Positions 1 to 64,000 of a stretch of DNA of 64,000 nt are shown piece by piece. The DNA lies in assembly GCF_002744755.1 (NCBI RefSeq), contig NZ_KZ319295.1, positions 1 to 64,000 of the forward strand. Direction: 5' to 3'. Each line of letters begins with the position of its first letter. The first letter of the stretch is position 1. The position numbers and the translations under genes are program-made. The notes beneath the pieces were generated by a model. That model did not search any database. It was not told where the DNA came from and worked only from the letters and a program-made list of their open reading frames with translations. This DNA is from Leeuwenhoekiella nanhaiensis (GTDB lineage: Bacteria > Bacteroidota > Bacteroidia > Flavobacteriales > Flavobacteriaceae).

Positions 1-60
1 TTCGAACCTGTGACCGTCTGCTTAGAAGGCAGATGCTCTATCCAACTGAGCTACGCGACC
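1..60 (-). tRNA. tRNA-Arg (anticodon TCT), 3' end cut by the window edge
   Basis: Reading leftward from position 60, the sequence gives the 5' acceptor strand GGTCGCG, then TA, a D-arm GCTC...GAGC, an anticodon arm CTGCC-TTCTAAG-CAG with anticodon TCT, and the TTCGAA of the T-loop at the window edge. The 3' half of the T-arm and the acceptor 3' strand lie outside the window. The anticodon reads AGA/AGG arginine codons. A good -7 box stands just upstream, so this tRNA is probably transcribed from its own promoter. Confidence 0.93.
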
Positions 61-73
61 GGTTTTGCGGGTG

Positions 74-81
74 CAAATATA
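74..81 (-). promoter_or_regulatory. -7 promoter box (TATATTTG) for tRNA-Arg
   Basis: On the minus strand these bases read TATATTTG, a full match to the Bacteroidota -7 consensus TAnnTTTG. It lies 13 bases before the tRNA 5' end, so transcription would start only a few bases ahead of the mature tRNA. No clear -33 TTTG was seen at the usual distance. Confidence 0.5.
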
Positions 82-184
82 ATGCTTTAACCAAAAAGTG
101 AAAGCTATACACCTTAAAAAATACGCTTTTTAAACAAATTAATTATACTTATCTGAAATTTAGCAATTTACCAAAAATGAAAAA

Positions 185-203
185 CCCGCGCTTGCGCGAC
201 GGG
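185..203 (-). terminator. Hairpin terminator after the small exported protein gene
   Basis: CCCG at 185-188 pairs with CGGG at 200-203, with a GC-rich inner stem. On the minus strand it is followed by GGGTTTTTCA, that is, a T-run. It sits about 190 bases past the stop of the gene at 392-661 and before the tRNA. The rest of 61-391 holds no recognisable gene. Confidence 0.5.
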
Positions 204-391
204 CCTTTCTCCCAACTTAAACTTTTCTCAATTACGATTTGGGGAAATCGAATTTTCAATTAAACGTTCAGAACGGTTTAGGGGTAAAATGAACTGATCA
301 CTTAAAAGAGCATTAGGGGTTGTGTTGTAAATAGCTATTCAATAGGATTTGGGTGTGTTTAAGTTTGGGGTGATTTGAGGGTGAAAAGCCC

Positions 392-661
392 TTATACTGT
401 TTTTACAGGACTCTTGATTTTGGCTAACTCGAGGGGCACGTGAGTATAAATGATGTTTCCTTTATATTCTCGTTTCTCAAGGTCGTGTAATCTAAGTACA
501 GCTTCGGGTAACTCTACAGCAGTTTTTGGGGTTTTTAATTCAATTGTAGCTTCTTTTGGACTTGGGGCAGATGGTTTAGATTCTTCAGCCTCAGTCTCAG
601 ACTGAGCGCTAACTAAACAGGTCAATAAAAGAGCACCGATTAGCGTAATTGATTTTTTCAT
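392..661 (-). CDS. Small exported protein of unknown function (89 aa)
   Basis: The product starts MKKSITLIGALLLTCLVSAQ, a clear Sec signal peptide with probable cleavage after residue 19 or 20. The mature part, about 70 residues, is rich in Glu, Ser, Pro and Lys up to residue 45 and ends in a short segment that may form strands. No conserved domain was recognised. The cysteine at residue 15 lies within the signal core, and the site before SAQ looks more like signal peptidase I cleavage than a lipobox. It is monocistronic, with its own terminator downstream. It could be a periplasmic or surface peptide; nothing in the sequence decides this. Confidence 0.6.
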   Translation of the reverse strand: MKKSITLIGALLLTCLVSAQSETEAEESKPSAPSPKEATIELKTPKTAVELPEAVLRLHDLEKREYKGNIIYTHVPLELAKIKSPVKTV

Positions 662-971
662 GAATTGGGGTTTTGTTGTATTACGACGTAAATGTATTTA
701 CTTTCATCTATTAAAAACAAATTAAATCGATAAAATGCATTAAAATTTAAGTATTTTAACATTTAACATATTTTAAAAGGCGAAATTGAACTATTATTCC
801 TACAATATATCATATGTTTATCCTTAAAAACGTCTTAAACAAGAACTTATCTGAATATCAATAAATACACAATGTAATATTTATCTTACATTTTCAAATT
901 GACACCCACTTAATAGAATCGATATACGTGTTTCTTTAATACCCTTTAACCATAAATAGAAAGCCTATTCC
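662..971. other. AT-rich intergenic region
   Basis: Divergent spacer of about 340 bases between the small exported protein (leftward) and the first MscS gene (rightward). It is very AT-rich. On the minus strand a TACATTTA element, one base from the -7 consensus, lies near 685-695. I see no ORF with coding character, no RNA gene and no strong hairpin. Confidence 0.4.
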
Positions 972-979
972 TATTTTTG
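972..979 (+). promoter_or_regulatory. -7 promoter box (TATTTTTG) for the MscS/EEP operon
   Basis: TATTTTTG matches the Bacteroidota -7 consensus TAnnTTTG and lies 20 bases before the ATG at 1000, giving a short leader. No confident -33 element was found. Confidence 0.5.
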
Positions 980-999
980 CAAATCAAACAAAGCACCCG

Positions 1000-2286
1000 A
1001 TGGTTTTAGACTTAGATGGCTATCTCAAATTTTTTACGGAGTATTTAAAAGATCTGGGCGTTTCCGGCATTTATGCTGAGATGCTTTCGGTTTTTCTCAA
1101 TGGCTTTATTTTTCTGATCCTGCTGGCACTACTCGATCGCTTGCTCAAACGGGTCATCATCGAAGCCTTTAAGATATTTAGCAATAAGACCAAGACCTCC
1201 TTTGATGACTTTTTGGTTCTCACCAATTTTCCGCGGTACATCGCACATATAATTCCGCTGGTTTTGTTCAACTGGTTTTTCACCCAATTGCTTGACGATT
1301 ATGAGACGACGCTTTATTGGTTAAAAAAACTCCTGAATATCTATGTCATTCTGCTGGTTGTAAAAATTATACGCAGTATCCTGCGTACCACGCGTGATTA
1401 CTTTCAGACTAAAGAGCAGTATTTTGACAAACCCCTGCAGAGCTACCTTCAGGTAACTATGCTTTTCCTGTGGGCTCTGGGTATTTTCTTCTTCATTCTT
1501 GAACTTTTTGACAGAGACCCTTTAGATTTTATTCTACAATTGGGAGCTGCTTCGGCGATTATTCTGCTGATTTTTAAAGACACTATTTTGGGTTTCGTCG
1601 CTTCCATTCAGGTTTCCATAAATGATATTGTACGCATCGGCGACTGGATCACCTTTAGCAAATATGGCGCAGACGGTAATGTGACCGAAATAAACCTGGC
1701 TACAGTTAAGGTACAAAACTGGGACAATACCTACACCACCATCCCAACCTATAGCCTCATTTCAGATTCCTTTCAAAACTGGCGGGGAATGCAGGAAAGC
1801 GAAGGGCGTCGTATTAAACGCGCGGTTTATATCAAACAAAATTCGGTACGTTTTCTTACCGATGACGATCTAAAACGTCTCAAACGCATTCAACTGGTCG
1901 CTCCTTATATAGATCACATGCAAAAAGAGGTATTGCGCACCAACCGAAAGCTCGAGGTTGATGACAGCCTGCCTATTAACGGTCTTAATCAGACCAATCT
2001 GGGTGTTTTTAGGAAATATATTGATGCCTATTTGTATGAAAACCCTGCGATTAACAAAGACCTCTTTCTGATGGTTCGTCATTTACCCCCTACGGCTCAG
2101 GGCATTCCTTTAGAGATATTTTGCTTTAGCAAAGACAAGCGTTGGGAACATTATGAGCACATTCAGGCCGATATTTTTGATCATGTGATTGCTGCGGTCT
2201 CCTATTTTGATCTGGAAATCTTTGAAGAACCCTCTTCTAAAGATATTACCAACTTCTTAACGCAAAGGCACGTAAAAAACGATTAG
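1000..2286 (+). CDS. MscS-family mechanosensitive channel, YbdG/MscM-like
   Basis: Integral inner-membrane channel expected to open on membrane tension and release solutes during hypo-osmotic shock. Five hydrophobic helices are visible at about 31-48, 79-97, 110-127, 151-169 and 177-204. The last leads directly into the MscS beta-domain signature (DIVRIGDWITF at about 209-219, then GNVTEINLATVKVQNWDNT, ending in IPT near 250). A long mixed alpha/beta cytoplasmic tail runs to residue 428. Five helices and the extended tail resemble the YbdG group more than the three-helix MscS. It is the first gene of a three-gene rightward set that contains a second MscS homologue. Confidence 0.9.
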   Translation: MVLDLDGYLKFFTEYLKDLGVSGIYAEMLSVFLNGFIFLILLALLDRLLKRVIIEAFKIFSNKTKTSFDDFLVLTNFPRYIAHIIPLVLFNWFFTQLLDDYETTLYWLKKLLNIYVILLVVKIIRSILRTTRDYFQTKEQYFDKPLQSYLQVTMLFLWALGIFFFILELFDRDPLDFILQLGAASAIILLIFKDTILGFVASIQVSINDIVRIGDWITFSKYGADGNVTEINLATVKVQNWDNTYTTIPTYSLISDSFQNWRGMQESEGRRIKRAVYIKQNSVRFLTDDDLKRLKRIQLVAPYIDHMQKEVLRTNRKLEVDDSLPINGLNQTNLGVFRKYIDAYLYENPAINKDLFLMVRHLPPTAQGIPLEIFCFSKDKRWEHYEHIQADIFDHVIAAVSYFDLEIFEEPSSKDITNFLTQRHVKND

Positions 2287-2357
2287 GTTGCTGTTTGATT
2301 CATTTTGAGACTTTCAAAATGAAAACGTCCTCTAAAAAGGACCTAAACAACTAACCG

Positions 2358-3446
2358 ATGACTTTTAAAAGTTTCCTGCAAATCCTTGGAGGTACCGCTG
2401 TGGTACTTACCCTTTTACCCTTTATTGCCGCTGATTATTGGTGGATACGTGTTTTTGATTTTCCGCATCTGCAACTTACCGTATTTACGGCTATTGCCAC
2501 ACTGGCCTACTTTATGCGCTTTGACATCAGGTGGTTTAAAGATTATGTATTTATGAGCGTGATGATTGCCTGTCTGGTTTTTCAGGTCCTAAAAATTTAC
2601 CCTTATACAGGCGTTGCTGAGTATGAAGTACTTGATGCTCAAAATGAGAAGGCCGAAGCCCAATTTAATATCCTCGTGGCTAACGTACTTGAGAAGAACA
2701 CCAAATACGACAGCCTTTTGGCAGAAGTTAAAACTAAAAACCCGGATATCTTATTACTTCTGGAAGCAGATGATAAATGGCTTAATGCGGTTGATCCTAC
2801 ACTTAAGAGCGAATATCCCTATTATAAAGGTGCGCCGCTGAGTAATACCTACGGAATGCTCCTGTATTCAAAACTGCCTCTGCAAAATTCCGAAGTTCAT
2901 TATCTGGTAGACGACAGCATCCCCTCTATTGATGCGCGCGTCACACTAAAATCTGGCGAACAGGTTCAACTCTTTGCAATACACCCTACTCCGCCTATGC
3001 CACAGCACAATCCGCGGTCTACAGACCGGGATGCCGAAATGATGAAAACGGCTTTTAAAAGTAGAGAGTCTTCCCTACCTGTTTTGGTCCTTGGGGATTT
3101 TAACGATGTTGCCTGGTCTGAGTCTACGCAGTTGTTTAAAGAGGTAAGTGAATTGCTAGACCCCAGACTGGGACGTGGTCTTTTTAATACGTTCAACGCC
3201 AATAACATCCTGATGCGCTGGCCGCTGGATCATATTTTTGTTTCTGAACATTTTAGAGTTGTTGAATTAGATCGCGGAGCCAAAATAGGTTCAGATCACT
3301 TTCCGGCTTACATTAAACTAAGTTTAGAGCCCGAAAATAAAGAAGAACAAACTCCTGCCCTTCCCACCGAAAACCAACTGGAGCGCGCTTACGAAATCAT
3401 TCAAAAGGAAGCCACTCAAAAAGATACCCGAAAAGAAACTAATTAA
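2358..3446 (+). CDS. Membrane-anchored endonuclease/exonuclease/phosphatase (EEP) family protein
   Basis: Three N-terminal helices (about 8-28, 38-54, 62-80) anchor a C-terminal EEP domain. The family catalytic signature is present: Asn109 in ILVANV, Glu136 in LLLLEAD, His209 in FAIHPTPP, Asp247 and Asn249 in LGDFND, and SDH at 312-314. EEP enzymes cleave phosphodiester or phosphomonoester bonds with Mg2+; the substrate here cannot be told, and known members act on nucleic acids, sphingomyelin or inositol phosphates. The domain probably faces the periplasm, as judged from the odd number of helices. It lies between two MscS channel genes, with only 9 bases before the second one. Confidence 0.82.
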   Translation: MTFKSFLQILGGTAVVLTLLPFIAADYWWIRVFDFPHLQLTVFTAIATLAYFMRFDIRWFKDYVFMSVMIACLVFQVLKIYPYTGVAEYEVLDAQNEKAEAQFNILVANVLEKNTKYDSLLAEVKTKNPDILLLLEADDKWLNAVDPTLKSEYPYYKGAPLSNTYGMLLYSKLPLQNSEVHYLVDDSIPSIDARVTLKSGEQVQLFAIHPTPPMPQHNPRSTDRDAEMMKTAFKSRESSLPVLVLGDFNDVAWSESTQLFKEVSELLDPRLGRGLFNTFNANNILMRWPLDHIFVSEHFRVVELDRGAKIGSDHFPAYIKLSLEPENKEEQTPALPTENQLERAYEIIQKEATQKDTRKETN

Positions 3447-3455
3447 TTACACAAA

Positions 3456-4382
3456 ATGGAAGACAATCACACAGTTTCAGAAGCCTTTCAAAATTTTTAT
3501 GACAGTTTTATAGAGCAGTTGCCGGGAATAGGTCTGGGTGTGCTCATTATAATTCTGGGAACGCTTATCGGCGCCTGGGTGGGCAATTTTGCCCGTCAGC
3601 GCATCTCACAACGCACTCAGGATCCCTTAATGAGTCGGTTTTTGGGTAAAGCCATTCGCATTACCTTCTTTATAATCGCTGTCATGCTGGCGCTAAGAGC
3701 AGCAGGACTGGGTGCGATTGCTACCGGGATTTTAACCGCTGCGGGTGCCAGTGCCGTAGTTTTAGGCTTTGCTTTTAAAGATATAGGCGAAAATTTTATA
3801 GCCGGGATTATACTGGCATTCAACAGACCCTTTAACGTAAACGATACGGTAGAAATTGGGGATAACTTTGGAAAGGTGAAAGCCCTGGAGTTTCGCTATA
3901 CGAAGCTTAAAACTTTTGACGGAAAAGATGTCTATATCCCAAACAGTGATGTGCTCACCACTCCTGTTACCAACTATACGGAAGACGGATTCTTCCGCTG
4001 GAATTTTACCATTGGTATTGCCTACGAAGATAATATTGACGGAGCCAAAAAAGTGGTGATGGAAGCTTTGCGTGCCGAACCCAACGTGATTGAAGATGAG
4101 GAGCACGAAAATTTTGTGATTGAAGATGAGCTTGCAACCAGTACCGTAAACCTGAAAGTATACTTTTGGGTTGATACTAAAGACTTCCGCAGAATGGCGC
4201 TTATTACTAAAGGTAGCGTTGTACGGAAGGTGAAAGAGGCTTTAGAAGATAACGGTTTCTATATGCCGGCAGATATTCAGGAAATCAAGTTGTATGGTGC
4301 GGCAAAAGACAGCCCGCTGCGTTTTGAGCAAACTTCACAAAGTACTCCTCAAAATTCAGAAGCTAAAAAATCAGATTCCTAA
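3456..4382 (+). CDS. MscS-family small-conductance mechanosensitive channel
   Basis: A compact three-helix MscS: TM1 about 20-43, TM2 about 65-82, and a Gly/Ala-rich pore helix about 88-115 (AIATGILTAAGASAVVLGF) like that of E. coli MscS. The beta-domain (NDTVEIGDNFGKV, then TFDGKDVYIPNSDV) and an alpha/beta C-terminal domain follow. It should gate in response to membrane tension. It is the last gene of the MscS-EEP-MscS set. Its TAA stop overlaps the stop of the converging gluconate permease gene, so no separate terminator fits between them. Confidence 0.92.
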   Translation: MEDNHTVSEAFQNFYDSFIEQLPGIGLGVLIIILGTLIGAWVGNFARQRISQRTQDPLMSRFLGKAIRITFFIIAVMLALRAAGLGAIATGILTAAGASAVVLGFAFKDIGENFIAGIILAFNRPFNVNDTVEIGDNFGKVKALEFRYTKLKTFDGKDVYIPNSDVLTTPVTNYTEDGFFRWNFTIGIAYEDNIDGAKKVVMEALRAEPNVIEDEEHENFVIEDELATSTVNLKVYFWVDTKDFRRMALITKGSVVRKVKEALEDNGFYMPADIQEIKLYGAAKDSPLRFEQTSQSTPQNSEAKKSDS

Positions 4383-5725
4383 ACCAGAAACCAGAGTAAA
4401 GTAGATACTGCAAGCCCTACAAGGGCGATGAGTGAAGTAAGTACAGACCAGGTTTTAAAGGTTTGCTTTTCGGTTAGTCCCAAATACTGCTTTACCAGCC
4501 AGAAACCGCTGTCGTTTACGTGTGAAAATACGGATGCTCCTGCCGCAATGGCGATTACCAGTATCGCGAGTTGCATCTCAGAATATGCTGTTCCTTCCAG
4601 AAGCGGAGCGGTAATCCCTGCTGCGGTGATCATCGCAACAGTAGACGAACCCTGCATAATTCGCACTACCGCCGCTACCAGGAAACCAAATACCACCGGC
4701 GGAAAGTAATCGCTGGTGAGTGACTCCGCGATCATCGTTCCGGCACCAGTATCGATCAGTATTTGTTTAAATGCGCCTCCTGCTCCGGTAAGCAAAATGA
4801 TCACTCCGGCAGGATAAAGGGCTTTTGTTGAAATATCGAGTAGCGTCTCTTTGGAAACCTTTCGGCGAATGCCTAAAACATACCACGCGATCAGATTGGC
4901 CAGAATCAATGCCGTAAACGGATGCCCAAGCAACTGGGCTGTATAGATCACGCCATCAGGAATTGACCAGTCTGCGGCCAGTGGACTCGTAAGCACCGTA
5001 TTGAAAACGATAAGGGCAATTGGTAAAAAGATAATGGCCAGAATACCGGAGGCTGAAGGTAATTGCTTTGGAGTCTCTGCTTCCACCTGAGACTCAAAAG
5101 GCGCATCAATATGAATTTTTGAAGCGATGTAACGTGCGAAAAAAGGTCCGGCGACAGCCGCAGCGGGAATACCGGTTACAAATCCAAATACGATCACCCA
5201 GCCCAAATTGGCCTGCAGAATGTCTGCGACCGCAATAGGTCCCGGCGTGGGAGGAATAAAAGCGTGAGTCACAGCCAGACCCGCCAGTAAGGGCAAAGCA
5301 TAAAGCAACAGCGATTTTTTGGTATCGCGTTGTAAGGCGTAAATAAGCGGGATTAAAATGATGAAAGCCACATCAAAAAATACCGGGATTGCGATAAAAA
5401 ATCCGGCGAGCATAATAGACCAAGGGGCCCGCTTGATTCCGAATTTAGAAAGCAAAACATTAGCCAGTTGCTGCGCTCCTCCTGAATGCTCCAAAACAGC
5501 CCCAAAAAGAGATCCTAAACCTACAACGGTGGCGACAAAACCCAGGGTACCTCCCACTCCTTTGGTTATAGAATCCAGAATAGCCTGAGGCTGCATTCCG
5601 CTTAAAACACCCACCGTAATACAGACAATAAGCAACGCAAGAAACGCCTGTAATTTAAAGCGAAGTATTAAAAGTAGTAATAAGGCAATACCCGCAAAAA
5701 CGGCAAACAGCAACTGATAATCCAT
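4379..5725 (-). CDS. gntP: Gluconate:H+ symporter, GntP family
   Basis: A polytopic permease of 448 residues with about 12 to 14 hydrophobic segments. It carries family hallmarks such as GGTLGFVATVVGLGSLFGA near the N-terminus, HAFIPPTPGPIAVA in the middle and GSSTVAMITAAG near residue 365. GntP proteins import gluconate or related sugar acids with protons. The gluconokinase gene lies 9 bases upstream on the same strand, which strongly supports gluconate as substrate. Transcription probably starts before the DUF72 gene at 7125 or before gntK. Its 3' end overlaps the stop of the converging MscS gene. Confidence 0.92.
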   Translation of the reverse strand: MDYQLLFAVFAGIALLLLLILRFKLQAFLALLIVCITVGVLSGMQPQAILDSITKGVGGTLGFVATVVGLGSLFGAVLEHSGGAQQLANVLLSKFGIKRAPWSIMLAGFFIAIPVFFDVAFIILIPLIYALQRDTKKSLLLYALPLLAGLAVTHAFIPPTPGPIAVADILQANLGWVIVFGFVTGIPAAAVAGPFFARYIASKIHIDAPFESQVEAETPKQLPSASGILAIIFLPIALIVFNTVLTSPLAADWSIPDGVIYTAQLLGHPFTALILANLIAWYVLGIRRKVSKETLLDISTKALYPAGVIILLTGAGGAFKQILIDTGAGTMIAESLTSDYFPPVVFGFLVAAVVRIMQGSSTVAMITAAGITAPLLEGTAYSEMQLAILVIAIAAGASVFSHVNDSGFWLVKQYLGLTEKQTFKTWSVLTSLIALVGLAVSTLLWFLV

Positions 5726-5734
5726 AAACTGCCC

Positions 5735-6217
5735 TTAAAGTTTCTTTACAATCTCGTCAACAATGGCTTCCGGGCTGGGCTCAATAGAAACGTGAATGCC
5801 GTAGTCAGGTTCTTCAAGGGTGTCCAGTTGCGATTGCAGCAATTCCGAGTTAAAAAAATGCCCTTTTCGATTGTCTAAACGGGATTTTAATAATTCAAAA
5901 GAACCTTCTAAATAAACCCATTGTGGCGTCACTTTCTGAGAAAGCAACTTGCGATAAGATTCCTTAAGCGCCGAACAGGCCAGTACGGCACCGGAGTTTT
6001 TACTCCACGCTTCCATCTCCTGAGCCAGGGTTTCAAGCCAGGGTTTTCGGTCGGCATCGTTGAGGGGATTGCCTCCGGCCATCTTATCTACATTCGCTTT
6101 CGGATGGTAATCATCAGCGTCTTTAAAGGAAATATCAAGCCGTTCTGCCAATAATTTACCAATAGTGCTTTTTCCGCTTCCGGACACACCGAAAACTACT
6201 ATTACTTTTTCTTTCAT
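5735..6217 (-). CDS. gntK: Gluconokinase
   Basis: Phosphorylates D-gluconate with ATP to 6-phosphogluconate, feeding the pentose phosphate or Entner-Doudoroff route. The Walker A loop GVSGSGKST sits at residues 10-18. The substrate region DADDYHPKANVDKM follows near residue 34, then NPLNDADRKPWL, typical of the GntK family. At 160 residues it has the usual length. It lies between gntP downstream and a DUF72 gene 14 bases upstream, so the three are probably one transcript. I saw no GntR-type regulator gene nearby. Confidence 0.95.
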   Translation of the reverse strand: MKEKVIVVFGVSGSGKSTIGKLLAERLDISFKDADDYHPKANVDKMAGGNPLNDADRKPWLETLAQEMEAWSKNSGAVLACSALKESYRKLLSQKVTPQWVYLEGSFELLKSRLDNRKGHFFNSELLQSQLDTLEEPDYGIHVSIEPSPEAIVDEIVKKL

Positions 6218-6231
6218 TTACTTTTTTTATT

Positions 6232-7125
6232 TCAGAGGTCCAGAGTAGGTGCATCGTTATCTTTTCCGGGTATTTTTAAATCAAAACCAAAACGACTGTT
6301 CATCTGTTTTATAAAATGGGTGGCCAGCAGTGGTGATTCTTTCTCCACATTTTGATGGATAAAAAAATCAATCTGGCGCAGTCCCTGTTCCATCCAGGTA
6401 TCCAAACGATCTACCCAGGCATCCAGACGATCGTAATCACTGGGATGATTAGCGCCTACAAAACGGATAAATGCTTCTTCGCTGGTCATACGCATATGCA
6501 TAATATCCCGTCTTCCGGCCGTATCTACCAGCACATTACTGATGTTGTGCTCTTCAAGCAAATAATACAGTTTATTTGAAACTTCGGGAGTATTGAACCA
6601 ATCGGTATGTCTGAACTCGATCGCCAGCGGAACTTCACGCGGCCACGCATTGACAAAATTGACCACGCGATCCCAGTCTTTAGGAGCAAAGTTGTTATGC
6701 ATCTGTAGAAAAACAGTCCCCAGATTCTCCTTAAGCAAAAGGGTATGGTCCAGATATTCGGGTAGTAATTTTTCGGCATCAATCAAGCGTTTCAGGTGAC
6801 TGATGGTCTGGGTTATTTTTGGGAAAAACTTAAACCCATCCGGTACTTTTTCCTGCCATTTTTCAAACTGATCCTTAGGAAAGAGCCTGTAAAAGGTAGC
6901 ATTCAATTCTATAGAATTAAACTGGCGGGAATAGTAGCCCAATTCATCTTTGGTACCTCTCGGATAAAAATTCTTTAAATCCTGCTTATTCCATTTGGCA
7001 CAACCCACATACAATTGCGGTTTTTGATTGTTTGCCTTGCTGTTTAAAATTACCTGCGTATCGGGATGATCTGGAGGAAGCGTAAAATCTATAGCTTCCG
7101 GGTTATCTACTTTACCAAATTTCAT
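6232..7125 (-). CDS. DUF72 (YecE-like) family protein
   Basis: A cytoplasmic protein of 297 residues with the DUF72 TIM-barrel pattern: LYVGCAKWN near residue 38, FNSIELNATFYR near 70, AIEFRHTDWF near 173 and HMRM near 210. The molecular function of DUF72 proteins is not settled. Its position directly upstream of gntK and gntP, on the same strand with short gaps, suggests co-transcription but does not show a role in gluconate use. The start ATG at 7125 is preceded by a low-GC leader. Confidence 0.85.
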   Translation of the reverse strand: MKFGKVDNPEAIDFTLPPDHPDTQVILNSKANNQKPQLYVGCAKWNKQDLKNFYPRGTKDELGYYSRQFNSIELNATFYRLFPKDQFEKWQEKVPDGFKFFPKITQTISHLKRLIDAEKLLPEYLDHTLLLKENLGTVFLQMHNNFAPKDWDRVVNFVNAWPREVPLAIEFRHTDWFNTPEVSNKLYYLLEEHNISNVLVDTAGRRDIMHMRMTSEEAFIRFVGANHPSDYDRLDAWVDRLDTWMEQGLRQIDFFIHQNVEKESPLLATHFIKQMNSRFGFDLKIPGKDNDAPTLDL

Positions 7126-7385
7126 TTATTCATTTTTTTAATACACATATTTAGCGCTGCTTTAATCTTATTGACGGGCACTGGGTAGTATATATACCTA
7201 GCGCGTTTTCATAGAATTGAAGCCAAAAAGCTTTGGTCTTTAAAGATATAAATCCCAAACTGAAACAAAGGGATTGCAACCGGAGGTTTTAGGAAAATCC
7301 TTAATTTTTAATTTTTATGATTAGATTGTGTAACAGAATGGCACAATTGATGTCTTACTCGCAAAGAATCTAAAAACAGAAATTT

Positions 7386-8102
7386 ATGAAACTCGTTAAA
7401 ACCTTATTTATTCTTGCTGTTGTGGCTGTGACTATGCCGCTTTCTGCACAAACTGCAGATGAAATCATCAGCACCTACATCGAAAATACCGGCGGTGATG
7501 CCTGGAATGATGTAGAAGCTACTAAAATGAGCGCTACGGTTAATCAGGGCGGAATGTCGATCCCGGTGACTGTTTATAATACTAAAGACGGAAAACAAGC
7601 GGTGGTTATTGAATTTAACGGTCAAAAAATCACACAAATGGCTTTTGACGGAGAGACTTTATGGACTACCAATTTTATGTCTATGAAGCCCGAAAAAGCT
7701 TCTGAAGAGATGAGCAACAATATGAAGCTCAACAATAACGACTTCCCTTCTCCACTGTTACACTATAAAGAAAATGGATATGAGGTTGAATATGTAGGTG
7801 TTGAAACCAAAGACGGTGCAGAAACCTATAAAGTTAAAGTTGTTCAGGAGCCTGTTATGATGAATGGTGTTGAAACGCCAAGCATCAGCTACTACTACTT
7901 TGATCAGGACTCGTATGTGCCTATCGCGATCGAAACAACTCAAATGGGACAGCCTATTAACATCACCATGAGTGATTATCAGGAGGTTGAAGGTCTATAC
8001 TTTCCATTTGCGATGAGCCAGGCCGGTCAGCCTTTTCAAATGAGCGAGATCGTGGTTAATCCTGAGATCGACGAGAGTATTTTCGAATTTCCAGAAGAAT
8101 AA
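7386..8102 (+). CDS. Periplasmic LolA-like (outer-membrane lipoprotein-sorting type) protein
   Basis: Signal peptide MKLVKTLFILAVVAVTMPLSAQ with cleavage likely before TADE. The mature 215 residues are beta-rich, with alternating strands and the pattern of the LolA/LolB-like half-barrel found widely in Bacteroidota. Members carry hydrophobic cargo in the periplasm, but only some are true lipoprotein carriers. It has no LolB-type lipid Cys. It is a single gene ending in a strong hairpin terminator, so it is probably expressed independently of its neighbour. Confidence 0.75.
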   Translation: MKLVKTLFILAVVAVTMPLSAQTADEIISTYIENTGGDAWNDVEATKMSATVNQGGMSIPVTVYNTKDGKQAVVIEFNGQKITQMAFDGETLWTTNFMSMKPEKASEEMSNNMKLNNNDFPSPLLHYKENGYEVEYVGVETKDGAETYKVKVVQEPVMMNGVETPSISYYYFDQDSYVPIAIETTQMGQPINITMSDYQEVEGLYFPFAMSQAGQPFQMSEIVVNPEIDESIFEFPEE

Positions 8103-8155
8103 ATCCCTGAACTTAAAATCCTTATAAAGGAATCTAAGAGCTTAAGCAATAAACT

Positions 8156-8193
8156 AAAAGGTGCCTTTACGATGTTTTGGCACCTTTTTTAGT
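8156..8193 (+). terminator. Rho-independent terminator after the LolA-like gene
   Basis: AAAAGGTGCC at the left pairs with GGCACCTTTT at the right across a short AT-rich loop, followed by a run of T. It is nearly symmetric, so it could act on both strands, but the only gene feeding it is the one ending at 8102. Confidence 0.85.
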
Positions 8194-8281
8194 TAAACGT
8201 TTACTGTCTTTTTTGCTTCAACTAACCGAATCAAACCGTGCTTGCCGCATTTAGCTCCGCCAGCACATAATACATACGAAG

Positions 8282-11200
8282 ATGAAAAAAATACTACTCA
8301 GTCTTACCGGTGCCCTAATGACGTTTGCGTCTGTAGCCGCTCAAGAAGAAATCACACTTACGGGTAAGCAACTCTTTGGCGATCTCAAAGCCCGTCAGAT
8401 TGGTCCAGCTCTGATGAGCGGCCGCTTTATAGATCTTGAGGCCCATCCCACCAACAACCGTATTTTGTACGCCGGTGCTGCCGGTGGTGGTGTTTGGAAA
8501 ACCGAAAACGGTGGAGCAAGCTTTGAACCCGTTTTTGACGAACATGCGCAATCTATTGGTGCCATTGAAATTGATCCCACAGATCCCGATAAAACCGTTT
8601 GGGTGGGCACCGGAGAAATCTGGACCCGCAACTCGGTAAGCCTTGGCGACGGACTCTATAAATCAACCGATGGCGGCGCAACCTGGAAGAATGTAGGTTT
8701 TGAAAACTCAGAGCGCATCAGTGCTATCGTGATCAACCCCGAAAATAATCAGGAAATGTACGTCGCAGTTCTAGGCGCGCTGTGGAGCGACAGTGAAGAA
8801 CGTGGTATTTATAAAAGTACCGATGCCGGGACTACCTGGGAAAAAGTGCTTTACACCGATACAGCAACCGGAGCGGCAGATTTGATTATGGATCCTGAAA
8901 ACCCAAATGTGCTTTATGCTTCGATGTGGAAATTCCGCAGAACACCCTGGGGTTTTGATTCAGGTGGAGCTACGAGCGGAATTTTTAAAAGTACCGATGC
9001 CGGAAAGACCTGGAATAAAATTCAAAACGGCATTCCTGAAGGAGATCTGGGCCGTATCGCGATTGCCCTCGCGCCTTCAGATCCTACTATTTTGTATGCT
9101 GCTGTAGAAACAGCCAGCGAAAAAACAAACGGACTCTACAAGTCCACCGATGCCGGAGCAAGCTGGGAACACCTAAATAACGATTTTGGTCTTACGGTGC
9201 GTCCTTTTTACTTCGCGCGCCTGGTGGTTGATCCTAAAAATCCCGATATCGTGGTCAAAGGTGGTTTAAACGGTTCGTTATCACGCGACGGCGGAAAGAC
9301 CTTTACCGATTTAGGCTACCAGCACTCAGACATTCACGATATTGTTTTTGATCTAAAAGACAGTGATCGTATGTATACCGCAACAGACGGCGGGGTTTAC
9401 CGCAGCTGGGATGGCGGGGCAACCTTTGAAATGGTAGAAGATTTACCGGTTTCACAGTTTTATCAGATCTCGGTTGACGACGCAACGCCTTATAATATCT
9501 ATGGTGGTTTGCAGGATAACGGTTCGTGGTACGGCCCTTCAGCCTCTCCCGGAGGTATAGAAGCCCGTGACTGGGAGCGCGTAGGTCAGGGAGATGGTTT
9601 CCGCGTATTGAAACACTCTACCAAGCCCTATATCTATTCGGAAATGCAGGGCGCACAAACGGTATGGCGTTACAATACCGAGCGTAACCAAACCAAAAAT
9701 GTAGCTCCACAGCCTGAAGGTGATGAGAAATTGCGTTTTAACTGGAATGCGCCAATGGCCCTGTCAGCACACGCGCCAGATCGTTTTTATATGGGAAGTC
9801 AGTATCTGCACAAAAGTGAGGATATGGGTGATACCTGGTTTAAAATTTCGCCAGACCTTACCACAAACGATCCTAAAAAGCAGGAACTGGAATCAGGCGG
9901 ATTATCCCTTGACAAATCGGGTGCTGAGACGCACACAACCATTTTCACCATCGCTGAATCTCCTCTGGATGAAAACATCATCTGGGTAGGGACTGATGAT
10001 GGTAATGTTCAACTAACTCAAAACGGCGGTAAAACCTGGACTAATCTGGTCGAAAACATTCCGAATTTACCGGCAAATACGTGGGTGTATCATATTGAAG
10101 CCAGCGTTCACAGCAAAGGAACGGCGTATGCGGTTTTTGACGGTCACGCAACCGGCGATATGAACACCTACGTGTATAAAACCACCGATTTCGGTAAAAC
10201 CTGGAATTCTTTAGTAACCGATGAGATTAAAGGTTTCGCCCGAAACATTCAGGAAGATTACGAGAGTGAAGATCTGTTGTTTTTGGGAACTGAATTTGGT
10301 CTGTTTATCACCGTTGATGGCGGTAAGCACTGGTCGCATTTCACCAACAACCTTCCGCCAGTCGCGGTGCATTATATTGAATTGCAAAAGCAAACTTCCG
10401 ATTTAGTCTTAGGAACTCACGGTCGTGGTGTGATCATCATCGATGACATTTCGCCTTTACGACAAATCAATCAGGATGTTTTAGCGGAAGAACTGCATTT
10501 TTTTGAAACCCCTGCCGGAATTATTGATGAAAGCTCGGGCTTTGGCAGTACCAGTACCGAAACGCAGTTTGTAGGGCCTAATCCCAGCAAGCAGGCTAAG
10601 ATTATGTATTACCTTAAAAAGCGTCACACTTTTGGTAAAATGACTATGGAAATAAGGGATACGGAAGGCAACCTTATCGCTGAGCCCGCTCCCGGAAAAT
10701 CAAAAGGTCTGAATATTGTGCTTTGGGATCAGTTGAAAAAAGCTCCTAAAGTAGCAGTAGGTAAAATACCTTCGTTTGTAGCGGCTCCCTACGCCGAAGC
10801 CGGCACCTACAAAGTCATTATCACTAAAGGTAAAGACACTTACGAGCACAACATTAGGATTGAAAATGATCCCAATACGATGCTGAGTGAGGCAGACCGC
10901 GAGGCACAGCGCAAATTAACAATGCGCTTGTTTGATGATGTGGAAGATCTAGCCTATCTGGGATATCGTATTGATCATTGGGTTGAAAAACTGGAAGGAC
11001 TGGAATCTAAGAAAGCGACTAAAGCCCGCGAAGAACTTACCGCTTTGAAGAAAACTTTGGTAATTACCACCGGTGACCGCTATGTTCAGGAAGCAGAACC
11101 CGAACTGCGTGAAAAGTTGAGCGAACTCTACAACAACGTGGCTGCTGCTTTTGAAAAACCCGCTCCGGTATTTTACCGCAATGCGGAGACCTACGAGACG

Positions 11201-11332
11201 CAAATTAAAAATGCGTGGGAAACCTATTCTAAAATTGAAAAGAAATACTTTGAAACACTTAACAAGGAAATCCAAAAAGCAGAAAAAGAACCAGTGACTT
11301 TTAAAACTAAAGAAGATTTTATAGCAGAATAA
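8282..11332 (+). CDS. Large exported Asp-box (BNR/sialidase-like) beta-propeller protein
   Basis: Signal peptide MKKILLSLTGALMTFASVAAQ, then about 700 residues of repeated Asp-box motifs of the form KSTDGGATW, KSTDAGTTW, KSTDAGKTW, SRDGGKTF, KTTDFGKTW and VTVDGGKHW, as in VPS10/sortilin and sialidase-fold beta-propellers. The last 300 residues hold a beta-sandwich-like segment and a helical tail. Such proteins are often labelled glycosyl hydrolase, but I see no catalytic Arg triad or other residue set that would prove it. No type IX secretion sorting tail is evident. At 1016 residues it is long enough for two propellers. It probably binds or cuts a polymer in the periplasm or on the cell surface. 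Confidence 0.8.
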   Translation: MKKILLSLTGALMTFASVAAQEEITLTGKQLFGDLKARQIGPALMSGRFIDLEAHPTNNRILYAGAAGGGVWKTENGGASFEPVFDEHAQSIGAIEIDPTDPDKTVWVGTGEIWTRNSVSLGDGLYKSTDGGATWKNVGFENSERISAIVINPENNQEMYVAVLGALWSDSEERGIYKSTDAGTTWEKVLYTDTATGAADLIMDPENPNVLYASMWKFRRTPWGFDSGGATSGIFKSTDAGKTWNKIQNGIPEGDLGRIAIALAPSDPTILYAAVETASEKTNGLYKSTDAGASWEHLNNDFGLTVRPFYFARLVVDPKNPDIVVKGGLNGSLSRDGGKTFTDLGYQHSDIHDIVFDLKDSDRMYTATDGGVYRSWDGGATFEMVEDLPVSQFYQISVDDATPYNIYGGLQDNGSWYGPSASPGGIEARDWERVGQGDGFRVLKHSTKPYIYSEMQGAQTVWRYNTERNQTKNVAPQPEGDEKLRFNWNAPMALSAHAPDRFYMGSQYLHKSEDMGDTWFKISPDLTTNDPKKQELESGGLSLDKSGAETHTTIFTIAESPLDENIIWVGTDDGNVQLTQNGGKTWTNLVENIPNLPANTWVYHIEASVHSKGTAYAVFDGHATGDMNTYVYKTTDFGKTWNSLVTDEIKGFARNIQEDYESEDLLFLGTEFGLFITVDGGKHWSHFTNNLPPVAVHYIELQKQTSDLVLGTHGRGVIIIDDISPLRQINQDVLAEELHFFETPAGIIDESSGFGSTSTETQFVGPNPSKQAKIMYYLKKRHTFGKMTMEIRDTEGNLIAEPAPGKSKGLNIVLWDQLKKAPKVAVGKIPSFVAAPYAEAGTYKVIITKGKDTYEHNIRIENDPNTMLSEADREAQRKLTMRLFDDVEDLAYLGYRIDHWVEKLEGLESKKATKAREELTALKKTLVITTGDRYVQEAEPELREKLSELYNNVAAAFEKPAPVFYRNAETYETQIKNAWETYSKIEKKYFETLNKEIQKAEKEPVTFKTKEDFIAE

Positions 11333-11353
11333 TTTTTGTTTCGAAATCATAAC

Positions 11354-11390
11354 AAGCCCCGTAAAACCTCGTTTTCACGGGGCTTTTTTA
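11354..11390 (+). terminator. Rho-independent terminator after the Asp-box protein gene
   Basis: AAGCCCCGT and ACGGGGCTT form a GC-rich stem around an AT-rich loop, followed by six T. It lies 22 bases past the stop at 11332. Confidence 0.88.
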
Positions 11391-11456
11391 TGTATGTACG
11401 AAATCGGTTTTTGGCGTTTTGCGTTTCGTTTTGTAAATTTTAACAGTTAAGAATGT

Positions 11457-11687
11457 ATGATTATGAAAGAGCAACGCAAAAGAAACACCCGCAAACGAAT
11501 AGCAAAACAACTACTGGGCGTAAGTATAGCCTGGATCACCGGTATCGCATTGGTAGGCTTTGCACTTACTCAGGTAAAGCCGGTAGAGCTAATTGAGCTG
11601 AAATTTATTCCGGTGTATGCGGTGGCATTACTTTCAGCTGTTGGACTTGGCTGGTATTATTACACTTACCAGCAATTACGGGGATAG
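11457..11687 (+). CDS. Small membrane protein of unknown function (76 aa)
   Basis: A basic N-terminus (KEQRKRNTRKRIAKQ) precedes two hydrophobic helices at about residues 22-41 and 50-68, so both ends should lie in the cytoplasm. There may be a second start at the ATG at 11463. No family was recognised. It stands alone between a terminator and the converging pcm gene. Confidence 0.6.
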   Translation: MIMKEQRKRNTRKRIAKQLLGVSIAWITGIALVGFALTQVKPVELIELKFIPVYAVALLSAVGLGWYYYTYQQLRG

Positions 11688-11751
11688 ATTTTTCGCGTTC
11701 GCGAAAGAAGTAGAGACCGTTTTCCTGATGAATTATTTAAACGCCTACCGT

Positions 11752-12393
11752 TTAATTCTTATCCTCTAATAACGGAACAAAGCGAAATTCTCCGTATTCC
11801 TTTTTCTCAAATTCAGTTTCTGATTTTCGGATGATGCGCGTCATAGTTTGTACGTCGTCCCCTACCGGAATGACCAGCTTCCCTCCTATTTTCAATTGTG
11901 CCAAAAGCGGTTTTGGAATATAAGGAGCTCCTGCGGTTACAATGATTCCGTCAAAAGGGGCAAACTCAGGCATTCCCAAATAGCCGTCACCAAAACTCAG
12001 GCGTTTGGGTCGATAGCCCAGTTTCGTCAGGAAATTTTTGGTCTTCTTAAACAGTTCCTGCTGGCGTTCTATACTATATACTTTGGCACCTACTTCACAC
12101 AGCACAGCAGTTTGATACCCGCTTCCCGTGCCTATTTCCAGAATTTTATCTCCTTTTTTGATCTGCAGCAATTCGGTTTGAAAACCTACGGTATAGGGCT
12201 GCGAAATGGTCTGATCTGCAGCAATAGGAAATGCCTTGTCCTGATAGGCGTGATCCTCAAAACTGCTGTCCATAAAAAAGTGACGCGGAATTTTGCGTAT
12301 AGCCTCAAGAACCAGTGGATCTTTGACCCCTTTTTTTTCTACAATCTGAGCCAGTAAACGGCGCTTTCCCTGGTGACGTGTAGTATCATTCAT
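11752..12393 (-). CDS. pcm: Protein-L-isoaspartate O-methyltransferase
   Basis: Methylates isoaspartyl residues in damaged proteins using S-adenosylmethionine, starting their repair to aspartate. The PCMT substrate motif QTISQPYTVG is at 61-70, SAM motif I KILEIGTGSGYQ at 83-94, and GDGYLG and the post-I motifs follow. Its 213 residues are usual for the family. The start is placed at the ATG whose product reads MNDTTRHQGKRRLLAQ. It is a single leftward gene. Confidence 0.95.
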   Translation of the reverse strand: MNDTTRHQGKRRLLAQIVEKKGVKDPLVLEAIRKIPRHFFMDSSFEDHAYQDKAFPIAADQTISQPYTVGFQTELLQIKKGDKILEIGTGSGYQTAVLCEVGAKVYSIERQQELFKKTKNFLTKLGYRPKRLSFGDGYLGMPEFAPFDGIIVTAGAPYIPKPLLAQLKIGGKLVIPVGDDVQTMTRIIRKSETEFEKKEYGEFRFVPLLEDKN

Positions 12394-12555
12394 ACCGCTA
12401 AAATAAGCAAAGCAGCCCCACTCCTGCCAGTCTTTAAACTATAATTTTTCAACAGTCAGAGCAGTTTCAGATAAATGTGTTGTTTAAAAAGAATCGCTTT
12501 AAACTTAATGCCATTGCTGCTTAGCAGTTTCCTGCTTATTGTCGGTCAGAAAACC

Positions 12556-12563
12556 TATTTTTG
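12556..12563 (+). promoter_or_regulatory. -7 promoter box (TATTTTTG) upstream of the Gfo/gldFG genes
   Basis: TATTTTTG fits TAnnTTTG and lies about 90 bases before the ATG at 12652, giving a leader of about 80 bases. A TTG occurs 14 bases upstream, which is shorter than the usual -33 spacing. Confidence 0.4.
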
Positions 12564-12651
12564 TATGAATCATCAGCTTTTGATGAATTAGAAAAATACC
12601 GTTTCCCTAGCGGAAACTTCACGCTCACCAGTTGAGTTAAATAAAGAATTT

Positions 12652-13617
12652 ATGCTTAAAGCCGGCGTTCTGGGTGCAGGTCACCTGGGTAAAATACACC
12701 TGAAACTATTACAACAATCTGAATATTATGAGCTCGTAGGGTTTTACGACGAGTCTGAATCTGTAGCCGCAGCTGTGGCAGAAGAGTTTGGTTACAAGCG
12801 TTTTCCCACGATGCAGGCGCTTATAGAAGCCTGCGATATGATTGATGTGGTTACGCCAACTACGCATCACTTTGATTGTGCAGAGCAGGTAATCAAAGCC
12901 GGTAAACATTTATTTATTGAAAAACCCATTACCCAAACTGTGGAGCAGGCTGTTGCGATACGCGAACTGGCCAAAAAACACGGCGTACGCGGCCAGGTAG
13001 GTCACGTAGAGCGTTTCAATCCGGCATTTACTGCCGTTAACGACCTCATTGACAATCCTATGTTTATTGAAGCGCACCGCCTGGCAGAATTTAACCCGCG
13101 CGGTACCGATGTGCCTGTGGTGCTTGATTTGATGATACACGATATTGACGCGATTCTTAGCGTTGTGCAAAGCGAGGTAAAAAGCATCTCGGCTTCGGGC
13201 GTAGCGGTTATTAGTGACACGCCAGACATCGCCAACGCGCGTATTGAGTTTGCAAACGGCTGCGTAGCTAATCTTACTGCCAGCAGAATCTCGATGAAAA
13301 AGATGCGTAAAGCCCGGTTCTTTCAGCGTGATGCATACATTTCAGTAGATTTTCTGGAGAAAAAATGTGAGGTGGTGCGTATGAAAGACGCTCCTGAAAA
13401 TCCGGATGATTTTGCGATGATTCTTCAGAATGCCGAAGGAGTTAAAAAACAAATTTACTTTGATAACCCTGAGGTAGAACCGAATAACGCGATTCTTGAT
13501 GAACTTAACGCTTTCGCGAAAGCGATACAACAAGATGAGACGCCTGTCGTTAGTTTGGCACAGGGAACCGAAGCCCTGCGGGTCGCGATGAAAATCATTG
13601 CAGATCTCGAAAAATAA
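12652..13617 (+). CDS. Gfo/Idh/MocA family NAD(P)-dependent oxidoreductase
   Basis: N-terminal Rossmann fold with GVLGAGHLGKIHLKLL at residues 5-20, the EKPITQT motif (family EKP) near residue 90, and the C-terminal alpha/beta domain with FNPRGTDVPVVLDLMIHDIDAIL, which contains the conserved HD pair. These enzymes oxidise or reduce sugars or related alcohols with NAD(P). The substrate cannot be deduced. It is followed after 15 bases by gldF, and this Gfo-gldF-gldG order suggests co-transcription. A perfect 16-bp palindrome (13509-13524) lies inside the gene. Confidence 0.88.
   Translation: MLKAGVLGAGHLGKIHLKLLQQSEYYELVGFYDESESVAAAVAEEFGYKRFPTMQALIEACDMIDVVTPTTHHFDCAEQVIKAGKHLFIEKPITQTVEQAVAIRELAKKHGVRGQVGHVERFNPAFTAVNDLIDNPMFIEAHRLAEFNPRGTDVPVVLDLMIHDIDAILSVVQSEVKSISASGVAVISDTPDIANARIEFANGCVANLTASRISMKKMRKARFFQRDAYISVDFLEKKCEVVRMKDAPENPDDFAMILQNAEGVKKQIYFDNPEVEPNNAILDELNAFAKAIQQDETPVVSLAQGTEALRVAMKIIADLEK
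13509..13524. repeat. Iterated palindrome with core CTTTCGCGAAAG (16-bp perfect copy)
   Basis: CGCTTTCGCGAAAGCG is perfectly palindromic. The core recurs at 15679-15692 inside gldG in a different reading frame. Shorter forms (TTCGCGAAAG) occur near 11699-11708 and 42357-42368. Use of different frames shows that the DNA, not the protein, is conserved. Confidence 0.6.
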
Positions 13618-13632
13618 TCTGGTACAACGTTT

Positions 13633-14352
13633 ATGTTTAGCATTTTAAAAAAAGAATTTCATTCCTTTTTTGCTTCGCCGGTAGGCTATCTCGTGATCGG
13701 GCTGTTTTTAGTACTCAACGGCTTGTTTTTGTGGGTGTTCGACTCCGGTTTCAACATCTTTGATTACGGTTTTGCAGACCTCACGCCCTTTTTTCAACTC
13801 ACACCCTGGATTTTTATTTTCCTCATTCCGGCGGTAACGATGCGCAGTTTTAGTGACGAACTCAGGTTGGGAACTCTGGAACTTTTACTGGCACGACCCA
13901 TCAGTCCGTTGCAGCTCATTTTGGGCAAGTTTCTTGGCGCGCTGACCCTGATCATTTTGGCACTTATACCAACTCTGGTTTATGTTTATGTGATTGACCA
14001 ACTGGGTAATCCTCCCGGTAATTTTGATAGCGGAATTTTAATTGGATCTTATTTAGGGCTGATATTTCTTGCTGCGGCCTATACCGTGATGGGCATTTTC
14101 GCATCTATGCTTTCAGAAAATCAAATAGTGGCCTTTTTAATAGCAGTCTTTCTAAGCTTTCTATTTTACTTTGGTTTTGATGCGCTTTCCGGCTTTTTAA
14201 ATACCGAATTCCTGCGGGGTTTGAGTCTGAGCACTCATTTTGAAAGTATATCGCGAGGTGTCTTAGACAGTAGGGATTTAGTGTATTTCCTTGCAGTTAC
14301 CGCCGTATTTATAGCGCTGACCAGGCTAAAACTTCAATCTAAAAGTCTTTGA
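13633..14352 (+). CDS. gldF: Gliding motility ABC transporter permease GldF
   Basis: A protein of 239 residues with six hydrophobic segments of the ABC-2 permease type. The start MFSILKKEFHSFFASPVGYLV is typical of GldF. With GldA (ATPase, not in this window) and GldG it forms an ABC transporter linked to gliding in Flavobacteriia. It is followed after one base by gldG, so translation is probably coupled. GldF is also kept in non-gliding flavobacteria, so its presence does not prove motility. Confidence 0.93.
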   Translation: MFSILKKEFHSFFASPVGYLVIGLFLVLNGLFLWVFDSGFNIFDYGFADLTPFFQLTPWIFIFLIPAVTMRSFSDELRLGTLELLLARPISPLQLILGKFLGALTLIILALIPTLVYVYVIDQLGNPPGNFDSGILIGSYLGLIFLAAAYTVMGIFASMLSENQIVAFLIAVFLSFLFYFGFDALSGFLNTEFLRGLSLSTHFESISRGVLDSRDLVYFLAVTAVFIALTRLKLQSKSL

Positions 14353-14353
14353 G

Positions 14354-16030
14354 ATGAAAACAAAATATACCTATCTGGTTTTCGCACTCATTTTAGCAGC
14401 AGTTTTGCTGCTTTCCAATTCGGTTTACTTCAGACTTGATCTTACCGAAGATAGTCGTTATACGCTCTCTGAAACTTCAGAAAACATAATAGCTAAGGCC
14501 ACAGAGCCGCTCGTCGTTGATGTTTTTCTGGAAGGCAACGTCCCTGATGCTTTTCAAAAACTGCAAATTGAAACCCGTCAATTGCTTGAGGAATACGCTT
14601 CCGAAAATCCAAATATAAAATTTGCCTTTATTGATCCCGTACCCGAAGGTGCGCAGGTAGAACAGGTAGCTCAGGATTTCAATAACCGCGGAATGCGGCC
14701 GCAACAGGTGCAGTTACGCGATAATGGGAAGGTGAGTCAGGAATTTATCTTTCCCTGGGCCATCGCGTCCTATCAGGGCAAAACCGTTACGGTTCCCTTA
14801 TTGAAAAAAACTTTAGGCGCCAGCCCCGATGAGTTCGTGAGCCGCTCGGTACAAAATCTGGAATATGCGTTTAGCGGAGCCTTTTTCAAACTTTTAAATC
14901 CTAAAAGTAAGCGCATAGCAGTGCTGAAAGGCAATGATGAACTGCAAGACCGGTACATAGCCGATATCTTCAGAACACTGCGTGAAAGCTATTATATTGC
15001 CCCGTTTCCGCTTGATTCGGTTAACGTAAAAGCCGATACGGTTATGACTGCACTTAGCAAGTTTGATCTTGTTGTCGCTGCAAAACCTACCCGTGCCTTT
15101 ACCGATGTCGAAAAATATGCGCTTGATCAGTACATCATAAACGGTGGAAAGTCTTTGTTTTTAATCGATCAGGTGGCGATGGAGACCGATAGCCTGTACA
15201 AACGCAACGGGATGGCGCTGGCAACCGCACGCAATCTTAATCTGAACGATTTTTTCTTCAATTTTGGGTTACGTGTAAATCCGGTTTTGGTAGAAGATTT
15301 GTATGCCGCTCCTCTGGTTCTGGCAAGTGGCGAAGGCAGTGAATCGCAGTACACCCAACTGCCCTGGTTTTTTTATCCTCTGGTCACTCCGCAAGAAAAT
15401 CATCCCATCAATACGAATATTGATAATCCTGTCGCCTTTGAGTATGTAAACCAAATTGATTTGCTCGATAACGGTTTAGATAAAACGGTGCTACTTCAGA
15501 GTTCCCAACTTTCAAAGGTGGATGGCATTCCCTTACCTATCACGCTTGAATCAATCACTACCGAACCTACGCCCGAGCGCTACGCCGCGGGGCCACAAAA
15601 TCTGGCTGTTTTGGTGGAAGGACAGTTTACTTCTACGTTTAAAAACCGAATTCTTCCGATTGAAAACAGCAACATTCCCTTTCGCGAAAGCGCTACAAAA
15701 CCCAATGCGATGCTGGTGATTGCTGACGGGGATTTCATCAAGAATGATCTGGACCAAAACGGGAGACCGCTCGAACTGGGCTTTGATAAATTCAGTTTTA
15801 AGGAATACGGAAATAAGGAGTTTTTGCTCAACGCCGTGAATTATCTTTTGGATGACTCAGGTCTTATTAACATTAGAAGCAAAACAATCGTGCTTCCCGC
15901 GCTTGATATTATGAAAACTTCAAATGAACGCTCCACTTGGCAGGCCTTGACAATAGGGCTTCCGCTGGGGATTCTTCTTATTTTTGGACTGTTGTATACC
16001 TTGCTACGCAAGCGCAAATACAGGGCTTAG
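14354..16030 (+). CDS. gldG: Gliding motility ABC transporter auxiliary protein GldG
   Basis: One N-terminal helix (about 6-23), a long extracytoplasmic region of the GldG type (LDLTEDSRYTLSETSENII, the segment near residue 180 with RIAVLKGNDELQD) and a C-terminal helix near 530-550 followed by a basic tail. Its 558 residues suit the family. It follows gldF by one base. The dnaN gene downstream is a neighbour commonly seen in Flavobacteriia. A copy of the CTTTCGCGAAAG palindrome lies at 15679-15690. Confidence 0.93.
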   Translation: MKTKYTYLVFALILAAVLLLSNSVYFRLDLTEDSRYTLSETSENIIAKATEPLVVDVFLEGNVPDAFQKLQIETRQLLEEYASENPNIKFAFIDPVPEGAQVEQVAQDFNNRGMRPQQVQLRDNGKVSQEFIFPWAIASYQGKTVTVPLLKKTLGASPDEFVSRSVQNLEYAFSGAFFKLLNPKSKRIAVLKGNDELQDRYIADIFRTLRESYYIAPFPLDSVNVKADTVMTALSKFDLVVAAKPTRAFTDVEKYALDQYIINGGKSLFLIDQVAMETDSLYKRNGMALATARNLNLNDFFFNFGLRVNPVLVEDLYAAPLVLASGEGSESQYTQLPWFFYPLVTPQENHPINTNIDNPVAFEYVNQIDLLDNGLDKTVLLQSSQLSKVDGIPLPITLESITTEPTPERYAAGPQNLAVLVEGQFTSTFKNRILPIENSNIPFRESATKPNAMLVIADGDFIKNDLDQNGRPLELGFDKFSFKEYGNKEFLLNAVNYLLDDSGLINIRSKTIVLPALDIMKTSNERSTWQALTIGLPLGILLIFGLLYTLLRKRKYRA

Positions 16031-16069
16031 ATGTTGATAAGTTTGTTTCGGCAAAAAATACGATTGGGA

Positions 16070-16077
16070 TATCTTTG
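16070..16077 (+). promoter_or_regulatory. -7 promoter box (TATCTTTG) for dnaN
   Basis: TATCTTTG matches TAnnTTTG, with a TTTG at 16042-16045, somewhat further upstream than usual. It would give a leader of about 160 bases before the ATG at 16243. The leader holds no clear hairpin with a T-run. Confidence 0.4.
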
Positions 16078-16242
16078 TTTAGCTTAAAAAAGAGCTTTAA
16101 GTGAGATTTTGAAGGTCTTTAAAATATCCTGTGAGTTGTTTTCAGCTCATTTGAAAAAGCCTAAAGAGACCAATTAACAGATAATAACCTATACCAACCG
16201 TCAGACGAATAAACACAGGCTTGTTGGTTAAATTTTAAATAC

Positions 16243-17361
16243 ATGAAATTTATTGTATCAAGTTCTTACCTTCTAAAACAACTACAGGTTTTAGGCGGGG
16301 TTATCAACAACAGCAATACCCTTCCTATACTCGACAATTTTTTATTTGAGCTCGACGCAAACGTTCTCAAAGTATCTGCTTCAGATCTGGAGACCACAAT
16401 GATTGCAACTCTTGAAGTAGAGTCTGAAGATAGCGGAAGTATCGCCGTACCTGCGCGTTTGCTTCTTGATACCTTAAAAACATTTCCTGAGCAACCGCTT
16501 ACGTTTGTTGCCGGAGACACCAATACGGTTGAAATCAGTTCAAACCACGGTAAATACGCGCTGGCTTATGCAAGCGGCGAAGAATTTCCCAATGCCGTTG
16601 AACTTGATGACCCGAGTAAAGTAACCATACCTGCTGCGGTTTTAGCTACAGCAGTGAGCAATACGATTTTTGCAACCGGTAATGATGATTTAAGACCGGT
16701 AATGAGTGGTGTTTTCTTTCAGTTTAGTACCGAAGGATTGACTTTTGTGGCGACTGACGCCCACAAACTGGTTAAATACCAACGATCTGACGTACAGGCA
16801 TCACAAACCGCTGAGTTTATTATGCCGAAAAAGCCGCTTAATCTCCTAAAAGGAATTTTGGCTGCCAGTGATGATGATATTACGGTTGAGTATAACGATT
16901 CTAACGCGAAGTTCAGCTTTGACAATGTAGAGTTGCTTTGTCGTCTTATCGACGGAAAATACCCCAATTACGAAGCGGTAATCCCGAAAGAGAATCCAAA
17001 CAAACTGACTATTGATCGTAATCAGTTTTTAAACTCGGTGCGCAGGGTTTCTATTTTCTCAAACAAAACAACCCATCAGATTCGCCTTAAAATTGCGGGT
17101 GCTGAGCTTAATATTTCTGCTGAAGATATCGACTACAGCAATAAAGCCGAAGAGCGTTTGACTTGTGATTATCAGGGAGACGATATGCAAATTGGCTTCA
17201 ACAGCAGATTTTTGGTAGAAATGCTGAACAATTTAAATGCCAATGACGTTTCTCTCGAAATGTCACTTCCTAATCGCGCCGGAATCCTTACTCCGGTTGA
17301 TGGTCTTGATGAAGGGGAAGCAGTTACCATGCTGGTTATGCCGGTAATGCTTAATAACTAA
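16243..17361 (+). CDS. dnaN: DNA polymerase III subunit beta (sliding clamp)
   Basis: The ring-shaped processivity clamp of replication. Its 372 residues show three repeated clamp folds, starting MKFIVSSSYLLKQLQVLGGVI and with typical TLPILDNFLFEL, FVATDAHKLVKYQR and MPKKPLNLLKG segments. It ends in VTMLVMPVMLNN, the conserved MPM/L C-terminus that lines the partner-binding cleft. dnaA is not adjacent, as is usual in Bacteroidota. Confidence 0.97.
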   Translation: MKFIVSSSYLLKQLQVLGGVINNSNTLPILDNFLFELDANVLKVSASDLETTMIATLEVESEDSGSIAVPARLLLDTLKTFPEQPLTFVAGDTNTVEISSNHGKYALAYASGEEFPNAVELDDPSKVTIPAAVLATAVSNTIFATGNDDLRPVMSGVFFQFSTEGLTFVATDAHKLVKYQRSDVQASQTAEFIMPKKPLNLLKGILAASDDDITVEYNDSNAKFSFDNVELLCRLIDGKYPNYEAVIPKENPNKLTIDRNQFLNSVRRVSIFSNKTTHQIRLKIAGAELNISAEDIDYSNKAEERLTCDYQGDDMQIGFNSRFLVEMLNNLNANDVSLEMSLPNRAGILTPVDGLDEGEAVTMLVMPVMLNN

Positions 17362-17397
17362 AAATAAGAGTAAGTAAGTACCTTTTATTATTTTCCG

Positions 17398-17435
17398 AAA
17401 ACGTCTTTTTGAGCCTTCAGAAAGGCGTTTTTATT
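17398..17435 (+). terminator. Rho-independent terminator after dnaN
   Basis: AACGTCTTT...AAAGGCGTT forms a stem with a TTGA/TTCA inner part, followed by TTTTTA. It lies 37 bases past the dnaN stop. Confidence 0.7.
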
Positions 17436-17440
17436 TATAA

Positions 17441-17476
17441 AAAAAAGATTCCGCTTTGTGGCGGAATCCTTTTTTA
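17441..17476 (-). terminator. Bidirectional terminator after the small lipoprotein gene
   Basis: GATTCCGC and GCGGAATC pair perfectly around TTTGTG, with A-run on the left and T-run on the right, so it can stop transcription from both sides. On the minus strand it lies about 20 bases past the stop of the gene at 17495. Confidence 0.85.
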
Positions 17477-17494
17477 CTGTTTCGATTTTTGATT

Positions 17495-17890
17495 TTAGTT
17501 GAATGCGTATTCTAAACCGGGACCGTCGCAGGCGCTCCAGCTTCCGGTTAATTCGTTAGAACTGGTATATCTCAGAAGCTCAATGTTATCACCGGTACAG
17601 TTGCCGTAGGCTTCATTTTTGGTATCGTGCGTAAACCTGAGGTGTTTGTCACTATTGATCATCACAATCTCAAAGGTTCCGGTAGAGCGATACTCTTTTC
17701 CATCTCGCTGCTGAACTTTTTCAAATTTCATATCGTTTTTAAGCAGAAAATATTCCTGCCATTCCATCGCATCGCCGGTAGTTTGAGAATTACGCATCTG
17801 GCCGCTCATCGCAACGAGCTCCAATTTTACTGGTTCTGACTGGGCTTGCAAATCTGAAGATTTTTCTTCTTCATCACTACAGGAGAACAA
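17495..17890 (-). CDS. Small lipoprotein, lipocalin-like; start region broken by an in-frame TAA
   Basis: From a TTG at 17890 the frame gives 131 residues starting FSCSDEEEKSS, with a beta-rich body resembling small lipocalin-like Bacteroidota lipoproteins. The frame is open further upstream and would encode KLSPFILVVFITLFSCS, a clear lipoprotein signal with lipobox LFSC. The only ATG that fits is at 17932-17930 and is followed directly by TAA (17929-17927), then AAA TTA. The intact form was probably ATG AAA AAA TTA. As it stands the protein would lose its export signal, or start at a rare codon. It may be a recent pseudogene or a sequence error. Confidence 0.55.
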   Translation of the reverse strand: MFSCSDEEEKSSDLQAQSEPVKLELVAMSGQMRNSQTTGDAMEWQEYFLLKNDMKFEKVQQRDGKEYRSTGTFEIVMINSDKHLRFTHDTKNEAYGNCTGDNIELLRYTSSNELTGSWSACDGPGLEYAFN

Positions 17891-17995
17891 CGTGATGAAT
17901 ACTACTAAAATAAAGGGACTTAATTTTTACATAGATTTTTATCGAATTCTTTTCTTTAAGTAGATACAAAAATTGTGCAAAGGTTGCGTTAGAGG

Positions 17996-18029
17996 TAAAA
18001 AAAAAGACCGAAATACATTCGGCCTTTTT
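17996..18029 (-). terminator. Terminator after gltD
   Basis: GACCGAA and TTCGGCC pair around TACA, flanked by A-run on the left and TTTTT on the right. On the minus strand it follows the gltD stop by about 20 bases. It is nearly symmetric. Confidence 0.85.
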
Positions 18030-18048
18030 ATCTGATTTATATAAATAT

Positions 18049-19515
18049 CTAAACGCGTGGCAAATCGCCATCTCCCTTAAGCGGAAGATCTGATTTACCC
18101 ATCAGGTATTTATCTACATAATGAGCAGCCTGGCGGCCTTCAGAAATAGCCCATACGATTAAGGATTGTCCTCTGCGGGTATCTCCTGCTGCAAAAACGC
18201 CGGGTACATTAGTCATATAATCTTCAGGAGACGCTTCAATGTTTGTACGCGCATCCATCTTAATGCCTAACTGCTCAGCGATAGTAGGCTCGCTTCCGGT
18301 AAAACCGAGAGCCAGGAGAACCATATCTGCTTTCCATTCTTTTTCCGTTCCGGGGACTTCAGAAAGGTTAGGGCGTTCTCCGGGTTTGTGTGTCCATTCA
18401 ACTTCCGTAGTGACCAGACCGGTAAGATTACCGTTTTCGTCCCCAACAAATTTTTTGGTAGAAATAGAGAAAAAGCGCTCTGCACCTTCCTTGTGCGACG
18501 AACTGGTACGTAGACGCATAGGCCAATACGGCCAGGGCTGATTTTCAGGTCGATCTGGCGTTCCTTTACTCATAATCTCAAAATTCTTAACGCTGGTCGC
18601 CCCGTGTCTGATAGAAGTACCTATACAGTCGCTTCCGGTGTCTCCACCACCAATAACAATAACGTCTTTTCCGGTGGCTTTGATTTCTTCACCTTCCCAC
18701 TGCAAACCATCAACACGACGGTTGTTTTGAGGAAGAAAATCCATCGCCTGATAAATTCCTTTTAAATCAGAACCCGGAATAGGCAAATTACGTCTTACAG
18801 TTGCTCCTGTTGAAAGCACAACTGCATCGTACTCTGACTTTAACTGGTCTGCAGAAACGTCTTTACCCACGTGCACACCGCATTTAAAGCTTATGCCCTC
18901 TTCTTCTAAAATAGCCAAACGACGATCGATGACGTGTTTTTCCATTTTAAAATCAGGAATTCCGTAGCGTAATAGTCCACCTGCTTTCTCATCGCGCTCG
19001 TAAACCGTTACCAAATGACCGGCACGGTTAAGCTGCTGAGCTGCGGCAAGACCCGCAGGTCCTGAACCAATTACGGCCACTTTTTTACCGGTGCGCTTTT
19101 CAGGTGGGTTTGCTTTAATCCAGCCGTTTTTAAAAGCCTCTTCAGCAATATTTTTCTCAATATTCTCAATACTTACGGGGTCTTCATTAATACCCAGTAC
19201 GCAGGCTTCTTCACAAGGTGCAGGACACAATCTTCCCGTAAATTCAGGAAAATTGTTTGTGCCGTGTAAAATTTGTGAAGCCTCTTCCCAACGCTCGCGG
19301 TAAACCGCGTCATTAAAGTCTGGAATAAGATTACCCAGCGGGCAACCGCTGTGGCAAAATGGAATTCCACAGTCCATACAGCGGGCTCCTTGCTTTTTCA
19401 ATTCCGGTTTATCTAGCGGAATGGTAAATTCTTCATATTTCTGAATCCGTTCCTCAACAGGTTTGTACGGTTCATTTTTTCTTTCGTATTCTAAAAATCC
19501 GGTTGTCTTTCCCAT
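18049..19515 (-). CDS. gltD: Glutamate synthase small subunit
   Basis: The beta subunit of NADPH-type glutamate synthase. It takes electrons from NAD(P)H through FAD and iron-sulphur centres to the large subunit. Cys46, Cys49, Cys54 and Cys58 ([13 protein letters not shown]) and a second cluster, CPAPCEEAC near residue 97, form the N-terminal [4Fe-4S] domain. The FAD site [15 protein letters not shown] is near 148, and the NAD(P) site [13 protein letters not shown] is near 290. Its 488 residues are typical. It lies 7 bases after gltB on the same strand and shares its control region. Confidence 0.96.
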
Positions 19516-19522
19516 GATTCTA

Positions 19523-22500
19523 TTATTCCGTTAAATCTGTTAATTTTTCTTCTTCTTCCAGTCGTATTAAAGCTCTTCGGTATTCTTCCGGCAGTACTTT
19601 AACAAACTTGGGCAGGTAGGTATTCCAATCTTCTAGAATACGCTGTGCCAGCGAACTTTGGGTGTAATTATAGTGGTTTGTGATGAGCTCACGAAGCTGA
19701 TTGATATCGTCTTCTTCGGTCACCGGATCAAGGTTCAAATCTTCAGCATTACACTTCGATTTAAAGTTTCCATCCACATCTAAAACATAACCAATACCGC
19801 CACTCATACCGGCACCAAAATTACGTCCGGTTTTACCCAGAATCACGGCAACACCTCCGGTCATATATTCACAACCGTGATCACCTATACCTTCTACCAC
19901 AGCAACAGCACCACTGTTACGCACGCAGAAACGCTCACCCGCTACCCCGTTGAAATAGGCTTCCCCGCTGGTCGCACCATAAAGTGCCACGTTACCAATG
20001 ATGATGTTTTCATTAGCCACAAAGGTTGCTTCTTCAGGAACCTTAACAATCAGGCGGGCTCCGGAAAGACCTTTACCTACATAATCGTTAGCATTACCAT
20101 CTACTTTAAGCGTTAAACCGCGCGTGGCAAAGGCTCCAAAACTCTGACCTGCAGAACCTCTAAAGTTTACCTTCAGTGTATTGTCTGGTAAGCCCTGTTC
20201 GCCGTAAATTTTTGAGATTTCGTTACTCAAAATAGCACCTACAGCACGATCGAGGTTTGTGATATCCAGATCTAAAGTGGTTTTTTCCTTACGAAATAGA
20301 GCCGTGTGGGCCAATTCTATGATTTCAAAATCGATAGATTTCTCTAAATGATGATTTTGAGTTTCCGTATTGTAAATCTTCACTCCCTGTGGCACCTGAA
20401 TGTTGTGCAGTATGGGCGAAAGATCAATACCAGCAGCCTTATAATGTTCAATGGCTTTGTTACGATCTAATTTATGTGCCTGTCCAACCATCTCATCAAC
20501 GGTACGGAAACCAAGCTGAGCCATAATTTCGCGTAACTCCTCTGCGATGAAATACATAAAGTTCACCACATGTTCCGGCTGACCCTTGAATTTCTTACGT
20601 AATTCAGGATTCTGAGTAGCAATACCTACCGGGCAGGTGTTTAGGTGACATACGCGCATCATAATACAGCCCGAAGCTACCAATGGTGCGGTTGCGAAAC
20701 CAAACTCCTCAGCTCCCAATAAACAAGCTACTGCCACGTCACGACCCGTTTTAAGCTGACCATCACACTCCAGGCGAATGCGGCTACGCAGATCATTAAG
20801 TACCAAAGTCTGTTGTGCCTCGGCAATACCCAATTCCCAGGGTAAACCAGCGTGACGCAATGAAGTGAGTGGTGAAGCTCCTGTACCACCATCGTAACCT
20901 GAAATCAGGATTACATCGGCCATCGCTTTAGCAACACCCGCGGCAACGGTACCAACACCTACTTCTGAAACCAGCTTCACGTTGATACGTGCTTCCCGGT
21001 TTGCAGATTTCAGGTCATAGATTAGCTGCGCTAAATCTTCAATCGAATAAATATCGTGGTGTGGTGGTGGTGAGATCAAACCTACGTAAGGTGTACTCTT
21101 ACGGGTCTTGGCAATAAATTTATTTACCTTTTCACCCGGTAACTGACCACCTTCTCCGGGTTTTGCACCCTGAGCCATTTTTATCTGAATTTCAGCAGCA
21201 CTGGTCAAATAGTTACTGGTTACTCCAAATCGACCGGAAGCTACCTGCTTAATGGCCGAGTTTTTCCAGTCACCGTTTGGACTCTTGTAAAAACGCTCTG
21301 CATCTTCACCTCCTTCTCCACTGTTACTCTTACCGCCAATACGATTCATCGCAACAGCTAAATTTTCGTGGGCTTCCTTACTAATAGACCCGTAAGACAT
21401 CGCTCCCGTTTTGAAACGTTTTACGATTTCAGTCCACGGTTCTACTTCTTCAATTGGAATAGGATCGTAATTCGAAAATTCAAACAGACCCCGAATAGTC
21501 ATCAATTGCTTAGACTGCTCGTTTACCAGTTTAGCGTATTCCTTATATGTCTTTGGATTGTTCTGACGTACGGCTTCCTGAAGTTTTGCTATGCTTAACG
21601 GATTAAACATATGTTTCTCACCGTTACGACGCCAGCGGTAATCCCCTCCTATTTCCATCTCCAAGTTTCCGGAAATATCCTGTCTCTTAAAGGTGCGGTT
21701 GTGGCGCTTGGCAATCTCCTGCTCTACTTCGTAAAGTCCTATACCTTCAATACGGCTGGGCGTATTGGGGAAATATTTGTTGATCAACGAAGAATTTAAA
21801 CCAAGAGCTTCAAACAGGCGTGATCCGCGATATGAATTCAGGGTAGAAATACCAATCTTATTCATAACCTTGATTACTCCTTTACCTACAGCTTTGTTAT
21901 AATTTTCAACAGCCTGCTGGAATTCAATATTCTCGAGGTTTCCATCAGCGATTTCTTCTCTGATGATTTCATTCACCATATACGGGTTGATCGCACTGGC
22001 TCCATAACCAAACAGCAAGGCGAAATGGTGAACTTCACGAGGCTCTGCAGATTCAACAATGATACTCATTTTAGAACGCTGTCCGCTGCGGAAAAGTCCG
22101 CTGTTCATATACGAAGTCCCTAATAATGCAGGGATAGGCGCCATCTTTTCATCAACGCCACGGTCTGAAAGAATCAGGATCGTATGCCCTTCATCAATAG
22201 CCTGTGAGGCCTGAGCAACCATATCGTTTAAGGCATCTTCAAGTCCGTTTAAGCCCCGATTTGCTTCGTAAAGCATCGGGATGGTACGCACTTTAAAATG
22301 CGGATGATCAAAATTTTTGATCTTATCTAAATCTTCTTTAGAAATTACCGGATTCTGAATGCGGATTTTCTTACAGTACTCGGGTACAATTTCCATCAGG
22401 TTTGTATCCGGACCCAGAGTCAGGCTCAAATCGGTTATCAATTCTTCACGAATACCATCAAGAGGCGGGTTTGTTACCTGAGCAAACAGTTGTTTGAAAT

Positions 22501-24031
22501 AGTTGTACAACAACTGGGGGCGATCTGAAAGCACCGCCAAAGGAGTATCTGCCCCCATAGAACCAATAGGTTCTTTACCTTTATTAGCCATTGGTAAAAT
22601 GATGGTGCGTATATCTTCCTGAGTATAACCAAAAGCGTTTTTACGCAAATCAAACACCGTATCTTCTTTTTCAAGCTCTACGTCACGGTAAGGTATGTCT
22701 CTAAGATGTACTCTGTGTTCATCAAGCCATTTGCCATACGTATTTTGAGTAACAATACGTTCCTTAATTTCTTCGTCATTTACAATACGTCCCGCTTTCA
22801 TGTCTACTAAAAACATCTTACCGGGCTCCAGTCTTCCGTGAAACTCTACATTCTCAGGTTCTATTTCTAAAACTCCGGTTTCTGAAGACATAATCACATA
22901 TCCCGTCTTAGTTACGGTATAACGAGAAGGACGTAATCCGTTTCGGTCTAAAACTGCACCAATATAATCACCATCTGTAAAAGGAATAGACGCCGGACCA
23001 TCCCAGGGTTCCATAATACAGCTGTTAAACTCGTAAAAGGCTTTTTTGGCCTCACTCATTTCTTTGTGCTTTTCCCAGGCTTCAGGAACCAGCATCATCA
23101 TAATTTCCGGTAGGGAACGGCCAGACATCAGCAAGAGCTCTACCACCATATCCATAGAAGCAGAATCTGACTTACCCGGAAGGATTATCGGGAATAACTC
23201 TTTAATCTCCTCACCAAACCATTTAGACTGAAGCAATTCTTCACGGCTGCGCATACGCGAAACGTTACCACGCAGGGTATTGATCTCCCCATTATGACAC
23301 ATATATCTGAATGGCTGTGCCAAATCCCAGGTTGGGAACGTGTTGGTAGAGAAACGCTGGTGAACCAATGCCAGGCGTGTGGTAAGTTTGGGATCTAAAA
23401 GATCAGTATAGTAATACTTAATATCTTCAGGCATGAGAAGCCCTTTAAATATCAAGGTCTTATTAGACAAACTGGGAAGGTAAAAATAAGAGCGTTCTGA
23501 AAGTTTACTCTTTAATATCGTATGCTCGGTAATTTTACGGGCGGTATAGAGTTTAATCATAAACTCCTGCTCTTCCATCGAAGCATCGGGTTTACCCACA
23601 AAAATCTGCTCGATATGTGGTTCTACGCTGGCTGCAATACTTCCTAAGTAACCGGCATCAACCGGAACTTTTCGCCATCCTAATAAAACAAGTCCTTTAG
23701 CCTTTAATTGCTCTTCAAATATTTTCTTACAATAGGCTCTCTGGTTTTCCTTTTTAGGCAGGAACACATTACCTACTGCATACTCGCGTGCCTCGGGCAA
23801 CTCAAAGTCACATTTTTCCTTAAAGAAGTCATAAGGTATATCTATAAGTATACCTGCACCATCTCCTGTTTTTCCATCACTACTTACTGCACCCCGGTGT
23901 TCGAGTTTTTCAAGAATTTCAAGAGCCTTATGAATGATATCATTAGACTGCTTTCCTTCTAAACTACAAATGAACCCCGCACCGCAATTTTCGTGCTCCC
24001 ATTCTGGTGAATATAAACCTTGTTTTTCCAT
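19523..24031 (-). CDS. gltB: Glutamate synthase large subunit
   Basis: Makes two glutamates from glutamine and 2-oxoglutarate. I place the start at the ATG at 24031 (product MEKQGLYSPEWEHENC), because Cys16 is then the N-terminal nucleophile of the class II amidotransferase domain after removal of a short propeptide. A frame-continuous ATG at 24085 would add 18 hydrophobic residues of no family type. In order: the glutaminase domain with HQRFSTNTFPTW; the central domain; the FMN/synthase domain with GGKSNSGEGGED and the iron-sulphur Cys set near CIMMRVCHLNTC; and the C-terminal beta-helix domain with GATSGEAYFNG. About 1502 residues. Cotranscribed with gltD. Confidence 0.96.
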   Translation of the reverse strand: MEKQGLYSPEWEHENCGAGFICSLEGKQSNDIIHKALEILEKLEHRGAVSSDGKTGDGAGILIDIPYDFFKEKCDFELPEAREYAVGNVFLPKKENQRAYCKKIFEEQLKAKGLVLLGWRKVPVDAGYLGSIAASVEPHIEQIFVGKPDASMEEQEFMIKLYTARKITEHTILKSKLSERSYFYLPSLSNKTLIFKGLLMPEDIKYYYTDLLDPKLTTRLALVHQRFSTNTFPTWDLAQPFRYMCHNGEINTLRGNVSRMRSREELLQSKWFGEEIKELFPIILPGKSDSASMDMVVELLLMSGRSLPEIMMMLVPEAWEKHKEMSEAKKAFYEFNSCIMEPWDGPASIPFTDGDYIGAVLDRNGLRPSRYTVTKTGYVIMSSETGVLEIEPENVEFHGRLEPGKMFLVDMKAGRIVNDEEIKERIVTQNTYGKWLDEHRVHLRDIPYRDVELEKEDTVFDLRKNAFGYTQEDIRTIILPMANKGKEPIGSMGADTPLAVLSDRPQLLYNYFKQLFAQVTNPPLDGIREELITDLSLTLGPDTNLMEIVPEYCKKIRIQNPVISKEDLDKIKNFDHPHFKVRTIPMLYEANRGLNGLEDALNDMVAQASQAIDEGHTILILSDRGVDEKMAPIPALLGTSYMNSGLFRSGQRSKMSIIVESAEPREVHHFALLFGYGASAINPYMVNEIIREEIADGNLENIEFQQAVENYNKAVGKGVIKVMNKIGISTLNSYRGSRLFEALGLNSSLINKYFPNTPSRIEGIGLYEVEQEIAKRHNRTFKRQDISGNLEMEIGGDYRWRRNGEKHMFNPLSIAKLQEAVRQNNPKTYKEYAKLVNEQSKQLMTIRGLFEFSNYDPIPIEEVEPWTEIVKRFKTGAMSYGSISKEAHENLAVAMNRIGGKSNSGEGGEDAERFYKSPNGDWKNSAIKQVASGRFGVTSNYLTSAAEIQIKMAQGAKPGEGGQLPGEKVNKFIAKTRKSTPYVGLISPPPHHDIYSIEDLAQLIYDLKSANREARINVKLVSEVGVGTVAAGVAKAMADVILISGYDGGTGASPLTSLRHAGLPWELGIAEAQQTLVLNDLRSRIRLECDGQLKTGRDVAVACLLGAEEFGFATAPLVASGCIMMRVCHLNTCPVGIATQNPELRKKFKGQPEHVVNFMYFIAEELREIMAQLGFRTVDEMVGQAHKLDRNKAIEHYKAAGIDLSPILHNIQVPQGVKIYNTETQNHHLEKSIDFEIIELAHTALFRKEKTTLDLDITNLDRAVGAILSNEISKIYGEQGLPDNTLKVNFRGSAGQSFGAFATRGLTLKVDGNANDYVGKGLSGARLIVKVPEEATFVANENIIIGNVALYGATSGEAYFNGVAGERFCVRNSGAVAVVEGIGDHGCEYMTGGVAVILGKTGRNFGAGMSGGIGYVLDVDGNFKSKCNAEDLNLDPVTEEDDINQLRELITNHYNYTQSSLAQRILEDWNTYLPKFVKVLPEEYRRALIRLEEEEKLTDLTE

Positions 24032-24199
24032 AAAATTTAAGCTCTTTTTTAACGTCAGAATGATAAAGCTATTCAATAAACTCAAATGCCAATAATTTTC
24101 AAGAATAAGATTTTTATTATTTCATTTTTAGCAAAAAATTGACTTTTAATTATAAAGAACTCAAAATAAACGGGTCGTTTTTATTGAATATGAAACGCA

Positions 24200-24231
24200 T
24201 TTTTGCCGAAAAATGGCGATTTCGGCAAAAA
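24200..24231. repeat. 12-bp perfect inverted repeat in the gltB upstream region
   Basis: TTTTTGCCGAAA at 24200-24211 and TTTCGGCAAAAA at 24220-24231 are exact inverse complements around an 8-base centre. It lies about 170 bases before the gltB start. It could be a regulator site or a leader hairpin on either strand; in the gltB direction the A/T flanks also make an attenuator possible. Confidence 0.65.
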
Positions 24232-24380
24232 GCAGAAATTATCTTTTTCTTAAGTCAATGTTAAGATTTGACGTTTTTGGTGCTTTTTTATCCTAAAATT
24301 TAATAAAAAATGGCAAAAACGGCACATAATCCATAATTAAAATGGCAATTTCAGGTTTTCGCAATCGCTTTCGTATAACA

Positions 24381-24402
24381 TACCCTAAAAAAAATGGGGG
24401 TA
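24381..24402. promoter_or_regulatory. Imperfect palindrome, TACCC...GGGTA (operator-like copy 1)
   Basis: TACCC at 24381-24385 and GGGTA at 24398-24402 flank an A-rich centre, and the right end reads TGGGGGTA. The same octamer ends the stronger palindrome 54 bases downstream. Confidence 0.45.
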
Positions 24403-24434
24403 TAATTACATAAATAGCAAAAATTAAAGGGTGA

Positions 24435-24455
24435 CCCCCAAAATATTTGGGGGTA
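24435..24455. promoter_or_regulatory. Perfect palindrome with arms ACCCCCAAA / TTTGGGGGT (operator-like copy 2)
   Basis: Two 9-bp arms pair perfectly around a 3-base centre (ATA). It ends 49 bases before the porin start, where an operator or a 5' leader structure would act. There is no following T-run. Confidence 0.6.
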
Positions 24456-24504
24456 ACTTCAAAATATGTCTAGTTTAGCAACTCACCAATTAATCAATTT
24501 TAAA

Positions 24505-25638
24505 ATGAGAAAATTACTAGTACCCTTTATGCTATGTTTAAGCTTAACTGCTTTTGCGCAAGAAGAAGAAACTTCATGGACAGATGGTTTTACCTTATCT
24601 GGATCTGTTGATGCCTACTTCAGACAAAACATTACAGCTCCCAATAAACTTATTGATGTTGATGGAGATGGAGAACTTGACACCTATCCAGCTCCAGGCT
24701 CGTCTTTTGCAAACCAACCCGGTTTTGCACTTGGTATGGCTAACCTGGTTCTTTCTTATGAAAAAGGAAGCGTAGGTGCTGTAGCAGACCTTGTTTATGG
24801 TCCGCGTGGTACAGATGCCGTTTTTGGTTCAACTACCGCAAGTTCAAGTATTGTTAACCAATTATACGTGTATTGGAATGCCAGCGAGAGCGTAACGTTC
24901 ACCTTTGGTAACTGGAATACCTTCTTAGGATATGAGGTAATCTCACCTGCTGCAAACTTCAACTACTCTACATCCTATATGTTCTCTTACGGACCGTTCT
25001 CACACAGTGGTCTTAAAGCAGACTTCGCTATAGATGAGAGCTGGAGTGCAATGCTTGCCATTATGAACTCTACAGACTTTACAGATTTCAATCCTTTCGG
25101 AAGCTACACTTTTGGAGGTCAGTTAGGATATTCTGGTGATTCTGGAAGCACATTCTTAAATGTACTTTACGGAGATCAGGGCGGTAACTATACCGATGAA
25201 GGGGGTTCTGATGGATACGGTTCTACATTCCAGGTTGATTTAACAACCGGATATGATTTATCTGACTCTTTTTACTTAGGTCTTAATGCCACTTATAATA
25301 CTACGGCTGCAGGAGATTTTGCAGAAGAAACAGGATTCTACGGCGTAGCTCTTTACGCTCAGGCGGCACTTAGCGATTCATTTTCTATAGGATTGCGTCC
25401 TGAATATTTCAGCGAATTTGGAGACTTTGGAGCCATTGGAGGTACAGATGCTAATGGCGATGCAAATGTTTTCGCTGTGACACTATCCGGTAACGCAAAA
25501 GTTGGTCCTTTAACATTTATTCCCGAATTTAGATTAGATTCTGCTAGCGAGGATGTATTCCTGGATGATTTTGATGGGACACCATCTTACTCAGGAAGTC
25601 TGGGATCATTCCTACTTGCGGCCGTATATTCATTTTAA
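24505..25638 (+). CDS. Outer-membrane beta-barrel porin (OmpL/bbp2-like), first gene of the ammonium set
   Basis: The ATG at 24505 gives the signal peptide MRKLLVPFMLCLSLTAFAQ; the upstream ATG at 24466 would only add 13 residues ahead of it and is less likely. The mature protein has alternating aromatic beta-strands, starting SWTDGFTLSGSVDAYFRQN, and ends in the outer-membrane signature ...LLAAVYSF with terminal Phe. It has about 16 strands by eye, fitting the putative beta-barrel porin-2 family. glnK follows after 18 bases and amtB after that, so it may let ammonium or other nitrogen compounds through the outer membrane. That role is inferred from position. Confidence 0.82.
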   Translation: MRKLLVPFMLCLSLTAFAQEEETSWTDGFTLSGSVDAYFRQNITAPNKLIDVDGDGELDTYPAPGSSFANQPGFALGMANLVLSYEKGSVGAVADLVYGPRGTDAVFGSTTASSSIVNQLYVYWNASESVTFTFGNWNTFLGYEVISPAANFNYSTSYMFSYGPFSHSGLKADFAIDESWSAMLAIMNSTDFTDFNPFGSYTFGGQLGYSGDSGSTFLNVLYGDQGGNYTDEGGSDGYGSTFQVDLTTGYDLSDSFYLGLNATYNTTAAGDFAEETGFYGVALYAQAALSDSFSIGLRPEYFSEFGDFGAIGGTDANGDANVFAVTLSGNAKVGPLTFIPEFRLDSASEDVFLDDFDGTPSYSGSLGSFLLAAVYSF

Positions 25639-25656
25639 TCTAAAATCACATTTACA

Positions 25657-25995
25657 ATGAAAAAAATTGAAGCAATTATTAGAAAATCTAAGTTCTCAGC
25701 TGTTAAAAAAGCTTTGCACGAAAAAGGAGTAAACTTCTTTTCTTACTGGGATGTTACCGGTTTAGGAAACGAAAAGCACGGTCACGTTTACCGCGGAGTT
25801 TCGTACAGCACCAGCGACATTCAGCGCAGATACCTTTCTATAGTAGTTAACGATGACTTCGAGCAGGCTGCAATTAGCGCTATACTCGAGTCTGGAGCAA
25901 CAGGCGAAGTAGGTGACGGTAAAATCTTTGTCTCTAATGTAGAGGAAGCTTACCGAATCAGAACCGGAAAGAAAGGTGGAGACACTTTAAACTAA
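25657..25995 (+). CDS. glnK: P-II family nitrogen regulatory protein
   Basis: A 112-residue trimeric signalling protein expected to bind and control AmtB, whose gene follows 29 bases downstream. The B-loop TGEVGDGKIFV (82-92) and C-loop RIRTG (100-104) are normal. The T-loop (about 36-56) keeps the tyrosine equivalent to Tyr51 (Tyr50, in YRGVSY) but is one residue shorter than in E. coli GlnK. It reads GLGNEKHGHVYRG where GFGRQKGH is usual, so the Gln39 used for Mg-ATP/2-oxoglutarate binding is missing, and the Lys58 position is Arg. It may therefore sense 2-oxoglutarate weakly or differently. The symbol is chosen for its amtB linkage. Confidence 0.9.
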   Translation: MKKIEAIIRKSKFSAVKKALHEKGVNFFSYWDVTGLGNEKHGHVYRGVSYSTSDIQRRYLSIVVNDDFEQAAISAILESGATGEVGDGKIFVSNVEEAYRIRTGKKGGDTLN

Positions 25996-26024
25996 AAATT
26001 AACCTTATCAAAATACTTTAATAT

Positions 26025-27263
26025 ATGGAAGCAGGATTATTTACAGCAAACAACGTATGGATGATGATCTGTACCGGGCTGGTGTTTTTTATGCACCTGG
26101 GTTTCTCCTTTCTTGAGATTGGACTTACCCGTGAGAAAAACACAATTAATATTTTATTTAAAAACGTTTTTATCATTTGCGTAGGCCTTTTGGTTTATTA
26201 CATAGGTGGATTTAACCTAATGTACCCAGGCTTTGCAGAAGATTCATCTGGTATCTTCAGTTTTGCCGGTTTTGGTATCGCTCCTCCTGAAAATGGAATG
26301 ACTCCGGAATATGCAGACGGTGGATATACCTGGTGGACTGATTTCCTTTTCCAGGGAATGTTTGCCGCTACAGCTGCGACAATTGTTTCTGGTGCAGTTG
26401 CTGAGCGTATTAAACTGGGAAGCTTTATGATTTTTACCGTGATCTATGTAGGTCTGGTGTATCCAATTGTAGGTTCCTGGAAATGGGGTGGCGGTTTCTT
26501 AGATGCAATGGGCTTCTATGACTTTGCCGGTTCTACATTAGTACACTCTGTAGGTGGATGGGCAGCTGTTATAGCAATCTATTTACTTGGAGCACGTATT
26601 GGTAAATTTGATGAAAACGGTAAGCCCAAAGCAATCCCGGGTCATAATATCCCGTTTGCTGCTGCTGGTGTACTTATTCTTTGGTTAGGCTGGTTTGGCT
26701 TTAACGGGGGTTCTGTACTTTCAGCTGATCCTGAATTGACGTCGCTTACACTGGTTACAACATCTTTAGCTGCTGCTGCAGGTGGTGTAAGTGCATTTAT
26801 CGTATCTACTATAATGTATAAGAACTACGATCTTACGATGTTCCTAAACGGAATTTTAGGTGGGCTCGTAGGTATTACTGCAGGTGCAGATCAAATGTCT
26901 CCAAATGACGCAGTTATTATAGGTGTTATTGCCGGTGCAATCATCGTATTTGGCGTTGCTTTAGTTGATAAACTTAAACTGGATGATCCTGTAGGTGCTG
27001 TTGCAGTACACTTAATCTGTGGTATCTGGGGTACGCTTGCTGTTGGTATCTTTGGTGCTATGGCAGGTATGGAACAGTTTCTAAATCAGTTAACTGGCGT
27101 AGGTATTGTAGGAGCATTTTGCTGCGTAACCGCATTTATCATTCTATTTACACTTAAAGCCACATTAGGACTTCGCGTTTCTGAGAAAGAAGAGCTTGAA
27201 GGTCTTGATGAGCACGAGCACGGTATGAGTGCATACCCAGACTTTGGTCTAAACGAGCACTAA
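26025..27263 (+). CDS. amtB: Ammonium transporter, Amt/MEP/Rh family
   Basis: An inner-membrane trimeric channel for ammonium. Eleven hydrophobic helices fit its 412 residues. The pore twin-histidine residues are visible in STLVHSVGGWAAVI (near residue 180) and VAVHLICGIWGT (near residue 325), and the aromatic gate and recruitment site in GFSFLEIGLTREKN and the GGYTWWTDFLFQ region. The C-terminal tail (LRVSEKEELEGLDEHEHGM) is the usual P-II contact region. It ends the porin-glnK-amtB operon and is followed by a strong terminator. Confidence 0.97.
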   Translation: MEAGLFTANNVWMMICTGLVFFMHLGFSFLEIGLTREKNTINILFKNVFIICVGLLVYYIGGFNLMYPGFAEDSSGIFSFAGFGIAPPENGMTPEYADGGYTWWTDFLFQGMFAATAATIVSGAVAERIKLGSFMIFTVIYVGLVYPIVGSWKWGGGFLDAMGFYDFAGSTLVHSVGGWAAVIAIYLLGARIGKFDENGKPKAIPGHNIPFAAAGVLILWLGWFGFNGGSVLSADPELTSLTLVTTSLAAAAGGVSAFIVSTIMYKNYDLTMFLNGILGGLVGITAGADQMSPNDAVIIGVIAGAIIVFGVALVDKLKLDDPVGAVAVHLICGIWGTLAVGIFGAMAGMEQFLNQLTGVGIVGAFCCVTAFIILFTLKATLGLRVSEKEELEGLDEHEHGMSAYPDFGLNEH

Positions 27264-27287
27264 TTTGTCGATTTAATTATATATTGT

Positions 27288-27316
27288 TAAAACCGCGCTT
27301 CTGGCGCGGTTTTTTC
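27288..27316 (+). terminator. Rho-independent terminator after amtB (bidirectional)
   Basis: AAAACCGCGC and GCGCGGTTTT pair perfectly around TTCTG, with six T on the right and A on the left. It can also serve the converging DUF4870 gene ending at 27330. Confidence 0.92.
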
Positions 27317-27329
27317 ATTTATAAGAATT

Positions 27330-27674
27330 TTATTTCAGAAACTGAATAGTTCCCGGATAATAAGTAGGCTCTCCATTTGCAGCCTTAATCGCGTTAATGA
27401 TGGGAAGCACCAGGGCGATAATCGCGATTACTAGTATTCCAAACACTCCCAGACCACATAACAGAATTGCAGGTATACATATAATAGAGTATAAAAACAG
27501 ACTGATTTGAAAATTCAGGATTTGTTTACCCGATTCATCCATCCCCATAACTTTATCTTTTTGGGTTAACCAGATAACCAGCGGAACCACAAATCCTCCA
27601 AAACCGGTAACTAAATCCAATAATTGACTCAGGTGTGTTATTACTATTAAATTTCGATCTTCTCTAAGCATCAT
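27330..27674 (-). CDS. DUF4870 (Tic20-like) small membrane protein
   Basis: About 114 residues from the ATG at 27674 (MMLREDRNLIVITHLSQLLDLVTGFGGFVVPLVIWL); the longer frame upstream adds only a Lys/Asn-rich stretch without coding character. Three or four hydrophobic helices and the motifs HLSQLLDLVTGFGGFVVPLVIWLTQKDK and GKQILNFQISLFLYSI identify the DUF4870 family. Function unknown. It faces the Arg/Ser-rich protein gene across a short divergent region. Confidence 0.8.
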   Translation of the reverse strand: MMLREDRNLIVITHLSQLLDLVTGFGGFVVPLVIWLTQKDKVMGMDESGKQILNFQISLFLYSIICIPAILLCGLGVFGILVIAIIALVLPIINAIKAANGEPTYYPGTIQFLK

Positions 27675-27761
27675 AATTGATTGATTTTTTGATTGATTAC
27701 GCTTATTGGTAGCATATCCAGTCCATTTGTTACAAACGGCCCACACAACATTTCCAATTTA

Positions 27762-27777
27762 TGGCACGTTACTTGTA
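27762..27777 (+). promoter_or_regulatory. Sigma-54 (RpoN)-like -24/-12 promoter
   Basis: TGGCAC, five bases, then TTGTA: one mismatch to the -24/-12 consensus TGGCAC-N5-TTGCA with the exact spacing. It lies 62 bases before the ATG at 27839 and would give a leader of about 50 bases. The short repeats GTTAC and GTAAC near 27728 and 27768-27779 may mark further protein contacts. Confidence 0.45.
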
Positions 27778-27838
27778 ACATATATACTGTACCATCCAAA
27801 AAGCTAAAATGAGTACAAACAATCTAAATCCTTTTATT

Positions 27839-29122
27839 ATGAAAAACTTAATCTTTTTATTCGTTGGTCTGCTTACAGGCCTTGCTCCGTTGAAGGCGGA
27901 GACTCTGGATGGTGTATATAGAAATTATTACGACGGCAGCCGCTATATCTTTGTTGAAGGTGGTGTTGAGTTTTCAGTATACCCAGATGGAGAGTTTGAT
28001 TTCGTATTACCGCAAATCGCTCAAAACTACGTAAATGTCAATGTGAATGCAGGTCCGGTAAATATCAGCTACAATAGCGGTTATAATTACGATCCTTTTG
28101 TACAGTATGATGATTATGGTGCTGTTATTCAGATCGAAAATGTACCGGTTTATTACGACAACTGGGGACGTATCATACAGGCAGGTAGTGTCTATATTAA
28201 CTACAACAACAATCGTATTGTTAATGTAGGTGGTCTGCGCGTTTTCTACAACGGCCCACGATTCTCACACGTAAGCGGTTTCATAAATATCTATAATAGA
28301 AATTATGTGTATCACCCCTATCACAATTTCTTTTACAGACCTTATTTTGACAGATGTCTGGTATATAACAGACCGTATAGAAGATACTATTCTCCCGTAC
28401 GTTATGATTATGCCTACCACCGCAGTCATTATGAGTTAGGTTATCGCAACGGTTACCGTAATGCTTATCACGACTTTAAACGCCCTAGTGGACGTATAGC
28501 ACACAACAATGCCCGAAGAGGTAGTTATTATGATGCACGTCAGCGCGTAAATACTGATCGTAACTACAGCAGATCGTCTTCTTCAAGAAGTTCTAGTGAT
28601 CGAAATGTACGCAGTGCATCGAATGGAAGAACATCAAATTCACGTAGTGTTACTAATGGTAGATCAAGTTCTAGTCGCTCTGATAAAGCCATTATCAATT
28701 CACGATCTTCAGATCGCAATGTAGTTAGTAGAACTAGTCAGGCTCGTAGTGCGCAGAGCAGATCTCAAAATACAGCAAGCAGACAACGCAATGCTACTCC
28801 GCAGCGTCAGGTAGCACAGCGTGGCAATTCAGACCGAAATGTACAGGCGAGAAGTTCATCTTCTAATCGCAATATTCAGGTTAGAACGACAGCTCCGCAG
28901 CGCCAGGTAGCTCAGCGAAATACCTCAAGCCGTCAAACGCAGGCACGTAGTGCCGCTCCACAGCGTCAGGTAAGCCAAAGAAGTACCACACCGCAGCGCA
29001 GTGTACAGCAACGTTCTCAAAGTTCGCGAAGCAGCAATGCTGCACGCAGCTCAAGCAGCAGCAGAACGCGTAGTTCTGATGCCAGCCGATCCAGAGGTAA
29101 CTCCGGAAGAGGCAGAGGATAA
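27839..29122 (+). CDS. Exported Arg/Ser-rich low-complexity protein
   Basis: From the ATG at 27839 the product has the signal peptide MKNLIFLFVGLLTGLAPLKA. Residues 20-150 form a Tyr/Asn/Val-rich beta region (VYYDNWGRIIQ, INYNNNRIVNVGGLRVFYN). Residues 155-225 are rich in Tyr, His and Arg. The last 200 residues are a disordered Arg/Ser/Gln tract with repeated QRQVAQR, SRSS and SDRNV units, ending RGNSGRGRG. The mature protein is very basic. It may bind nucleic acid or acidic glycans outside the cell, for example in the biofilm matrix; this is a guess from composition. The tail has irregular protein-level repeats without exact DNA repeats. A sigma-54-like promoter lies upstream. Confidence 0.7.
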   Translation: MKNLIFLFVGLLTGLAPLKAETLDGVYRNYYDGSRYIFVEGGVEFSVYPDGEFDFVLPQIAQNYVNVNVNAGPVNISYNSGYNYDPFVQYDDYGAVIQIENVPVYYDNWGRIIQAGSVYINYNNNRIVNVGGLRVFYNGPRFSHVSGFINIYNRNYVYHPYHNFFYRPYFDRCLVYNRPYRRYYSPVRYDYAYHRSHYELGYRNGYRNAYHDFKRPSGRIAHNNARRGSYYDARQRVNTDRNYSRSSSSRSSSDRNVRSASNGRTSNSRSVTNGRSSSSRSDKAIINSRSSDRNVVSRTSQARSAQSRSQNTASRQRNATPQRQVAQRGNSDRNVQARSSSSNRNIQVRTTAPQRQVAQRNTSSRQTQARSAAPQRQVSQRSTTPQRSVQQRSQSSRSSNAARSSSSSRTRSSDASRSRGNSGRGRG

Positions 29123-29177
29123 AATTTAATATCCACGTGATGGATTAAGATTGATTTTTTGGTTGGTTAGTTTGGAA

Positions 29178-29212
29178 GGTCCCGTTTCTGATTTATTCAG
29201 AGCGGGATTTTC
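29178..29212 (+). terminator. Terminator between converging genes at 29.2 kb
   Basis: TCCCG-TTTCTGA pairs with TTCAGA-GCGGGA around a short loop, followed by TTTTCTTTT. It follows the Arg/Ser-rich gene and overlaps the 3' end of the converging flippase gene (stop at 29193). Confidence 0.7.
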
Positions 29213-30662
29213 TTTTGAAAACCACCTGATCAACCCAACCGGTTACTTCAGGCGACATTTTAAAAAGATATACCGCTAAACTATAAATTACGGTAAGAAG
29301 GATTGATTTTAGAGCAATCGCAAGAATGGGATTAACCGAAAAATCCCAAAAATAAAAACCACAACCTAAAGCCAGGAGTAAACCCCCTACTCCTACTGAC
29401 TCCCGGGTGAAAGGCTGCATCTTAAATTTAGCATAGACCACGGCAATCTTGGCAATCACATATCCTACCGAAGCAATAAAAGTCGCGATCGCAGCCCCGT
29501 TGACGCCTAAAGCAGGGATAAAAATTAAATTCAAAATAACCGCCACCACAACCAGAATAATACCCAAAACCAAGACCAATCTATAATAATCTGAATTGTA
29601 CAGTATCGCATTGTTGTTGCCCATAATGTTATCGGCCAGTTTTGCGAGCGAAATAAGCAAAACCACATATAATCCTTCACTATACGAAGGATCAAGAATT
29701 AAATACAGGCTTTTGATATTGCAAATAATCAATAGGAAAATGAGTCCGGAAACTACAAAAAGCGTTAATGAACTTTTCTTATACAAGTCCTTAAGTTCCA
29801 GAAACCGCCGGTCATTTAAATAATTCGCTGTAAGTGGATAAAGGATTTGATGCATTGCCCGCGCCGGCACAGCAATTACCGTAGCGATATAAATCGCGAC
29901 AGCGTAGTAGGCCACATTCTGAATAGGAACCAGTTTACCCAACATAAACATATCGATGTCCAGAATCATCACGGCTACCGACCCGGCGAGAATAATGAGT
30001 ACGGCGTACTTTAGAATTTTTGAAAACTCTTCGGGAATTGCAATCTTAAAACGGGGCTTTCTCAAATGAAAGGCATAACTAAGCATGATCAGCATCCGCA
30101 ACACATAAACCAGCGTAACCCCATATAAAAACTGGGGAATGGTCAGAAAATCAGCAGCAAAAAACAACAACAATACCATTACTCCAAAGCGGTGGAATAC
30201 TTCGTTCATCACGGTTCCAAAAACACTTTGCAACTGCGTTTTGGCCCAGGCATAACCAATCTCAAAATACGCCATTGCGATTGCAATGACTCCTATTAAA
30301 TAAACATAAGGTCGAACGATTTCATTCTTAGAAGCCAAAAAATCATTTATTGAATCGTAGAGTAATCCCGAAATGAATAACAGCGGAAGAATTACCAGCA
30401 ACGGAAGAATCAACATAAAACTCAAAAATACATCCTGTTGCCTGCCGGAATACTTCGAATAAAATTTAATCAGGGTGTTTTGTACTCCTACCGAAGCGAA
30501 AGGCATTATCAACGTTGCCGTACTTAACAGGAAGCCCACCAGACCGTAATACTCATCTTCAAAAAACTGAACGTAAAGTACCAGCGTATTGAGCGCACCA
30601 ATACCAAACCCCAGATAGGTTGTAATGAGATTTTTAACCGATTGTGAGGCAACAATTCCCAT
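29193..30662 (-). CDS. Polysaccharide flippase-type membrane protein (Wzx/MATE superfamily)
   Basis: A protein of 489 residues with about 14 hydrophobic helices and the layout of oligosaccharide flippases (PST/MOP superfamily). The start SQSVKNLITTYLGFGIGALNTLVLY and ASVGVQNTLIKFYSKYSG are typical. It should move lipid-linked glycans across the inner membrane. It ends a leftward cluster with a glycosyltransferase (2 bases upstream) and YfhO protein, so it likely serves capsule, O-chain or exopolysaccharide assembly. The exact glycan is unknown. Confidence 0.86.
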   Translation of the reverse strand: MGIVASQSVKNLITTYLGFGIGALNTLVLYVQFFEDEYYGLVGFLLSTATLIMPFASVGVQNTLIKFYSKYSGRQQDVFLSFMLILPLLVILPLLFISGLLYDSINDFLASKNEIVRPYVYLIGVIAIAMAYFEIGYAWAKTQLQSVFGTVMNEVFHRFGVMVLLLFFAADFLTIPQFLYGVTLVYVLRMLIMLSYAFHLRKPRFKIAIPEEFSKILKYAVLIILAGSVAVMILDIDMFMLGKLVPIQNVAYYAVAIYIATVIAVPARAMHQILYPLTANYLNDRRFLELKDLYKKSSLTLFVVSGLIFLLIICNIKSLYLILDPSYSEGLYVVLLISLAKLADNIMGNNNAILYNSDYYRLVLVLGIILVVVAVILNLIFIPALGVNGAAIATFIASVGYVIAKIAVVYAKFKMQPFTRESVGVGGLLLALGCGFYFWDFSVNPILAIALKSILLTVIYSLAVYLFKMSPEVTGWVDQVVFKRKSRSE

Positions 30663-30664
30663 AC

Positions 30665-31948
30665 TTATAAACGGTGTAAAATAGCTGCAAGTTCTGCCGT
30701 TAAGTGCCTGCGCGTATATGCTTTTAAATCTGCATCAACAGTAGGCATGCCTCTTTCCTTAAACGCACGGTACGACGTCAGCAGCGTTTCTTTGAGTTGT
30801 GCCTTCTGAGCATATTCAAAATAGAAGCCCGCATTGGTATCTTTCAATAGCTTCTTAACGTCTGATTCTGCCGGACCAATGGACAAAACCGGTCTTCGGG
30901 CCGCAAGATACTCAAATAATTTCCCGGGAATAATCAATTGGGTCTCTGCGGAATCTATTTCGATCAAAACCAAAATTTGGCTGCTGCGTTGCATCTGTAA
31001 AGCCTCCTGATGTGAAATATAGCCGTGTAGTTTCAAATTTTCTTCCAAACCTTCCGCCTTAATTGAATCTACCACCGAAGCGCTGATTTTCCCGGCCAGA
31101 TTGATTCTTAAATCAGATCCAAACTCCGGTAATTCAGCTTTAAGTTCTCGCAAAACTTCCCACAATACCTTTGGATTTCGATCTTCAAGCAGTGAACCTA
31201 TATGTGAAAGGCTGAATGATTTATCAAGATTAATTTCAGGTACATTTTCCTCATCAAAACCGTTGGTAATGCAGCTCACCGGTTTTGGAGTTTGGGCTTC
31301 AAAAAACTTTTGGGTGGCATAACTGGTGACCAGAAGATGATCTGCACCGGTGAGTACTTTTGATTCAAGCTCGCTGTGTTTCTTTTGAGAAGCACGGGTA
31401 AGCTTCAGTTTTTTCTGATAGCCAATCTGTGTCCAGGGATCCCTAAAATCGGCCAGCCAGGGCAAACCGGTTTTAAATTTCAGCCGAAGGCCTATAAGAT
31501 GTAAACTGTGTGGAGGTCCGGTAGTTATGATGCAATCAACCGGATTATTTTTAAGATACTGCTCTAAAAAATGCACGGAAGGCTTAATCCAAAACTTACG
31601 CGCATCGGGGATAAACAGGTTGCCCCGTACAAAAAGCATCAGCTTCTGGAGCACCGACTGTTTTTCTTCAGCCTTGATAATACCCGAGCTCAACTGTTCG
31701 GTGCTTTTTTTGGAAAATACCGAAGCTAAACCATAAGGCTCAAAAATAGGCTGCTTAATGACTTCGATTCCTTCCGGTATTTCAGCCAGCAGGCTTTCAT
31801 CCTGTATGGGATAATGCGGATTTTGAGGCACGTAAACTACGGGTTCGATCTCAAAATCCCGTAAATATTTTACAAACTTTAGCCAGCGCTGCACCCCCGG
31901 TCCACCTGCGGGAGGCCAATAATAACAGATGATCAGCGCCTTTTTCAA
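30665..31948 (-). CDS. Glycosyltransferase, family 4 type (GT-B fold)
   Basis: 427 residues. The N-terminal half starts KALIICYYWPPAGGPGVQRWLKFVKYL, the usual opening of GT4 enzymes in Bacteroidota. TTGPPHSLHLIGLRLK and ADFRDPW are near residues 145-170. The C-terminal donor half has GSLLEDRNPK, HGYISHQEAL and PGKLFEYLAARRPVLSI, with the conserved Glu in the KLFEYLA segment. Donor and acceptor sugars are not deducible. It is placed between the flippase and YfhO genes on one leftward transcript. Confidence 0.88.
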   Translation of the reverse strand: MKKALIICYYWPPAGGPGVQRWLKFVKYLRDFEIEPVVYVPQNPHYPIQDESLLAEIPEGIEVIKQPIFEPYGLASVFSKKSTEQLSSGIIKAEEKQSVLQKLMLFVRGNLFIPDARKFWIKPSVHFLEQYLKNNPVDCIITTGPPHSLHLIGLRLKFKTGLPWLADFRDPWTQIGYQKKLKLTRASQKKHSELESKVLTGADHLLVTSYATQKFFEAQTPKPVSCITNGFDEENVPEINLDKSFSLSHIGSLLEDRNPKVLWEVLRELKAELPEFGSDLRINLAGKISASVVDSIKAEGLEENLKLHGYISHQEALQMQRSSQILVLIEIDSAETQLIIPGKLFEYLAARRPVLSIGPAESDVKKLLKDTNAGFYFEYAQKAQLKETLLTSYRAFKERGMPTVDADLKAYTRRHLTAELAAILHRL

Positions 31949-31976
31949 TGCAATGCGTATGTCGTTTAATTCGCTT

Positions 31977-34415
31977 CTATGCTTCGGTCTCCCGAGACCT
32001 TTTAATGCTGAATGCCAAAGCTCCCAGCAACAGGACTACCAAAATAACGTTACTTGCCAGACTTATGGTACTTCCGGTCCTGACTACCTGGGGTTCAAAC
32101 TTAAACTCAATTGTGTGCTTTCCGGCCGGTACCTTCATACCACGTAGGATGTAATCTACTTTAAAATGTTCCGTAGGCTTTCCATCGATATAAGCCTGCC
32201 AACCGTTAGGGTAATATACCTCGCTAAATACAGCCAGCTTATCGCCCGAAGCCTGTGATTGATATTTCAAATAATCCCCACGATGTTCTACTAATTTTAT
32301 AGACTGAGTAGAATCCTCTGGAAAAACATTTCGCTCTAATAAACTGGCAAATTCCTGCTGTATCACTGCAGTCTGGCGCACGTTAATACTGTCCAAAGCC
32401 AAAATCTCTGCATCTGCATCGGGTACTATCTTAAGGTTTTGCACAAACCAGGCATTACCGGCAGCCTGTGGATTGATCTGCACCTGCTCCTGCCCTTCTT
32501 CGTTTTGGGTAATGATGTATTTGGTATTCAATAAATTAAGCGGAACCAGATTTCCTTCGTACAAATAAAATTCGATCAAATCCTGTAAACGAGCGGGTTT
32601 AGCCCCATGATACCCGCCTATCGAATTGTGAAAATAACTGGTACGTGCTCCATTTAGACCTACACTTTGCTCGTATACGCGATAGCGCGTGGTATCTTTT
32701 AATATTTCTTTGTCCGCTTGAGTTGGCTGAAACGGCTGCTCCACCAAACGCGCACTCATAAAGTTTTCAGTGTTTACATAACGACGGTCCACGTTTACCA
32801 GATCGAAAACAATCAATGCAGCAACCGCAATAATCACCTGGGTTTCCTTCAGTTTATCTTTCAGGTAAAACCAAATCAAACCTGCAGTTATCAGAATCAA
32901 AACCAAAGTCTTAATTGTATCACTAACCAGTAAAGCCTTTCGGTCTTCTTTAACGGCAGTTATGAATTCCATTCCAAAATTCTGAATGTAATAGGCGTCA
33001 TTTCCACCGGCAAACGAGAATAGGCTGCCATTAAATAACAAGATGATGAGTGCAAGTCCGCCTGTAATACCGGTTGTCCATTTTAAGGCGTTCAGCTTAC
33101 GGTCAAGAGGTTCGGTCTTTTGCAACACTTTATAAAGTCCGAAAATAGCCAGAACAGGAACACACAATTCGGCAATCACCTGAATCGAAGTTACCGCTCT
33201 GAATTTGTTGTAAAGCGGAAAATAATCAATCCACAAATCGGTGAACCAGGCTAGATTTCCGCCATAGCTCAACAATAAAGCCAATACCGTGCCTCCTGCA
33301 AGCCACCATTTGATACGGCCACGTACCAAAAATAGACCCAAAACGAATAGGAAAACCACGACAGCACCCAGATAGGCAGGTCCTGAAACACCGGGCTGAC
33401 TGCCCCAGTAATACAGGCCAAACTGCCCAAAAATAGATTCTACCTGAGCGGGTGGCACTCCCTGACGCATTAAAAATTCGGTAAAGGCGCTGTCTTTATC
33501 GTAAGGCTCAGAATTTGAACCCCCATACAAACCGGCAATAAAAAGGTTTAGGGTTTCAGAGATACCATAGCTGTATTGGTTGATGTAGGCTTTATCAAGA
33601 CCCGCGACGGCTTCTTTTGGAGTTCCGTCAGGATTGATGGTAAGTTCGCTGGTTCCACGCGTACTGAAATTACTGTATTCTGAAGTAGCCATCAGACTCG
33701 CAGCATTAGATCCTATTGCCAGGCCTACGGCTAAAACCAAAATACCTACGCTTTTAAAGAAGTGAGGTAGTTCTTTCTTGCGTATCGCATCTATAAAATA
33801 CGCGATACCTAAAACAATCACGAGCAGCATCAGATAATAGGTCATCTGCACATGGTTTGCCACAATCTCGAGCGCCATAGCCACTGCGGTGAGCAAAAAC
33901 CCCCAGATGTATTTTTTCCGGAAGGTGAGTAAGATTCCGCTTAAAACCAACGGCATATAGGCAATGGCGTGTGCCTTGGCATTGTGTCCCACGCCCAAAA
34001 TAATAATAAGATAACTACTGAAACCAAAGGCTAACGCACCGAGGCCGGCGTAACGCCAGTCGAGCTTTAAAATCAGCAACAGAATATAGAAACCTATAAA
34101 ATACAGAAAGAGATAATCTGCAGGTCTGGGTAAAAAGCGTATTCCCAGATCGAGACTTTTAATCCAGTTGTGTGGATATTTAGCTCCAAGTTGATAGGTG
34201 GGCATTCCCCCAAAAGCGGCATCAGTCCAGTACAACTCCTCCCCGGTTTGCTCCCGGTGATCCATCAACTCTTTGGCCATCCCGCGGTATTGCTGAATAT
34301 CGCTTTGATACATTTTCTTACCGGAAAGAACCGGACTGAAATATAAAAGTGCAGTAACTATAAAAACCAAAACCACAGCGAGGTGTGGTAGTATTTTTTT
34401 AAACGAAAAAGTCAT
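31977..34415 (-). CDS. YfhO-family membrane glycan-modifying protein
   Basis: 812 residues with about 12 N-terminal helices, a large extracytoplasmic region (about 545-770) and a last helix near 785-805. This matches YfhO family proteins, thought to be GT-C-like transferases that add sugars from lipid carriers outside the membrane. The first loop holds YWTDAAFGGMPTYQLGAKYPHN, with an acidic residue where GT-C enzymes keep a catalytic Asp. It is in a leftward cluster with a glycosyltransferase and a flippase. The gap to the next gene is 28 bases. Confidence 0.85.
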   Translation of the reverse strand: MTFSFKKILPHLAVVLVFIVTALLYFSPVLSGKKMYQSDIQQYRGMAKELMDHREQTGEELYWTDAAFGGMPTYQLGAKYPHNWIKSLDLGIRFLPRPADYLFLYFIGFYILLLILKLDWRYAGLGALAFGFSSYLIIILGVGHNAKAHAIAYMPLVLSGILLTFRKKYIWGFLLTAVAMALEIVANHVQMTYYLMLLVIVLGIAYFIDAIRKKELPHFFKSVGILVLAVGLAIGSNAASLMATSEYSNFSTRGTSELTINPDGTPKEAVAGLDKAYINQYSYGISETLNLFIAGLYGGSNSEPYDKDSAFTEFLMRQGVPPAQVESIFGQFGLYYWGSQPGVSGPAYLGAVVVFLFVLGLFLVRGRIKWWLAGGTVLALLLSYGGNLAWFTDLWIDYFPLYNKFRAVTSIQVIAELCVPVLAIFGLYKVLQKTEPLDRKLNALKWTTGITGGLALIILLFNGSLFSFAGGNDAYYIQNFGMEFITAVKEDRKALLVSDTIKTLVLILITAGLIWFYLKDKLKETQVIIAVAALIVFDLVNVDRRYVNTENFMSARLVEQPFQPTQADKEILKDTTRYRVYEQSVGLNGARTSYFHNSIGGYHGAKPARLQDLIEFYLYEGNLVPLNLLNTKYIITQNEEGQEQVQINPQAAGNAWFVQNLKIVPDADAEILALDSINVRQTAVIQQEFASLLERNVFPEDSTQSIKLVEHRGDYLKYQSQASGDKLAVFSEVYYPNGWQAYIDGKPTEHFKVDYILRGMKVPAGKHTIEFKFEPQVVRTGSTISLASNVILVVLLLGALAFSIKRSRETEA

Positions 34416-34444
34416 ATTGAAGTGCTAAAACTAAAGGGCGGAAA

Positions 34445-34705
34445 TTAGTCAATTTCTTCGTAATCGATATATTCCCCCACGTTTTTATTTGCGTGTGTGT
34501 CTTGTCGGGGTACCTTGTCGATCACGGTTTCACCTTCCTGTCTAGGTGGGTTTTGACGTCCCTGAAAACCTTGTGCCATATTCTGAAAACGCTCCCCGGC
34601 TTTCTTAGAGATATACCTCATAATATAAGGTGCCGCAAGCCGAATAATGATACGCAGGGCAAAAAAGATGAGCAGTATGATGAGAATGGTTTGTAAAAAT
34701 TTCAT
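34445..34705 (-). CDS. DUF4834 family small membrane protein
   Basis: 86 residues with one N-terminal helix (about 3-24), then RYISKKAGERFQNMAQGF and an acidic end with GETVIDKVP and EYIDYEEID, the pattern of the DUF4834 family of Bacteroidota. Function unknown. It is the first gene of the leftward glycan cluster, 29 bases before YfhO, a neighbourhood I believe is common in Flavobacteriia. Confidence 0.8.
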   Translation of the reverse strand: MKFLQTILIILLIFFALRIIIRLAAPYIMRYISKKAGERFQNMAQGFQGRQNPPRQEGETVIDKVPRQDTHANKNVGEYIDYEEID

Positions 34706-34906
34706 CTTTAGGTAATTTAAAATAGCTAACCAAAGTTGTGTAGCAGTTATTGCCCAATACGGGCTTTAAGTTTCACTACACGAGGTGTAAAAGTAACTAT
34801 TAGGCTTTTGTTTGAGCTTAAAAAAACACTAAAAAAGGGCGGTAAACTGAGCTAAGGGGCTTTAGGCTATCTGTAATTTTTACAGTATGTTTGTGAGATT
34901 AGCACC

Positions 34907-34914
34907 TAATTTTG
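34907..34914 (+). promoter_or_regulatory. -7 promoter box (TAATTTTG)
   Basis: A full TAnnTTTG match 25 bases before the ATG at 34940. A TTTG at 34890-34893 is closer than usual for a -33 box. Confidence 0.45.
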
Positions 34915-34939
34915 TCAAATTCTTAAATATACCCCTCTA

Positions 34940-35830
34940 ATGAAGGTGAAATTCAGTTATGCAATAGGTGTATTGCTGTTTGTTGCAGGCTTTACAGCGC
35001 AGGCGCAGTATACCGAAACCCTGAACTCTAACCGCCCCGGTCAGTCGCAAGGCGCATTTGCTGTGGGGACAGGAGTTTTTCAGGCTGAAGTGGGTGCAAC
35101 TTTAGGCAGAGAAGCACACAATCTGCTTTTTACTAAAACCGAAAACTGGGGTACCGAATTTCAACTGCGTTACGGTGCCATCAGAGAGCAGCTGGAGTTC
35201 AATTTTTCAGGCAGCTTTTTGTACGAAAACATTACGCCTACAGCCGGTAATGCAGATCCCTACAGCCACAGCGGCTTCCCCATAATAACAGCCGGAGTTA
35301 AATACCTGCTTTACGATCCCTATAAAAATTACACCGAAAAGATTAACGTATACAGCTACCACGCCAATCGCGCCTTTAAGTGGCGCACACTCATTCCGGC
35401 GGTTTCCATTTTTTCGGGAGCCAATTATGTATACCGAAACAACAATCCCTTTTTACCCGAAAGTCAGGCGGGTTTTTCACCTAAAGTCATTGCCATTACT
35501 CAGCACAACTGGGGTCGCTGGGTATGGGTAAATAACTTTATTTACGATCAGTTTTTAACTGACTATCCTACCAAAGCCTGGATTACCACAATGACGCATT
35601 CATTCAACCCTAAAATCGCCGCTTTTGCTGAGGTACAGGTTATCATAAGTGACATTTATGCTGATGATTTGTTTCGTTTTGGCGCGGCTTATTTGATCAC
35701 CAAAGATTTACAGGTTGATGTGAATGCATTGATCAACTTTAAAGAAACCCCGCGACGCCGGCAACTGGGACTGGGAGTGTCGTACCGACTTGATTTTCAC
35801 CGAAACGACCAATTACTTCCCAAAAACTAA
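34940..35830 (+). CDS. Outer-membrane transporter-like beta-barrel (phenol MetA-type family)
   Basis: Signal peptide MKVKFSYAIGVLLFVAGFTAQAQ. The mature start TETLNSNRPGQSQGAFAVGTGVFQAEVG is the hallmark of the 'Phenol_MetA_deg'-like outer-membrane proteins found widely in Bacteroidota, followed by alternating amphipathic strands up to VSYRLDF near the C-terminus. The cargo is unknown, and the family name does not imply phenol degradation here. A GNAT gene follows after 35 bases on the same strand. Confidence 0.75.
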   Translation: MKVKFSYAIGVLLFVAGFTAQAQYTETLNSNRPGQSQGAFAVGTGVFQAEVGATLGREAHNLLFTKTENWGTEFQLRYGAIREQLEFNFSGSFLYENITPTAGNADPYSHSGFPIITAGVKYLLYDPYKNYTEKINVYSYHANRAFKWRTLIPAVSIFSGANYVYRNNNPFLPESQAGFSPKVIAITQHNWGRWVWVNNFIYDQFLTDYPTKAWITTMTHSFNPKIAAFAEVQVIISDIYADDLFRFGAAYLITKDLQVDVNALINFKETPRRRQLGLGVSYRLDFHRNDQLLPKN

Positions 35831-35865
35831 AAATACGGTTACTTTTACACCCTAGAGTATACGAG

Positions 35866-36984
35866 ATGATTACAATCAAAGAAATGAAAACAAAAAAGGA
35901 ATTGAGACAATTCGTCAAATTCCCGTTTTCTATTTATGATAAAGAAACAAATTGGGTTCCCCCGCTGATCAACGATGAGTTGGAAAGTATGGATCCCGAA
36001 AAAAACCCGGTTTTTAAAAATGCCGAGGCACGTTTTTTTCTGGCTTTAAAGAATGGAAAGCCTGTAGGGCGTATTGCTGCGATCATTAACCATATCGAAA
36101 TAAACGAGCAGGGAAAGCCCAAAATGCGTTTTGGTTGGTATGATGCCATTGATGATCTCGAGGTAACCAAAGCGCTGATCGCAAAGATTGAAGAAATAGG
36201 TCGTGCAAACAACCTCAAGTGGATTGAAGGCCCCGTAGGATTCAGCAATATGGAAAAAGCCGGAATGCTCATTGAAGGTTTTGAATACCTTAATACGATG
36301 ATTACCTGGTACAATTACCCGTATTATAAAGAACATTTTGAAAAACTCAATTTTGAGAAAGCTTCAGAATGGGTGGAATATGAAATTCAAATTCCTGAAA
36401 AGTCGCCTGAAAAAGTAGAGAAATTCGCCCGCCTTATAGTGGAGCGCTACAACCTCAAGCTTATTCATTTCAACAACAGCAAGGAGATTTTGCCCTACGT
36501 AGACGATATGTTTGGGTTGCTTAATAAAACTTATAATGAACTGAGCACCTTTGTGCCAATTCAGCAATACCAAATTGACCACTACAAGGACAAATACATC
36601 AAGTACATCAATCCGCATTACATCAAGTGTATTGAAGATGCCCAAGGTAAACTTATCGCTTTTGCGATTACGATGCCTTCCTTCAGTAAGGCGCTCAAAA
36701 AAGCAAACGGCAGCCTGTGGCCTTTTGGCTTCATTCATCTTTTAAGGGCCCGTAAACAAAACGATACCGCGGCATTTTACCTAATAGGAATTGATCCCGA
36801 ATATCAGGGTAAAGGAGTAACTGCAGCTATTTTCCAAACGATGCAGGATTTATTTACCGCAAACGGAATCACGCAGGTGGAAACCAATCCTGAACTGGAA
36901 GAAAACAAAGCCATTCAACAGCTTTGGAAAAAATACGATCACAAACTACATAAACGAAGAAGGACCTATAAACGTGATTTATAG
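35866..36984 (+). CDS. GNAT-superfamily acetyltransferase, long form (372 aa)
   Basis: An N-terminal region of about 200 residues (FVKFPFSIYDKETNWVPPLINDE, GPVGFSNMEKAGMLIEGFE) precedes a C-terminal GNAT fold with motif A FYLIGIDPEYQGKGVTAAIFQTM, whose QGKGVT loop binds acetyl-CoA. This two-part form is common in Bacteroidota, but its substrate is unknown. It probably shares a transcript with the outer-membrane protein gene upstream. The last codons overlap a stem-loop that may terminate transcription. Confidence 0.85.
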   Translation: MITIKEMKTKKELRQFVKFPFSIYDKETNWVPPLINDELESMDPEKNPVFKNAEARFFLALKNGKPVGRIAAIINHIEINEQGKPKMRFGWYDAIDDLEVTKALIAKIEEIGRANNLKWIEGPVGFSNMEKAGMLIEGFEYLNTMITWYNYPYYKEHFEKLNFEKASEWVEYEIQIPEKSPEKVEKFARLIVERYNLKLIHFNNSKEILPYVDDMFGLLNKTYNELSTFVPIQQYQIDHYKDKYIKYINPHYIKCIEDAQGKLIAFAITMPSFSKALKKANGSLWPFGFIHLLRARKQNDTAAFYLIGIDPEYQGKGVTAAIFQTMQDLFTANGITQVETNPELEENKAIQQLWKKYDHKLHKRRRTYKRDL

Positions 36985-36988
36985 GTCC
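36962..36988 (+). terminator. Stem-loop overlapping the stop of the GNAT gene
   Basis: GGACCTATAA and TTATAGGTCC pair around ACGTGA-like centre bases, covering the TAG stop region. It is followed a little later by TTTTTT at 37000. It could act as terminator or 3' protective stem. Confidence 0.5.
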
Positions 36989-37000
36989 CTCAGGATATTT

Positions 37001-37026
37001 TTTGGCTAATGCCAAAACATTTTTTT
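37001..37026 (-). terminator. Bidirectional terminator between GNAT and SIMPL genes
   Basis: TTTTGGC and GCCAAAA pair around TAAT, with T-rich sequence on the right and, on the minus strand, T-rich sequence on the far side. It sits directly at the 3' end of the leftward SIMPL gene. Confidence 0.6.
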
Positions 37027-37705
37027 AGTCTACCAGCTCAAAACTTACCTGTATAGTTGAAGTTACGGTAATCTCACCAGGCGCAATCGTATTACGACCG
37101 CTGTCCATAGATTCGGCAACTGCCATTTTATACATAGGCTGTGGTTGCGGACTGCTGGTTCCCTGCTCTGCGATTAATAAGGCCTTCCCAATATTCTGAC
37201 CCAGAACTCCGGCATAAGCTTCCGCTTTTTGCTTGGCGTTTAAAACCGCCTTTTTACGGGCTTCAGCTTCGTATTCCTCCATTTTTGAAGACGAAAAACT
37301 CACTCCGTTAATGGAGTTTATACCTGAGGCTACCAGGCCTGACATTAATTTATCGTATTTAGATAAATCTTTCAGTTCTACCGAAATCGTCTGGCTGGCA
37401 TTGTAGTTATAGGTTTTGGTATTGTAATCGTAGTTTTTATTGAGGTTGACATATTCTGTCTGAACCTGATTTTGGGGAATGCCCATTTTGATTAAGTAAT
37501 CGAGCACCTTATCTACAGCAGCGTCATTTTCCGTCTTTACCGTTTTAGGATCTTTGCCCTCATTCTGAACTCCCATTCTAATGGTTACTTCATCAGGTAC
37601 GGCAATTACCTTACCCTCACCGGTTACACTTACACTAGGTTGAATTTGCTGAGCGCTTACTGCGGTTGTTATAGCCGTGATGGCCAAAATTAAAATCGTT
37701 TTCAT
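37025..37705 (-). CDS. SIMPL domain (DUF541) exported protein
   Basis: Signal peptide MKTILILAITAITTAVSAQQ, then SVTGEGKVIAVPDEVTIRMGVQNEG, the typical SIMPL start, ASQTISVELKDLSKYDKLMSGLVASGINSINGVSFS in the middle and EARKKAVLNAKQKAEAYAGVLGQ near the end. 226 residues, usual length. Members are periplasmic or outer-membrane and have been linked with oxidative stress in E. coli (YggE) and with signalling proteins in animals, but the biochemical role is unknown. Single gene. Confidence 0.88.
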   Translation of the reverse strand: MKTILILAITAITTAVSAQQIQPSVSVTGEGKVIAVPDEVTIRMGVQNEGKDPKTVKTENDAAVDKVLDYLIKMGIPQNQVQTEYVNLNKNYDYNTKTYNYNASQTISVELKDLSKYDKLMSGLVASGINSINGVSFSSSKMEEYEAEARKKAVLNAKQKAEAYAGVLGQNIGKALLIAEQGTSSPQPQPMYKMAVAESMDSGRNTIAPGEITVTSTIQVSFELVD

Positions 37706-37809
37706 GCTTTTAAATTTTTGTGTTTAGTTATTCAGCAATACTAAATTCAAGTTCTGAATTAGAAATTGCCGGTTGTTTGACGTCAAAGATAAAAGCAAGA
37801 GCTATGCCA

Positions 37810-38460
37810 CTAAATCTTTCCGGTCTTGTTTAACACAAATAAAACAATGATGGGAATCGCCAACAATCCCACCATCAGCGTGTTAATCTGAAGCAGTATG
37901 GGCGCCATTAACAAAGTAATAACATAACCACCTACTGCCCCGCCAAAATGGGCGTCGTGACCAATGTTGTCATTATTGGCGCGCATTCCGTAGATGGAAT
38001 ACAGCAAATATCCGATACCAAAAATATAGGCCGGTATAGGAACGGGAATAAAAAACATATACAGGCTCATATCGGGCTGCAGTAAAATCGCCGAATATAA
38101 GATCCCTGAGACCGCCCCACTCGCTCCTACTGCCGAATAATGGTATTCATCTTTATGGAAATAATAGGATAGTAAATTACCCAGTATCAGGCTGCCAAGG
38201 TAGATTATCGCAAATTCCCAATTGCCCAGTAAACTTACCACAAGAGGCGCGAAAAAATACAGGGTTAGCATATTGAAAAATAAGTGTGCCGTACTTACAT
38301 GTAAAAATCCCGAAGAAAGAATGCGAATCTGCTCCCCACGACGCACTGCGCCGGTATTGAATTTGTATTTTTCAAAAAATGAATAATCGTTAAAGCCTTT
38401 CATTGAGATAAGTACATTAATACCAATCACGATTAAGGTTACCAGGTTTAAATCCCCCAT
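37810..38460 (-). CDS. Rhomboid-family intramembrane serine protease
   Basis: Six hydrophobic helices in 216 residues. The active site is complete: HxxxN at His59-Asn63 (HLFFN), the catalytic Ser114 in GASG at 112-115, and His171 in GHDAHFGGAVGG. Rhomboids cut transmembrane segments of client proteins; the client is unknown. Single leftward gene, divergent from the acyltransferase gene at 38594. Confidence 0.93.
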   Translation of the reverse strand: MGDLNLVTLIVIGINVLISMKGFNDYSFFEKYKFNTGAVRRGEQIRILSSGFLHVSTAHLFFNMLTLYFFAPLVVSLLGNWEFAIIYLGSLILGNLLSYYFHKDEYHYSAVGASGAVSGILYSAILLQPDMSLYMFFIPVPIPAYIFGIGYLLYSIYGMRANNDNIGHDAHFGGAVGGYVITLLMAPILLQINTLMVGLLAIPIIVLFVLNKTGKI

Positions 38461-38490
38461 AAATGCTCGAGTTTAAGCTTCAAATATACC

Positions 38491-38498
38491 TATATTTG
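38491..38498 (+). promoter_or_regulatory. -7 promoter box (TATATTTG) for the acyltransferase gene
   Basis: A full TAnnTTTG match about 95 bases before the ATG at 38594. TTTA at 38471-38474 could be a weak -33 element at normal distance. Confidence 0.45.
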
Positions 38499-38593
38499 CG
38501 CACTAAAAGTGAGCAGAACGTTAGCGATTTCCTGCGGGTTTATAGAACTTCTTAATACGCTTCTGCTGTCTTTCTCTTTAAAATGATCTGCTG

Positions 38594-39463
38594 ATGCAAG
38601 GACTTGTGTTTTGGTTGGTTTATCCGCTCTTATGGTGCATCTCTAAGCTCCCCTGGAGGCTGTTTTATATGGTCTCAGACGGAGTTTACGCTTTGGTGTA
38701 TTATGTGGTGGGCTATCGCCGAAAAACAGTCGCATTCAATCTAAAAACAGCTTTTCCAGAAAAATCGGAAGCCGAATTAAAACAGATTGAAAAAGACTTT
38801 TACAAGCATATGTGCGACATGTTTCTGGAGATGATCAAGTCGATCTCTATTTCTGCGGAAGAATTAAAAAAACGGTTTGTAATCGAAGATCTCGACATCA
38901 TCTACAAGCTGGAGGCCGAAAAACGCAGTTCGCTTATTATGATGGGACACTATGCCAGTTATGAATGGCTTACGGCGCTGCAGTTTTACTTTGACTACAC
39001 CGGTTATGGCATTTACAAGCGCATCAAAAACAAACGTTTTGATGAATTGGTACAGCGCATACGCAAAAAATGGAATTCCGAACTCATCAACAATAAGGAA
39101 GCCACCTTTATCATTCGTAAAAAGCAACGTAAAGGCGAGATGGCGACCTATGCGTTTATTGCAGACCAGTCTCCAAAATCCCGCAAAAACCAATATTGTA
39201 CTGATTTTCTGGGACAAAATGTACCCTTTTTTACCGGTGTTGAGCGTTTAGCCAAATCCGAAAATATGCCAGTGCTGTACCTGGCCGTAGACAAAGTAAA
39301 GCGTGGTTTTTATAAAGCCCGTTTTGAGGTCATCACCGAAAACCCCACTTCCCTACCCGATTATCAGATTACAGACGTATTTATTAAAAACCTCGAAACG
39401 CAAATCCGCCGCGCACCGCAATACTATCTGTGGACGCACAAGCGGTTTAAGCACAAACTTTAA
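38594..39463 (+). CDS. LpxL/HtrB-like lysophospholipid acyltransferase
   Basis: 289 residues with an N-terminal membrane helix (about 4-33) and the acyltransferase motif HYASYE, an H-x4-E pair, near residue 120. FIADQSPKSR and TFLG-like segments follow (ADQSP near 194 is typical), and YLWTHKRFK at the end is typical of lipid A late acyltransferases. It probably adds a fatty acid to the lipid A precursor at the inner membrane. Single gene with a junk-like intergenic region downstream. Confidence 0.88.
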   Translation: MQGLVFWLVYPLLWCISKLPWRLFYMVSDGVYALVYYVVGYRRKTVAFNLKTAFPEKSEAELKQIEKDFYKHMCDMFLEMIKSISISAEELKKRFVIEDLDIIYKLEAEKRSSLIMMGHYASYEWLTALQFYFDYTGYGIYKRIKNKRFDELVQRIRKKWNSELINNKEATFIIRKKQRKGEMATYAFIADQSPKSRKNQYCTDFLGQNVPFFTGVERLAKSENMPVLYLAVDKVKRGFYKARFEVITENPTSLPDYQITDVFIKNLETQIRRAPQYYLWTHKRFKHKL

Positions 39464-39626
39464 GAATTCAAAATTCAAGGTTTGAAATTCAAAAATTTTT
39501 ACTTGGAGATACTGATGTGATTTCTCCCTAAAGGTCGAAATGACAAACCAATTGTAAATTCCCGATTTTGTATTTCGTATTTCTAATTTCGTATTTCCAA
39601 AACTGCCTGCTGCAACTGAAAGCTGT
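39464..39626. repeat. Intergenic repeats: REP-like element and low-complexity segments
   Basis: Between converging genes. At 39517-39545 lies a segment with GTGATTTCTCCC and GGTCGAAATGACA, which I recognise from memory as a form of an intergenic element common in Flavobacteriaceae. It is flanked by near-repeats of AATTCAA (39467-39494) and TTTCGTATTTC (39572-39598). No ORF. Its function, if any, is unknown. Confidence 0.45.
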
Positions 39627-41018
39627 CTACTGAATCCCCGCTATCTCCTTAATTTCTGCGATCATATCATCAGCGATTTTATCTGCTTCAGCTTGTGACG
39701 GAGCTTCGGTGTAAATACGAATGATGGGTTCGGTGTTTGATTTTCTGAGGTGTACCCAGTGCTTTTCAAAATCGATTTTAACGCCGTCAATCGTATTGAT
39801 TTCTTCAGTTTTGTGATTTTCGGCAACTGCTTTTAAAATGCCGTCTACATCCAGACCGGGCGTAAGTTCAATTTTCTTTTTACTCATAAAATACGCAGGA
39901 TAGCTCGCGCGTAACTCGCTTACTTTTAGTTTTCGCTTTGCGAGATGCGTCAAAAACAGGGCTACACCAACAAGAGCATCCCGGCCGTAATGCGACTCAG
40001 GATAAATGATACCTCCGTTGCCCTCACCACCTATTACGGCACCTACTTCTTTCATTTTGGCAACCACATTCACCTCACCCACAGCAGCTGCGTGATAGGT
40101 GCCGCCGTGCTTTAAAGTGACATCACGCAGGGCGCGCGACGAACTCAAATTAGAAACGGTTGTTCCGGGGTTTTCACCTAAAACATAATCGGCACAGGCT
40201 ACAAGCGTGTATTCTTCTCCAAACATTTCACCGGTTTCATCAATAAATGCCAGCCGGTCCACATCAGGATCAACCACAATTCCCAAATCGGCGTTTTCTT
40301 CTTTTACCAAAGCGCAGATATCGCCCAAATGCTCTTTCAAAGGTTCGGGATTATGCGGAAACCTTCCGTTAGGCTCGCAATACAATTTTACGGTGTGCAC
40401 CCCAAGACGGTTGAGCAACATCGGGATCGCAATCCCTCCGGTTGAATTCACGCCGTCTACCACAATCTTAAATCCGGCCGCTTTGATCGCGTCTTCATCC
40501 ACGAGTTCGAGATCTAAAACCTCGTCGATGTGAATATCGATATAGGCGTCGTTTTTATGTATTTCGCCCAAATCATCCACATCTGCAAAATTCAGTTCTG
40601 CTGATTCTGCCAGTTCGAGGATTTTCGCTCCGGCTTCGGCATTTAGGAATTCGCCGTTTTTATCCAGCAATTTCAGGGCATTCCATTGTTTAGGATTGTG
40701 CGATGCGGTAAGAATTATTCCGCCATCGGCGTGCTCCAGTTTTACTGCAAGCTCTACCGTAGGCGTGGTCGATAGATCCAGATCAATTACGTGAATACCC
40801 ATACCCACCAGAGTTTGCATCACCAGTTGCTGCAGCATTTCGCCGCTTAGGCGCGCATCACGACCTACCACAACGCGGTATTCGTCTTTAGTTCGCTGCT
40901 GTTTGATAAAGCTTCCGTAAGCCGAAGCAAATTTTACAGCATCAATCGGAGTCAGGTTATCTCCGGGATTACCGCCTATGGTTCCGCGTATTCCGGATAT
41001 GGATTTGATTAGGGTCAT
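39627..41018 (-). CDS. glmM: Phosphoglucosamine mutase
   Basis: Interconverts glucosamine-6-phosphate and glucosamine-1-phosphate for UDP-GlcNAc synthesis and so for peptidoglycan and lipid A. The phosphoserine is Ser106 in TASHNPKQWN. The Mg2+ loop DPDVDRLAFID is near residue 250, the sugar loop GEGNGGIIYPE near 323, and the phosphate-binding RKSNTEPIIRIYTEA at the C-terminus. The 463 residues match the Bacteroidota form, which also resembles phosphomannomutases, so substrate preference is not fully certain. Single leftward gene. Confidence 0.9.
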   Translation of the reverse strand: MTLIKSISGIRGTIGGNPGDNLTPIDAVKFASAYGSFIKQQRTKDEYRVVVGRDARLSGEMLQQLVMQTLVGMGIHVIDLDLSTTPTVELAVKLEHADGGIILTASHNPKQWNALKLLDKNGEFLNAEAGAKILELAESAELNFADVDDLGEIHKNDAYIDIHIDEVLDLELVDEDAIKAAGFKIVVDGVNSTGGIAIPMLLNRLGVHTVKLYCEPNGRFPHNPEPLKEHLGDICALVKEENADLGIVVDPDVDRLAFIDETGEMFGEEYTLVACADYVLGENPGTTVSNLSSSRALRDVTLKHGGTYHAAAVGEVNVVAKMKEVGAVIGGEGNGGIIYPESHYGRDALVGVALFLTHLAKRKLKVSELRASYPAYFMSKKKIELTPGLDVDGILKAVAENHKTEEINTIDGVKIDFEKHWVHLRKSNTEPIIRIYTEAPSQAEADKIADDMIAEIKEIAGIQ

Positions 41019-41130
41019 TTATCTATTGATATTTTTAGTGCTAAACTTATTGGTTTTCGAAAAAACCGGCTATTCGCAAATATAGCCAAACACCAGGCGT
41101 TCCTAAACCGATTATTTGTATTTTAAACCG

Positions 41131-41751
41131 ATGAATTTTTTGGCACACATTTATCTTTCGGGTGATGACGAACTGGTCACGCTGGGCAATTTTATGGCAG
41201 ACGGCATAAAAGGCAAGCAGTATAAAAAGTTTAGTCCCCGGCTTAAAAAAGGCATTTTGCTGCACCGCAGTATTGACACCTTTACAGACGCTCATCCCAC
41301 GGTGCGCCAAAGCACCCGCCGCCTGCACGCTAAGTACAGCCACTACAGCGGGGTGATTGTAGATATTCTTTATGACCACTTTTTAGCCAAAAACTGGCAG
41401 CAATATTCAAAAGTTCCTTTAGAGCAATTTGTAAGCGATTTTTACGACAGCCTTGACCGGCATTACGATGTGTTGACCAATTCCATACAGCATATGATTC
41501 CGCATATGATTGCAGACAACTGGTTGCTGAGTTATGCCAAAATAAGCGGTATCGCCACAGTTTTACACAATATGAACCGCCGTACCCGAAATCGCAGCGG
41601 GATGGACCGGGCAGTTGAAGATTTACAGGAGCATTATACCGATTTTGAACACGAATTCACCAGCTTTTTTGAAGAGCTTCGCGCCTTTTCTACGGAACGA
41701 TTAGAAGAACTAAACACTGAATTTCCCGATACCAATACTACCGACCTATGA
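41131..41751 (+). CDS. Acyl carrier protein phosphodiesterase (AcpH-like)
   Basis: From the ATG at 41131 the product starts MNFLAHIYLSGDDELVTLGNFMADGIKG, the standard start of this HD-like family; an ATG 15 bases upstream is less likely. GILLHRSIDTFTDAHP follows near residue 45 and DILYDHFLAKNW near 82, supplying the His and Asp metal ligands. AcpH removes 4'-phosphopantetheine from acyl carrier protein. Its last four bases overlap the start of the ggt gene (ATGA), so the two are translationally coupled. Confidence 0.85.
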   Translation: MNFLAHIYLSGDDELVTLGNFMADGIKGKQYKKFSPRLKKGILLHRSIDTFTDAHPTVRQSTRRLHAKYSHYSGVIVDILYDHFLAKNWQQYSKVPLEQFVSDFYDSLDRHYDVLTNSIQHMIPHMIADNWLLSYAKISGIATVLHNMNRRTRNRSGMDRAVEDLQEHYTDFEHEFTSFFEELRAFSTERLEELNTEFPDTNTTDL

Positions 41752-43484
41752 ATTTTAAACTACTGAAACCTTTAGGATTTATACTGACATTTATTCTGGT
41801 TTTAAATTCCTGCAAAACCGAACAAAAACAGCCACGCAGCATTCAGCGCGGAAAACTTGCAGATAGCATTATGGTGGTTTCGGCCCGTGAAGAAGCTTCG
41901 CGTATAGGCGCCGAAATCCTAAAACAAGGTGGTAATGCCTTTGATGCGCTCATAGGTGTTGATATGGCGCTTAATGTTGCCTATCCCTTTGCCGGAAGCC
42001 TGGGCGGCGGTGGTTTTATGGTGTACCGCAAAGCCAACGGCGAGATTGGCAGCATCGACTACCGCGAGAAAGCCCCTATAGCTGCCACGCACGATATGTA
42101 TCTGGACGAAAACGGCGATGCCATCGCTTCTTTGAGTCGTGAAGGAGCGCTGGCTGTGGGCGTTCCGGGAACCATTGCCGGGATGTTTGCCATTCACGAA
42201 AAGCTGGGATCTATGCCGATGGCTGAGATCCTTGAACCGGTTATTGCTCTGGCCGAAAAAGGCTATGTAGTAACCGAAAATCAATGGAATCGCTATCGCA
42301 ATTACGCCGCGGTTTTTGACAGTATTAACGGGATGGAAACCCTCTATTCGGTAGGTTTTCGCGAAAGTGACAGCCTTAAAGTCAAAGCGGGTGACACCAT
42401 TAAAAACCCCGTGCTGGCCGCTACGCTGAGACGCATTGCGCAAAACGGAAAAAGTGAATTCTACGAAGGCGAGACCGCTCAGAAGTTGGTCAACTTTATG
42501 CAAAAACATGGAGGAATCATCACGCTCGAAGACCTTAAAAACTACGAAGCAGTCTGGCGGAGACCCATCGTTTCCAGCTATAAAAATTTGAAAATCATCG
42601 GGATGCCGCCACCATCAAGCGGCGGCGTTTGTCTGGCACAGATCTTTAAAATGATTGAACCCTACAAACTGAGCACCTACGGGCACAATTCGCTCAAAAG
42701 CATTCAGGTGATTACCGAAGCCGAACGTCGCGCTTATGCCGACCGCAGTTTTTTTCTGGGCGATCCCGACTTTAACGATATTCCCATTGAAACGCTCATC
42801 AGCACCGAATATGCAACAGAACGTATGGAGAATTTTAGCTTTAAGCAGGCAACGCCTTCTTCTGAGGTTGAGCATGGCGTAATCCCCGGCTATGAGTCTA
42901 TGGAAACCACGCATTTCTCGATTGTTGATCAATATGGTAATGCGGTTGCCCTTACCACTACCCTCAACGGCGCCTACGGTTCTAAGCTGTATGCAGACGA
43001 ACTCGGCTTTTTCCTGAACAACGAGATGGATGATTTTAGTGTAAAACCCGGAGTGCCTAATATGTTTGGCCTTATTGGCGCGGCGGCAAATAAAATCGAA
43101 CCTCAAAAACGCATGCTGAGCTCGATGACGCCTACCATTGTAGAAAAAGACGGTAAACTTTGGATGACGGTAGGTACGCCGGGCGGTTCGACTATAATTA
43201 CTTCGGTGTTGCAAACGATTCTGAATGTAGCCGATTTTGAAATGGGTATGCAGGAAGCGGTAGACGCCCCCAGATTTCATCATCAGTGGCTGCCCGATGT
43301 GGTTACCTTCGAACCCAATACCTTTGGGAAATCGCTTTTAGATAGCCTGGCGGCGAAAGGATACCAGATTCGTCAGGAAAACAGCGTTATTCTAGGAAAA
43401 GTAGACGGTGTACTCGTCTTACCTGACGGAACCCTGGAAGGTGGTGCAGACCGTCGCGGAGACGATACTGCTGTTGGTTATTGA
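41748..43484 (+). CDS. ggt: Gamma-glutamyltransferase, lipoprotein form
   Basis: Cleaves gamma-glutamyl bonds, for example in glutathione, in the periplasm. The start MNFKLLKPLGFILTFILVLNSC is a lipoprotein signal (lipobox LNSC, Cys23). It is a proenzyme that cuts itself before Thr387, in the motif ETTHFSIVDQYGNAV. The large subunit has GGSL-type residues (SLGGGGFMVYR near 90) and DYREKAP, and the small subunit has SSMTPTIV and GTPGGSTIIT. 578 residues, usual length. It is translationally coupled to the phosphodiesterase gene. Its stop codon lies 3 bases before the first of the palindromes upstream of satD. Confidence 0.94.
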   Translation: MNFKLLKPLGFILTFILVLNSCKTEQKQPRSIQRGKLADSIMVVSAREEASRIGAEILKQGGNAFDALIGVDMALNVAYPFAGSLGGGGFMVYRKANGEIGSIDYREKAPIAATHDMYLDENGDAIASLSREGALAVGVPGTIAGMFAIHEKLGSMPMAEILEPVIALAEKGYVVTENQWNRYRNYAAVFDSINGMETLYSVGFRESDSLKVKAGDTIKNPVLAATLRRIAQNGKSEFYEGETAQKLVNFMQKHGGIITLEDLKNYEAVWRRPIVSSYKNLKIIGMPPPSSGGVCLAQIFKMIEPYKLSTYGHNSLKSIQVITEAERRAYADRSFFLGDPDFNDIPIETLISTEYATERMENFSFKQATPSSEVEHGVIPGYESMETTHFSIVDQYGNAVALTTTLNGAYGSKLYADELGFFLNNEMDDFSVKPGVPNMFGLIGAAANKIEPQKRMLSSMTPTIVEKDGKLWMTVGTPGGSTIITSVLQTILNVADFEMGMQEAVDAPRFHHQWLPDVVTFEPNTFGKSLLDSLAAKGYQIRQENSVILGKVDGVLVLPDGTLEGGADRRGDDTAVGY

Positions 43485-43487
43485 TTT

Positions 43488-43509
43488 TTATCGCTTCTAA
43501 AAACGATAA
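43488..43509. promoter_or_regulatory. 22-bp palindrome A (TTATCG-N10-CGATAA)
   Basis: TTATCG at 43488-43493 and CGATAA at 43504-43509 with a 10-base spacer CTTCTAAAAA. It abuts the ggt stop. Confidence 0.6.
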
Positions 43510-43515
43510 TTCAAT

Positions 43516-43537
43516 TTATTGCCTTTGGATACGATAA
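43516..43537. promoter_or_regulatory. 22-bp palindrome D (TTATTG-N10-CGATAA, one mismatch)
   Basis: TTATTG at 43516-43521 and CGATAA at 43532-43537. It starts 28 bases after site A. The right spacer end GGATA resembles the other sites. Confidence 0.5.
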
Positions 43538-43621
43538 TGTGGGGTTGTTATTTGTTAATTGTTAAGCGTTAATGGGTTATTCTACAAAATCTAAATTCTG
43601 AATGGATTAGTCAGTTATTTC

Positions 43622-43649
43622 TTGTTTATTGTTTATTGTTTATTGTTTA
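43622..43649 (+). repeat. Tandem heptamer repeat (TTGTTTA, four copies)
   Basis: Four exact copies of TTGTTTA in a row. The region carries similar degenerate motifs on both sides. Such a tract can change length by slippage. Confidence 0.8.
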
Positions 43650-43762
43650 AAATAATCCAGCATTCTGCATTCTTAATTCTAAATTGATTACTGATTTATT
43701 AATTATTCAGTTATTATAACGGAAAACGGTAAACAGTAAACCAAGAACTAAACCCCTTGCAA

Positions 43763-43784
43763 TTATCGCATTATAATACGATAT
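43763..43784. promoter_or_regulatory. 22-bp palindrome B (TTATCG-N10-CGATAT)
   Basis: TTATCG at 43763-43768 and CGATAT at 43779-43784 around CATTATAATA, which extends the symmetry inward. Confidence 0.6.
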
Positions 43785-43790
43785 TTACCA

Positions 43791-43812
43791 TTATCGTTTC
43801 TAAATACGATAA
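43791..43812. promoter_or_regulatory. 22-bp palindrome C (TTATCG-N10-CGATAA)
   Basis: TTATCG at 43791-43796 and CGATAA at 43807-43812. It starts 28 bases after site B, the same phasing as A to D, and ends 9 bases before the ATG of the satD-like gene, where binding should block expression. Confidence 0.6.
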
Positions 43813-43821
43813 TAAACACTT

Positions 43822-44415
43822 ATGACCGCTATACTAACTGCAGATATCATCAATTCGCGAACGCAGCAAAACTGGCTTCCGGTATTGAAAGCCGTACTTA
43901 ACCGTCTGGGTGACGAGCCCAAAGCCTGGGAGATTTACCGGGGCGACAGCTTTCAGCTTGAGGTAAAACCTACAGAAGCCCTTTATTCCGCCTTGCTCAT
44001 CAAAAGCGCAATTAAAAGTCTGGAAGGCATAGACGTACGCATCGCTATAGGTCTGGGAGACAAGACTCACGACGCAGCTAAAATCACCGAAGCTAACGGA
44101 AGCGCTTTTGTAAACAGCGGCACCTGTTTTGACCGACTCAAAAAACAAACCCTCGCCCTGCAAAGCGAGCTTGCTGATTTTGACACACAATTCAACCTCA
44201 TTCTTGAATTGGCCTGCCTGACCATGGACAACTGGACGCCGGTGAGCGCGCAGGTGTTTCACCAAAAGCTGCTGCACCCGCAGCTCAATCAAACCGAACT
44301 GAGCGAGATGCTGGGCAAATCGCAAAGCACCATTAGCGCTACCCTGCACCGCGCGGGATATGACGAACTCACCAAAATGCTTCAGCACTACAGCCAAACC
44401 TTAAACAATCACTAA
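43822..44415 (+). CDS. SatD-family protein with C-terminal helix-turn-helix
   Basis: 197 residues. The N-terminal part, MTAILTADIINSRTQQNWLPVL, then WEIYRGDSFQLEV and VRIAIGLGDK, is that of SatD-like proteins, with a fold resembling nucleotide cyclase domains. The C-terminal 45 residues (LNQTELSEMLGKSQSTISATLHRAGYDEL) read as a helix-turn-helix. It is most likely a DNA-binding regulator controlled by an unknown ligand, and the palindromes directly upstream suggest it regulates itself. The DUF3307 gene follows with no gap after its stop. Confidence 0.75.
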   Translation: MTAILTADIINSRTQQNWLPVLKAVLNRLGDEPKAWEIYRGDSFQLEVKPTEALYSALLIKSAIKSLEGIDVRIAIGLGDKTHDAAKITEANGSAFVNSGTCFDRLKKQTLALQSELADFDTQFNLILELACLTMDNWTPVSAQVFHQKLLHPQLNQTELSEMLGKSQSTISATLHRAGYDELTKMLQHYSQTLNNH

Positions 44416-45156
44416 ATGCTCGCACTCGCTCTGAAATTGCTGCTCGCTCACATTCTGGGAGACTTTGTACTGCAGCCCACCCGCTGGGTAAAAGACAAGC
44501 GCAAAAAGGGTTTTCGCTCGCCGTATCTGTTGGCGCACATCGGCGTACATCTGCTGGCTTTGCTGGTGCTTTTGCAGTTTGACAGCCGCTATTTTTTAGG
44601 CATCGCCTTTATAGGCATTACCCACTACGCTATAGACCTGCTTAAGATCAGATACACGACCAAAAAGAACAGTACCTCATTATTTATTGCAGATCAGGTT
44701 GCGCATCTGCTGGTGCTCAATCTGGCGCTGTATTACTACACGCCTTATACGATAGACTTTGATGCGCTGTACCAGCCTCTAGTTTTGCTGGTGCTCACCC
44801 TTTTGTTTTTTGTAACCTATGTTGCCGGGATTTTAATGCGGCTTATTTTACAACCCTGGCAGGAAGCCATCGAACCTTCTAAAAAGGAAAAACTCAAGGT
44901 CAAAAACACCTCTCTGGCCGGTGCCGGAAAAATCATTGGGATGCTCGAGCGCCTGTTTGTTTTCGCTTTTATCCTGCTCAACGCCTGGTCTGCAATAGGC
45001 TTTTTGATCACGGCTAAGTCGGTTTTACGTTTTGGGGATCTTACCGAAGGAAAAAACCGCCAGCTTACCGAATATGTATTGATAGGAACCCTCCTCAGCT
45101 TTGGTCTGGCCATAGGCGCCGGACTGCTCTTTAACTACCTGCTCCCGTATTTATAG
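44416..45156 (+). CDS. DUF3307 membrane protein
   Basis: 246 residues with about six hydrophobic helices. The start LALALKLLLAHILGDFVLQPTRWVKDKRKKGFRSPYLLAHIGVH is the DUF3307 signature, with several conserved His and Asp residues in helices. Function unknown. The start codon directly follows the satD-like stop, so the pair is an operon. SatD plus DUF3307 is a recurring pair in my recollection of Bacteroidota and Firmicutes genomes. Confidence 0.82.
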   Translation: MLALALKLLLAHILGDFVLQPTRWVKDKRKKGFRSPYLLAHIGVHLLALLVLLQFDSRYFLGIAFIGITHYAIDLLKIRYTTKKNSTSLFIADQVAHLLVLNLALYYYTPYTIDFDALYQPLVLLVLTLLFFVTYVAGILMRLILQPWQEAIEPSKKEKLKVKNTSLAGAGKIIGMLERLFVFAFILLNAWSAIGFLITAKSVLRFGDLTEGKNRQLTEYVLIGTLLSFGLAIGAGLLFNYLLPYL

Positions 45157-45280
45157 AAAATCTGGAATTCCGGAAAAAACTTATAAACTGAACAGGTATA
45201 TTTACGGAAATGAAGGTTTATATCTTTTGCTTGCTGTCTACCAAGAACTAAAGTAAAGCTAACACGCAGAAATTTTAGAG

Positions 45281-46093
45281 ATGATAAAATTTACCAGAAG
45301 AAAATTTATTAAAACAGGAGTTTTTGCGGCAATTGGATTAGTTCTTTTGGATTCACTTTGGTTTGAGAAATATGTGATTGACTGGAATTACTTCGACATC
45401 TCAAAATCGGAAAAAGACAAACTAAAAATAATCCAGATTTCAGATTTGCACCTGAATCAATTAAGGTCTGTTCACAAATCGATTGCCAGAAAGATAAACG
45501 CTTTACAACCTGATTTAATCTTTATCACCGGGGATTCTGTTGACAAAACAGAAAAGATAAAACCGCTTCATGCATTCCTTGAACTCATTGATAATTCTAT
45601 TAAAAAATATGCAATAACCGGAAATTGGGAATATTGGGGAAATGTTGATCTGGTAGAATTAGAAAAAGTTTATTACAAGAATAATTGCGAACTGCTAATT
45701 AACGATAATAGGACTTTTTCAATTAGAAACAGGGAAATAGCGATAATCGGAATTGACGATTTTGTTGGAGGTAATGCAGATTTTGAGGAGGCAATTGAAG
45801 GTCTTAAAGAAGCAGATACTACCATTGTTTTATCTCATTGTCCGGAACACAGGGATATCATCGCAAAACAAAAGGGAAACATCCTGATTGATTTAGTACT
45901 TTCCGGTCACACACACGGAGGTCAAATCACCTTTCTAGGATTCGTTCCATTCAAACCTCAGGGAAGTGGAAATTACTTAAAAGGTTGGTATACAGAATCA
46001 GACCCGAAAATGTATGTATCTAAAGGGATAGGAACAAGTATGTTGCCCATTCGATTTGGAGCAAGAGCAGAAATAGTCCAGATGGACATTTAA
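45281..46093 (+). CDS. Membrane-anchored metallophosphoesterase (YkuE/YaeI-like)
   Basis: 270 residues. The N-terminus TRRKFIKTGVFAAIGLVLLDSLWF has twin arginines and a hydrophobic segment, so it is a signal anchor and perhaps a Tat signal. The full calcineurin-type motif set follows: ISDLHLNQ (D-x-H), ITGDSVDK, TGNWEYWG (GN-x-E), LSHCPEH and SGHTHGGQ. Relatives remove phosphates from lipids or nucleotides outside the membrane. Base composition here is more AT-rich than in neighbours to the left, consistent with later acquisition. Single gene. Confidence 0.88.
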   Translation: MIKFTRRKFIKTGVFAAIGLVLLDSLWFEKYVIDWNYFDISKSEKDKLKIIQISDLHLNQLRSVHKSIARKINALQPDLIFITGDSVDKTEKIKPLHAFLELIDNSIKKYAITGNWEYWGNVDLVELEKVYYKNNCELLINDNRTFSIRNREIAIIGIDDFVGGNADFEEAIEGLKEADTTIVLSHCPEHRDIIAKQKGNILIDLVLSGHTHGGQITFLGFVPFKPQGSGNYLKGWYTESDPKMYVSKGIGTSMLPIRFGARAEIVQMDI

Positions 46094-46283
46094 AAAAATC
46101 TCTAAGCTAGAGTTGCAATTCACATCTTTGCGAACAATACGGTTTCTTGACTTTTTGAAAGATACAGGTATACAATAACAGGTATTAAGCTTATTAATGT
46201 AATAAAGAAGAAAAAAGGAAAAAGCCTATTCGATATATCTGGACGCAACCAAAATCGGTACAACCCGATTTGAATATGCTGAC

Positions 46284-46601
46284 GTGCCAATGGGCGTTCT
46301 CAATGGAAAAATCAATTTTTTAAATATAGAATCCCCCTATGCCCTTTTCAGAAATCATTGTAAAAGGCATAAAGTTCAAATAAATGAGGACGAACCAATG
46401 TACAAATTCATAGATACCATTGTTATTCACCAACTTAAAGTTTATTTCGAAAACGGAATTGAATTGACCGGTTGGGGCGCGGCAATAACGGGAATGGATA
46501 GTGAAGAATACGAAATCCAATTTGGTGGAATCTCACCTGAATTAATGCAAAGGGAATTCAAACACTATTATGATGAATATTTTGGAAATGAGACCCATTA
46601 A
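46284..46601 (+). CDS. Small protein of unknown function, probably 5'-disrupted
   Basis: A GTG at 46284 begins a 105-residue frame, but the same frame is open back to 46206 and encodes YSIYLDATKIGTTRFEYADV just before it, which reads as real protein: a strand, turn and strand leading into PMGVLNGKINFLNIES. The only in-frame ATG above it (46197-46199) is followed at once by TAA TAA. Either a rare start codon is used or the start has been lost. It overlaps the next gene by 14 bases. No family was assigned with confidence. Confidence 0.45.
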   Translation: MPMGVLNGKINFLNIESPYALFRNHCKRHKVQINEDEPMYKFIDTIVIHQLKVYFENGIELTGWGAAITGMDSEEYEIQFGGISPELMQREFKHYYDEYFGNETH

Positions 46602-46908
46602 ACAAAAAGAAATAGAAATAATTAAGAAGTTATGCAATAATCAGTTCAAGATACCCGAGCTGATTAGGAATCTGAATGATAATCATATGGGATCAATCTC
46701 TTTTGACATCGAAAATAAGCAAGCCCGACAAAAATCTATAGCTGCTGCAGAGTACATAGATATTGATGGGGTTTTGGTTGATATAGAGCTAAGCATTGAT
46801 GAAGAAGGTAATTTATTTGAGCTTGATTTTTGGAAAGTTGATTTTAGCGAGTTAAAAGAATACCCCACTTTTGATAAGCTTAAAGTTAGAATTCCTGATG
46901 AAGGCTAA
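46588..46908 (+). CDS. Small protein, possibly DUF6984 family
   Basis: From the ATG at 46588 (MRPIKQKEIEIIKKLCNN) the product has 106 residues, mostly acidic, with a helix at the start and strands in SAIFDIENK-like and VDIELSIDEEGNLFELDFWKVD segments. The opening resembles DUF6984 proteins, which are small and often found next to toxin or immunity genes; this is a weak match by eye. The ATG lies inside the end of the preceding gene, so the two are probably coupled. Confidence 0.55.
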   Translation: MRPIKQKEIEIIKKLCNNQFKIPELIRNLNDNHMGSISFDIENKQARQKSIAAAEYIDIDGVLVDIELSIDEEGNLFELDFWKVDFSELKEYPTFDKLKVRIPDEG

Positions 46909-46934
46909 TTTCCTTTTCAAAACCATTATTTTAA

Positions 46935-47474
46935 ATGCTTCACGCTCCCTTCCCCATATTAAAAACCCAAAGACTACTTCTGCGTCAGATGATACAGGAA
47001 GACCTTGAAAATATCTACAAAGGCCTTTCAAACCCGCAAGTGATCAAACATTATGGGGTTAGTTACGACAGTTTAGAGGCAACTCAGGAGCAAATGCTTT
47101 GGTTTAAAAATCAGGAGGAAACGCAATCGGGGATTTGGTGGGCAATCTGCGATCTTAAAGATCAGAACTTTTACGGCGCCTGCGGCTTTAACGACAAAAA
47201 CGACCAACAACAAAAAGCCGAAATAGGTTTTTGGCTCCTGCCTCAATTTTGGGGAAAAGGCTTTATAACCGAAGCCCTTCCGGCAATCTGTACCTACGCA
47301 TTTGAGAAATTGCACTTAAACCGGATTGAAGCTTTTGTGGAAACTGAAAACACCCCTAGCAAAAAAGTCCTTGAGAAAATGAATTTTATAAAGGAAGGCA
47401 CGATGCACGAATATGAAGTAAAAAACGGCAGATCTATCGATCTCGACGTATATGCTCTACTTAATAAGGATTAA
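46935..47474 (+). CDS. GNAT acetyltransferase, RimJ/RimL type
   Basis: 179 residues starting PFPILKTQRLLLRQMIQEDLENIYKGLSNPQV, then EIGFWLLPQFWGKGFITEAL, in which the acetyl-CoA loop reads WGKGFI, and NRIEAFVETENTPSKKVLEKMNF. This is the pattern of ribosomal-protein or aminoglycoside-type N-acetyltransferases. Substrate unknown. Single gene in the accessory stretch. Confidence 0.88.
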   Translation: MLHAPFPILKTQRLLLRQMIQEDLENIYKGLSNPQVIKHYGVSYDSLEATQEQMLWFKNQEETQSGIWWAICDLKDQNFYGACGFNDKNDQQQKAEIGFWLLPQFWGKGFITEALPAICTYAFEKLHLNRIEAFVETENTPSKKVLEKMNFIKEGTMHEYEVKNGRSIDLDVYALLNKD

Positions 47475-47576
47475 AACTGTTTCCTGGGAATTCCAAATTC
47501 CGGCTGATCAAATCATTCAGACCCTTCAAAATACACTCCTACTTCCCTATCTTAGCGCCCATAAATTCCGCTTCTT

Positions 47577-48443
47577 ATGATTCGATTTTTGGCTTTGCTC
47601 CTCGTTTTAATTAGCATTACTTCCTGCAGTTCAACTCCTGAAAATCCCGGACCGGAGAACATGACACCGGCAGAGTCTGCAACTGCTAAAATTCAGGTGC
47701 TTAATGTGGGTACGTTTCACTTTGGCAAAACTTCAGACGCGCACGCGACCGAGTTTGATGAAAACGCGGCTCAAAACCAGCAGCGGGTACACGAACTGGC
47801 TCAAAAACTCGCAGCCTTTAAACCCACGGTGATTTGCGTGGAAAAAATTCCGTCTAAAAACGACACGCTCAACACCGCCTACCAGAACTTTTTAAAGAAC
47901 TCGGAATACCTGCCCACCTACGATGGCGAGATCAGTATGCTCGCTTTTGAAATAGGTCGCCTGGCCCAGGTAGACTGCCTTTACGGCATCGACAATCATA
48001 TGGGCTACAACTATTCGGTGGGTGATTTTATAGAAGCGAGTCCCGAGCTTGAAAATTCCATCGACCCGGAGACCTATCTCCAACTCACTAACGCGCCTTT
48101 TAAAGACCATCCCGAGCTTGCTGCGCGTGTGAACCGTTACGAGCAGAGTGATTTACTGGAGCAATTCAGGCTCATCAACGAACCAACCTACCTCGATTTT
48201 CTCATCAATGCCAATGCAGACAAGCTCCTTTATGTAGGTCTCGAAGACGGCTTTGAAGGTGCAGACAACGCGGCAATTTTCTACCAGCGCAATATGCGCA
48301 TCTTTTCAAACCTCAATCGCGTCAGACTCAAAAAAGACGACCGGGTACTTATTCTGATGGGAGGCGCCCACACCGCTTTTTTAAGAGAATTCTTTAAACG
48401 CAGCCCCAAGTTTGAGATGGTCAACACCCTCGATTATCTGTAG
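47577..48443 (+). CDS. DUF5694 lipoprotein (TraB/ChaN-like fold suspected)
   Basis: Lipoprotein signal MIRFLALLLVLISITSCSS (lipobox ITSC, Cys17). KIQVLNVGTFHFGKTSDAHATEFDE follows near residue 40, then FKPTVICVEK, EIGRLAQVDCLYGIDNH and VLILMGGAHTAFLREFF, the DUF5694 pattern. The GTFHF, CVE and GAHT elements resemble TraB/erythromycin-esterase-like proteins. Enzyme activity is not established. Single gene. Confidence 0.8.
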   Translation: MIRFLALLLVLISITSCSSTPENPGPENMTPAESATAKIQVLNVGTFHFGKTSDAHATEFDENAAQNQQRVHELAQKLAAFKPTVICVEKIPSKNDTLNTAYQNFLKNSEYLPTYDGEISMLAFEIGRLAQVDCLYGIDNHMGYNYSVGDFIEASPELENSIDPETYLQLTNAPFKDHPELAARVNRYEQSDLLEQFRLINEPTYLDFLINANADKLLYVGLEDGFEGADNAAIFYQRNMRIFSNLNRVRLKKDDRVLILMGGAHTAFLREFFKRSPKFEMVNTLDYL

Positions 48444-48466
48444 GCTAAATCAAAGCTGAATCGTTC

Positions 48467-48763
48467 TTACGCTGCGTTTTGCAACAACTGGCGTTTTCCG
48501 GTAAGGCCAAAAGTACTGCGTACCGAAGCATTTTCGAGCCCCAAAAAGACCACGTTTTTCCCGCAGGTTGCATAATTCGCCTGAAGCTGGGCCAGTTTCA
48601 TCACGGTACTAAGACTTAATTCCTGCAATTTGCTCAGATCGAGAACGATCTCATTTTGCGATTTAAACGCATCGTTTAAGGTAGCGGCAAGTTCGCCAAC
48701 GGCATTTAAAGTCAATTCGCCTCGTACTACTAAAGAGTTCTGATTTTTGATAAAAGTATACAT
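48467..48763 (-). CDS. STAS-domain protein (anti-anti-sigma type)
   Basis: A complete STAS domain of 98 residues: strands at the start (FIKNQNSLVVRGELTLNAVGELAATL), then IVLDLSKLQELSLSTVMKLAQLQ, in which the Ser at the usual phosphorylation point is present as LSLST. Stand-alone STAS proteins often act with a serine kinase in partner switching, but no kinase gene is near. It converges with the DUF5694 gene. Confidence 0.75.
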   Translation of the reverse strand: MYTFIKNQNSLVVRGELTLNAVGELAATLNDAFKSQNEIVLDLSKLQELSLSTVMKLAQLQANYATCGKNVVFLGLENASVRSTFGLTGKRQLLQNAA

Positions 48764-49018
48764 AGCTTATGGGGTTTTGGTGTTAATCTTGAAACAAAGA
48801 TGTACCAAAAAAACCGGGTGCTATTCCCACAATCGTCTAACTGGAACGAGCCTTAGATGAATGGGAGTTTCGTGTCGGTGAGTTGGTTTGGCAATTATCG
48901 CATTCTTTTTAGCTCTCTTTGATTAAATTTGAAAATTGATGCTTTTTAGACTAAAAAATTCAGGCTAACTCTGCATTACAAGGTTTCAATCAAAAGAAGA
49001 ATTTTAAACAGCTACCTG

Positions 49019-49621
49019 ATGTATAGTATTGAAAAGATTAAAGAAAATTACAGGAATTTTTCTGACGAAAAAATCAGAAAGATTGCTTTGGCTGAATCGA
49101 AAGGACTGCGTAAGGAAGTTCTTCCTATACTTAAAGAAGAGATTAAAAGAAGAAATTTAGACGAGAGTATGCTTGTCTGGATTGATGCTGAAAACCATAC
49201 CCTAACTGAACTTGAAAAGCGTTCTTTAATCAGGAGAATAGAAAACCTAAAATGTCCGAGTTGCGGATTAAAGACTACTCCCCTCAGAGGCCAAAAATTC
49301 ACCACGATTTATTCTATTTTAATATGGTGTTATATAAATTCAGAAGAATTGATATTGTGTATAAAATGTGGTCGCAGCAAAAAAGCCAAGTCTTTTTTAA
49401 TTAACGGCCTGGCCGGATGGTGGTCTAAAAGAGGTTTTTTGCTAACTCCATATACACTGATCAAAGACTTTATTAATCTATTTTTTCAGCAAAAAATTAA
49501 TGATAAAATTATTGCTGATTTTATAGAAAGAAATACAGGAACCTTTAGGATAAATGGAATGGACGAAGAATCTTTATATTACCATATAGAACACCATAAC
49601 AAATCTCAGAGTGATCGTTAA
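49019..49621 (+). CDS. Zinc-ribbon membrane-associated protein of unknown function
   Basis: 200 residues. A helical Lys/Glu-rich N-terminus (YSIEKIKENYRNFSDEKIRKIAL) is followed by a CPSCG ... CIKCG zinc ribbon (near 80-120), a hydrophobic segment near 130-155 containing GLAGWWSKRGFLLTPY, and a polar tail. No family name is known to me. AT-rich like the 45-47 kb genes. It ends in a strong terminator. Confidence 0.65.
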   Translation: MYSIEKIKENYRNFSDEKIRKIALAESKGLRKEVLPILKEEIKRRNLDESMLVWIDAENHTLTELEKRSLIRRIENLKCPSCGLKTTPLRGQKFTTIYSILIWCYINSEELILCIKCGRSKKAKSFLINGLAGWWSKRGFLLTPYTLIKDFINLFFQQKINDKIIADFIERNTGTFRINGMDEESLYYHIEHHNKSQSDR

Positions 49622-49671
49622 AAATAAACCCAGACATTACCTTTTAGCAAGCTAATGCTGAGTCTCCAAAC

Positions 49672-49712
49672 AAAAAATCCCTAAAGCCGTTGGCTTCGGG
49701 GATTTTTGTTTT
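49672..49712 (+). terminator. Bidirectional terminator between 49.6 and 49.7 kb
   Basis: AAAATCCC...AAGCC pairs with GGCTT...GGGGATTTTT, followed by TTTTTT; the left flank is A-rich, so it also works for the leftward SulP gene ending at 49728. Confidence 0.88.
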
Positions 49713-49727
49713 TTCTACAGATTCGGT

Positions 49728-51224
49728 TTACTCCACCACATTGACATTGATCATCTCATCGGCTCTCAACAGGAGTTTATGACTGCTGCTGCTTAGGTTT
49801 GTGAGATACACTTTCTTATTCACCTTGTGATAGCGTTCGGTAATTTTGTTTACCGCTTCAACGGCAGACATATCGGCGATGCGGCTTTCCCTAAAATCGA
49901 TGGTTATTTCTTCGGGATCGTTAAGCACATCAAACTTTTCATTAAACATCTTTACCGAAGCAAAAAACAAAGGTCCGTAGATCTCGTAATGCTTCATTCC
50001 GGTTTCATCTATATGTTTACGGGCGCGTATGCGTTTGGCACTATCCCACGCAAATACCAGTGCGGCAATAATCACCCCAACCAATACGGCAAGCGCCAGA
50101 TTGTGCAGAAACACGGTCACCACAGCAACCAGAATCCCTACCAGAATGTCTGATTTCGGGTATTTATTGATGATTCTAAAACTCACCCATTCAAAAGTAC
50201 CTATCGAAACCATGATCATCAGACCGGTCAACGCCGCCATCGGCAGACGCTCAATAAGCGGGGCGCCAAACATCACAAAAAGCAGCAATACAATAGCGGC
50301 AATAATCCCCGATAAGCGGGCGCGGGCACCGTTTGAGATGTTGATCATACTTTGGCCGATCATAGCGCAGCCTCCCATCCCTGAGAAGAATCCGGAAAGT
50401 ACATTAGCAAGTCCCTGAGCAGCGGCTTCCTTATTGGTGCGGCCACGGGTTTCGGTGATCTCGTCTATCAATTCCAGCGTCAGTAAACTTTCAATAAGCC
50501 CCACAGCGGCTACAATTGCTGAATACGGAGCGATAATTTTTAAGGTTTCCCAGCTAAAGGGAACATCGGGAATATGAAAGGGCGGAAAACCACCTTCAAT
50601 CGATGCGATATCGCCAACGGTGTTGGTGTCAATTCCAAAGAAAACCACAATTCCAAAAATCACAAGAATAGCCGCCAGCGAAGCCGGAAAAGCTTTGGTC
50701 ACTTTAGGCAAGGTATAAATAATCAGCATGGTTAGCAGAACAAGGCCCAGCATTTTATAGAGCGCCTCACCTGTAAGCCAGTTGCCCGAAGCATCCTGAA
50801 ACTGCACCAGTTGTGAGGTGAAAATGATAATCGCAAGACCGTTTACAAAGCCGTAAACCACCGGTAAGGGCACCAGTCGCATCAGTTTCCCCAATTTCAA
50901 AATTCCGGCAGCTGCCTGAATAAGACCGGCAAGAACCACACAGGCAAAGACGTATTCCACGCCATAATCTGCCGCCAAAGCAACGATCACTACGGCCACA
51001 GCTCCGGTTGCCCCGGAGATCATACCCGGTCTTCCGCCAAAAATCGACGTGATTAAGCCCATCATAAAAGCGGCATACAAACCGGTGAGCGGCGATAAAC
51101 CGGCGATCAGAGCAAACGCCACCGCCTCCGGAACCAAAGCAATCGCCACGGTAAGACCGGAAAGAATTTCGGTGCGGTAGTTCACTTTTTGGGTAAAATC
51201 AAACAATTTTAAATACTGTTGCAT
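49728..51224 (-). CDS. SulP-family anion transporter with STAS domain
   Basis: 498 residues with the SLC26/SulP pattern: about 14 helices up to residue 390 (ALVPEAVAFALIAGLSPLTGLYAAF, GRPGMISGATGAVAVV, GMGGCAMIGQSMINI) and a C-terminal STAS domain (about 405-495; ITIDFRESRIADMSAVEAVNKI). The family imports sulfate, bicarbonate or other anions; the substrate cannot be told from the sequence. Single leftward gene. Confidence 0.92.
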   Translation of the reverse strand: MQQYLKLFDFTQKVNYRTEILSGLTVAIALVPEAVAFALIAGLSPLTGLYAAFMMGLITSIFGGRPGMISGATGAVAVVIVALAADYGVEYVFACVVLAGLIQAAAGILKLGKLMRLVPLPVVYGFVNGLAIIIFTSQLVQFQDASGNWLTGEALYKMLGLVLLTMLIIYTLPKVTKAFPASLAAILVIFGIVVFFGIDTNTVGDIASIEGGFPPFHIPDVPFSWETLKIIAPYSAIVAAVGLIESLLTLELIDEITETRGRTNKEAAAQGLANVLSGFFSGMGGCAMIGQSMINISNGARARLSGIIAAIVLLLFVMFGAPLIERLPMAALTGLMIMVSIGTFEWVSFRIINKYPKSDILVGILVAVVTVFLHNLALAVLVGVIIAALVFAWDSAKRIRARKHIDETGMKHYEIYGPLFFASVKMFNEKFDVLNDPEEITIDFRESRIADMSAVEAVNKITERYHKVNKKVYLTNLSSSSHKLLLRADEMINVNVVE

Positions 51225-51551
51225 AACAAAATTAGGGTTGTACAGCAGCTAAAACTGCCATCAAAATTCGGTTGCCGAACCCGATTGGGACGACATTTTT
51301 TAATCAAGGCGCAAAACTAGGTATAAAAAGCGATTAGACAAAGGTTTAAAGCTTTGGAGTACGAAAACGTTATAACAAAATGATTTTCTGTATGTTATCT
51401 AAAAAAGGGATTCCGAAAATACAGGTTATCCTATTCCGTCAACCCGTTTACCTCAGTTTTATTCACTAAATTGATTTTACGTACTCAACTCGATCACCAG
51501 ACTTAAGCTGCCGTGGCGCTTGGGTACGTTTCTTTAAAAAATACCTAGACT
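51225..51551. other. Intergenic region between sulP-type and serine hydrolase genes
   Basis: 327 bases. A TAATTTTG octamer on the minus strand (51234-51227) ends 2 bases before the transporter ATG, too close for a normal -7 box unless the mRNA is leaderless. I see no ORF, RNA gene or strong hairpin. Confidence 0.35.
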
Positions 51552-53003
51552 ATGAACAAACCCGTTGCATTCCTTCTTCTACTGTTGTTAACTACCGTTT
51601 CCGCAAGCGCACAACAGACCGAAACTTATGATTATGCGCTTTCAAGCCGAAAACTCATTCAGCATGGTGTGCAGGCGATTCTTACCTGCAACGGACTTTT
51701 CACTTCAAACCGAACGCTGGAGCAGGTTTACGATCAGGAACTTGCCTATTTAGAAGAGCCGGTGGGCACAGCAGCGGGTGGGGATTATGTGATTGATTAT
51801 AAAAACAAAACCGTGACCATCGCGGCCAGCGACAGCACTTCCATTATGCGGGCGGCGTACCGGGCAGGCATTGGCTGTGTGATTCTTCCGCCCAATCAAA
51901 CTTTTGAAATCATCGAAGAACTTCCCAAGCAACAGCTTGCGCCCCTTTCGGGAGATGCGGCCAGTATTCCCTGGCCTGACGGGGATTTGACCAAAAAACA
52001 AAAACTACCCAAATACATCGATAAAAAGCTACTGCAAGAAGCCTCTGACTGGTCTTTTAACAGGGAAAGCGAAGAGCAGGTCACCCTCAGCCTGCTTGTG
52101 CTGCATAAAGGTCAAATCATTCACGAGCGCTATGCCGAGGGCGTTGACATGCATACCAAAACACGCACCTGGTCTGTTGCCAAAAGTATTGCCGTGACCC
52201 TGATCGGGATGCTGGTTGATGCGGGCAAAATGGAGCTCGACGTGCCTCTGGGTATTGAATGGCTGCCGAAAGAACGCAGTTCAGCTAACGATCCGCGGGA
52301 TGCGATCACCTTACGAAATGTGCTGAATATGTCTAGCGGACTCTACACGGTGGACAGCCGCGGGATGGAATATGCCACCGGCTCGGGGCTTTCCTATTGG
52401 GCGGGCGCGAGTTCGGCAAACGGCGCACGCGACCGCGGACTCATCCGCAATCCCGGGACCTATTGGGATTATGAAAACTACGATACCCTATTGGCTGTTT
52501 TGGCGATGAAGAATGCGCTGGGTGATGCCACTACCTATCTCGAATTTCCCCGGAAAGCCCTATTTGACCAAATCGGAATGCGGAATACCCTGGTAGGAAC
52601 AGACCGGTTTGGCGATTTTATATTGAGCAGTCAGGTGTATGCCTCTGCGCGCGATCTGGCGCGTTTTGGCCTGCTTTACGAGCAAAACGGAATGTGGAAC
52701 GGCAAACGCCTGCTATCTCAAGAGTGGATTGATTTTGTACGTACACCCACCACGGCTGCGGGGCAGGTCAATTCGTTATACGGTGGGCAGTGGTGGCTGG
52801 TAGACGACTCCCGCGATGATGTGCCTAAAGATGCCTATGCCGCACGGGGCAACCGCGGGCAGTATGTGGTTGTGGTGCCTTCCCGGGATCTGGTGATCGT
52901 AAGACGCGGCCTTGATTATGGCCGTCAGGGATTTGACGTTTGGGACCTTACACGGGAAGTGGTTAAGGCATTACCGGAGGATTATGTTTCGGAGGGGGAA
53001 TAG
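51552..53003 (+). CDS. Exported serine hydrolase (class C beta-lactamase fold)
   Basis: Signal peptide MNKPVAFLLLLLLTTVSASAQ. The nucleophile motif SVAK is at 208-211 (S-x-x-K) and YEN near 315 (Y-x-N); the third box is near YAARGNRGQ (HTG-like position altered). 483 residues is longer than simple beta-lactamases because of an N-terminal region (30-170) of unknown role. Such proteins are often peptidases, esterases or penicillin-binding proteins. Single gene. Confidence 0.85.
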   Translation: MNKPVAFLLLLLLTTVSASAQQTETYDYALSSRKLIQHGVQAILTCNGLFTSNRTLEQVYDQELAYLEEPVGTAAGGDYVIDYKNKTVTIAASDSTSIMRAAYRAGIGCVILPPNQTFEIIEELPKQQLAPLSGDAASIPWPDGDLTKKQKLPKYIDKKLLQEASDWSFNRESEEQVTLSLLVLHKGQIIHERYAEGVDMHTKTRTWSVAKSIAVTLIGMLVDAGKMELDVPLGIEWLPKERSSANDPRDAITLRNVLNMSSGLYTVDSRGMEYATGSGLSYWAGASSANGARDRGLIRNPGTYWDYENYDTLLAVLAMKNALGDATTYLEFPRKALFDQIGMRNTLVGTDRFGDFILSSQVYASARDLARFGLLYEQNGMWNGKRLLSQEWIDFVRTPTTAAGQVNSLYGGQWWLVDDSRDDVPKDAYAARGNRGQYVVVVPSRDLVIVRRGLDYGRQGFDVWDLTREVVKALPEDYVSEGE

Positions 53004-53054
53004 AACGAATAATCTTGTAGAATTCTAAGCCTGAGTATTTTATCGATGGGTCAT

Positions 53055-53357
53055 CTAATATTCTAATGGTTCTTTTCTGGCATACCTCACACGAAGAATA
53101 TAAACAGCTTCCTTTTCAACCAAATAAGATATTCGGTAGGTGTGTTTTTCATAGGCCCTGACAGTACCGGAATTATTTGCTTTTAAGGAATCCAGCTTAT
53201 AGATCTCAGGGTCTGTAGCCAATATTGAAGTGGAGTCGTATATTTCTGAAATGATTTTCTCAGTGATTTTAAGAGATTCGGATTGTTCTAAAAGCATCAA
53301 AAAGGCTTCGTTTAATTAAGCAGCTGCCTGATGCGTCCAAATTATTGCTCTCCCCAT
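53055..53357 (-). pseudogene. RelE/ParE-type toxin gene interrupted by one stop codon
   Basis: The 81-residue frame from 53300 (LEQSESLKITEKIISEIYDSTSIL...YRISYLVEKEAVYILRVRYARKEP) is the body of a RelE/ParE toxin but lacks its first strand and helix. Reading the same frame upstream restores them: the ATG at 53357 gives MGRAIIWTHQAAA, then TAA at 53318-53316, then LNEAFLMLLEQSE. CAA in place of TAA would give the usual AQLNEAF. The ATG overlaps the end of the antitoxin gene by 16 bases, the usual arrangement. As it stands the toxin is probably dead, or a short form starts at the TTG or ATG near 53300. Confidence 0.72.
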
Positions 53358-53587
53358 TTTTTGATGCGTTCTCGCATTTGTTCATGCGTAAAGATCTCGC
53401 CGCTTTTTATCTGCGCAATAGAGGTATCTAGTTCTTTATTGTATTCTTCGATACTAATACGCTGGGATGATACTTTTTTATTGTATTTCAGCATATTCTT
53501 GATGGCTTCGATAAACAAAGGATCGTTTACCTTATCAAGCTCTTCGTGAATCCATTTTATATCCGCCTGTACACTCATAACATTCAT
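53342..53587 (-). CDS. Antitoxin of the RelE/ParE-type pair
   Basis: 81 residues: MSVQADIKWIHEELDKVNDPLFIEAIKNMLKYNKK, then EEYNKELDTSIAQIKSGEIFTHEQMRERIKKW. It has the Bacteroidota antitoxin layout of helical N-terminal dimer part and C-terminal toxin-wrapping helix (HEQMRERIKKW). It is complete. It may start at the ATG encoding MNV or the one three codons later. The toxin frame overlaps its 3' end. Confidence 0.78.
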   Translation of the reverse strand: MNVMSVQADIKWIHEELDKVNDPLFIEAIKNMLKYNKKVSSQRISIEEYNKELDTSIAQIKSGEIFTHEQMRERIKKWGEQ

Positions 53588-53635
53588 TTCTTAATCTAAA
53601 GATAAGATTATTCTTCCAAACCTTGAGTCCATCAG

Positions 53636-54490
53636 TTACGCTATGGCCAGACTGAATTGAATCCCTTCCCCCGGCCGTTTTTGCGCCAACGTACAAATCC
53701 CAAGTTCGCTCAATTGCAATACCCGTGGGTAACCTCCCGTTACCTGGCAATCGCGCATCAGGGCGATCAGGTTTCCGCCGGGTGTAAGCTGAACGGTTCC
53801 GGGAATTACGGGGCCGGTGGTGATGCCTTTTAAATTATTTGCTACCGCTTCTTTAAAACCAATAGCCATACGGTTTGACGTGGGCAGGAGCGTAAAACTC
53901 CCATCCGCCAACTGCTCCCGTACCGAAACGTCCAGCAAGTCCCATTCCGGTCCCGGAAAGGCCTCGATGTTGTTTTTATAAATTCCGGTTTCGGGGAACT
54001 GTACCCGTGCGCCGGAGTTTTTCTCTGTGGTTGCAGCAGTAAAAGGCAAACGATCGCCTTTTTCGATTCGGGATTTTGGGGTAATCCCGGGATACTGACT
54101 GCGGCTGTGCAGGATTTCAGGCGACCGAAAGCCTCCGTTTATAGCCAGATAGGCTCTAAAACCGCGTTTTAAGCCGCCAAATGTCAAAACATCGCCCGTT
54201 ACACAACTATACACTTTTGAGCCTTCCAGAGGTCTGTCATTGAGTTTGAGTTCAAAGGTTGCCCCGCATACCGCGATCTGTGCATCGGCATGAAAATGCA
54301 ATTGCGGACCGGTCATTGTGATTTCGAGTACCGCCGCATCGGGTGGATTGTTGAGCAGTAAATTGGCCTTTCGGGCGGCAAGGCTGTCCATCACCCCGCT
54401 GCGTGGCACCCCATAAACCGCGCTTTGCATTCTTCCTAAATCCTGAATGCTGGTGTACAAACCGGGTTTTAAAACTTCAACTTCACTCAT
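53636..54490 (-). CDS. pxpC: 5-oxoprolinase subunit C (biotin-dependent carboxyltransferase-like)
   Basis: From the ATG at 54490, 284 residues: EVEVLKPGLYTSIQDLGRMQSAVYGVPRSGVMDSLAARKANLLLNN is the standard PxpC/KipA opening, and LNGKG-type strands and TPGGNLIALMRDCQVTGGYPRV end the domain. With PxpA and PxpB it hydrolyses 5-oxoproline (pyroglutamate) to glutamate using ATP. It overlaps pxpB by four bases (ATGA). The longer frame upstream of 54490 is out of register with the family and lies inside pxpB. Confidence 0.93.
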   Translation of the reverse strand: MSEVEVLKPGLYTSIQDLGRMQSAVYGVPRSGVMDSLAARKANLLLNNPPDAAVLEITMTGPQLHFHADAQIAVCGATFELKLNDRPLEGSKVYSCVTGDVLTFGGLKRGFRAYLAINGGFRSPEILHSRSQYPGITPKSRIEKGDRLPFTAATTEKNSGARVQFPETGIYKNNIEAFPGPEWDLLDVSVREQLADGSFTLLPTSNRMAIGFKEAVANNLKGITTGPVIPGTVQLTPGGNLIALMRDCQVTGGYPRVLQLSELGICTLAQKRPGEGIQFSLAIA

Positions 54491-55215
54491 CGTTTTTCCG
54501 TTTTCAATTGAAAGTTTCCAGATTTTATTTGCTCTTGGACTTCCTGATGTTCGGCTTTGGAAACCGCATAAAACTGAATTTGATCTCCGGCCTGAAACGG
54601 ACACGGAATTTCCAGTTGCGGATTGAACAATTCCACCGGACAATTCCCGATAATTTGCCATCCTGCGGGACTCGAATTCGGGTAGATTCCGGTTTGATTT
54701 TCGGCGATGCCAACAGCGCCTTTTGCAACCGATTGACGCGGTGATTTTTTACGGGAAATGCGGAGCCGTTCATCCATTCCGCCCAGGTATAAAAAGCCGG
54801 GCAAAAACCCCATAAAATACACGGTATAAATCGGCCGGGTATGCAGCTCGATGATCTCCGAAATTTTAAGTTTATTTGTAGTCGAAAGTTCTTCCAGATC
54901 AAGACCAAATTCGGCATCATAGCACACCGGTAGTCGGTAGGTTTCGCGCTGCAGATCGGTAGTCGATATATTCGCAAAATCCACCGCCTGGAGACGCTCC
55001 AAATCATCATAAACAGAATCTATACCAAGCACATAATTAATTAATAATGAATTGTATGCATTGATCACCTCAACTTTTGATTCAATTACATTTTGAAGTA
55101 AAAAATCCTTTACCGAAATCAGCCAATTCAGGTTTTCGGGGTTGATAGCGAAGTCCCATTGCAACAAAACAGCCCGCTCTCCCAGTCTGGATATCTTCGG
55201 TTTTTGGGGAATCAT
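54487..55215 (-). CDS. pxpB: 5-oxoprolinase subunit B (KipI-like)
   Basis: From the ATG at 55215, 242 residues: KPKISRLGERAVLLQWDFAINPENLNWLI, then PVCYDAEFGLDLEELSTTNKLKISEIIELHTRPIYTVYFMGFLPGFLYLGGMDE, typical PxpB, and GIAENQTGIYPNSSPAGWQIIG near the end. Subunit B of the ATP-dependent 5-oxoprolinase; in Bacillus its homologue was first described as the kinase inhibitor KipI. It overlaps both neighbours by four bases. Confidence 0.93.
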   Translation of the reverse strand: MIPQKPKISRLGERAVLLQWDFAINPENLNWLISVKDFLLQNVIESKVEVINAYNSLLINYVLGIDSVYDDLERLQAVDFANISTTDLQRETYRLPVCYDAEFGLDLEELSTTNKLKISEIIELHTRPIYTVYFMGFLPGFLYLGGMDERLRISRKKSPRQSVAKGAVGIAENQTGIYPNSSPAGWQIIGNCPVELFNPQLEIPCPFQAGDQIQFYAVSKAEHQEVQEQIKSGNFQLKTEKR

Positions 55216-55955
55216 AAAGGCTTGATTTGAATGGATGCTTCGGTTAATTTTTGGCGTAAAAAGTTCAGTAATTCCACCGCATTTTCGGTATCGCCGTGTA
55301 CACAAATCGTGTCTGCTTTCTGTTTAAAAACAGCACCCGAAACCGCTTTGATTTCGCCCGCTTTTACCATACGAATTACGTGTGCTGCGAGTTGGTTTTT
55401 ATCGGTGATCAGGGCATTGTTTTGAGCCCGTGAAACCAGGCTGCCATCTGCCTCATAATTGCGGTCTGCGAAGGCCTCATAAAACAACTTTAAACGCCCT
55501 GAAGCTGCACGCGCCATCTCTGAATTGTAAGGTACATAAACGGGAATTTGGGGATAGTGGGTTTCCAGAAACGCAGTGATGGCTTCAGCATATACCGCAT
55601 CACCCGCACACAGATTGTACAATGCTCCGTGCATCTTGATGTGGTGCAAAGGCAGGTCTGCATCACGGCAGGCTTCGGCAACCGCTTCTATTTGTTCATG
55701 AAGCGATGCGCTGAGACTTGCAAAAGGCATTTCTAGTTTCTTGCGGCCAAAATGTTCTTTATCGGGAAAAGAAGGATGCGCCCCTACTCCAACCCCGTGT
55801 TTTTTCGCCAGCTCAACCACCTGCGTGATGGTCTGCGCATCACCGGCGTGACCGCCACAGGCGAGGTTACACGAACTGATGAGCGGCATCAGGGCTGCTT
55901 CATTGCCCACGCCCTCGCCCAGATCGCAATTGATGTCTATGGAAAGTGCATTCAT
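55212..55955 (-). CDS. pxpA: 5-oxoprolinase subunit A (LamB/YcsF family)
   Basis: 247 residues: SIDINCDLGEGVGNEAALMPLISSCNLACGGHAGD is the family signature, with ligands Asp and His near residues 10 and 38. GVGVGAHPSFPDKEHFGRK and ADLPLHHIKMHGALYNL follow. This is the subunit that likely opens the 5-oxoproline ring. It overlaps the Nramp-like gene and pxpB by four bases each. Confidence 0.95.
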   Translation of the reverse strand: MNALSIDINCDLGEGVGNEAALMPLISSCNLACGGHAGDAQTITQVVELAKKHGVGVGAHPSFPDKEHFGRKKLEMPFASLSASLHEQIEAVAEACRDADLPLHHIKMHGALYNLCAGDAVYAEAITAFLETHYPQIPVYVPYNSEMARAASGRLKLFYEAFADRNYEADGSLVSRAQNNALITDKNQLAAHVIRMVKAGEIKAVSGAVFKQKADTICVHGDTENAVELLNFLRQKLTEASIQIKPL

Positions 55956-57175
55956 AAGCTACCGATCACCGTTAGGATTACCTTTCCGCCCAAAATACAG
56001 GTTATGATTAAAATAACCAGACTGATCGCATTTTTTAAGGTGGAATTTTTATGCTCCCCGAGCAAATTCGTCCGGTTGGCCAGCCAGATCAGGATGCCCG
56101 CGATGACAGGAAGCAAAATCCCATTTGCGATTTGTGCAAACTGAATGATCGCAATGGGTTTGATGCCGAAAGTTGCCAGAAGTACTCCGGTAAACAGAAT
56201 GAGCATCCAGGTGGCCCGAAAAGGTTTGGACTGCTGGTTTCCATCCAGATTTAAACAGCCCTGCGCCACGTATGCCCCGGCCAGCGGTGCGGTTATCGCC
56301 GACGTGATCCCCGCGGCAAACAACCCCAAACCTATGCAATAGCGAGCCGCCTCACCGTAAAGCGGCTCGAGGCTTAGTGCAAGCCCTGCCGCGCCATCAA
56401 CGCTGCTTCCATTGATCGCCGCAGCGGCAATGATGATGCACATGGAGACGATTCCGCCTAAAACCACAGCGATAATCGTATCCTTTCGGGCTGCGGGTAA
56501 CTCACGCTTATCCTTCCATTTTTGATTAACCAGGGAAGCGTGCAAAAACAGGTTATACGGCACTACGGTGGTGCCAACCAAAGCGATGATCATCAGGAGG
56601 CTGCCTTCCGGAACTCCCGGGATAAAAGCATTATTCAGCAGATCGAAGAGATCTGGCCCCGTTAGGATTGCAGTGATCACAAACGAAAGGCTCATCAAAA
56701 TCACCAGCACCAGAAATACTTTTTCAAGTACTTTATAATTGCCGATGTACAGCAACACAAAGGCAACAGCGCCGATGAGCAGGCTGTAACCATTGAGCTG
56801 AAAGCTCTTTAAATGGATTATCCCATCGTTTCCTAATGCTTGCAGTCCCAGAACGCCACCGCTGATGTTTCCGCCCTCATAAGCCGCATTTCCCACCACA
56901 ATGGCAGCGAGCACGAGACCGAGAATCAGTTTGCGCAGGATTCCGTCCGGCAATTGTTCGCGTAGTACCTGTGAAAGTCCTTTCCCCGAAACCAGACCAA
57001 TACGCGCTGCGGTTTCCTGCAAAATCACCGTCGCTATGATAGACAGGATCATTGCCCAGAGCAGGCCATAGCCAAATTGCACACCTGCCAGCGTACACAC
57101 GGTTACCGTCCCGGGGCCGATAAATGCCGCGGCGATCAGGGCGCCCGGACCTATATTTTTAAACGGATTACGCAT
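55952..57175 (-). CDS. Nramp-related transporter with altered metal site (YcsG-like)
   Basis: 407 residues with about 11 helices and the Nramp fold layout. The metal-binding residues of Nramp are not conserved. TM1 reads AAFIGPGTVT (Gly20-Pro-Gly-Thr) where DPGN is usual, and TM6 reads TTVVPYN (Val205-Pro-Tyr-Asn) where MPHN is usual. Loss of both ligand sets makes transition-metal transport unlikely. The gene sits inside the 5-oxoprolinase operon, as YcsG does in Bacillus, so 5-oxoproline or a related acid is a reasonable but unproven substrate. Its ATG overlaps the DUF2891 stop as TAATG. Confidence 0.85.
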   Translation of the reverse strand: MRNPFKNIGPGALIAAAFIGPGTVTVCTLAGVQFGYGLLWAMILSIIATVILQETAARIGLVSGKGLSQVLREQLPDGILRKLILGLVLAAIVVGNAAYEGGNISGGVLGLQALGNDGIIHLKSFQLNGYSLLIGAVAFVLLYIGNYKVLEKVFLVLVILMSLSFVITAILTGPDLFDLLNNAFIPGVPEGSLLMIIALVGTTVVPYNLFLHASLVNQKWKDKRELPAARKDTIIAVVLGGIVSMCIIIAAAAINGSSVDGAAGLALSLEPLYGEAARYCIGLGLFAAGITSAITAPLAGAYVAQGCLNLDGNQQSKPFRATWMLILFTGVLLATFGIKPIAIIQFAQIANGILLPVIAGILIWLANRTNLLGEHKNSTLKNAISLVILIITCILGGKVILTVIGSL

Positions 57176-58293
57176 TAGCGGTGCGCGGTTTTTAAGGCGT
57201 AAAGTGCAAAACTGCCCAGCCAGTGTCCGCCCTCATAATCGTCGCCTACCACATTGGGCAGCGAATAATTGAGGTGTTTGTCTGCCGTTTGCTTCAGGTG
57301 CGCATATTGCGGATATTGTTTGGCCAGCGCATAGAGATTCCACGCACGGCTGAAGTTGACGCCATCGAGATGCACCAGTTTACCGTCGGTACGGTCTGAA
57401 ACTTCACCCACGGCCAACTCATAATCGGTATTTTTCAATTGTGGTAAAAACTGATCGGCCCAGGCCAGAAAATCCGCTTCGGGTAATACCAGGCGCATAA
57501 TGTTGAGTTCTTCGAGGCAGGACGAAAGAAAATCAGTCCCACCCGGTTCCCAGCTCATAGGGCAGTTTTCGTCTTTTAAATAAAAATCTTTGGCACGTGC
57601 TGCGATCAGATTCTGAAACGTAGTATCCTGCACGGTTTCGGCATATTCATAGGCAAAAGAGAGTCCGAACGCCGTGTTGGGATGTTCGCCCACACGAATG
57701 GGGTAATTCAGTTTTGGCAAAAATTCCTCATAACGCTCCACCAGCAAATCGGTAAGCGATTGCAGGTTTTGTTCCAGTTCACGAGCCAAGGGATCATCCC
57801 AGGTATGGAGTTCTTCCGCCAGTTTCAGCAGCCACGCCCAGCCGTAAGTACGCTCGTAGGATTTGTTGTGTTCGCCATTAAAATAGGCCACTTCCGCCTC
57901 TATGTTTTCTTTTGTCAGATGTTCTTTTAAATAGGTTTTTAAGGTTTCGGCTTCTGCCAAATCGGGAAAGGTCTTTAAAAGATAGACCATACTCCAATGC
58001 CCGTGAACGGCACTATGCCAGTCAAAACAGCCGTAAAACGCGGGATGCAAAACCGAAGGTTCCTTTAAATCCCCGGCTTCACCCAGCGTCTGACTCAGTT
58101 TATTGGGATACTCCTGATTAACGCAGGCCAGCGGCAACTGCGCCAGATTATTGGCCTGATCGAGGTTGAGTTGCGGGGTGGTATAGGTTTGCTGCACGGT
58201 TTTCGTTTCGGCTTCCGCAGTTTTTTGATCTTGATCGGGTTGGGTATTGCAGTTAGTACAGGCTGCGAAAATCAATAGATAGAATTTTTTCAT
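57175..58293 (-). CDS. DUF2891 lipoprotein, first gene of the 5-oxoproline operon
   Basis: 372 residues. A short signal MKKFYLLIFAAC with possible lipobox FAAC (Cys12, or Cys15 after TN). The body has FYGCFDWHSAVHGHWSMVYLLKTFP and YERTYGWAWLLKLAEELHTWDD, YPIRVGEHPNTAFGLSFAYEYAE, the DUF2891 pattern of an alpha-helical toroid-like fold. Its role is unknown; the helical barrel recalls glycan or peptide-modifying enzymes. It overlaps the Nramp-like gene by one base, so the operon is DUF2891-Nramp-PxpA-PxpB-PxpC. Confidence 0.85.
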   Translation of the reverse strand: MKKFYLLIFAACTNCNTQPDQDQKTAEAETKTVQQTYTTPQLNLDQANNLAQLPLACVNQEYPNKLSQTLGEAGDLKEPSVLHPAFYGCFDWHSAVHGHWSMVYLLKTFPDLAEAETLKTYLKEHLTKENIEAEVAYFNGEHNKSYERTYGWAWLLKLAEELHTWDDPLARELEQNLQSLTDLLVERYEEFLPKLNYPIRVGEHPNTAFGLSFAYEYAETVQDTTFQNLIAARAKDFYLKDENCPMSWEPGGTDFLSSCLEELNIMRLVLPEADFLAWADQFLPQLKNTDYELAVGEVSDRTDGKLVHLDGVNFSRAWNLYALAKQYPQYAHLKQTADKHLNYSLPNVVGDDYEGGHWLGSFALYALKTAHR

Positions 58294-58523
58294 TCAGGCG
58301 GGTTTTAGACAATTCTGTGGAATGCTTATCGAGTTAAAGATAAAGAAAGCCACTGAAAACCACATTTGAAAAGTGATGCCGCTCTTACTTTTAAAGGCAA
58401 TGCCGAAAGTTATGATACTCCAAAACACACCTCAGCATTAAAATTTCTTCATATCGAATACCTCCTGCGCTTGCTCCGCGAAGGTTTACAGGTTAATTTT
58501 AAAACGACCGAAATCTGCACGCT

Positions 58524-59246
58524 ATGTCAAAAACCGAAAAAACGAACCTCAACAATCCCGAAGACCACGGAATCTGGCTTCAAAAGGCCAAAACCCTCCG
58601 CAAAATTGTAGGTACGCTGGGAATGCTTTTGCCGGTGCTGCTGTTGGCTATTTCACTTACGTTTTTTGACCTCAACGCACCGCTGGAGTCCATCAGTCAT
58701 TACTATTTCACACGGGCTTCTACCCTGTTTACGGGTAGTATGGGACTCATTGGCACCTTTCTGATTGTTTACAGCGGCGAAGAGCGGGCAGATTTCTGGG
58801 TTTCGAACATCGCGGGGGTGGCTGCGCTTTGTGTGGCCTTTTTCCCTAGCAGCAATCTGGCTACCATGTGCTGCGATCTGGATATGCCGTATGCAATGAC
58901 CTATTTTGACGAGTCGAAGGAAGGTTGGCGCTCACTGTTTCACTATATCGCTGCGGCGGTATTTCTACTCGCACTGGCTTATATGTCGCTGTTTCTTTTT
59001 GTGAAATCAGACAAACCCAAAGCACAGCGCAGTCCGAAAAAGATTATGCGCAATCGCATTTACCGTATTTGTGGTACCCTGATGCTGGCTGCTCTGCTGG
59101 TTGTGGTTTTGGGGCTGACAGGTGTGATTCCTGAAACTACCTACGATGAACTCAGACTGACCTTTTGGATGGAAGCGGTTGCCGTGGAAGCCTTCGGTTT
59201 TAGCTGGCTGGTTAAAGGAGAAGCCCTGATGGGGGATAACAGTTAA
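58524..59246 (+). CDS. Six-helix membrane protein, DUF998-like
   Basis: 240 residues with six hydrophobic helices (about 31-51, 72-88, 95-110, 134-158, 178-199 and 212-228). ESISHYYFTRASTLFTGSMGLIG and SNLATMCCDLDMPY are distinctive, with two adjacent Cys. It resembles DUF998 in layout, but this is uncertain. Nothing in the neighbourhood gives a function. The sequence from 58294 to the start is a short spacer without features. Confidence 0.6.
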   Translation: MSKTEKTNLNNPEDHGIWLQKAKTLRKIVGTLGMLLPVLLLAISLTFFDLNAPLESISHYYFTRASTLFTGSMGLIGTFLIVYSGEERADFWVSNIAGVAALCVAFFPSSNLATMCCDLDMPYAMTYFDESKEGWRSLFHYIAAAVFLLALAYMSLFLFVKSDKPKAQRSPKKIMRNRIYRICGTLMLAALLVVVLGLTGVIPETTYDELRLTFWMEAVAVEAFGFSWLVKGEALMGDNS

Positions 59247-59406
59247 ACGGTTTGTTATTTGTTATTCGTTATTTCTTGTTCCTGGTTGCTGATTCCTGAA
59301 AACGTAGACTGCTAGCTAAATTTAGTTGCAAGTTGCAGATAAAAATTATCAAGTTTGGCGCAACTTTTTCGCCGGAGAGGTATCTATTTACCAAAACAAG
59401 CTAATT

Positions 59407-59835
59407 ATGAAAACCAAACTGAATCTGCTATTCTGCCTGATCGTGTTAATCGGTTGTGAGGATACCGCAGTTGAGGAACCAAGGGATGCCACGGCTCTTT
59501 TAATCTCCGGAAAATGGAAAAACACAGAAGCCTACATCAGTTCCGGAGGTCCCCAATATTGGGTTGATGTGCCTAATGGCGAAACCATTACCTTTAAAAA
59601 TAACGGAAGCTTTTCTTCAGATCGCTATGCCGAATGCGCAACGGGTAATTTCACAGTAAAAGAAAATGTCCTCAGCCTAAACTACGACTGTTCTGATTTT
59701 AATCCCAATACTGAAAACGAGGAGGGTTTGATCACCTACTCCATTGAACAGTTTGCAACTTATTTTATACTCACACCTACCAGCGGACCTATCTGTGTCG
59801 AAGGTTGCAGTTATAAGTATGTACGTGTGGAATAA
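59407..59835 (+). CDS. Small lipocalin-like lipoprotein
   Basis: From the ATG at 59407, 142 residues: signal MKTKLNLLFCLIVLIGC with lipobox LIGC, then GKWKNTEAYISSGGPQYWVDVPNGETITFKNNGSFSSDRYAECATGNFTVKENVLSLNYDC and SIEQFATYFILTPTS. This is a single small beta-barrel of the type seen in many Bacteroidota lipoproteins. Four cysteines in the mature part could form disulfides. The longer frame upstream lacks coding character. Confidence 0.72.
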   Translation: MKTKLNLLFCLIVLIGCEDTAVEEPRDATALLISGKWKNTEAYISSGGPQYWVDVPNGETITFKNNGSFSSDRYAECATGNFTVKENVLSLNYDCSDFNPNTENEEGLITYSIEQFATYFILTPTSGPICVEGCSYKYVRVE

Positions 59836-59996
59836 TCTTTCGGGTTTCTTGTTTAAGAAATTCAATTCAACAGAAAACCGCAAACAGTAAACCGAAACAT
59901 CTTCCCGATACAATTGAAACCATTCTAGCAGCCGTTTTCTTTTACTCGAGGTGACAAAAAAAGAAAACCGCAAACGGTAAACCACACCAAAAAAAG
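59836..59996. repeat. Intergenic interspersed repeats (AAACAGTAAACC family)
   Basis: GAAAACCGCAAACAGTAAAC at 59873-59892 and GAAAACCGCAAACGGTAAAC at 59963-59982 differ by one base. A third, slightly different copy lies at 43722-43742. It is part of a junk-like low-complexity spacer; function unknown. Confidence 0.5.
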
Positions 59997-60032
59997 AAAC
60001 CCCAAAGCTCCGCAGAACTTTGGGGTTTTTTC
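59997..60032 (-). terminator. Bidirectional terminator after the M16 gene
   Basis: AACCCCAAAG and CTTTGGGGTT pair around CTCCGCAGAA, followed by TTTTTT on the right; the left flank is A-rich, which suits the leftward M16 gene ending at 60055. Confidence 0.88.
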
Positions 60033-60054
60033 GGTTCAACCTTTCAAAAAAAAC

Positions 60055-62925
60055 CTACTTTTTAACTTCCTCGAGTGTTACCTCGTTTCCGTCTTTATCT
60101 AATAACTTGACTTCGTCAAAGCCCATCTTCTTGAATTGCTGGTACTGCGTTGCCGCATCACCCACAACCAGATAGGCCATTTTTGATTCGTCCAGATATT
60201 TATTAGCCAGCTCTTTGTGCTGCTCTAAGGTCATATTGTTAATCGTGGCTTCCTCTTTCTCGATGTAATTAGGGTCTAAATCATACGAACTGCGCTCCTG
60301 AAGCATTCCTAACAAAGAACCCTGAGTTTCAAAACGACGTGCGTTTGATTTGATCAACGCATTCTTGGTGAATTCTAAATCTTCAGGTGTGATACCTTCT
60401 TTGTACTTGGCGATTTCATCTCTAAAGATTTCAACCGACTCACCGGTAGTATTGGTACGTACGCTTGAAGATGCGGTAAAGGTTCCCGGAATTTTGGTTC
60501 CGCTAAAGCCTGAACGTGCCCCGTAGGTATACCCCTTTTCTTCACGTAAAACCAGGTTTACATTTCCGCTAAATGAACCTCCTAATTTGTAGTTCATCAC
60601 TTCTGCAGGATAGAAATCCTTATCGGTACGTGGCATCGCGATATACCCGATATTGATAACCGACTGTTTCGCATTTGGGATATCTACAAAATATAGAGAA
60701 GCTTTATCACGGTTATTTGCAACCGGGAATTCAGGAATCGTCACTTCTTTAGCTTCCCATTTGGTTTTTAAACCTTCAAGTGCTGCAAGCGCCTTGTCTT
60801 TAGACACGTCACCCACTACGTGGAAACGGCTTACAGAAGGTGAAAAATAGTTGTTGTAGTAGTCTTTTAAATCCTGAATGGTAATCGCCTCTACAGACTC
60901 TACCGTACCGCTGACAGGATGTGCCAAAGGATGGTTTTCACCGTACAATACCTTGTTGTACACCCGGTTTGCAATCACATTCGGGTTTGCGTCAGAGCGC
61001 TTAATCGAGTTGATGGTGCTGGTTTTGATACGGGCAAATTCCTTCTCATCCCAACGCGGTTGCAGTAAGATTTCTTCTACCAAAGCCATAGTCTCATCAA
61101 AATTACGGGCCAGTGTATTCCCTCGTATCACAATAGACTCATCAGTAGTGTACATATTGATACTGGCACCCAGACGGTCAATGGCTTCTTCCAGCTCAAG
61201 GGGAGTCTTGTTTGCAGTACCTTCCATCATTACATCGGTCATGAGGTTTGCCACACCGTTTTTGCTTAAATCATCAAGCAGGTGGCCGCCATCTAGTACC
61301 AGACTGAAGTTTACCAAAGGCAACTCATCCTGAACGATACCATATACCTCCATTTCGTTTGGCAATTCAGCCGTCCACGATTCCGGGATATTCAGTTTAG
61401 GGCTCTCTCCCATTGCAGGAGGAACCGAACGGTCAAAACTGGAAGGTGTTTTTTCGATCTCTTTTTCGGCATCTACAACCTCAGTTTGTACGTTTTCAGT
61501 GATTTCTTCCTCAACAACTTCAGCTTTCTCCGAATTCTCAGCGATAAGTTCCATTTGTCCCTTAGGTACAAAGCTGGTCAATACAAAAGGTTTTCCTTTG
61601 ATGTATTTATCATAAACGCGCATCACATCATCAGCCGTTACCGCTTTGATGTTTTCGATGTCTTTTTCAATAAAACCGGGATCTCCGGCAAACACATCGT
61701 ATTGTGCTAACTGAAAGGATTTACCTAAAACACTGCTGATTCCGTTATAAAAATCAGTTTCGAGACCGGCTTTAATACGCTCAATATCTTCAGCCTTAAT
61801 GCCTTCTTTTTCAAAAAGCGCGAAAGCTTTGTTGATACCGGTTTCTACACTATCCAGATCAACCCCGGCATTTGCAGTTACCGAAATACGGAATTTACCG
61901 GCAATCTGGTCTGAACTATTAAACGCGTAAGGTCGCGAAGTCACTTCCATATCTTCAGTCAAAACACGGTATAAAGGCGCTTTCTTTCCGTCTGAAAGGA
62001 GTTGGCCTAAAAAGTCAAGCGCATACGCGTCATCGGTATACTGCTCAACCGTTGGCCAAACCATGTTTAATTGAGGAGCGGTAGCGAAGTTATCTTCGTG
62101 ATACAATCTTTTGGTCTCATCGAGAGTCACATTCTGTACTTCTAAAGGCTCCACTTCCTGACGCTTTTTGATTTCGCCGAAATACTTTTCAACCAGTTCT
62201 TTGGTTTTGGCCTCATCAAAATCCCCAGCGATTACCAGCGTAGCGTTGTTAGGGCCGTAGAACTTGTCGTAAAACTCCTTTACGTCTTCTACCGTTGCAT
62301 TTTGAAGATCTTCAAGCTCTCCAATCACCTGCCAGCTGTACGGGTGTCCGTCAGGAAACAGGTTTTTGTCAATCACCCAGCTGGTGTGACCATACGGATT
62401 GTTGTCTACACGCTGGCGCTTTTCGTTTTGAACCACTTCCTGCTGATTGGCAAATGCAGATTCGGTTACCGTGTTGATGAGAAAGCCCATACGGTCAGAC
62501 TCCAGCCACAATACGGTTTCTAGCGCGTTGTTTGGCACTACCTCATAATACACGGTTCCATCCTGCCAGGTACCCCCGTTAAGCGTACCACCGGCATCCT
62601 GAATGGTTTTGAAGAATTGATCCTGCGGCACGTTTTCAGATTCCTGAAACAACATATGCTCAAAAAGGTGGGCAAAACCGGTACGTCCCTTTTTCTCGCG
62701 GTTAGATCCTACGCCATATTGTATCGCAACAGACACAATGGGGTCACTTTTGTCCTGATGAAGAACAACGTTTAAGCCGTTTTCCAGCTCATACTTTTCG
62801 TAATCGATTGATAATTTGGCTTCTGCAACATCACCATCTGAATCTGCCTGTTTATCGCAGGAAACAAAGGTGGCCACAAAAAACGACAGCATCACTGCCA
62901 TCGGTGTCCATTTAGTTCTAATCAT
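60055..62925 (-). CDS. Two-domain M16 zinc peptidase, lipoprotein
   Basis: 956 residues. Signal MIRTKWTPMAVMLSFFVATFVSC gives a lipid Cys23 at lipobox FVSC. The first M16 half has the inverted zinc motif HLFEH at 86-90 and the third ligand Glu in the following helix (NEKRQRVDN near 170). The second half, starting near residue 510 after a Glu-rich linker (460-505), lacks HxxEH, as is usual for the inactive half that closes the chamber. It should degrade peptides in the periplasm or at the outer membrane. Confidence 0.93.
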   Translation of the reverse strand: MIRTKWTPMAVMLSFFVATFVSCDKQADSDGDVAEAKLSIDYEKYELENGLNVVLHQDKSDPIVSVAIQYGVGSNREKKGRTGFAHLFEHMLFQESENVPQDQFFKTIQDAGGTLNGGTWQDGTVYYEVVPNNALETVLWLESDRMGFLINTVTESAFANQQEVVQNEKRQRVDNNPYGHTSWVIDKNLFPDGHPYSWQVIGELEDLQNATVEDVKEFYDKFYGPNNATLVIAGDFDEAKTKELVEKYFGEIKKRQEVEPLEVQNVTLDETKRLYHEDNFATAPQLNMVWPTVEQYTDDAYALDFLGQLLSDGKKAPLYRVLTEDMEVTSRPYAFNSSDQIAGKFRISVTANAGVDLDSVETGINKAFALFEKEGIKAEDIERIKAGLETDFYNGISSVLGKSFQLAQYDVFAGDPGFIEKDIENIKAVTADDVMRVYDKYIKGKPFVLTSFVPKGQMELIAENSEKAEVVEEEITENVQTEVVDAEKEIEKTPSSFDRSVPPAMGESPKLNIPESWTAELPNEMEVYGIVQDELPLVNFSLVLDGGHLLDDLSKNGVANLMTDVMMEGTANKTPLELEEAIDRLGASINMYTTDESIVIRGNTLARNFDETMALVEEILLQPRWDEKEFARIKTSTINSIKRSDANPNVIANRVYNKVLYGENHPLAHPVSGTVESVEAITIQDLKDYYNNYFSPSVSRFHVVGDVSKDKALAALEGLKTKWEAKEVTIPEFPVANNRDKASLYFVDIPNAKQSVINIGYIAMPRTDKDFYPAEVMNYKLGGSFSGNVNLVLREEKGYTYGARSGFSGTKIPGTFTASSSVRTNTTGESVEIFRDEIAKYKEGITPEDLEFTKNALIKSNARRFETQGSLLGMLQERSSYDLDPNYIEKEEATINNMTLEQHKELANKYLDESKMAYLVVGDAATQYQQFKKMGFDEVKLLDKDGNEVTLEEVKK

Positions 62926-63110
62926 AGAAATGTTAATTTTAATTAGTAAAGTTTAAATATACAGAAATGTTTTCAGCCTAAATGACGCAAAAAACAAACC
63001 CGTGTTACAGAATTTAATTAATTATTTAAGGTGTTTTCGCAGAATCCTTGAATAAATCGCAATCTTATAAGCGGAATGCATACTGTTAAAATTGAAGTGC
63101 AAAATCGGCT

Positions 63111-63995
63111 TTAGGTCATTTTAGCCGGCTGCAAAACGCGGTTTTCGGTAAACTCCAGATTGGTTTTACTCAGTAATAAATCCTGAATACTCTGAATATC
63201 TTTACTGTTCTCGGTATTAGCAACATAAATAGTGACCACGGGATTTTGCAATTCCAGATTGGGCGAGTTTACCTTAAGATATTCCCAGCGTTCTTCAATG
63301 AGCCGGGTAACAAGTTCAGCGGTTTCAGGCTGAATGAGAAAAACTACCTTTCCTACCGGCACGGTATCGAATAAGAAATCGACCTCATAGGCACAGCCCT
63401 TACGTTCTTCCGAGAATCCGCGTAAATCCATCAACACAACATCGGCAAGTTGGGTGTAGGTCGCAACGGCAAGTTTCCAGGTATTGTCGTAGCACATGGT
63501 AGGCATACTTTTATAAGTATGGTCTAATTTCCGCGGGACCTCTTTCAGTTTTTCAAGGCGGTTATTCAGATGCTCCTGGTTTTTGATAAAGCTTTTGGAA
63601 ACCTGATTTAAGTTATACCGCACCAGGGCAATACAGCCCAGCACCGTAAGTGGGATGATCACAAAATAATTAACCCAGCGGGTATCGAAGGAAGCCGCCT
63701 CAAGCTCTACCTCAATAATAATTAAGAGGAAAAAAGACAGCGCAACAATGGGGATGGTTTCGCTTTTCTGCCTGAAGCTGCTACGCATAAACGAAGGATC
63801 TACTACCGTAAAAAACGAGCCGAAATACTTCCAGAATTTAAGCAGCCCTTCAAAGGTAAATAAGGCCGTTTCGTTAATCCCAAAAACACGAAGTACCAAA
63901 AGCTTAAGATTAGGCACTTTGGCCAGTCGATACTGCAGGTGTTTCAAAAGACCGATGTGTACTACAACAGCGGCAAGGTAGCCGATCTCCTGCAA
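63111..63995 (-). CDS. Membrane protein with C-terminal soluble domain, cut by the window edge
   Basis: The frame is open to the window edge at 63995-64000, so the N-terminus may lie beyond it. What is visible: two helix pairs near 75-110 and 120-145 (IPIVALSFFLLIIIEV, YFVIIPLTVLGCIALVRY), a region with KLLVLRVFGINETALFTFEGLLKFWKYFGSFFTVVDPSFMRS before it, and a soluble C-terminal domain with QLADVVLMDLRGFSEERKGCAYEVDFLFD. The last part resembles receptor-like or TIR-like folds but no family was identified. Confidence 0.55.
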   Translation of the reverse strand: MQEIGYLAAVVVHIGLLKHLQYRLAKVPNLKLLVLRVFGINETALFTFEGLLKFWKYFGSFFTVVDPSFMRSSFRQKSETIPIVALSFFLLIIIEVELEAASFDTRWVNYFVIIPLTVLGCIALVRYNLNQVSKSFIKNQEHLNNRLEKLKEVPRKLDHTYKSMPTMCYDNTWKLAVATYTQLADVVLMDLRGFSEERKGCAYEVDFLFDTVPVGKVVFLIQPETAELVTRLIEERWEYLKVNSPNLELQNPVVTIYVANTENSKDIQSIQDLLLSKTNLEFTENRVLQPAKMT

Positions 63996-64000
63996 ATCAA

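Follow-up and report, generated by a model that had tools for sequence, protein, structure and literature searches.

A palindrome array with a conserved 28/29-bp period upstream of satD-like/DUF3307 operons covaries with the recognition helix of the SatD-like protein

Introduction

Restriction-modification C proteins and phage repressors act as local autoregulators, the DNA site coevolving with the protein that binds it. For MerR regulators, the correlation between factor and site is among the subjects of PMC5045206. The satD-like/DUF3307 operon described here resembles these systems in having a candidate operator at its own operon, a changing specificity and a correlation between helix residues and operator bases, but differs from them in a tandem pitch fixed at 28/29 bp over many genera and in the predicted cyclase-like N-terminal domain of its putative regulator.

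The SatD family, PF16264, takes its name from satD in the sat operon of Streptococcus mutans, and its similarity to the protein under study is weak (residues 22-178, E 6.3e-5, 23.2 bits); because this score lies below the curated gathering score of 29 bits, we refer to the protein as SatD-like (SatD for short). In its predicted fold and in two aspartates expected to bind metal it somewhat resembles the palm domains of class III cyclases, Cas10 and GGDEF proteins, from which it differs in being fused to a putative DNA-binding helix-turn-helix, the fold scores being modest. Pycsar and Panoptes are defence operons of two genes, one for a nucleotide synthase and one for a membrane effector, and the layout here is similar, with a gene for a protein of predicted palm fold ahead of one for a putative membrane protein; a palm fold and two putative active-site aspartates are among the features given for OptS/mCpol of Panoptes in PMC12657218 and PMC12657230. 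Unlike these systems, SatD carries a helix-turn-helix and adjoins a candidate operator array, in chromosomal neighbourhoods that look ordinary by eye. A literature search at the level of listings found no description of an operator for the SatD family, in line with the first-pass annotation of this DNA, which knew of none.

Results

In the window, by which we mean the whole 64,000-nucleotide stretch of Leeuwenhoekiella nanhaiensis DNA that was analysed, the region between ggt (frame end at 43484) and the satD-like gene (43822-44415, forward strand) carries four palindromic units, to which no strand is assigned. Unit 1 (TTATCGCTTCTAAAAACGATAA; 43488-43509) lies 3 bases past the end of the ggt frame and is followed 28 bp on by unit 2 (TTATTGCCTTTGGATACGATAA; 43516-43537); together they form an upstream pair separated from a proximal one, unit 3 (TTATCGCATTATAATACGATAT; 43763-43784) and, again 28 bp further, unit 4 (TTATCGTTTCTAAATACGATAA; 43791-43812), by a strandless spacer at 43538-43762. 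A recount agreed with the first-pass annotation that all four sites match TTATYG-N10-CGATAW (0 mismatches at each), that both pairs are spaced 28 bp start to start with 6-base gaps, that the spacer is AT-rich (225 bases, 72.9% AT), and that the final palindrome ends 9 bases 5' of the satD-like ATG at 43822. Units 3 and 4 stand at -59 and -31 from the ATG in the window and in the loci of its two closest relatives (L008 and L009), both of which have also retained units 1 and 2. Short direct repeats are present in the spacer (a run of TTGTTTA around 43622-43648), which is not of constant length among close relatives.

As a spaced set, the four palindromes are far above chance. With at most one mismatch, TTATYG-N10-CGATAW has nine strand-wise matches in the window, eight of them at the four sites, as against 1.48 on average and never more than 6 in 100 dinucleotide shuffles. 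A genome-wide search with the two-site pattern (28-bp spacing, at most three mismatches) gave six places, and one with the reversed control a single place; two of the six have no mismatch, both at this array, one has a single mismatch (contig C28) and three have three mismatches, one of these inside the window at 52461-52508. The single 22-mer (at most one mismatch) gives 100 forward matches genome-wide versus 76 for the reversed control, and the rarity thus belongs to the spaced pair rather than to the single 22-mer. The place on contig C28 (C28:1604-1651, or L175:1501-1548) consists of another two TATCG palindromes with starts 28 bp apart, situated where two convergent frames end; an integrase-like frame is present on the same contig, and the pair is possibly a second SatD site, or else a product of chance.

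The SatD-like protein, whose nearest named relative is the SatD of L. parthenopeia (96% identity), was modelled with a pLDDT of 90.9 and a pTM of 0.90. Its N-terminal domain (residues ~1-115) is class III cyclase/palm-like in the model, and the C-terminal helix-turn-helix noticed in the first pass is placed at residues ~140-195, with residues 168-178 as the modelled recognition helix. The best Foldseek match had a probability of 1.00, an E of 1.7e-3 and TM-scores of 0.36-0.43, the search yielding no match at E <=0.001 and TM-scores of ~0.3-0.45 overall; the best PDB fold matches include the adenylyl cyclase MA1120, the cUMP synthase 7r65, Cmr2/Cas10 and GGDEF domains, and the N-terminal domain as predicted resembles class III cyclases and Cas10. 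Asp8 and Asp42, assumed from their position to bind metal, are found in 180/180 orthologs (217 and 218, respectively, of 219 records). A sequence search of solved structures with SatD returned two weak matches to SOX-17 (E 1.2 and 1.6).

The DUF3307 gene (44416-45156, forward strand; PF11750, 102 bits against a cut-off of 23) follows satD without a gap (44415/44416), as the first reading had it, and occupies the same position on the same strand in 217 of the 219 records. Its product, all-helical and hydrophobic by eye, is probably a membrane protein, and near-invariant His, Asp, Glu and Arg residues suggest a metal site. The model of DUF3307 is of low confidence (pLDDT 67.4) and a fold search with it found no meaningful match.

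Orthologs were gathered with a profile built from 28 SatD proteins, which found matches in 164 of the 249 genomes sampled from the family and in 77 of the 296 sampled from the phylum, and by a single-protein search that matched in 31 of 60 relatives. The resulting 229 loci were reduced to 219 non-redundant records, window included, and divided by a score cut of our own into 180 orthologs (tier A), 22 more distant proteins (tier B) and 17 remote ones (tier C). Left out of the fetch were genome G015 (one single-protein match), 9 of 19 distant matches and the weaker matches of the family search, part of which were unlisted, while 5 of the 48 rows of the phylum search had no locus and are hence not among the fetched records.

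A palindrome period of 28/29 bp is significant against shuffles in 160 of the 180 tier A records, as compared to 7 of 180 for control periods of 25/33, and a significant 28/29 pair is present in 20 of 22 tier B and 5 of 17 tier C records (controls, 1 and 2). When all periods from 21 to 40 were compared, the best was 28 in 148 of the tier A records and 29 in 11, with 10 ties or none; in tier B it was 29 in 15 and 28 in 5, and in tier C 29 in 5, 28 in 2 and none in 7. The 200 bp immediately 5' of satD in 160 records contain 273 exact 6-bp inverted repeats of span 20 versus 11.1 in shuffles, 140 of span 48 (20+28) versus 9.2 expected, and 199 22-bp palindromes versus 22. Distances between palindromes in these 160 records cluster at 14 (47), 28 (28), 42 (22) and 56 (15), each being reached 0.0-0.1 times in shuffles; distance 14 occurs because the gaps in a 28-bp palindrome array are symmetry centres too. 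Sequence identity is 0.468 at lag 28 and 0.401 at lag 56, the mean over lags 8-60 being 0.324. The window array is therefore the local form of a widespread feature.

Contiguous arrays were retrieved by a finder that considers contiguous chains only within the last 260 bases upstream, and misses split arrays elsewhere. Of the tier A records, 28 of the 180 lacked a clear 28-bp array and were dropped; the remaining 152 comprise 86 arrays of three units, 40 of four, 21 of two, three of five and two of six; the final unit lies within 8 bases of the start codon in 60 of the 152. Among the 20 tier A orthologs in which the test against shuffles found no significant 28/29 array are L019, L022, L023 and L027, which make up four of the seven records of a second Leeuwenhoekiella specificity.

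Whether the same phasing recurs upstream of other satD genes thus has a two-part answer: the 28/29-bp period is kept in most, and the TTATCG letters proposed in the first pass are mostly not conserved. Literal conservation of TTATCG was set aside as a test, the motif missing from most orthologs, and period and covariation were used instead; a test on the letters would wrongly reject the idea because they change with the protein.

Half-site positions h1-h3 are T, A and T in 94, 96 and 99% of cases (n=152), partly by construction as the finder rewards TAT, whereas h4-h6 vary. The 24 majority triplets at these three positions are TAG, AAG, CGT, TAC, TCC, CTG, CGG, CAC, ATG and fifteen rarer ones, nine being present in at least five records. 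Ranking the 197 SatD columns by excess mutual information with h4-h6 places residue 173 on top (1.95 bits), followed by 167, 169, 179 and 170 (1.03 to 0.89 bits; median of all columns 0.18), and all five lie in or beside the modelled recognition helix. Individual residue-base contrasts were picked after inspection of the 152 records: Ser or Thr at 170 goes with G at h5 (31/34 versus 2/118 others), Gln173 with AG (43/49 versus 0/103), Lys173 with C at h5 (20/27 versus 0/125) and Arg173 with AC (11/11 versus 15/141). It is mainly from this covariation of h4-h6 with recognition-helix residues that we infer binding of the array by SatD.

The covariation persists when the N-domain is controlled for. 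In a partial Mantel test on five helix positions, themselves selected by the mutual-information ranking on the same data, site distance correlates with helix distance given the N-domain at 0.438 (0 of 1000 permutations as high), and with N-domain distance given the helix at 0.047; the remainder of the helix-turn-helix also correlates with the sites (0.342), as does the N-domain (0.310). Among pairs of records whose N-domains differ at more than half of their positions, site distance is 0.28-0.31 where the helix has 0-1 differences (38 pairs) and 0.72 where it has five (2001 pairs). On a FastTree tree of the N-domain, the site triplet changes at least 61 times and residue 173 at least 35 times. 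Phylogenetically independent pairs, counted over all branches of this tree with a pairing script of our own, gave 12.7 pairs in the same direction, 0 opposite and 1.3 without difference for Ser/Thr170, 8.4, 0 and 3.6 for Lys173, and 11.4, 0.5 and 4.0 for Glu173. In all six all-branch tests the pairs agree or show no difference, apart from the 0.5 opposite in one; Gln173 and Arg173 stay below significance even on all branches, and when the count is restricted to well-supported branches each test retains 1-3 pairs, a number too small to reach it. Two records, L039 and L089, have arrays mixing half-site types (TTCC and TCAC) and are perhaps in mid-switch.

Changes of specificity seem to occur at fixed genomic places. 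A peptide pattern of the ggt end lies upstream of satD in nine Leeuwenhoekiella records that fall into two specificity classes, with helices Gln-Ser-Thr-Ile-Ser and Gln-Ser-Ala-Ile-Ser, the arrays of the second class being less regular; another Leeuwenhoekiella genome (L030) has a third class, CTG. Twenty loci were retrieved together with 10-20 kb of sequence, and in eight of them the divergent neighbour looks, by its sequence, like mscL; one of the eight (L269, genome G147) is of the CTG class, and others are TAG. As both classes occur beside the same neighbour, protein and site seem to change together at one place. At these loci (L260, L263, L264 and L267-L271) the array is situated between satD and the divergent mscL-like gene, so SatD might also affect the latter.

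Class-specific 48-base pair patterns (at most three mismatches, a search that passes over single or more diverged sites) were sought in 26 chosen genomes, and all of their matches lie at satD: CAC in 8/8, TCC in 10/10 and TAG in 8/8 genomes. The patterns were absent from 5, 3 and 5 other genomes, respectively (13 genome-by-pattern tests), and the reversed patterns gave 0 matches in the genomes searched. Further operators of SatD thus seem to be few or absent.

Discussion

The period, the covariation with the helix and the uniqueness of the pair at satD make it very probable that side-by-side SatD dimers occupy the array and that SatD controls the operon encoding it, and we are accordingly confident in regarding the palindromes as the operator of the satD-DUF3307 operon, bound by the SatD-like protein itself. 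A self-regulated unit with one dimer per palindrome, as first suggested from the window, is strongly supported on sequence grounds by the agreement of helix and half-site and by the 28/29-bp period. Through its C-terminal helix-turn-helix, one SatD dimer would contact each palindrome of 20-22 bp, made up of TAT, three bases of specificity, some eight more bases and the mirror image. Adjacent dimers at a fixed 28-bp pitch would probably touch, such that occupancy would climb steeply with the level of SatD; since three units span 84 bp, or eight turns at 10.5 bp, successive dimers would step one third of a turn round the helix. The position of the proximal pair just upstream of the satD start codon makes autorepression the most likely outcome, and the cyclase-like domain may tune DNA binding through a nucleotide. 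That the letters vary while pitch and layout stay fixed can be understood if protein and sites are able to change together, as would be possible for a regulator with seemingly few or no other operators.

The first-pass annotation had further proposed cooperation of the pairs, perhaps through a DNA loop across the spacer. The window shares both pairs with its two closest relatives, and an archaeal satD likewise has two pairs as read by eye, but the distal pair starts 275, 326 and 122 bp upstream of the proximal one in the window, L008 and L009, respectively, distances that share no helical phase at 10.5 bp per turn. Because the pair-to-pair distance differs among the three, the loop is unsupported; we set aside one of fixed geometry on account of this variation and consider such cooperation improbable. 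The simplest reading of the window layout, and one that accounts for it more simply than a loop, is a four-unit array divided by a spacer of changing length.

Palindromes are common sites of regulators in general, and a different cellular protein might bind the array with SatD merely as its target; the specificity bases, however, covary with the recognition helix of SatD above its other columns, also once the N-domain is controlled for, and the class-specific pair is confined to satD in the 26 chosen genomes, rendering this very unlikely. Weak matches of SatD to HTH_ParB (E 0.0087) and Noc (E 0.024), together with the occurrence of relatives on plasmids, could point to a partition-like site or an iteron, which we hold to be most unlikely given that equally weak ParB/Noc matches are common for any helix-turn-helix and that in 20 chromosomal loci and the window the array adjoins satD among genes that, on inspection by eye, are unremarkable. 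Transcripts of perfect inverted repeats would likewise be able to pair, but pairing in RNA gives no reason to expect a pitch of 28/29 bp or a covariation with the helix of a DNA-binding protein, and hairpins of the attenuator or terminator kind are hardly credible here.

Rather unlikely, in our estimate, is a further alternative in which the array activates transcription or switches among several start sites instead of simply repressing it. The Bacteroidetes -7-like promoter consensus is TAnnTTTG. In favour of the operator reading itself, this motif comes at one constant phase after the unit in 65 of 419 cases versus 60 of 2742 other TA positions; against an overlap of operator and promoter, only 47 of the 152 records have the motif at that phase, and the window has none between 43480 and 43821. 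It follows units at several places in the array (the last in 28 cases, the next in 22, then 11 and 4), as start-site switching would have it. The term for the Bacteroidetes -7 element occurs in PMC6847099. Against this alternative stands the nearness of the final unit to the start codon, within 8 bases in the 60 arrays mentioned above. Although activation or start-site switching has these several positions of the motif in its favour, simple autorepression by SatD remains the preferred reading. An operator close to the start codon is more typical of repression.

The array provides an entry point to SatD-like and DUF3307, two proteins of unknown function whose genes adjoin each other in nearly all of the studied records. 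It also offers a natural table of protein-DNA recognition within one family, with the operator adjoining the gene, 24 majority triplets and four or five helix residues; the constant 28/29-bp lattice and the readable link to the helix make the recognition code directly testable by helix swaps. We further entertain, as a tentative idea more likely wrong than right, that SatD-DUF3307 is an unrecognised nucleotide-signalling module with a layout like that of Pycsar and Panoptes, in which a nucleotide synthase or sensor doubles as the dedicated repressor of the operon that encodes it, the array is released once the nucleotide is lost or altered, and DUF3307 floods the membrane. If true, the trigger of release would be a loss or change of nucleotide, for example upon infection or stress. 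Membership of the window pair in a listed defence system was rejected: neither window protein has a match in PADLOC 2.0.0 (whose library dates from 2023, the Panoptes papers being of 2025), and the neighbours of the 20 loci and the window look ordinary by eye. The small-plasmid SatD has weak PADLOC matches to CARF-HTH models over its helix-turn-helix.

The pair is chromosomal in many Bacteroidota and plasmid cargo elsewhere, down to 3.8-kb and archaeal plasmids. The neighbourhoods of the 20 chromosomal loci and the window were judged by eye from clusters shared by at least four loci. Plasmid-borne satD-like/DUF3307 pairs were found in Pseudoalteromonas, Vibrio lentus, Sphingomonas, Pseudomonas fragi and Enterobacter, on small Klebsiella and E. 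coli plasmids, in Segatella copri (a Bacteroidales) and in the archaeon Haloplanus; an archaeal relative adjoining DUF3307 carries the SatD family annotation, and in Salinivibrio the gene before DUF3307 is satD-like by eye only. Read by eye, the upstream palindromes have a 28-bp spacing in Pseudoalteromonas, in V. lentus, where there are three units, and in Segatella, where unit 2 is degenerate; the spacing is 29 bp in Enterobacter, with palindromes of 17 bp, and in Haloplanus, which again has two pairs; the repeats are irregular on the small E. coli plasmid, and inspection by eye of the upstream regions of P. fragi, Sphingomonas and Salinivibrio showed no clear palindromes. Searches for SatD in phage records, for the small-plasmid DUF3307 in phages and for the small-plasmid pair in complete E. 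coli genomes returned no match. On the E. coli/Klebsiella plasmids L243 (pEC34A, 3770 bp) and L244, satD-like and DUF3307 constitute most of the annotated non-backbone content. On the Sphingomonas plasmid (L248:944-8434), the neighbours of the pair carry the annotations TIR, ImmA/IrrE, Pycsar effector and cyclase.
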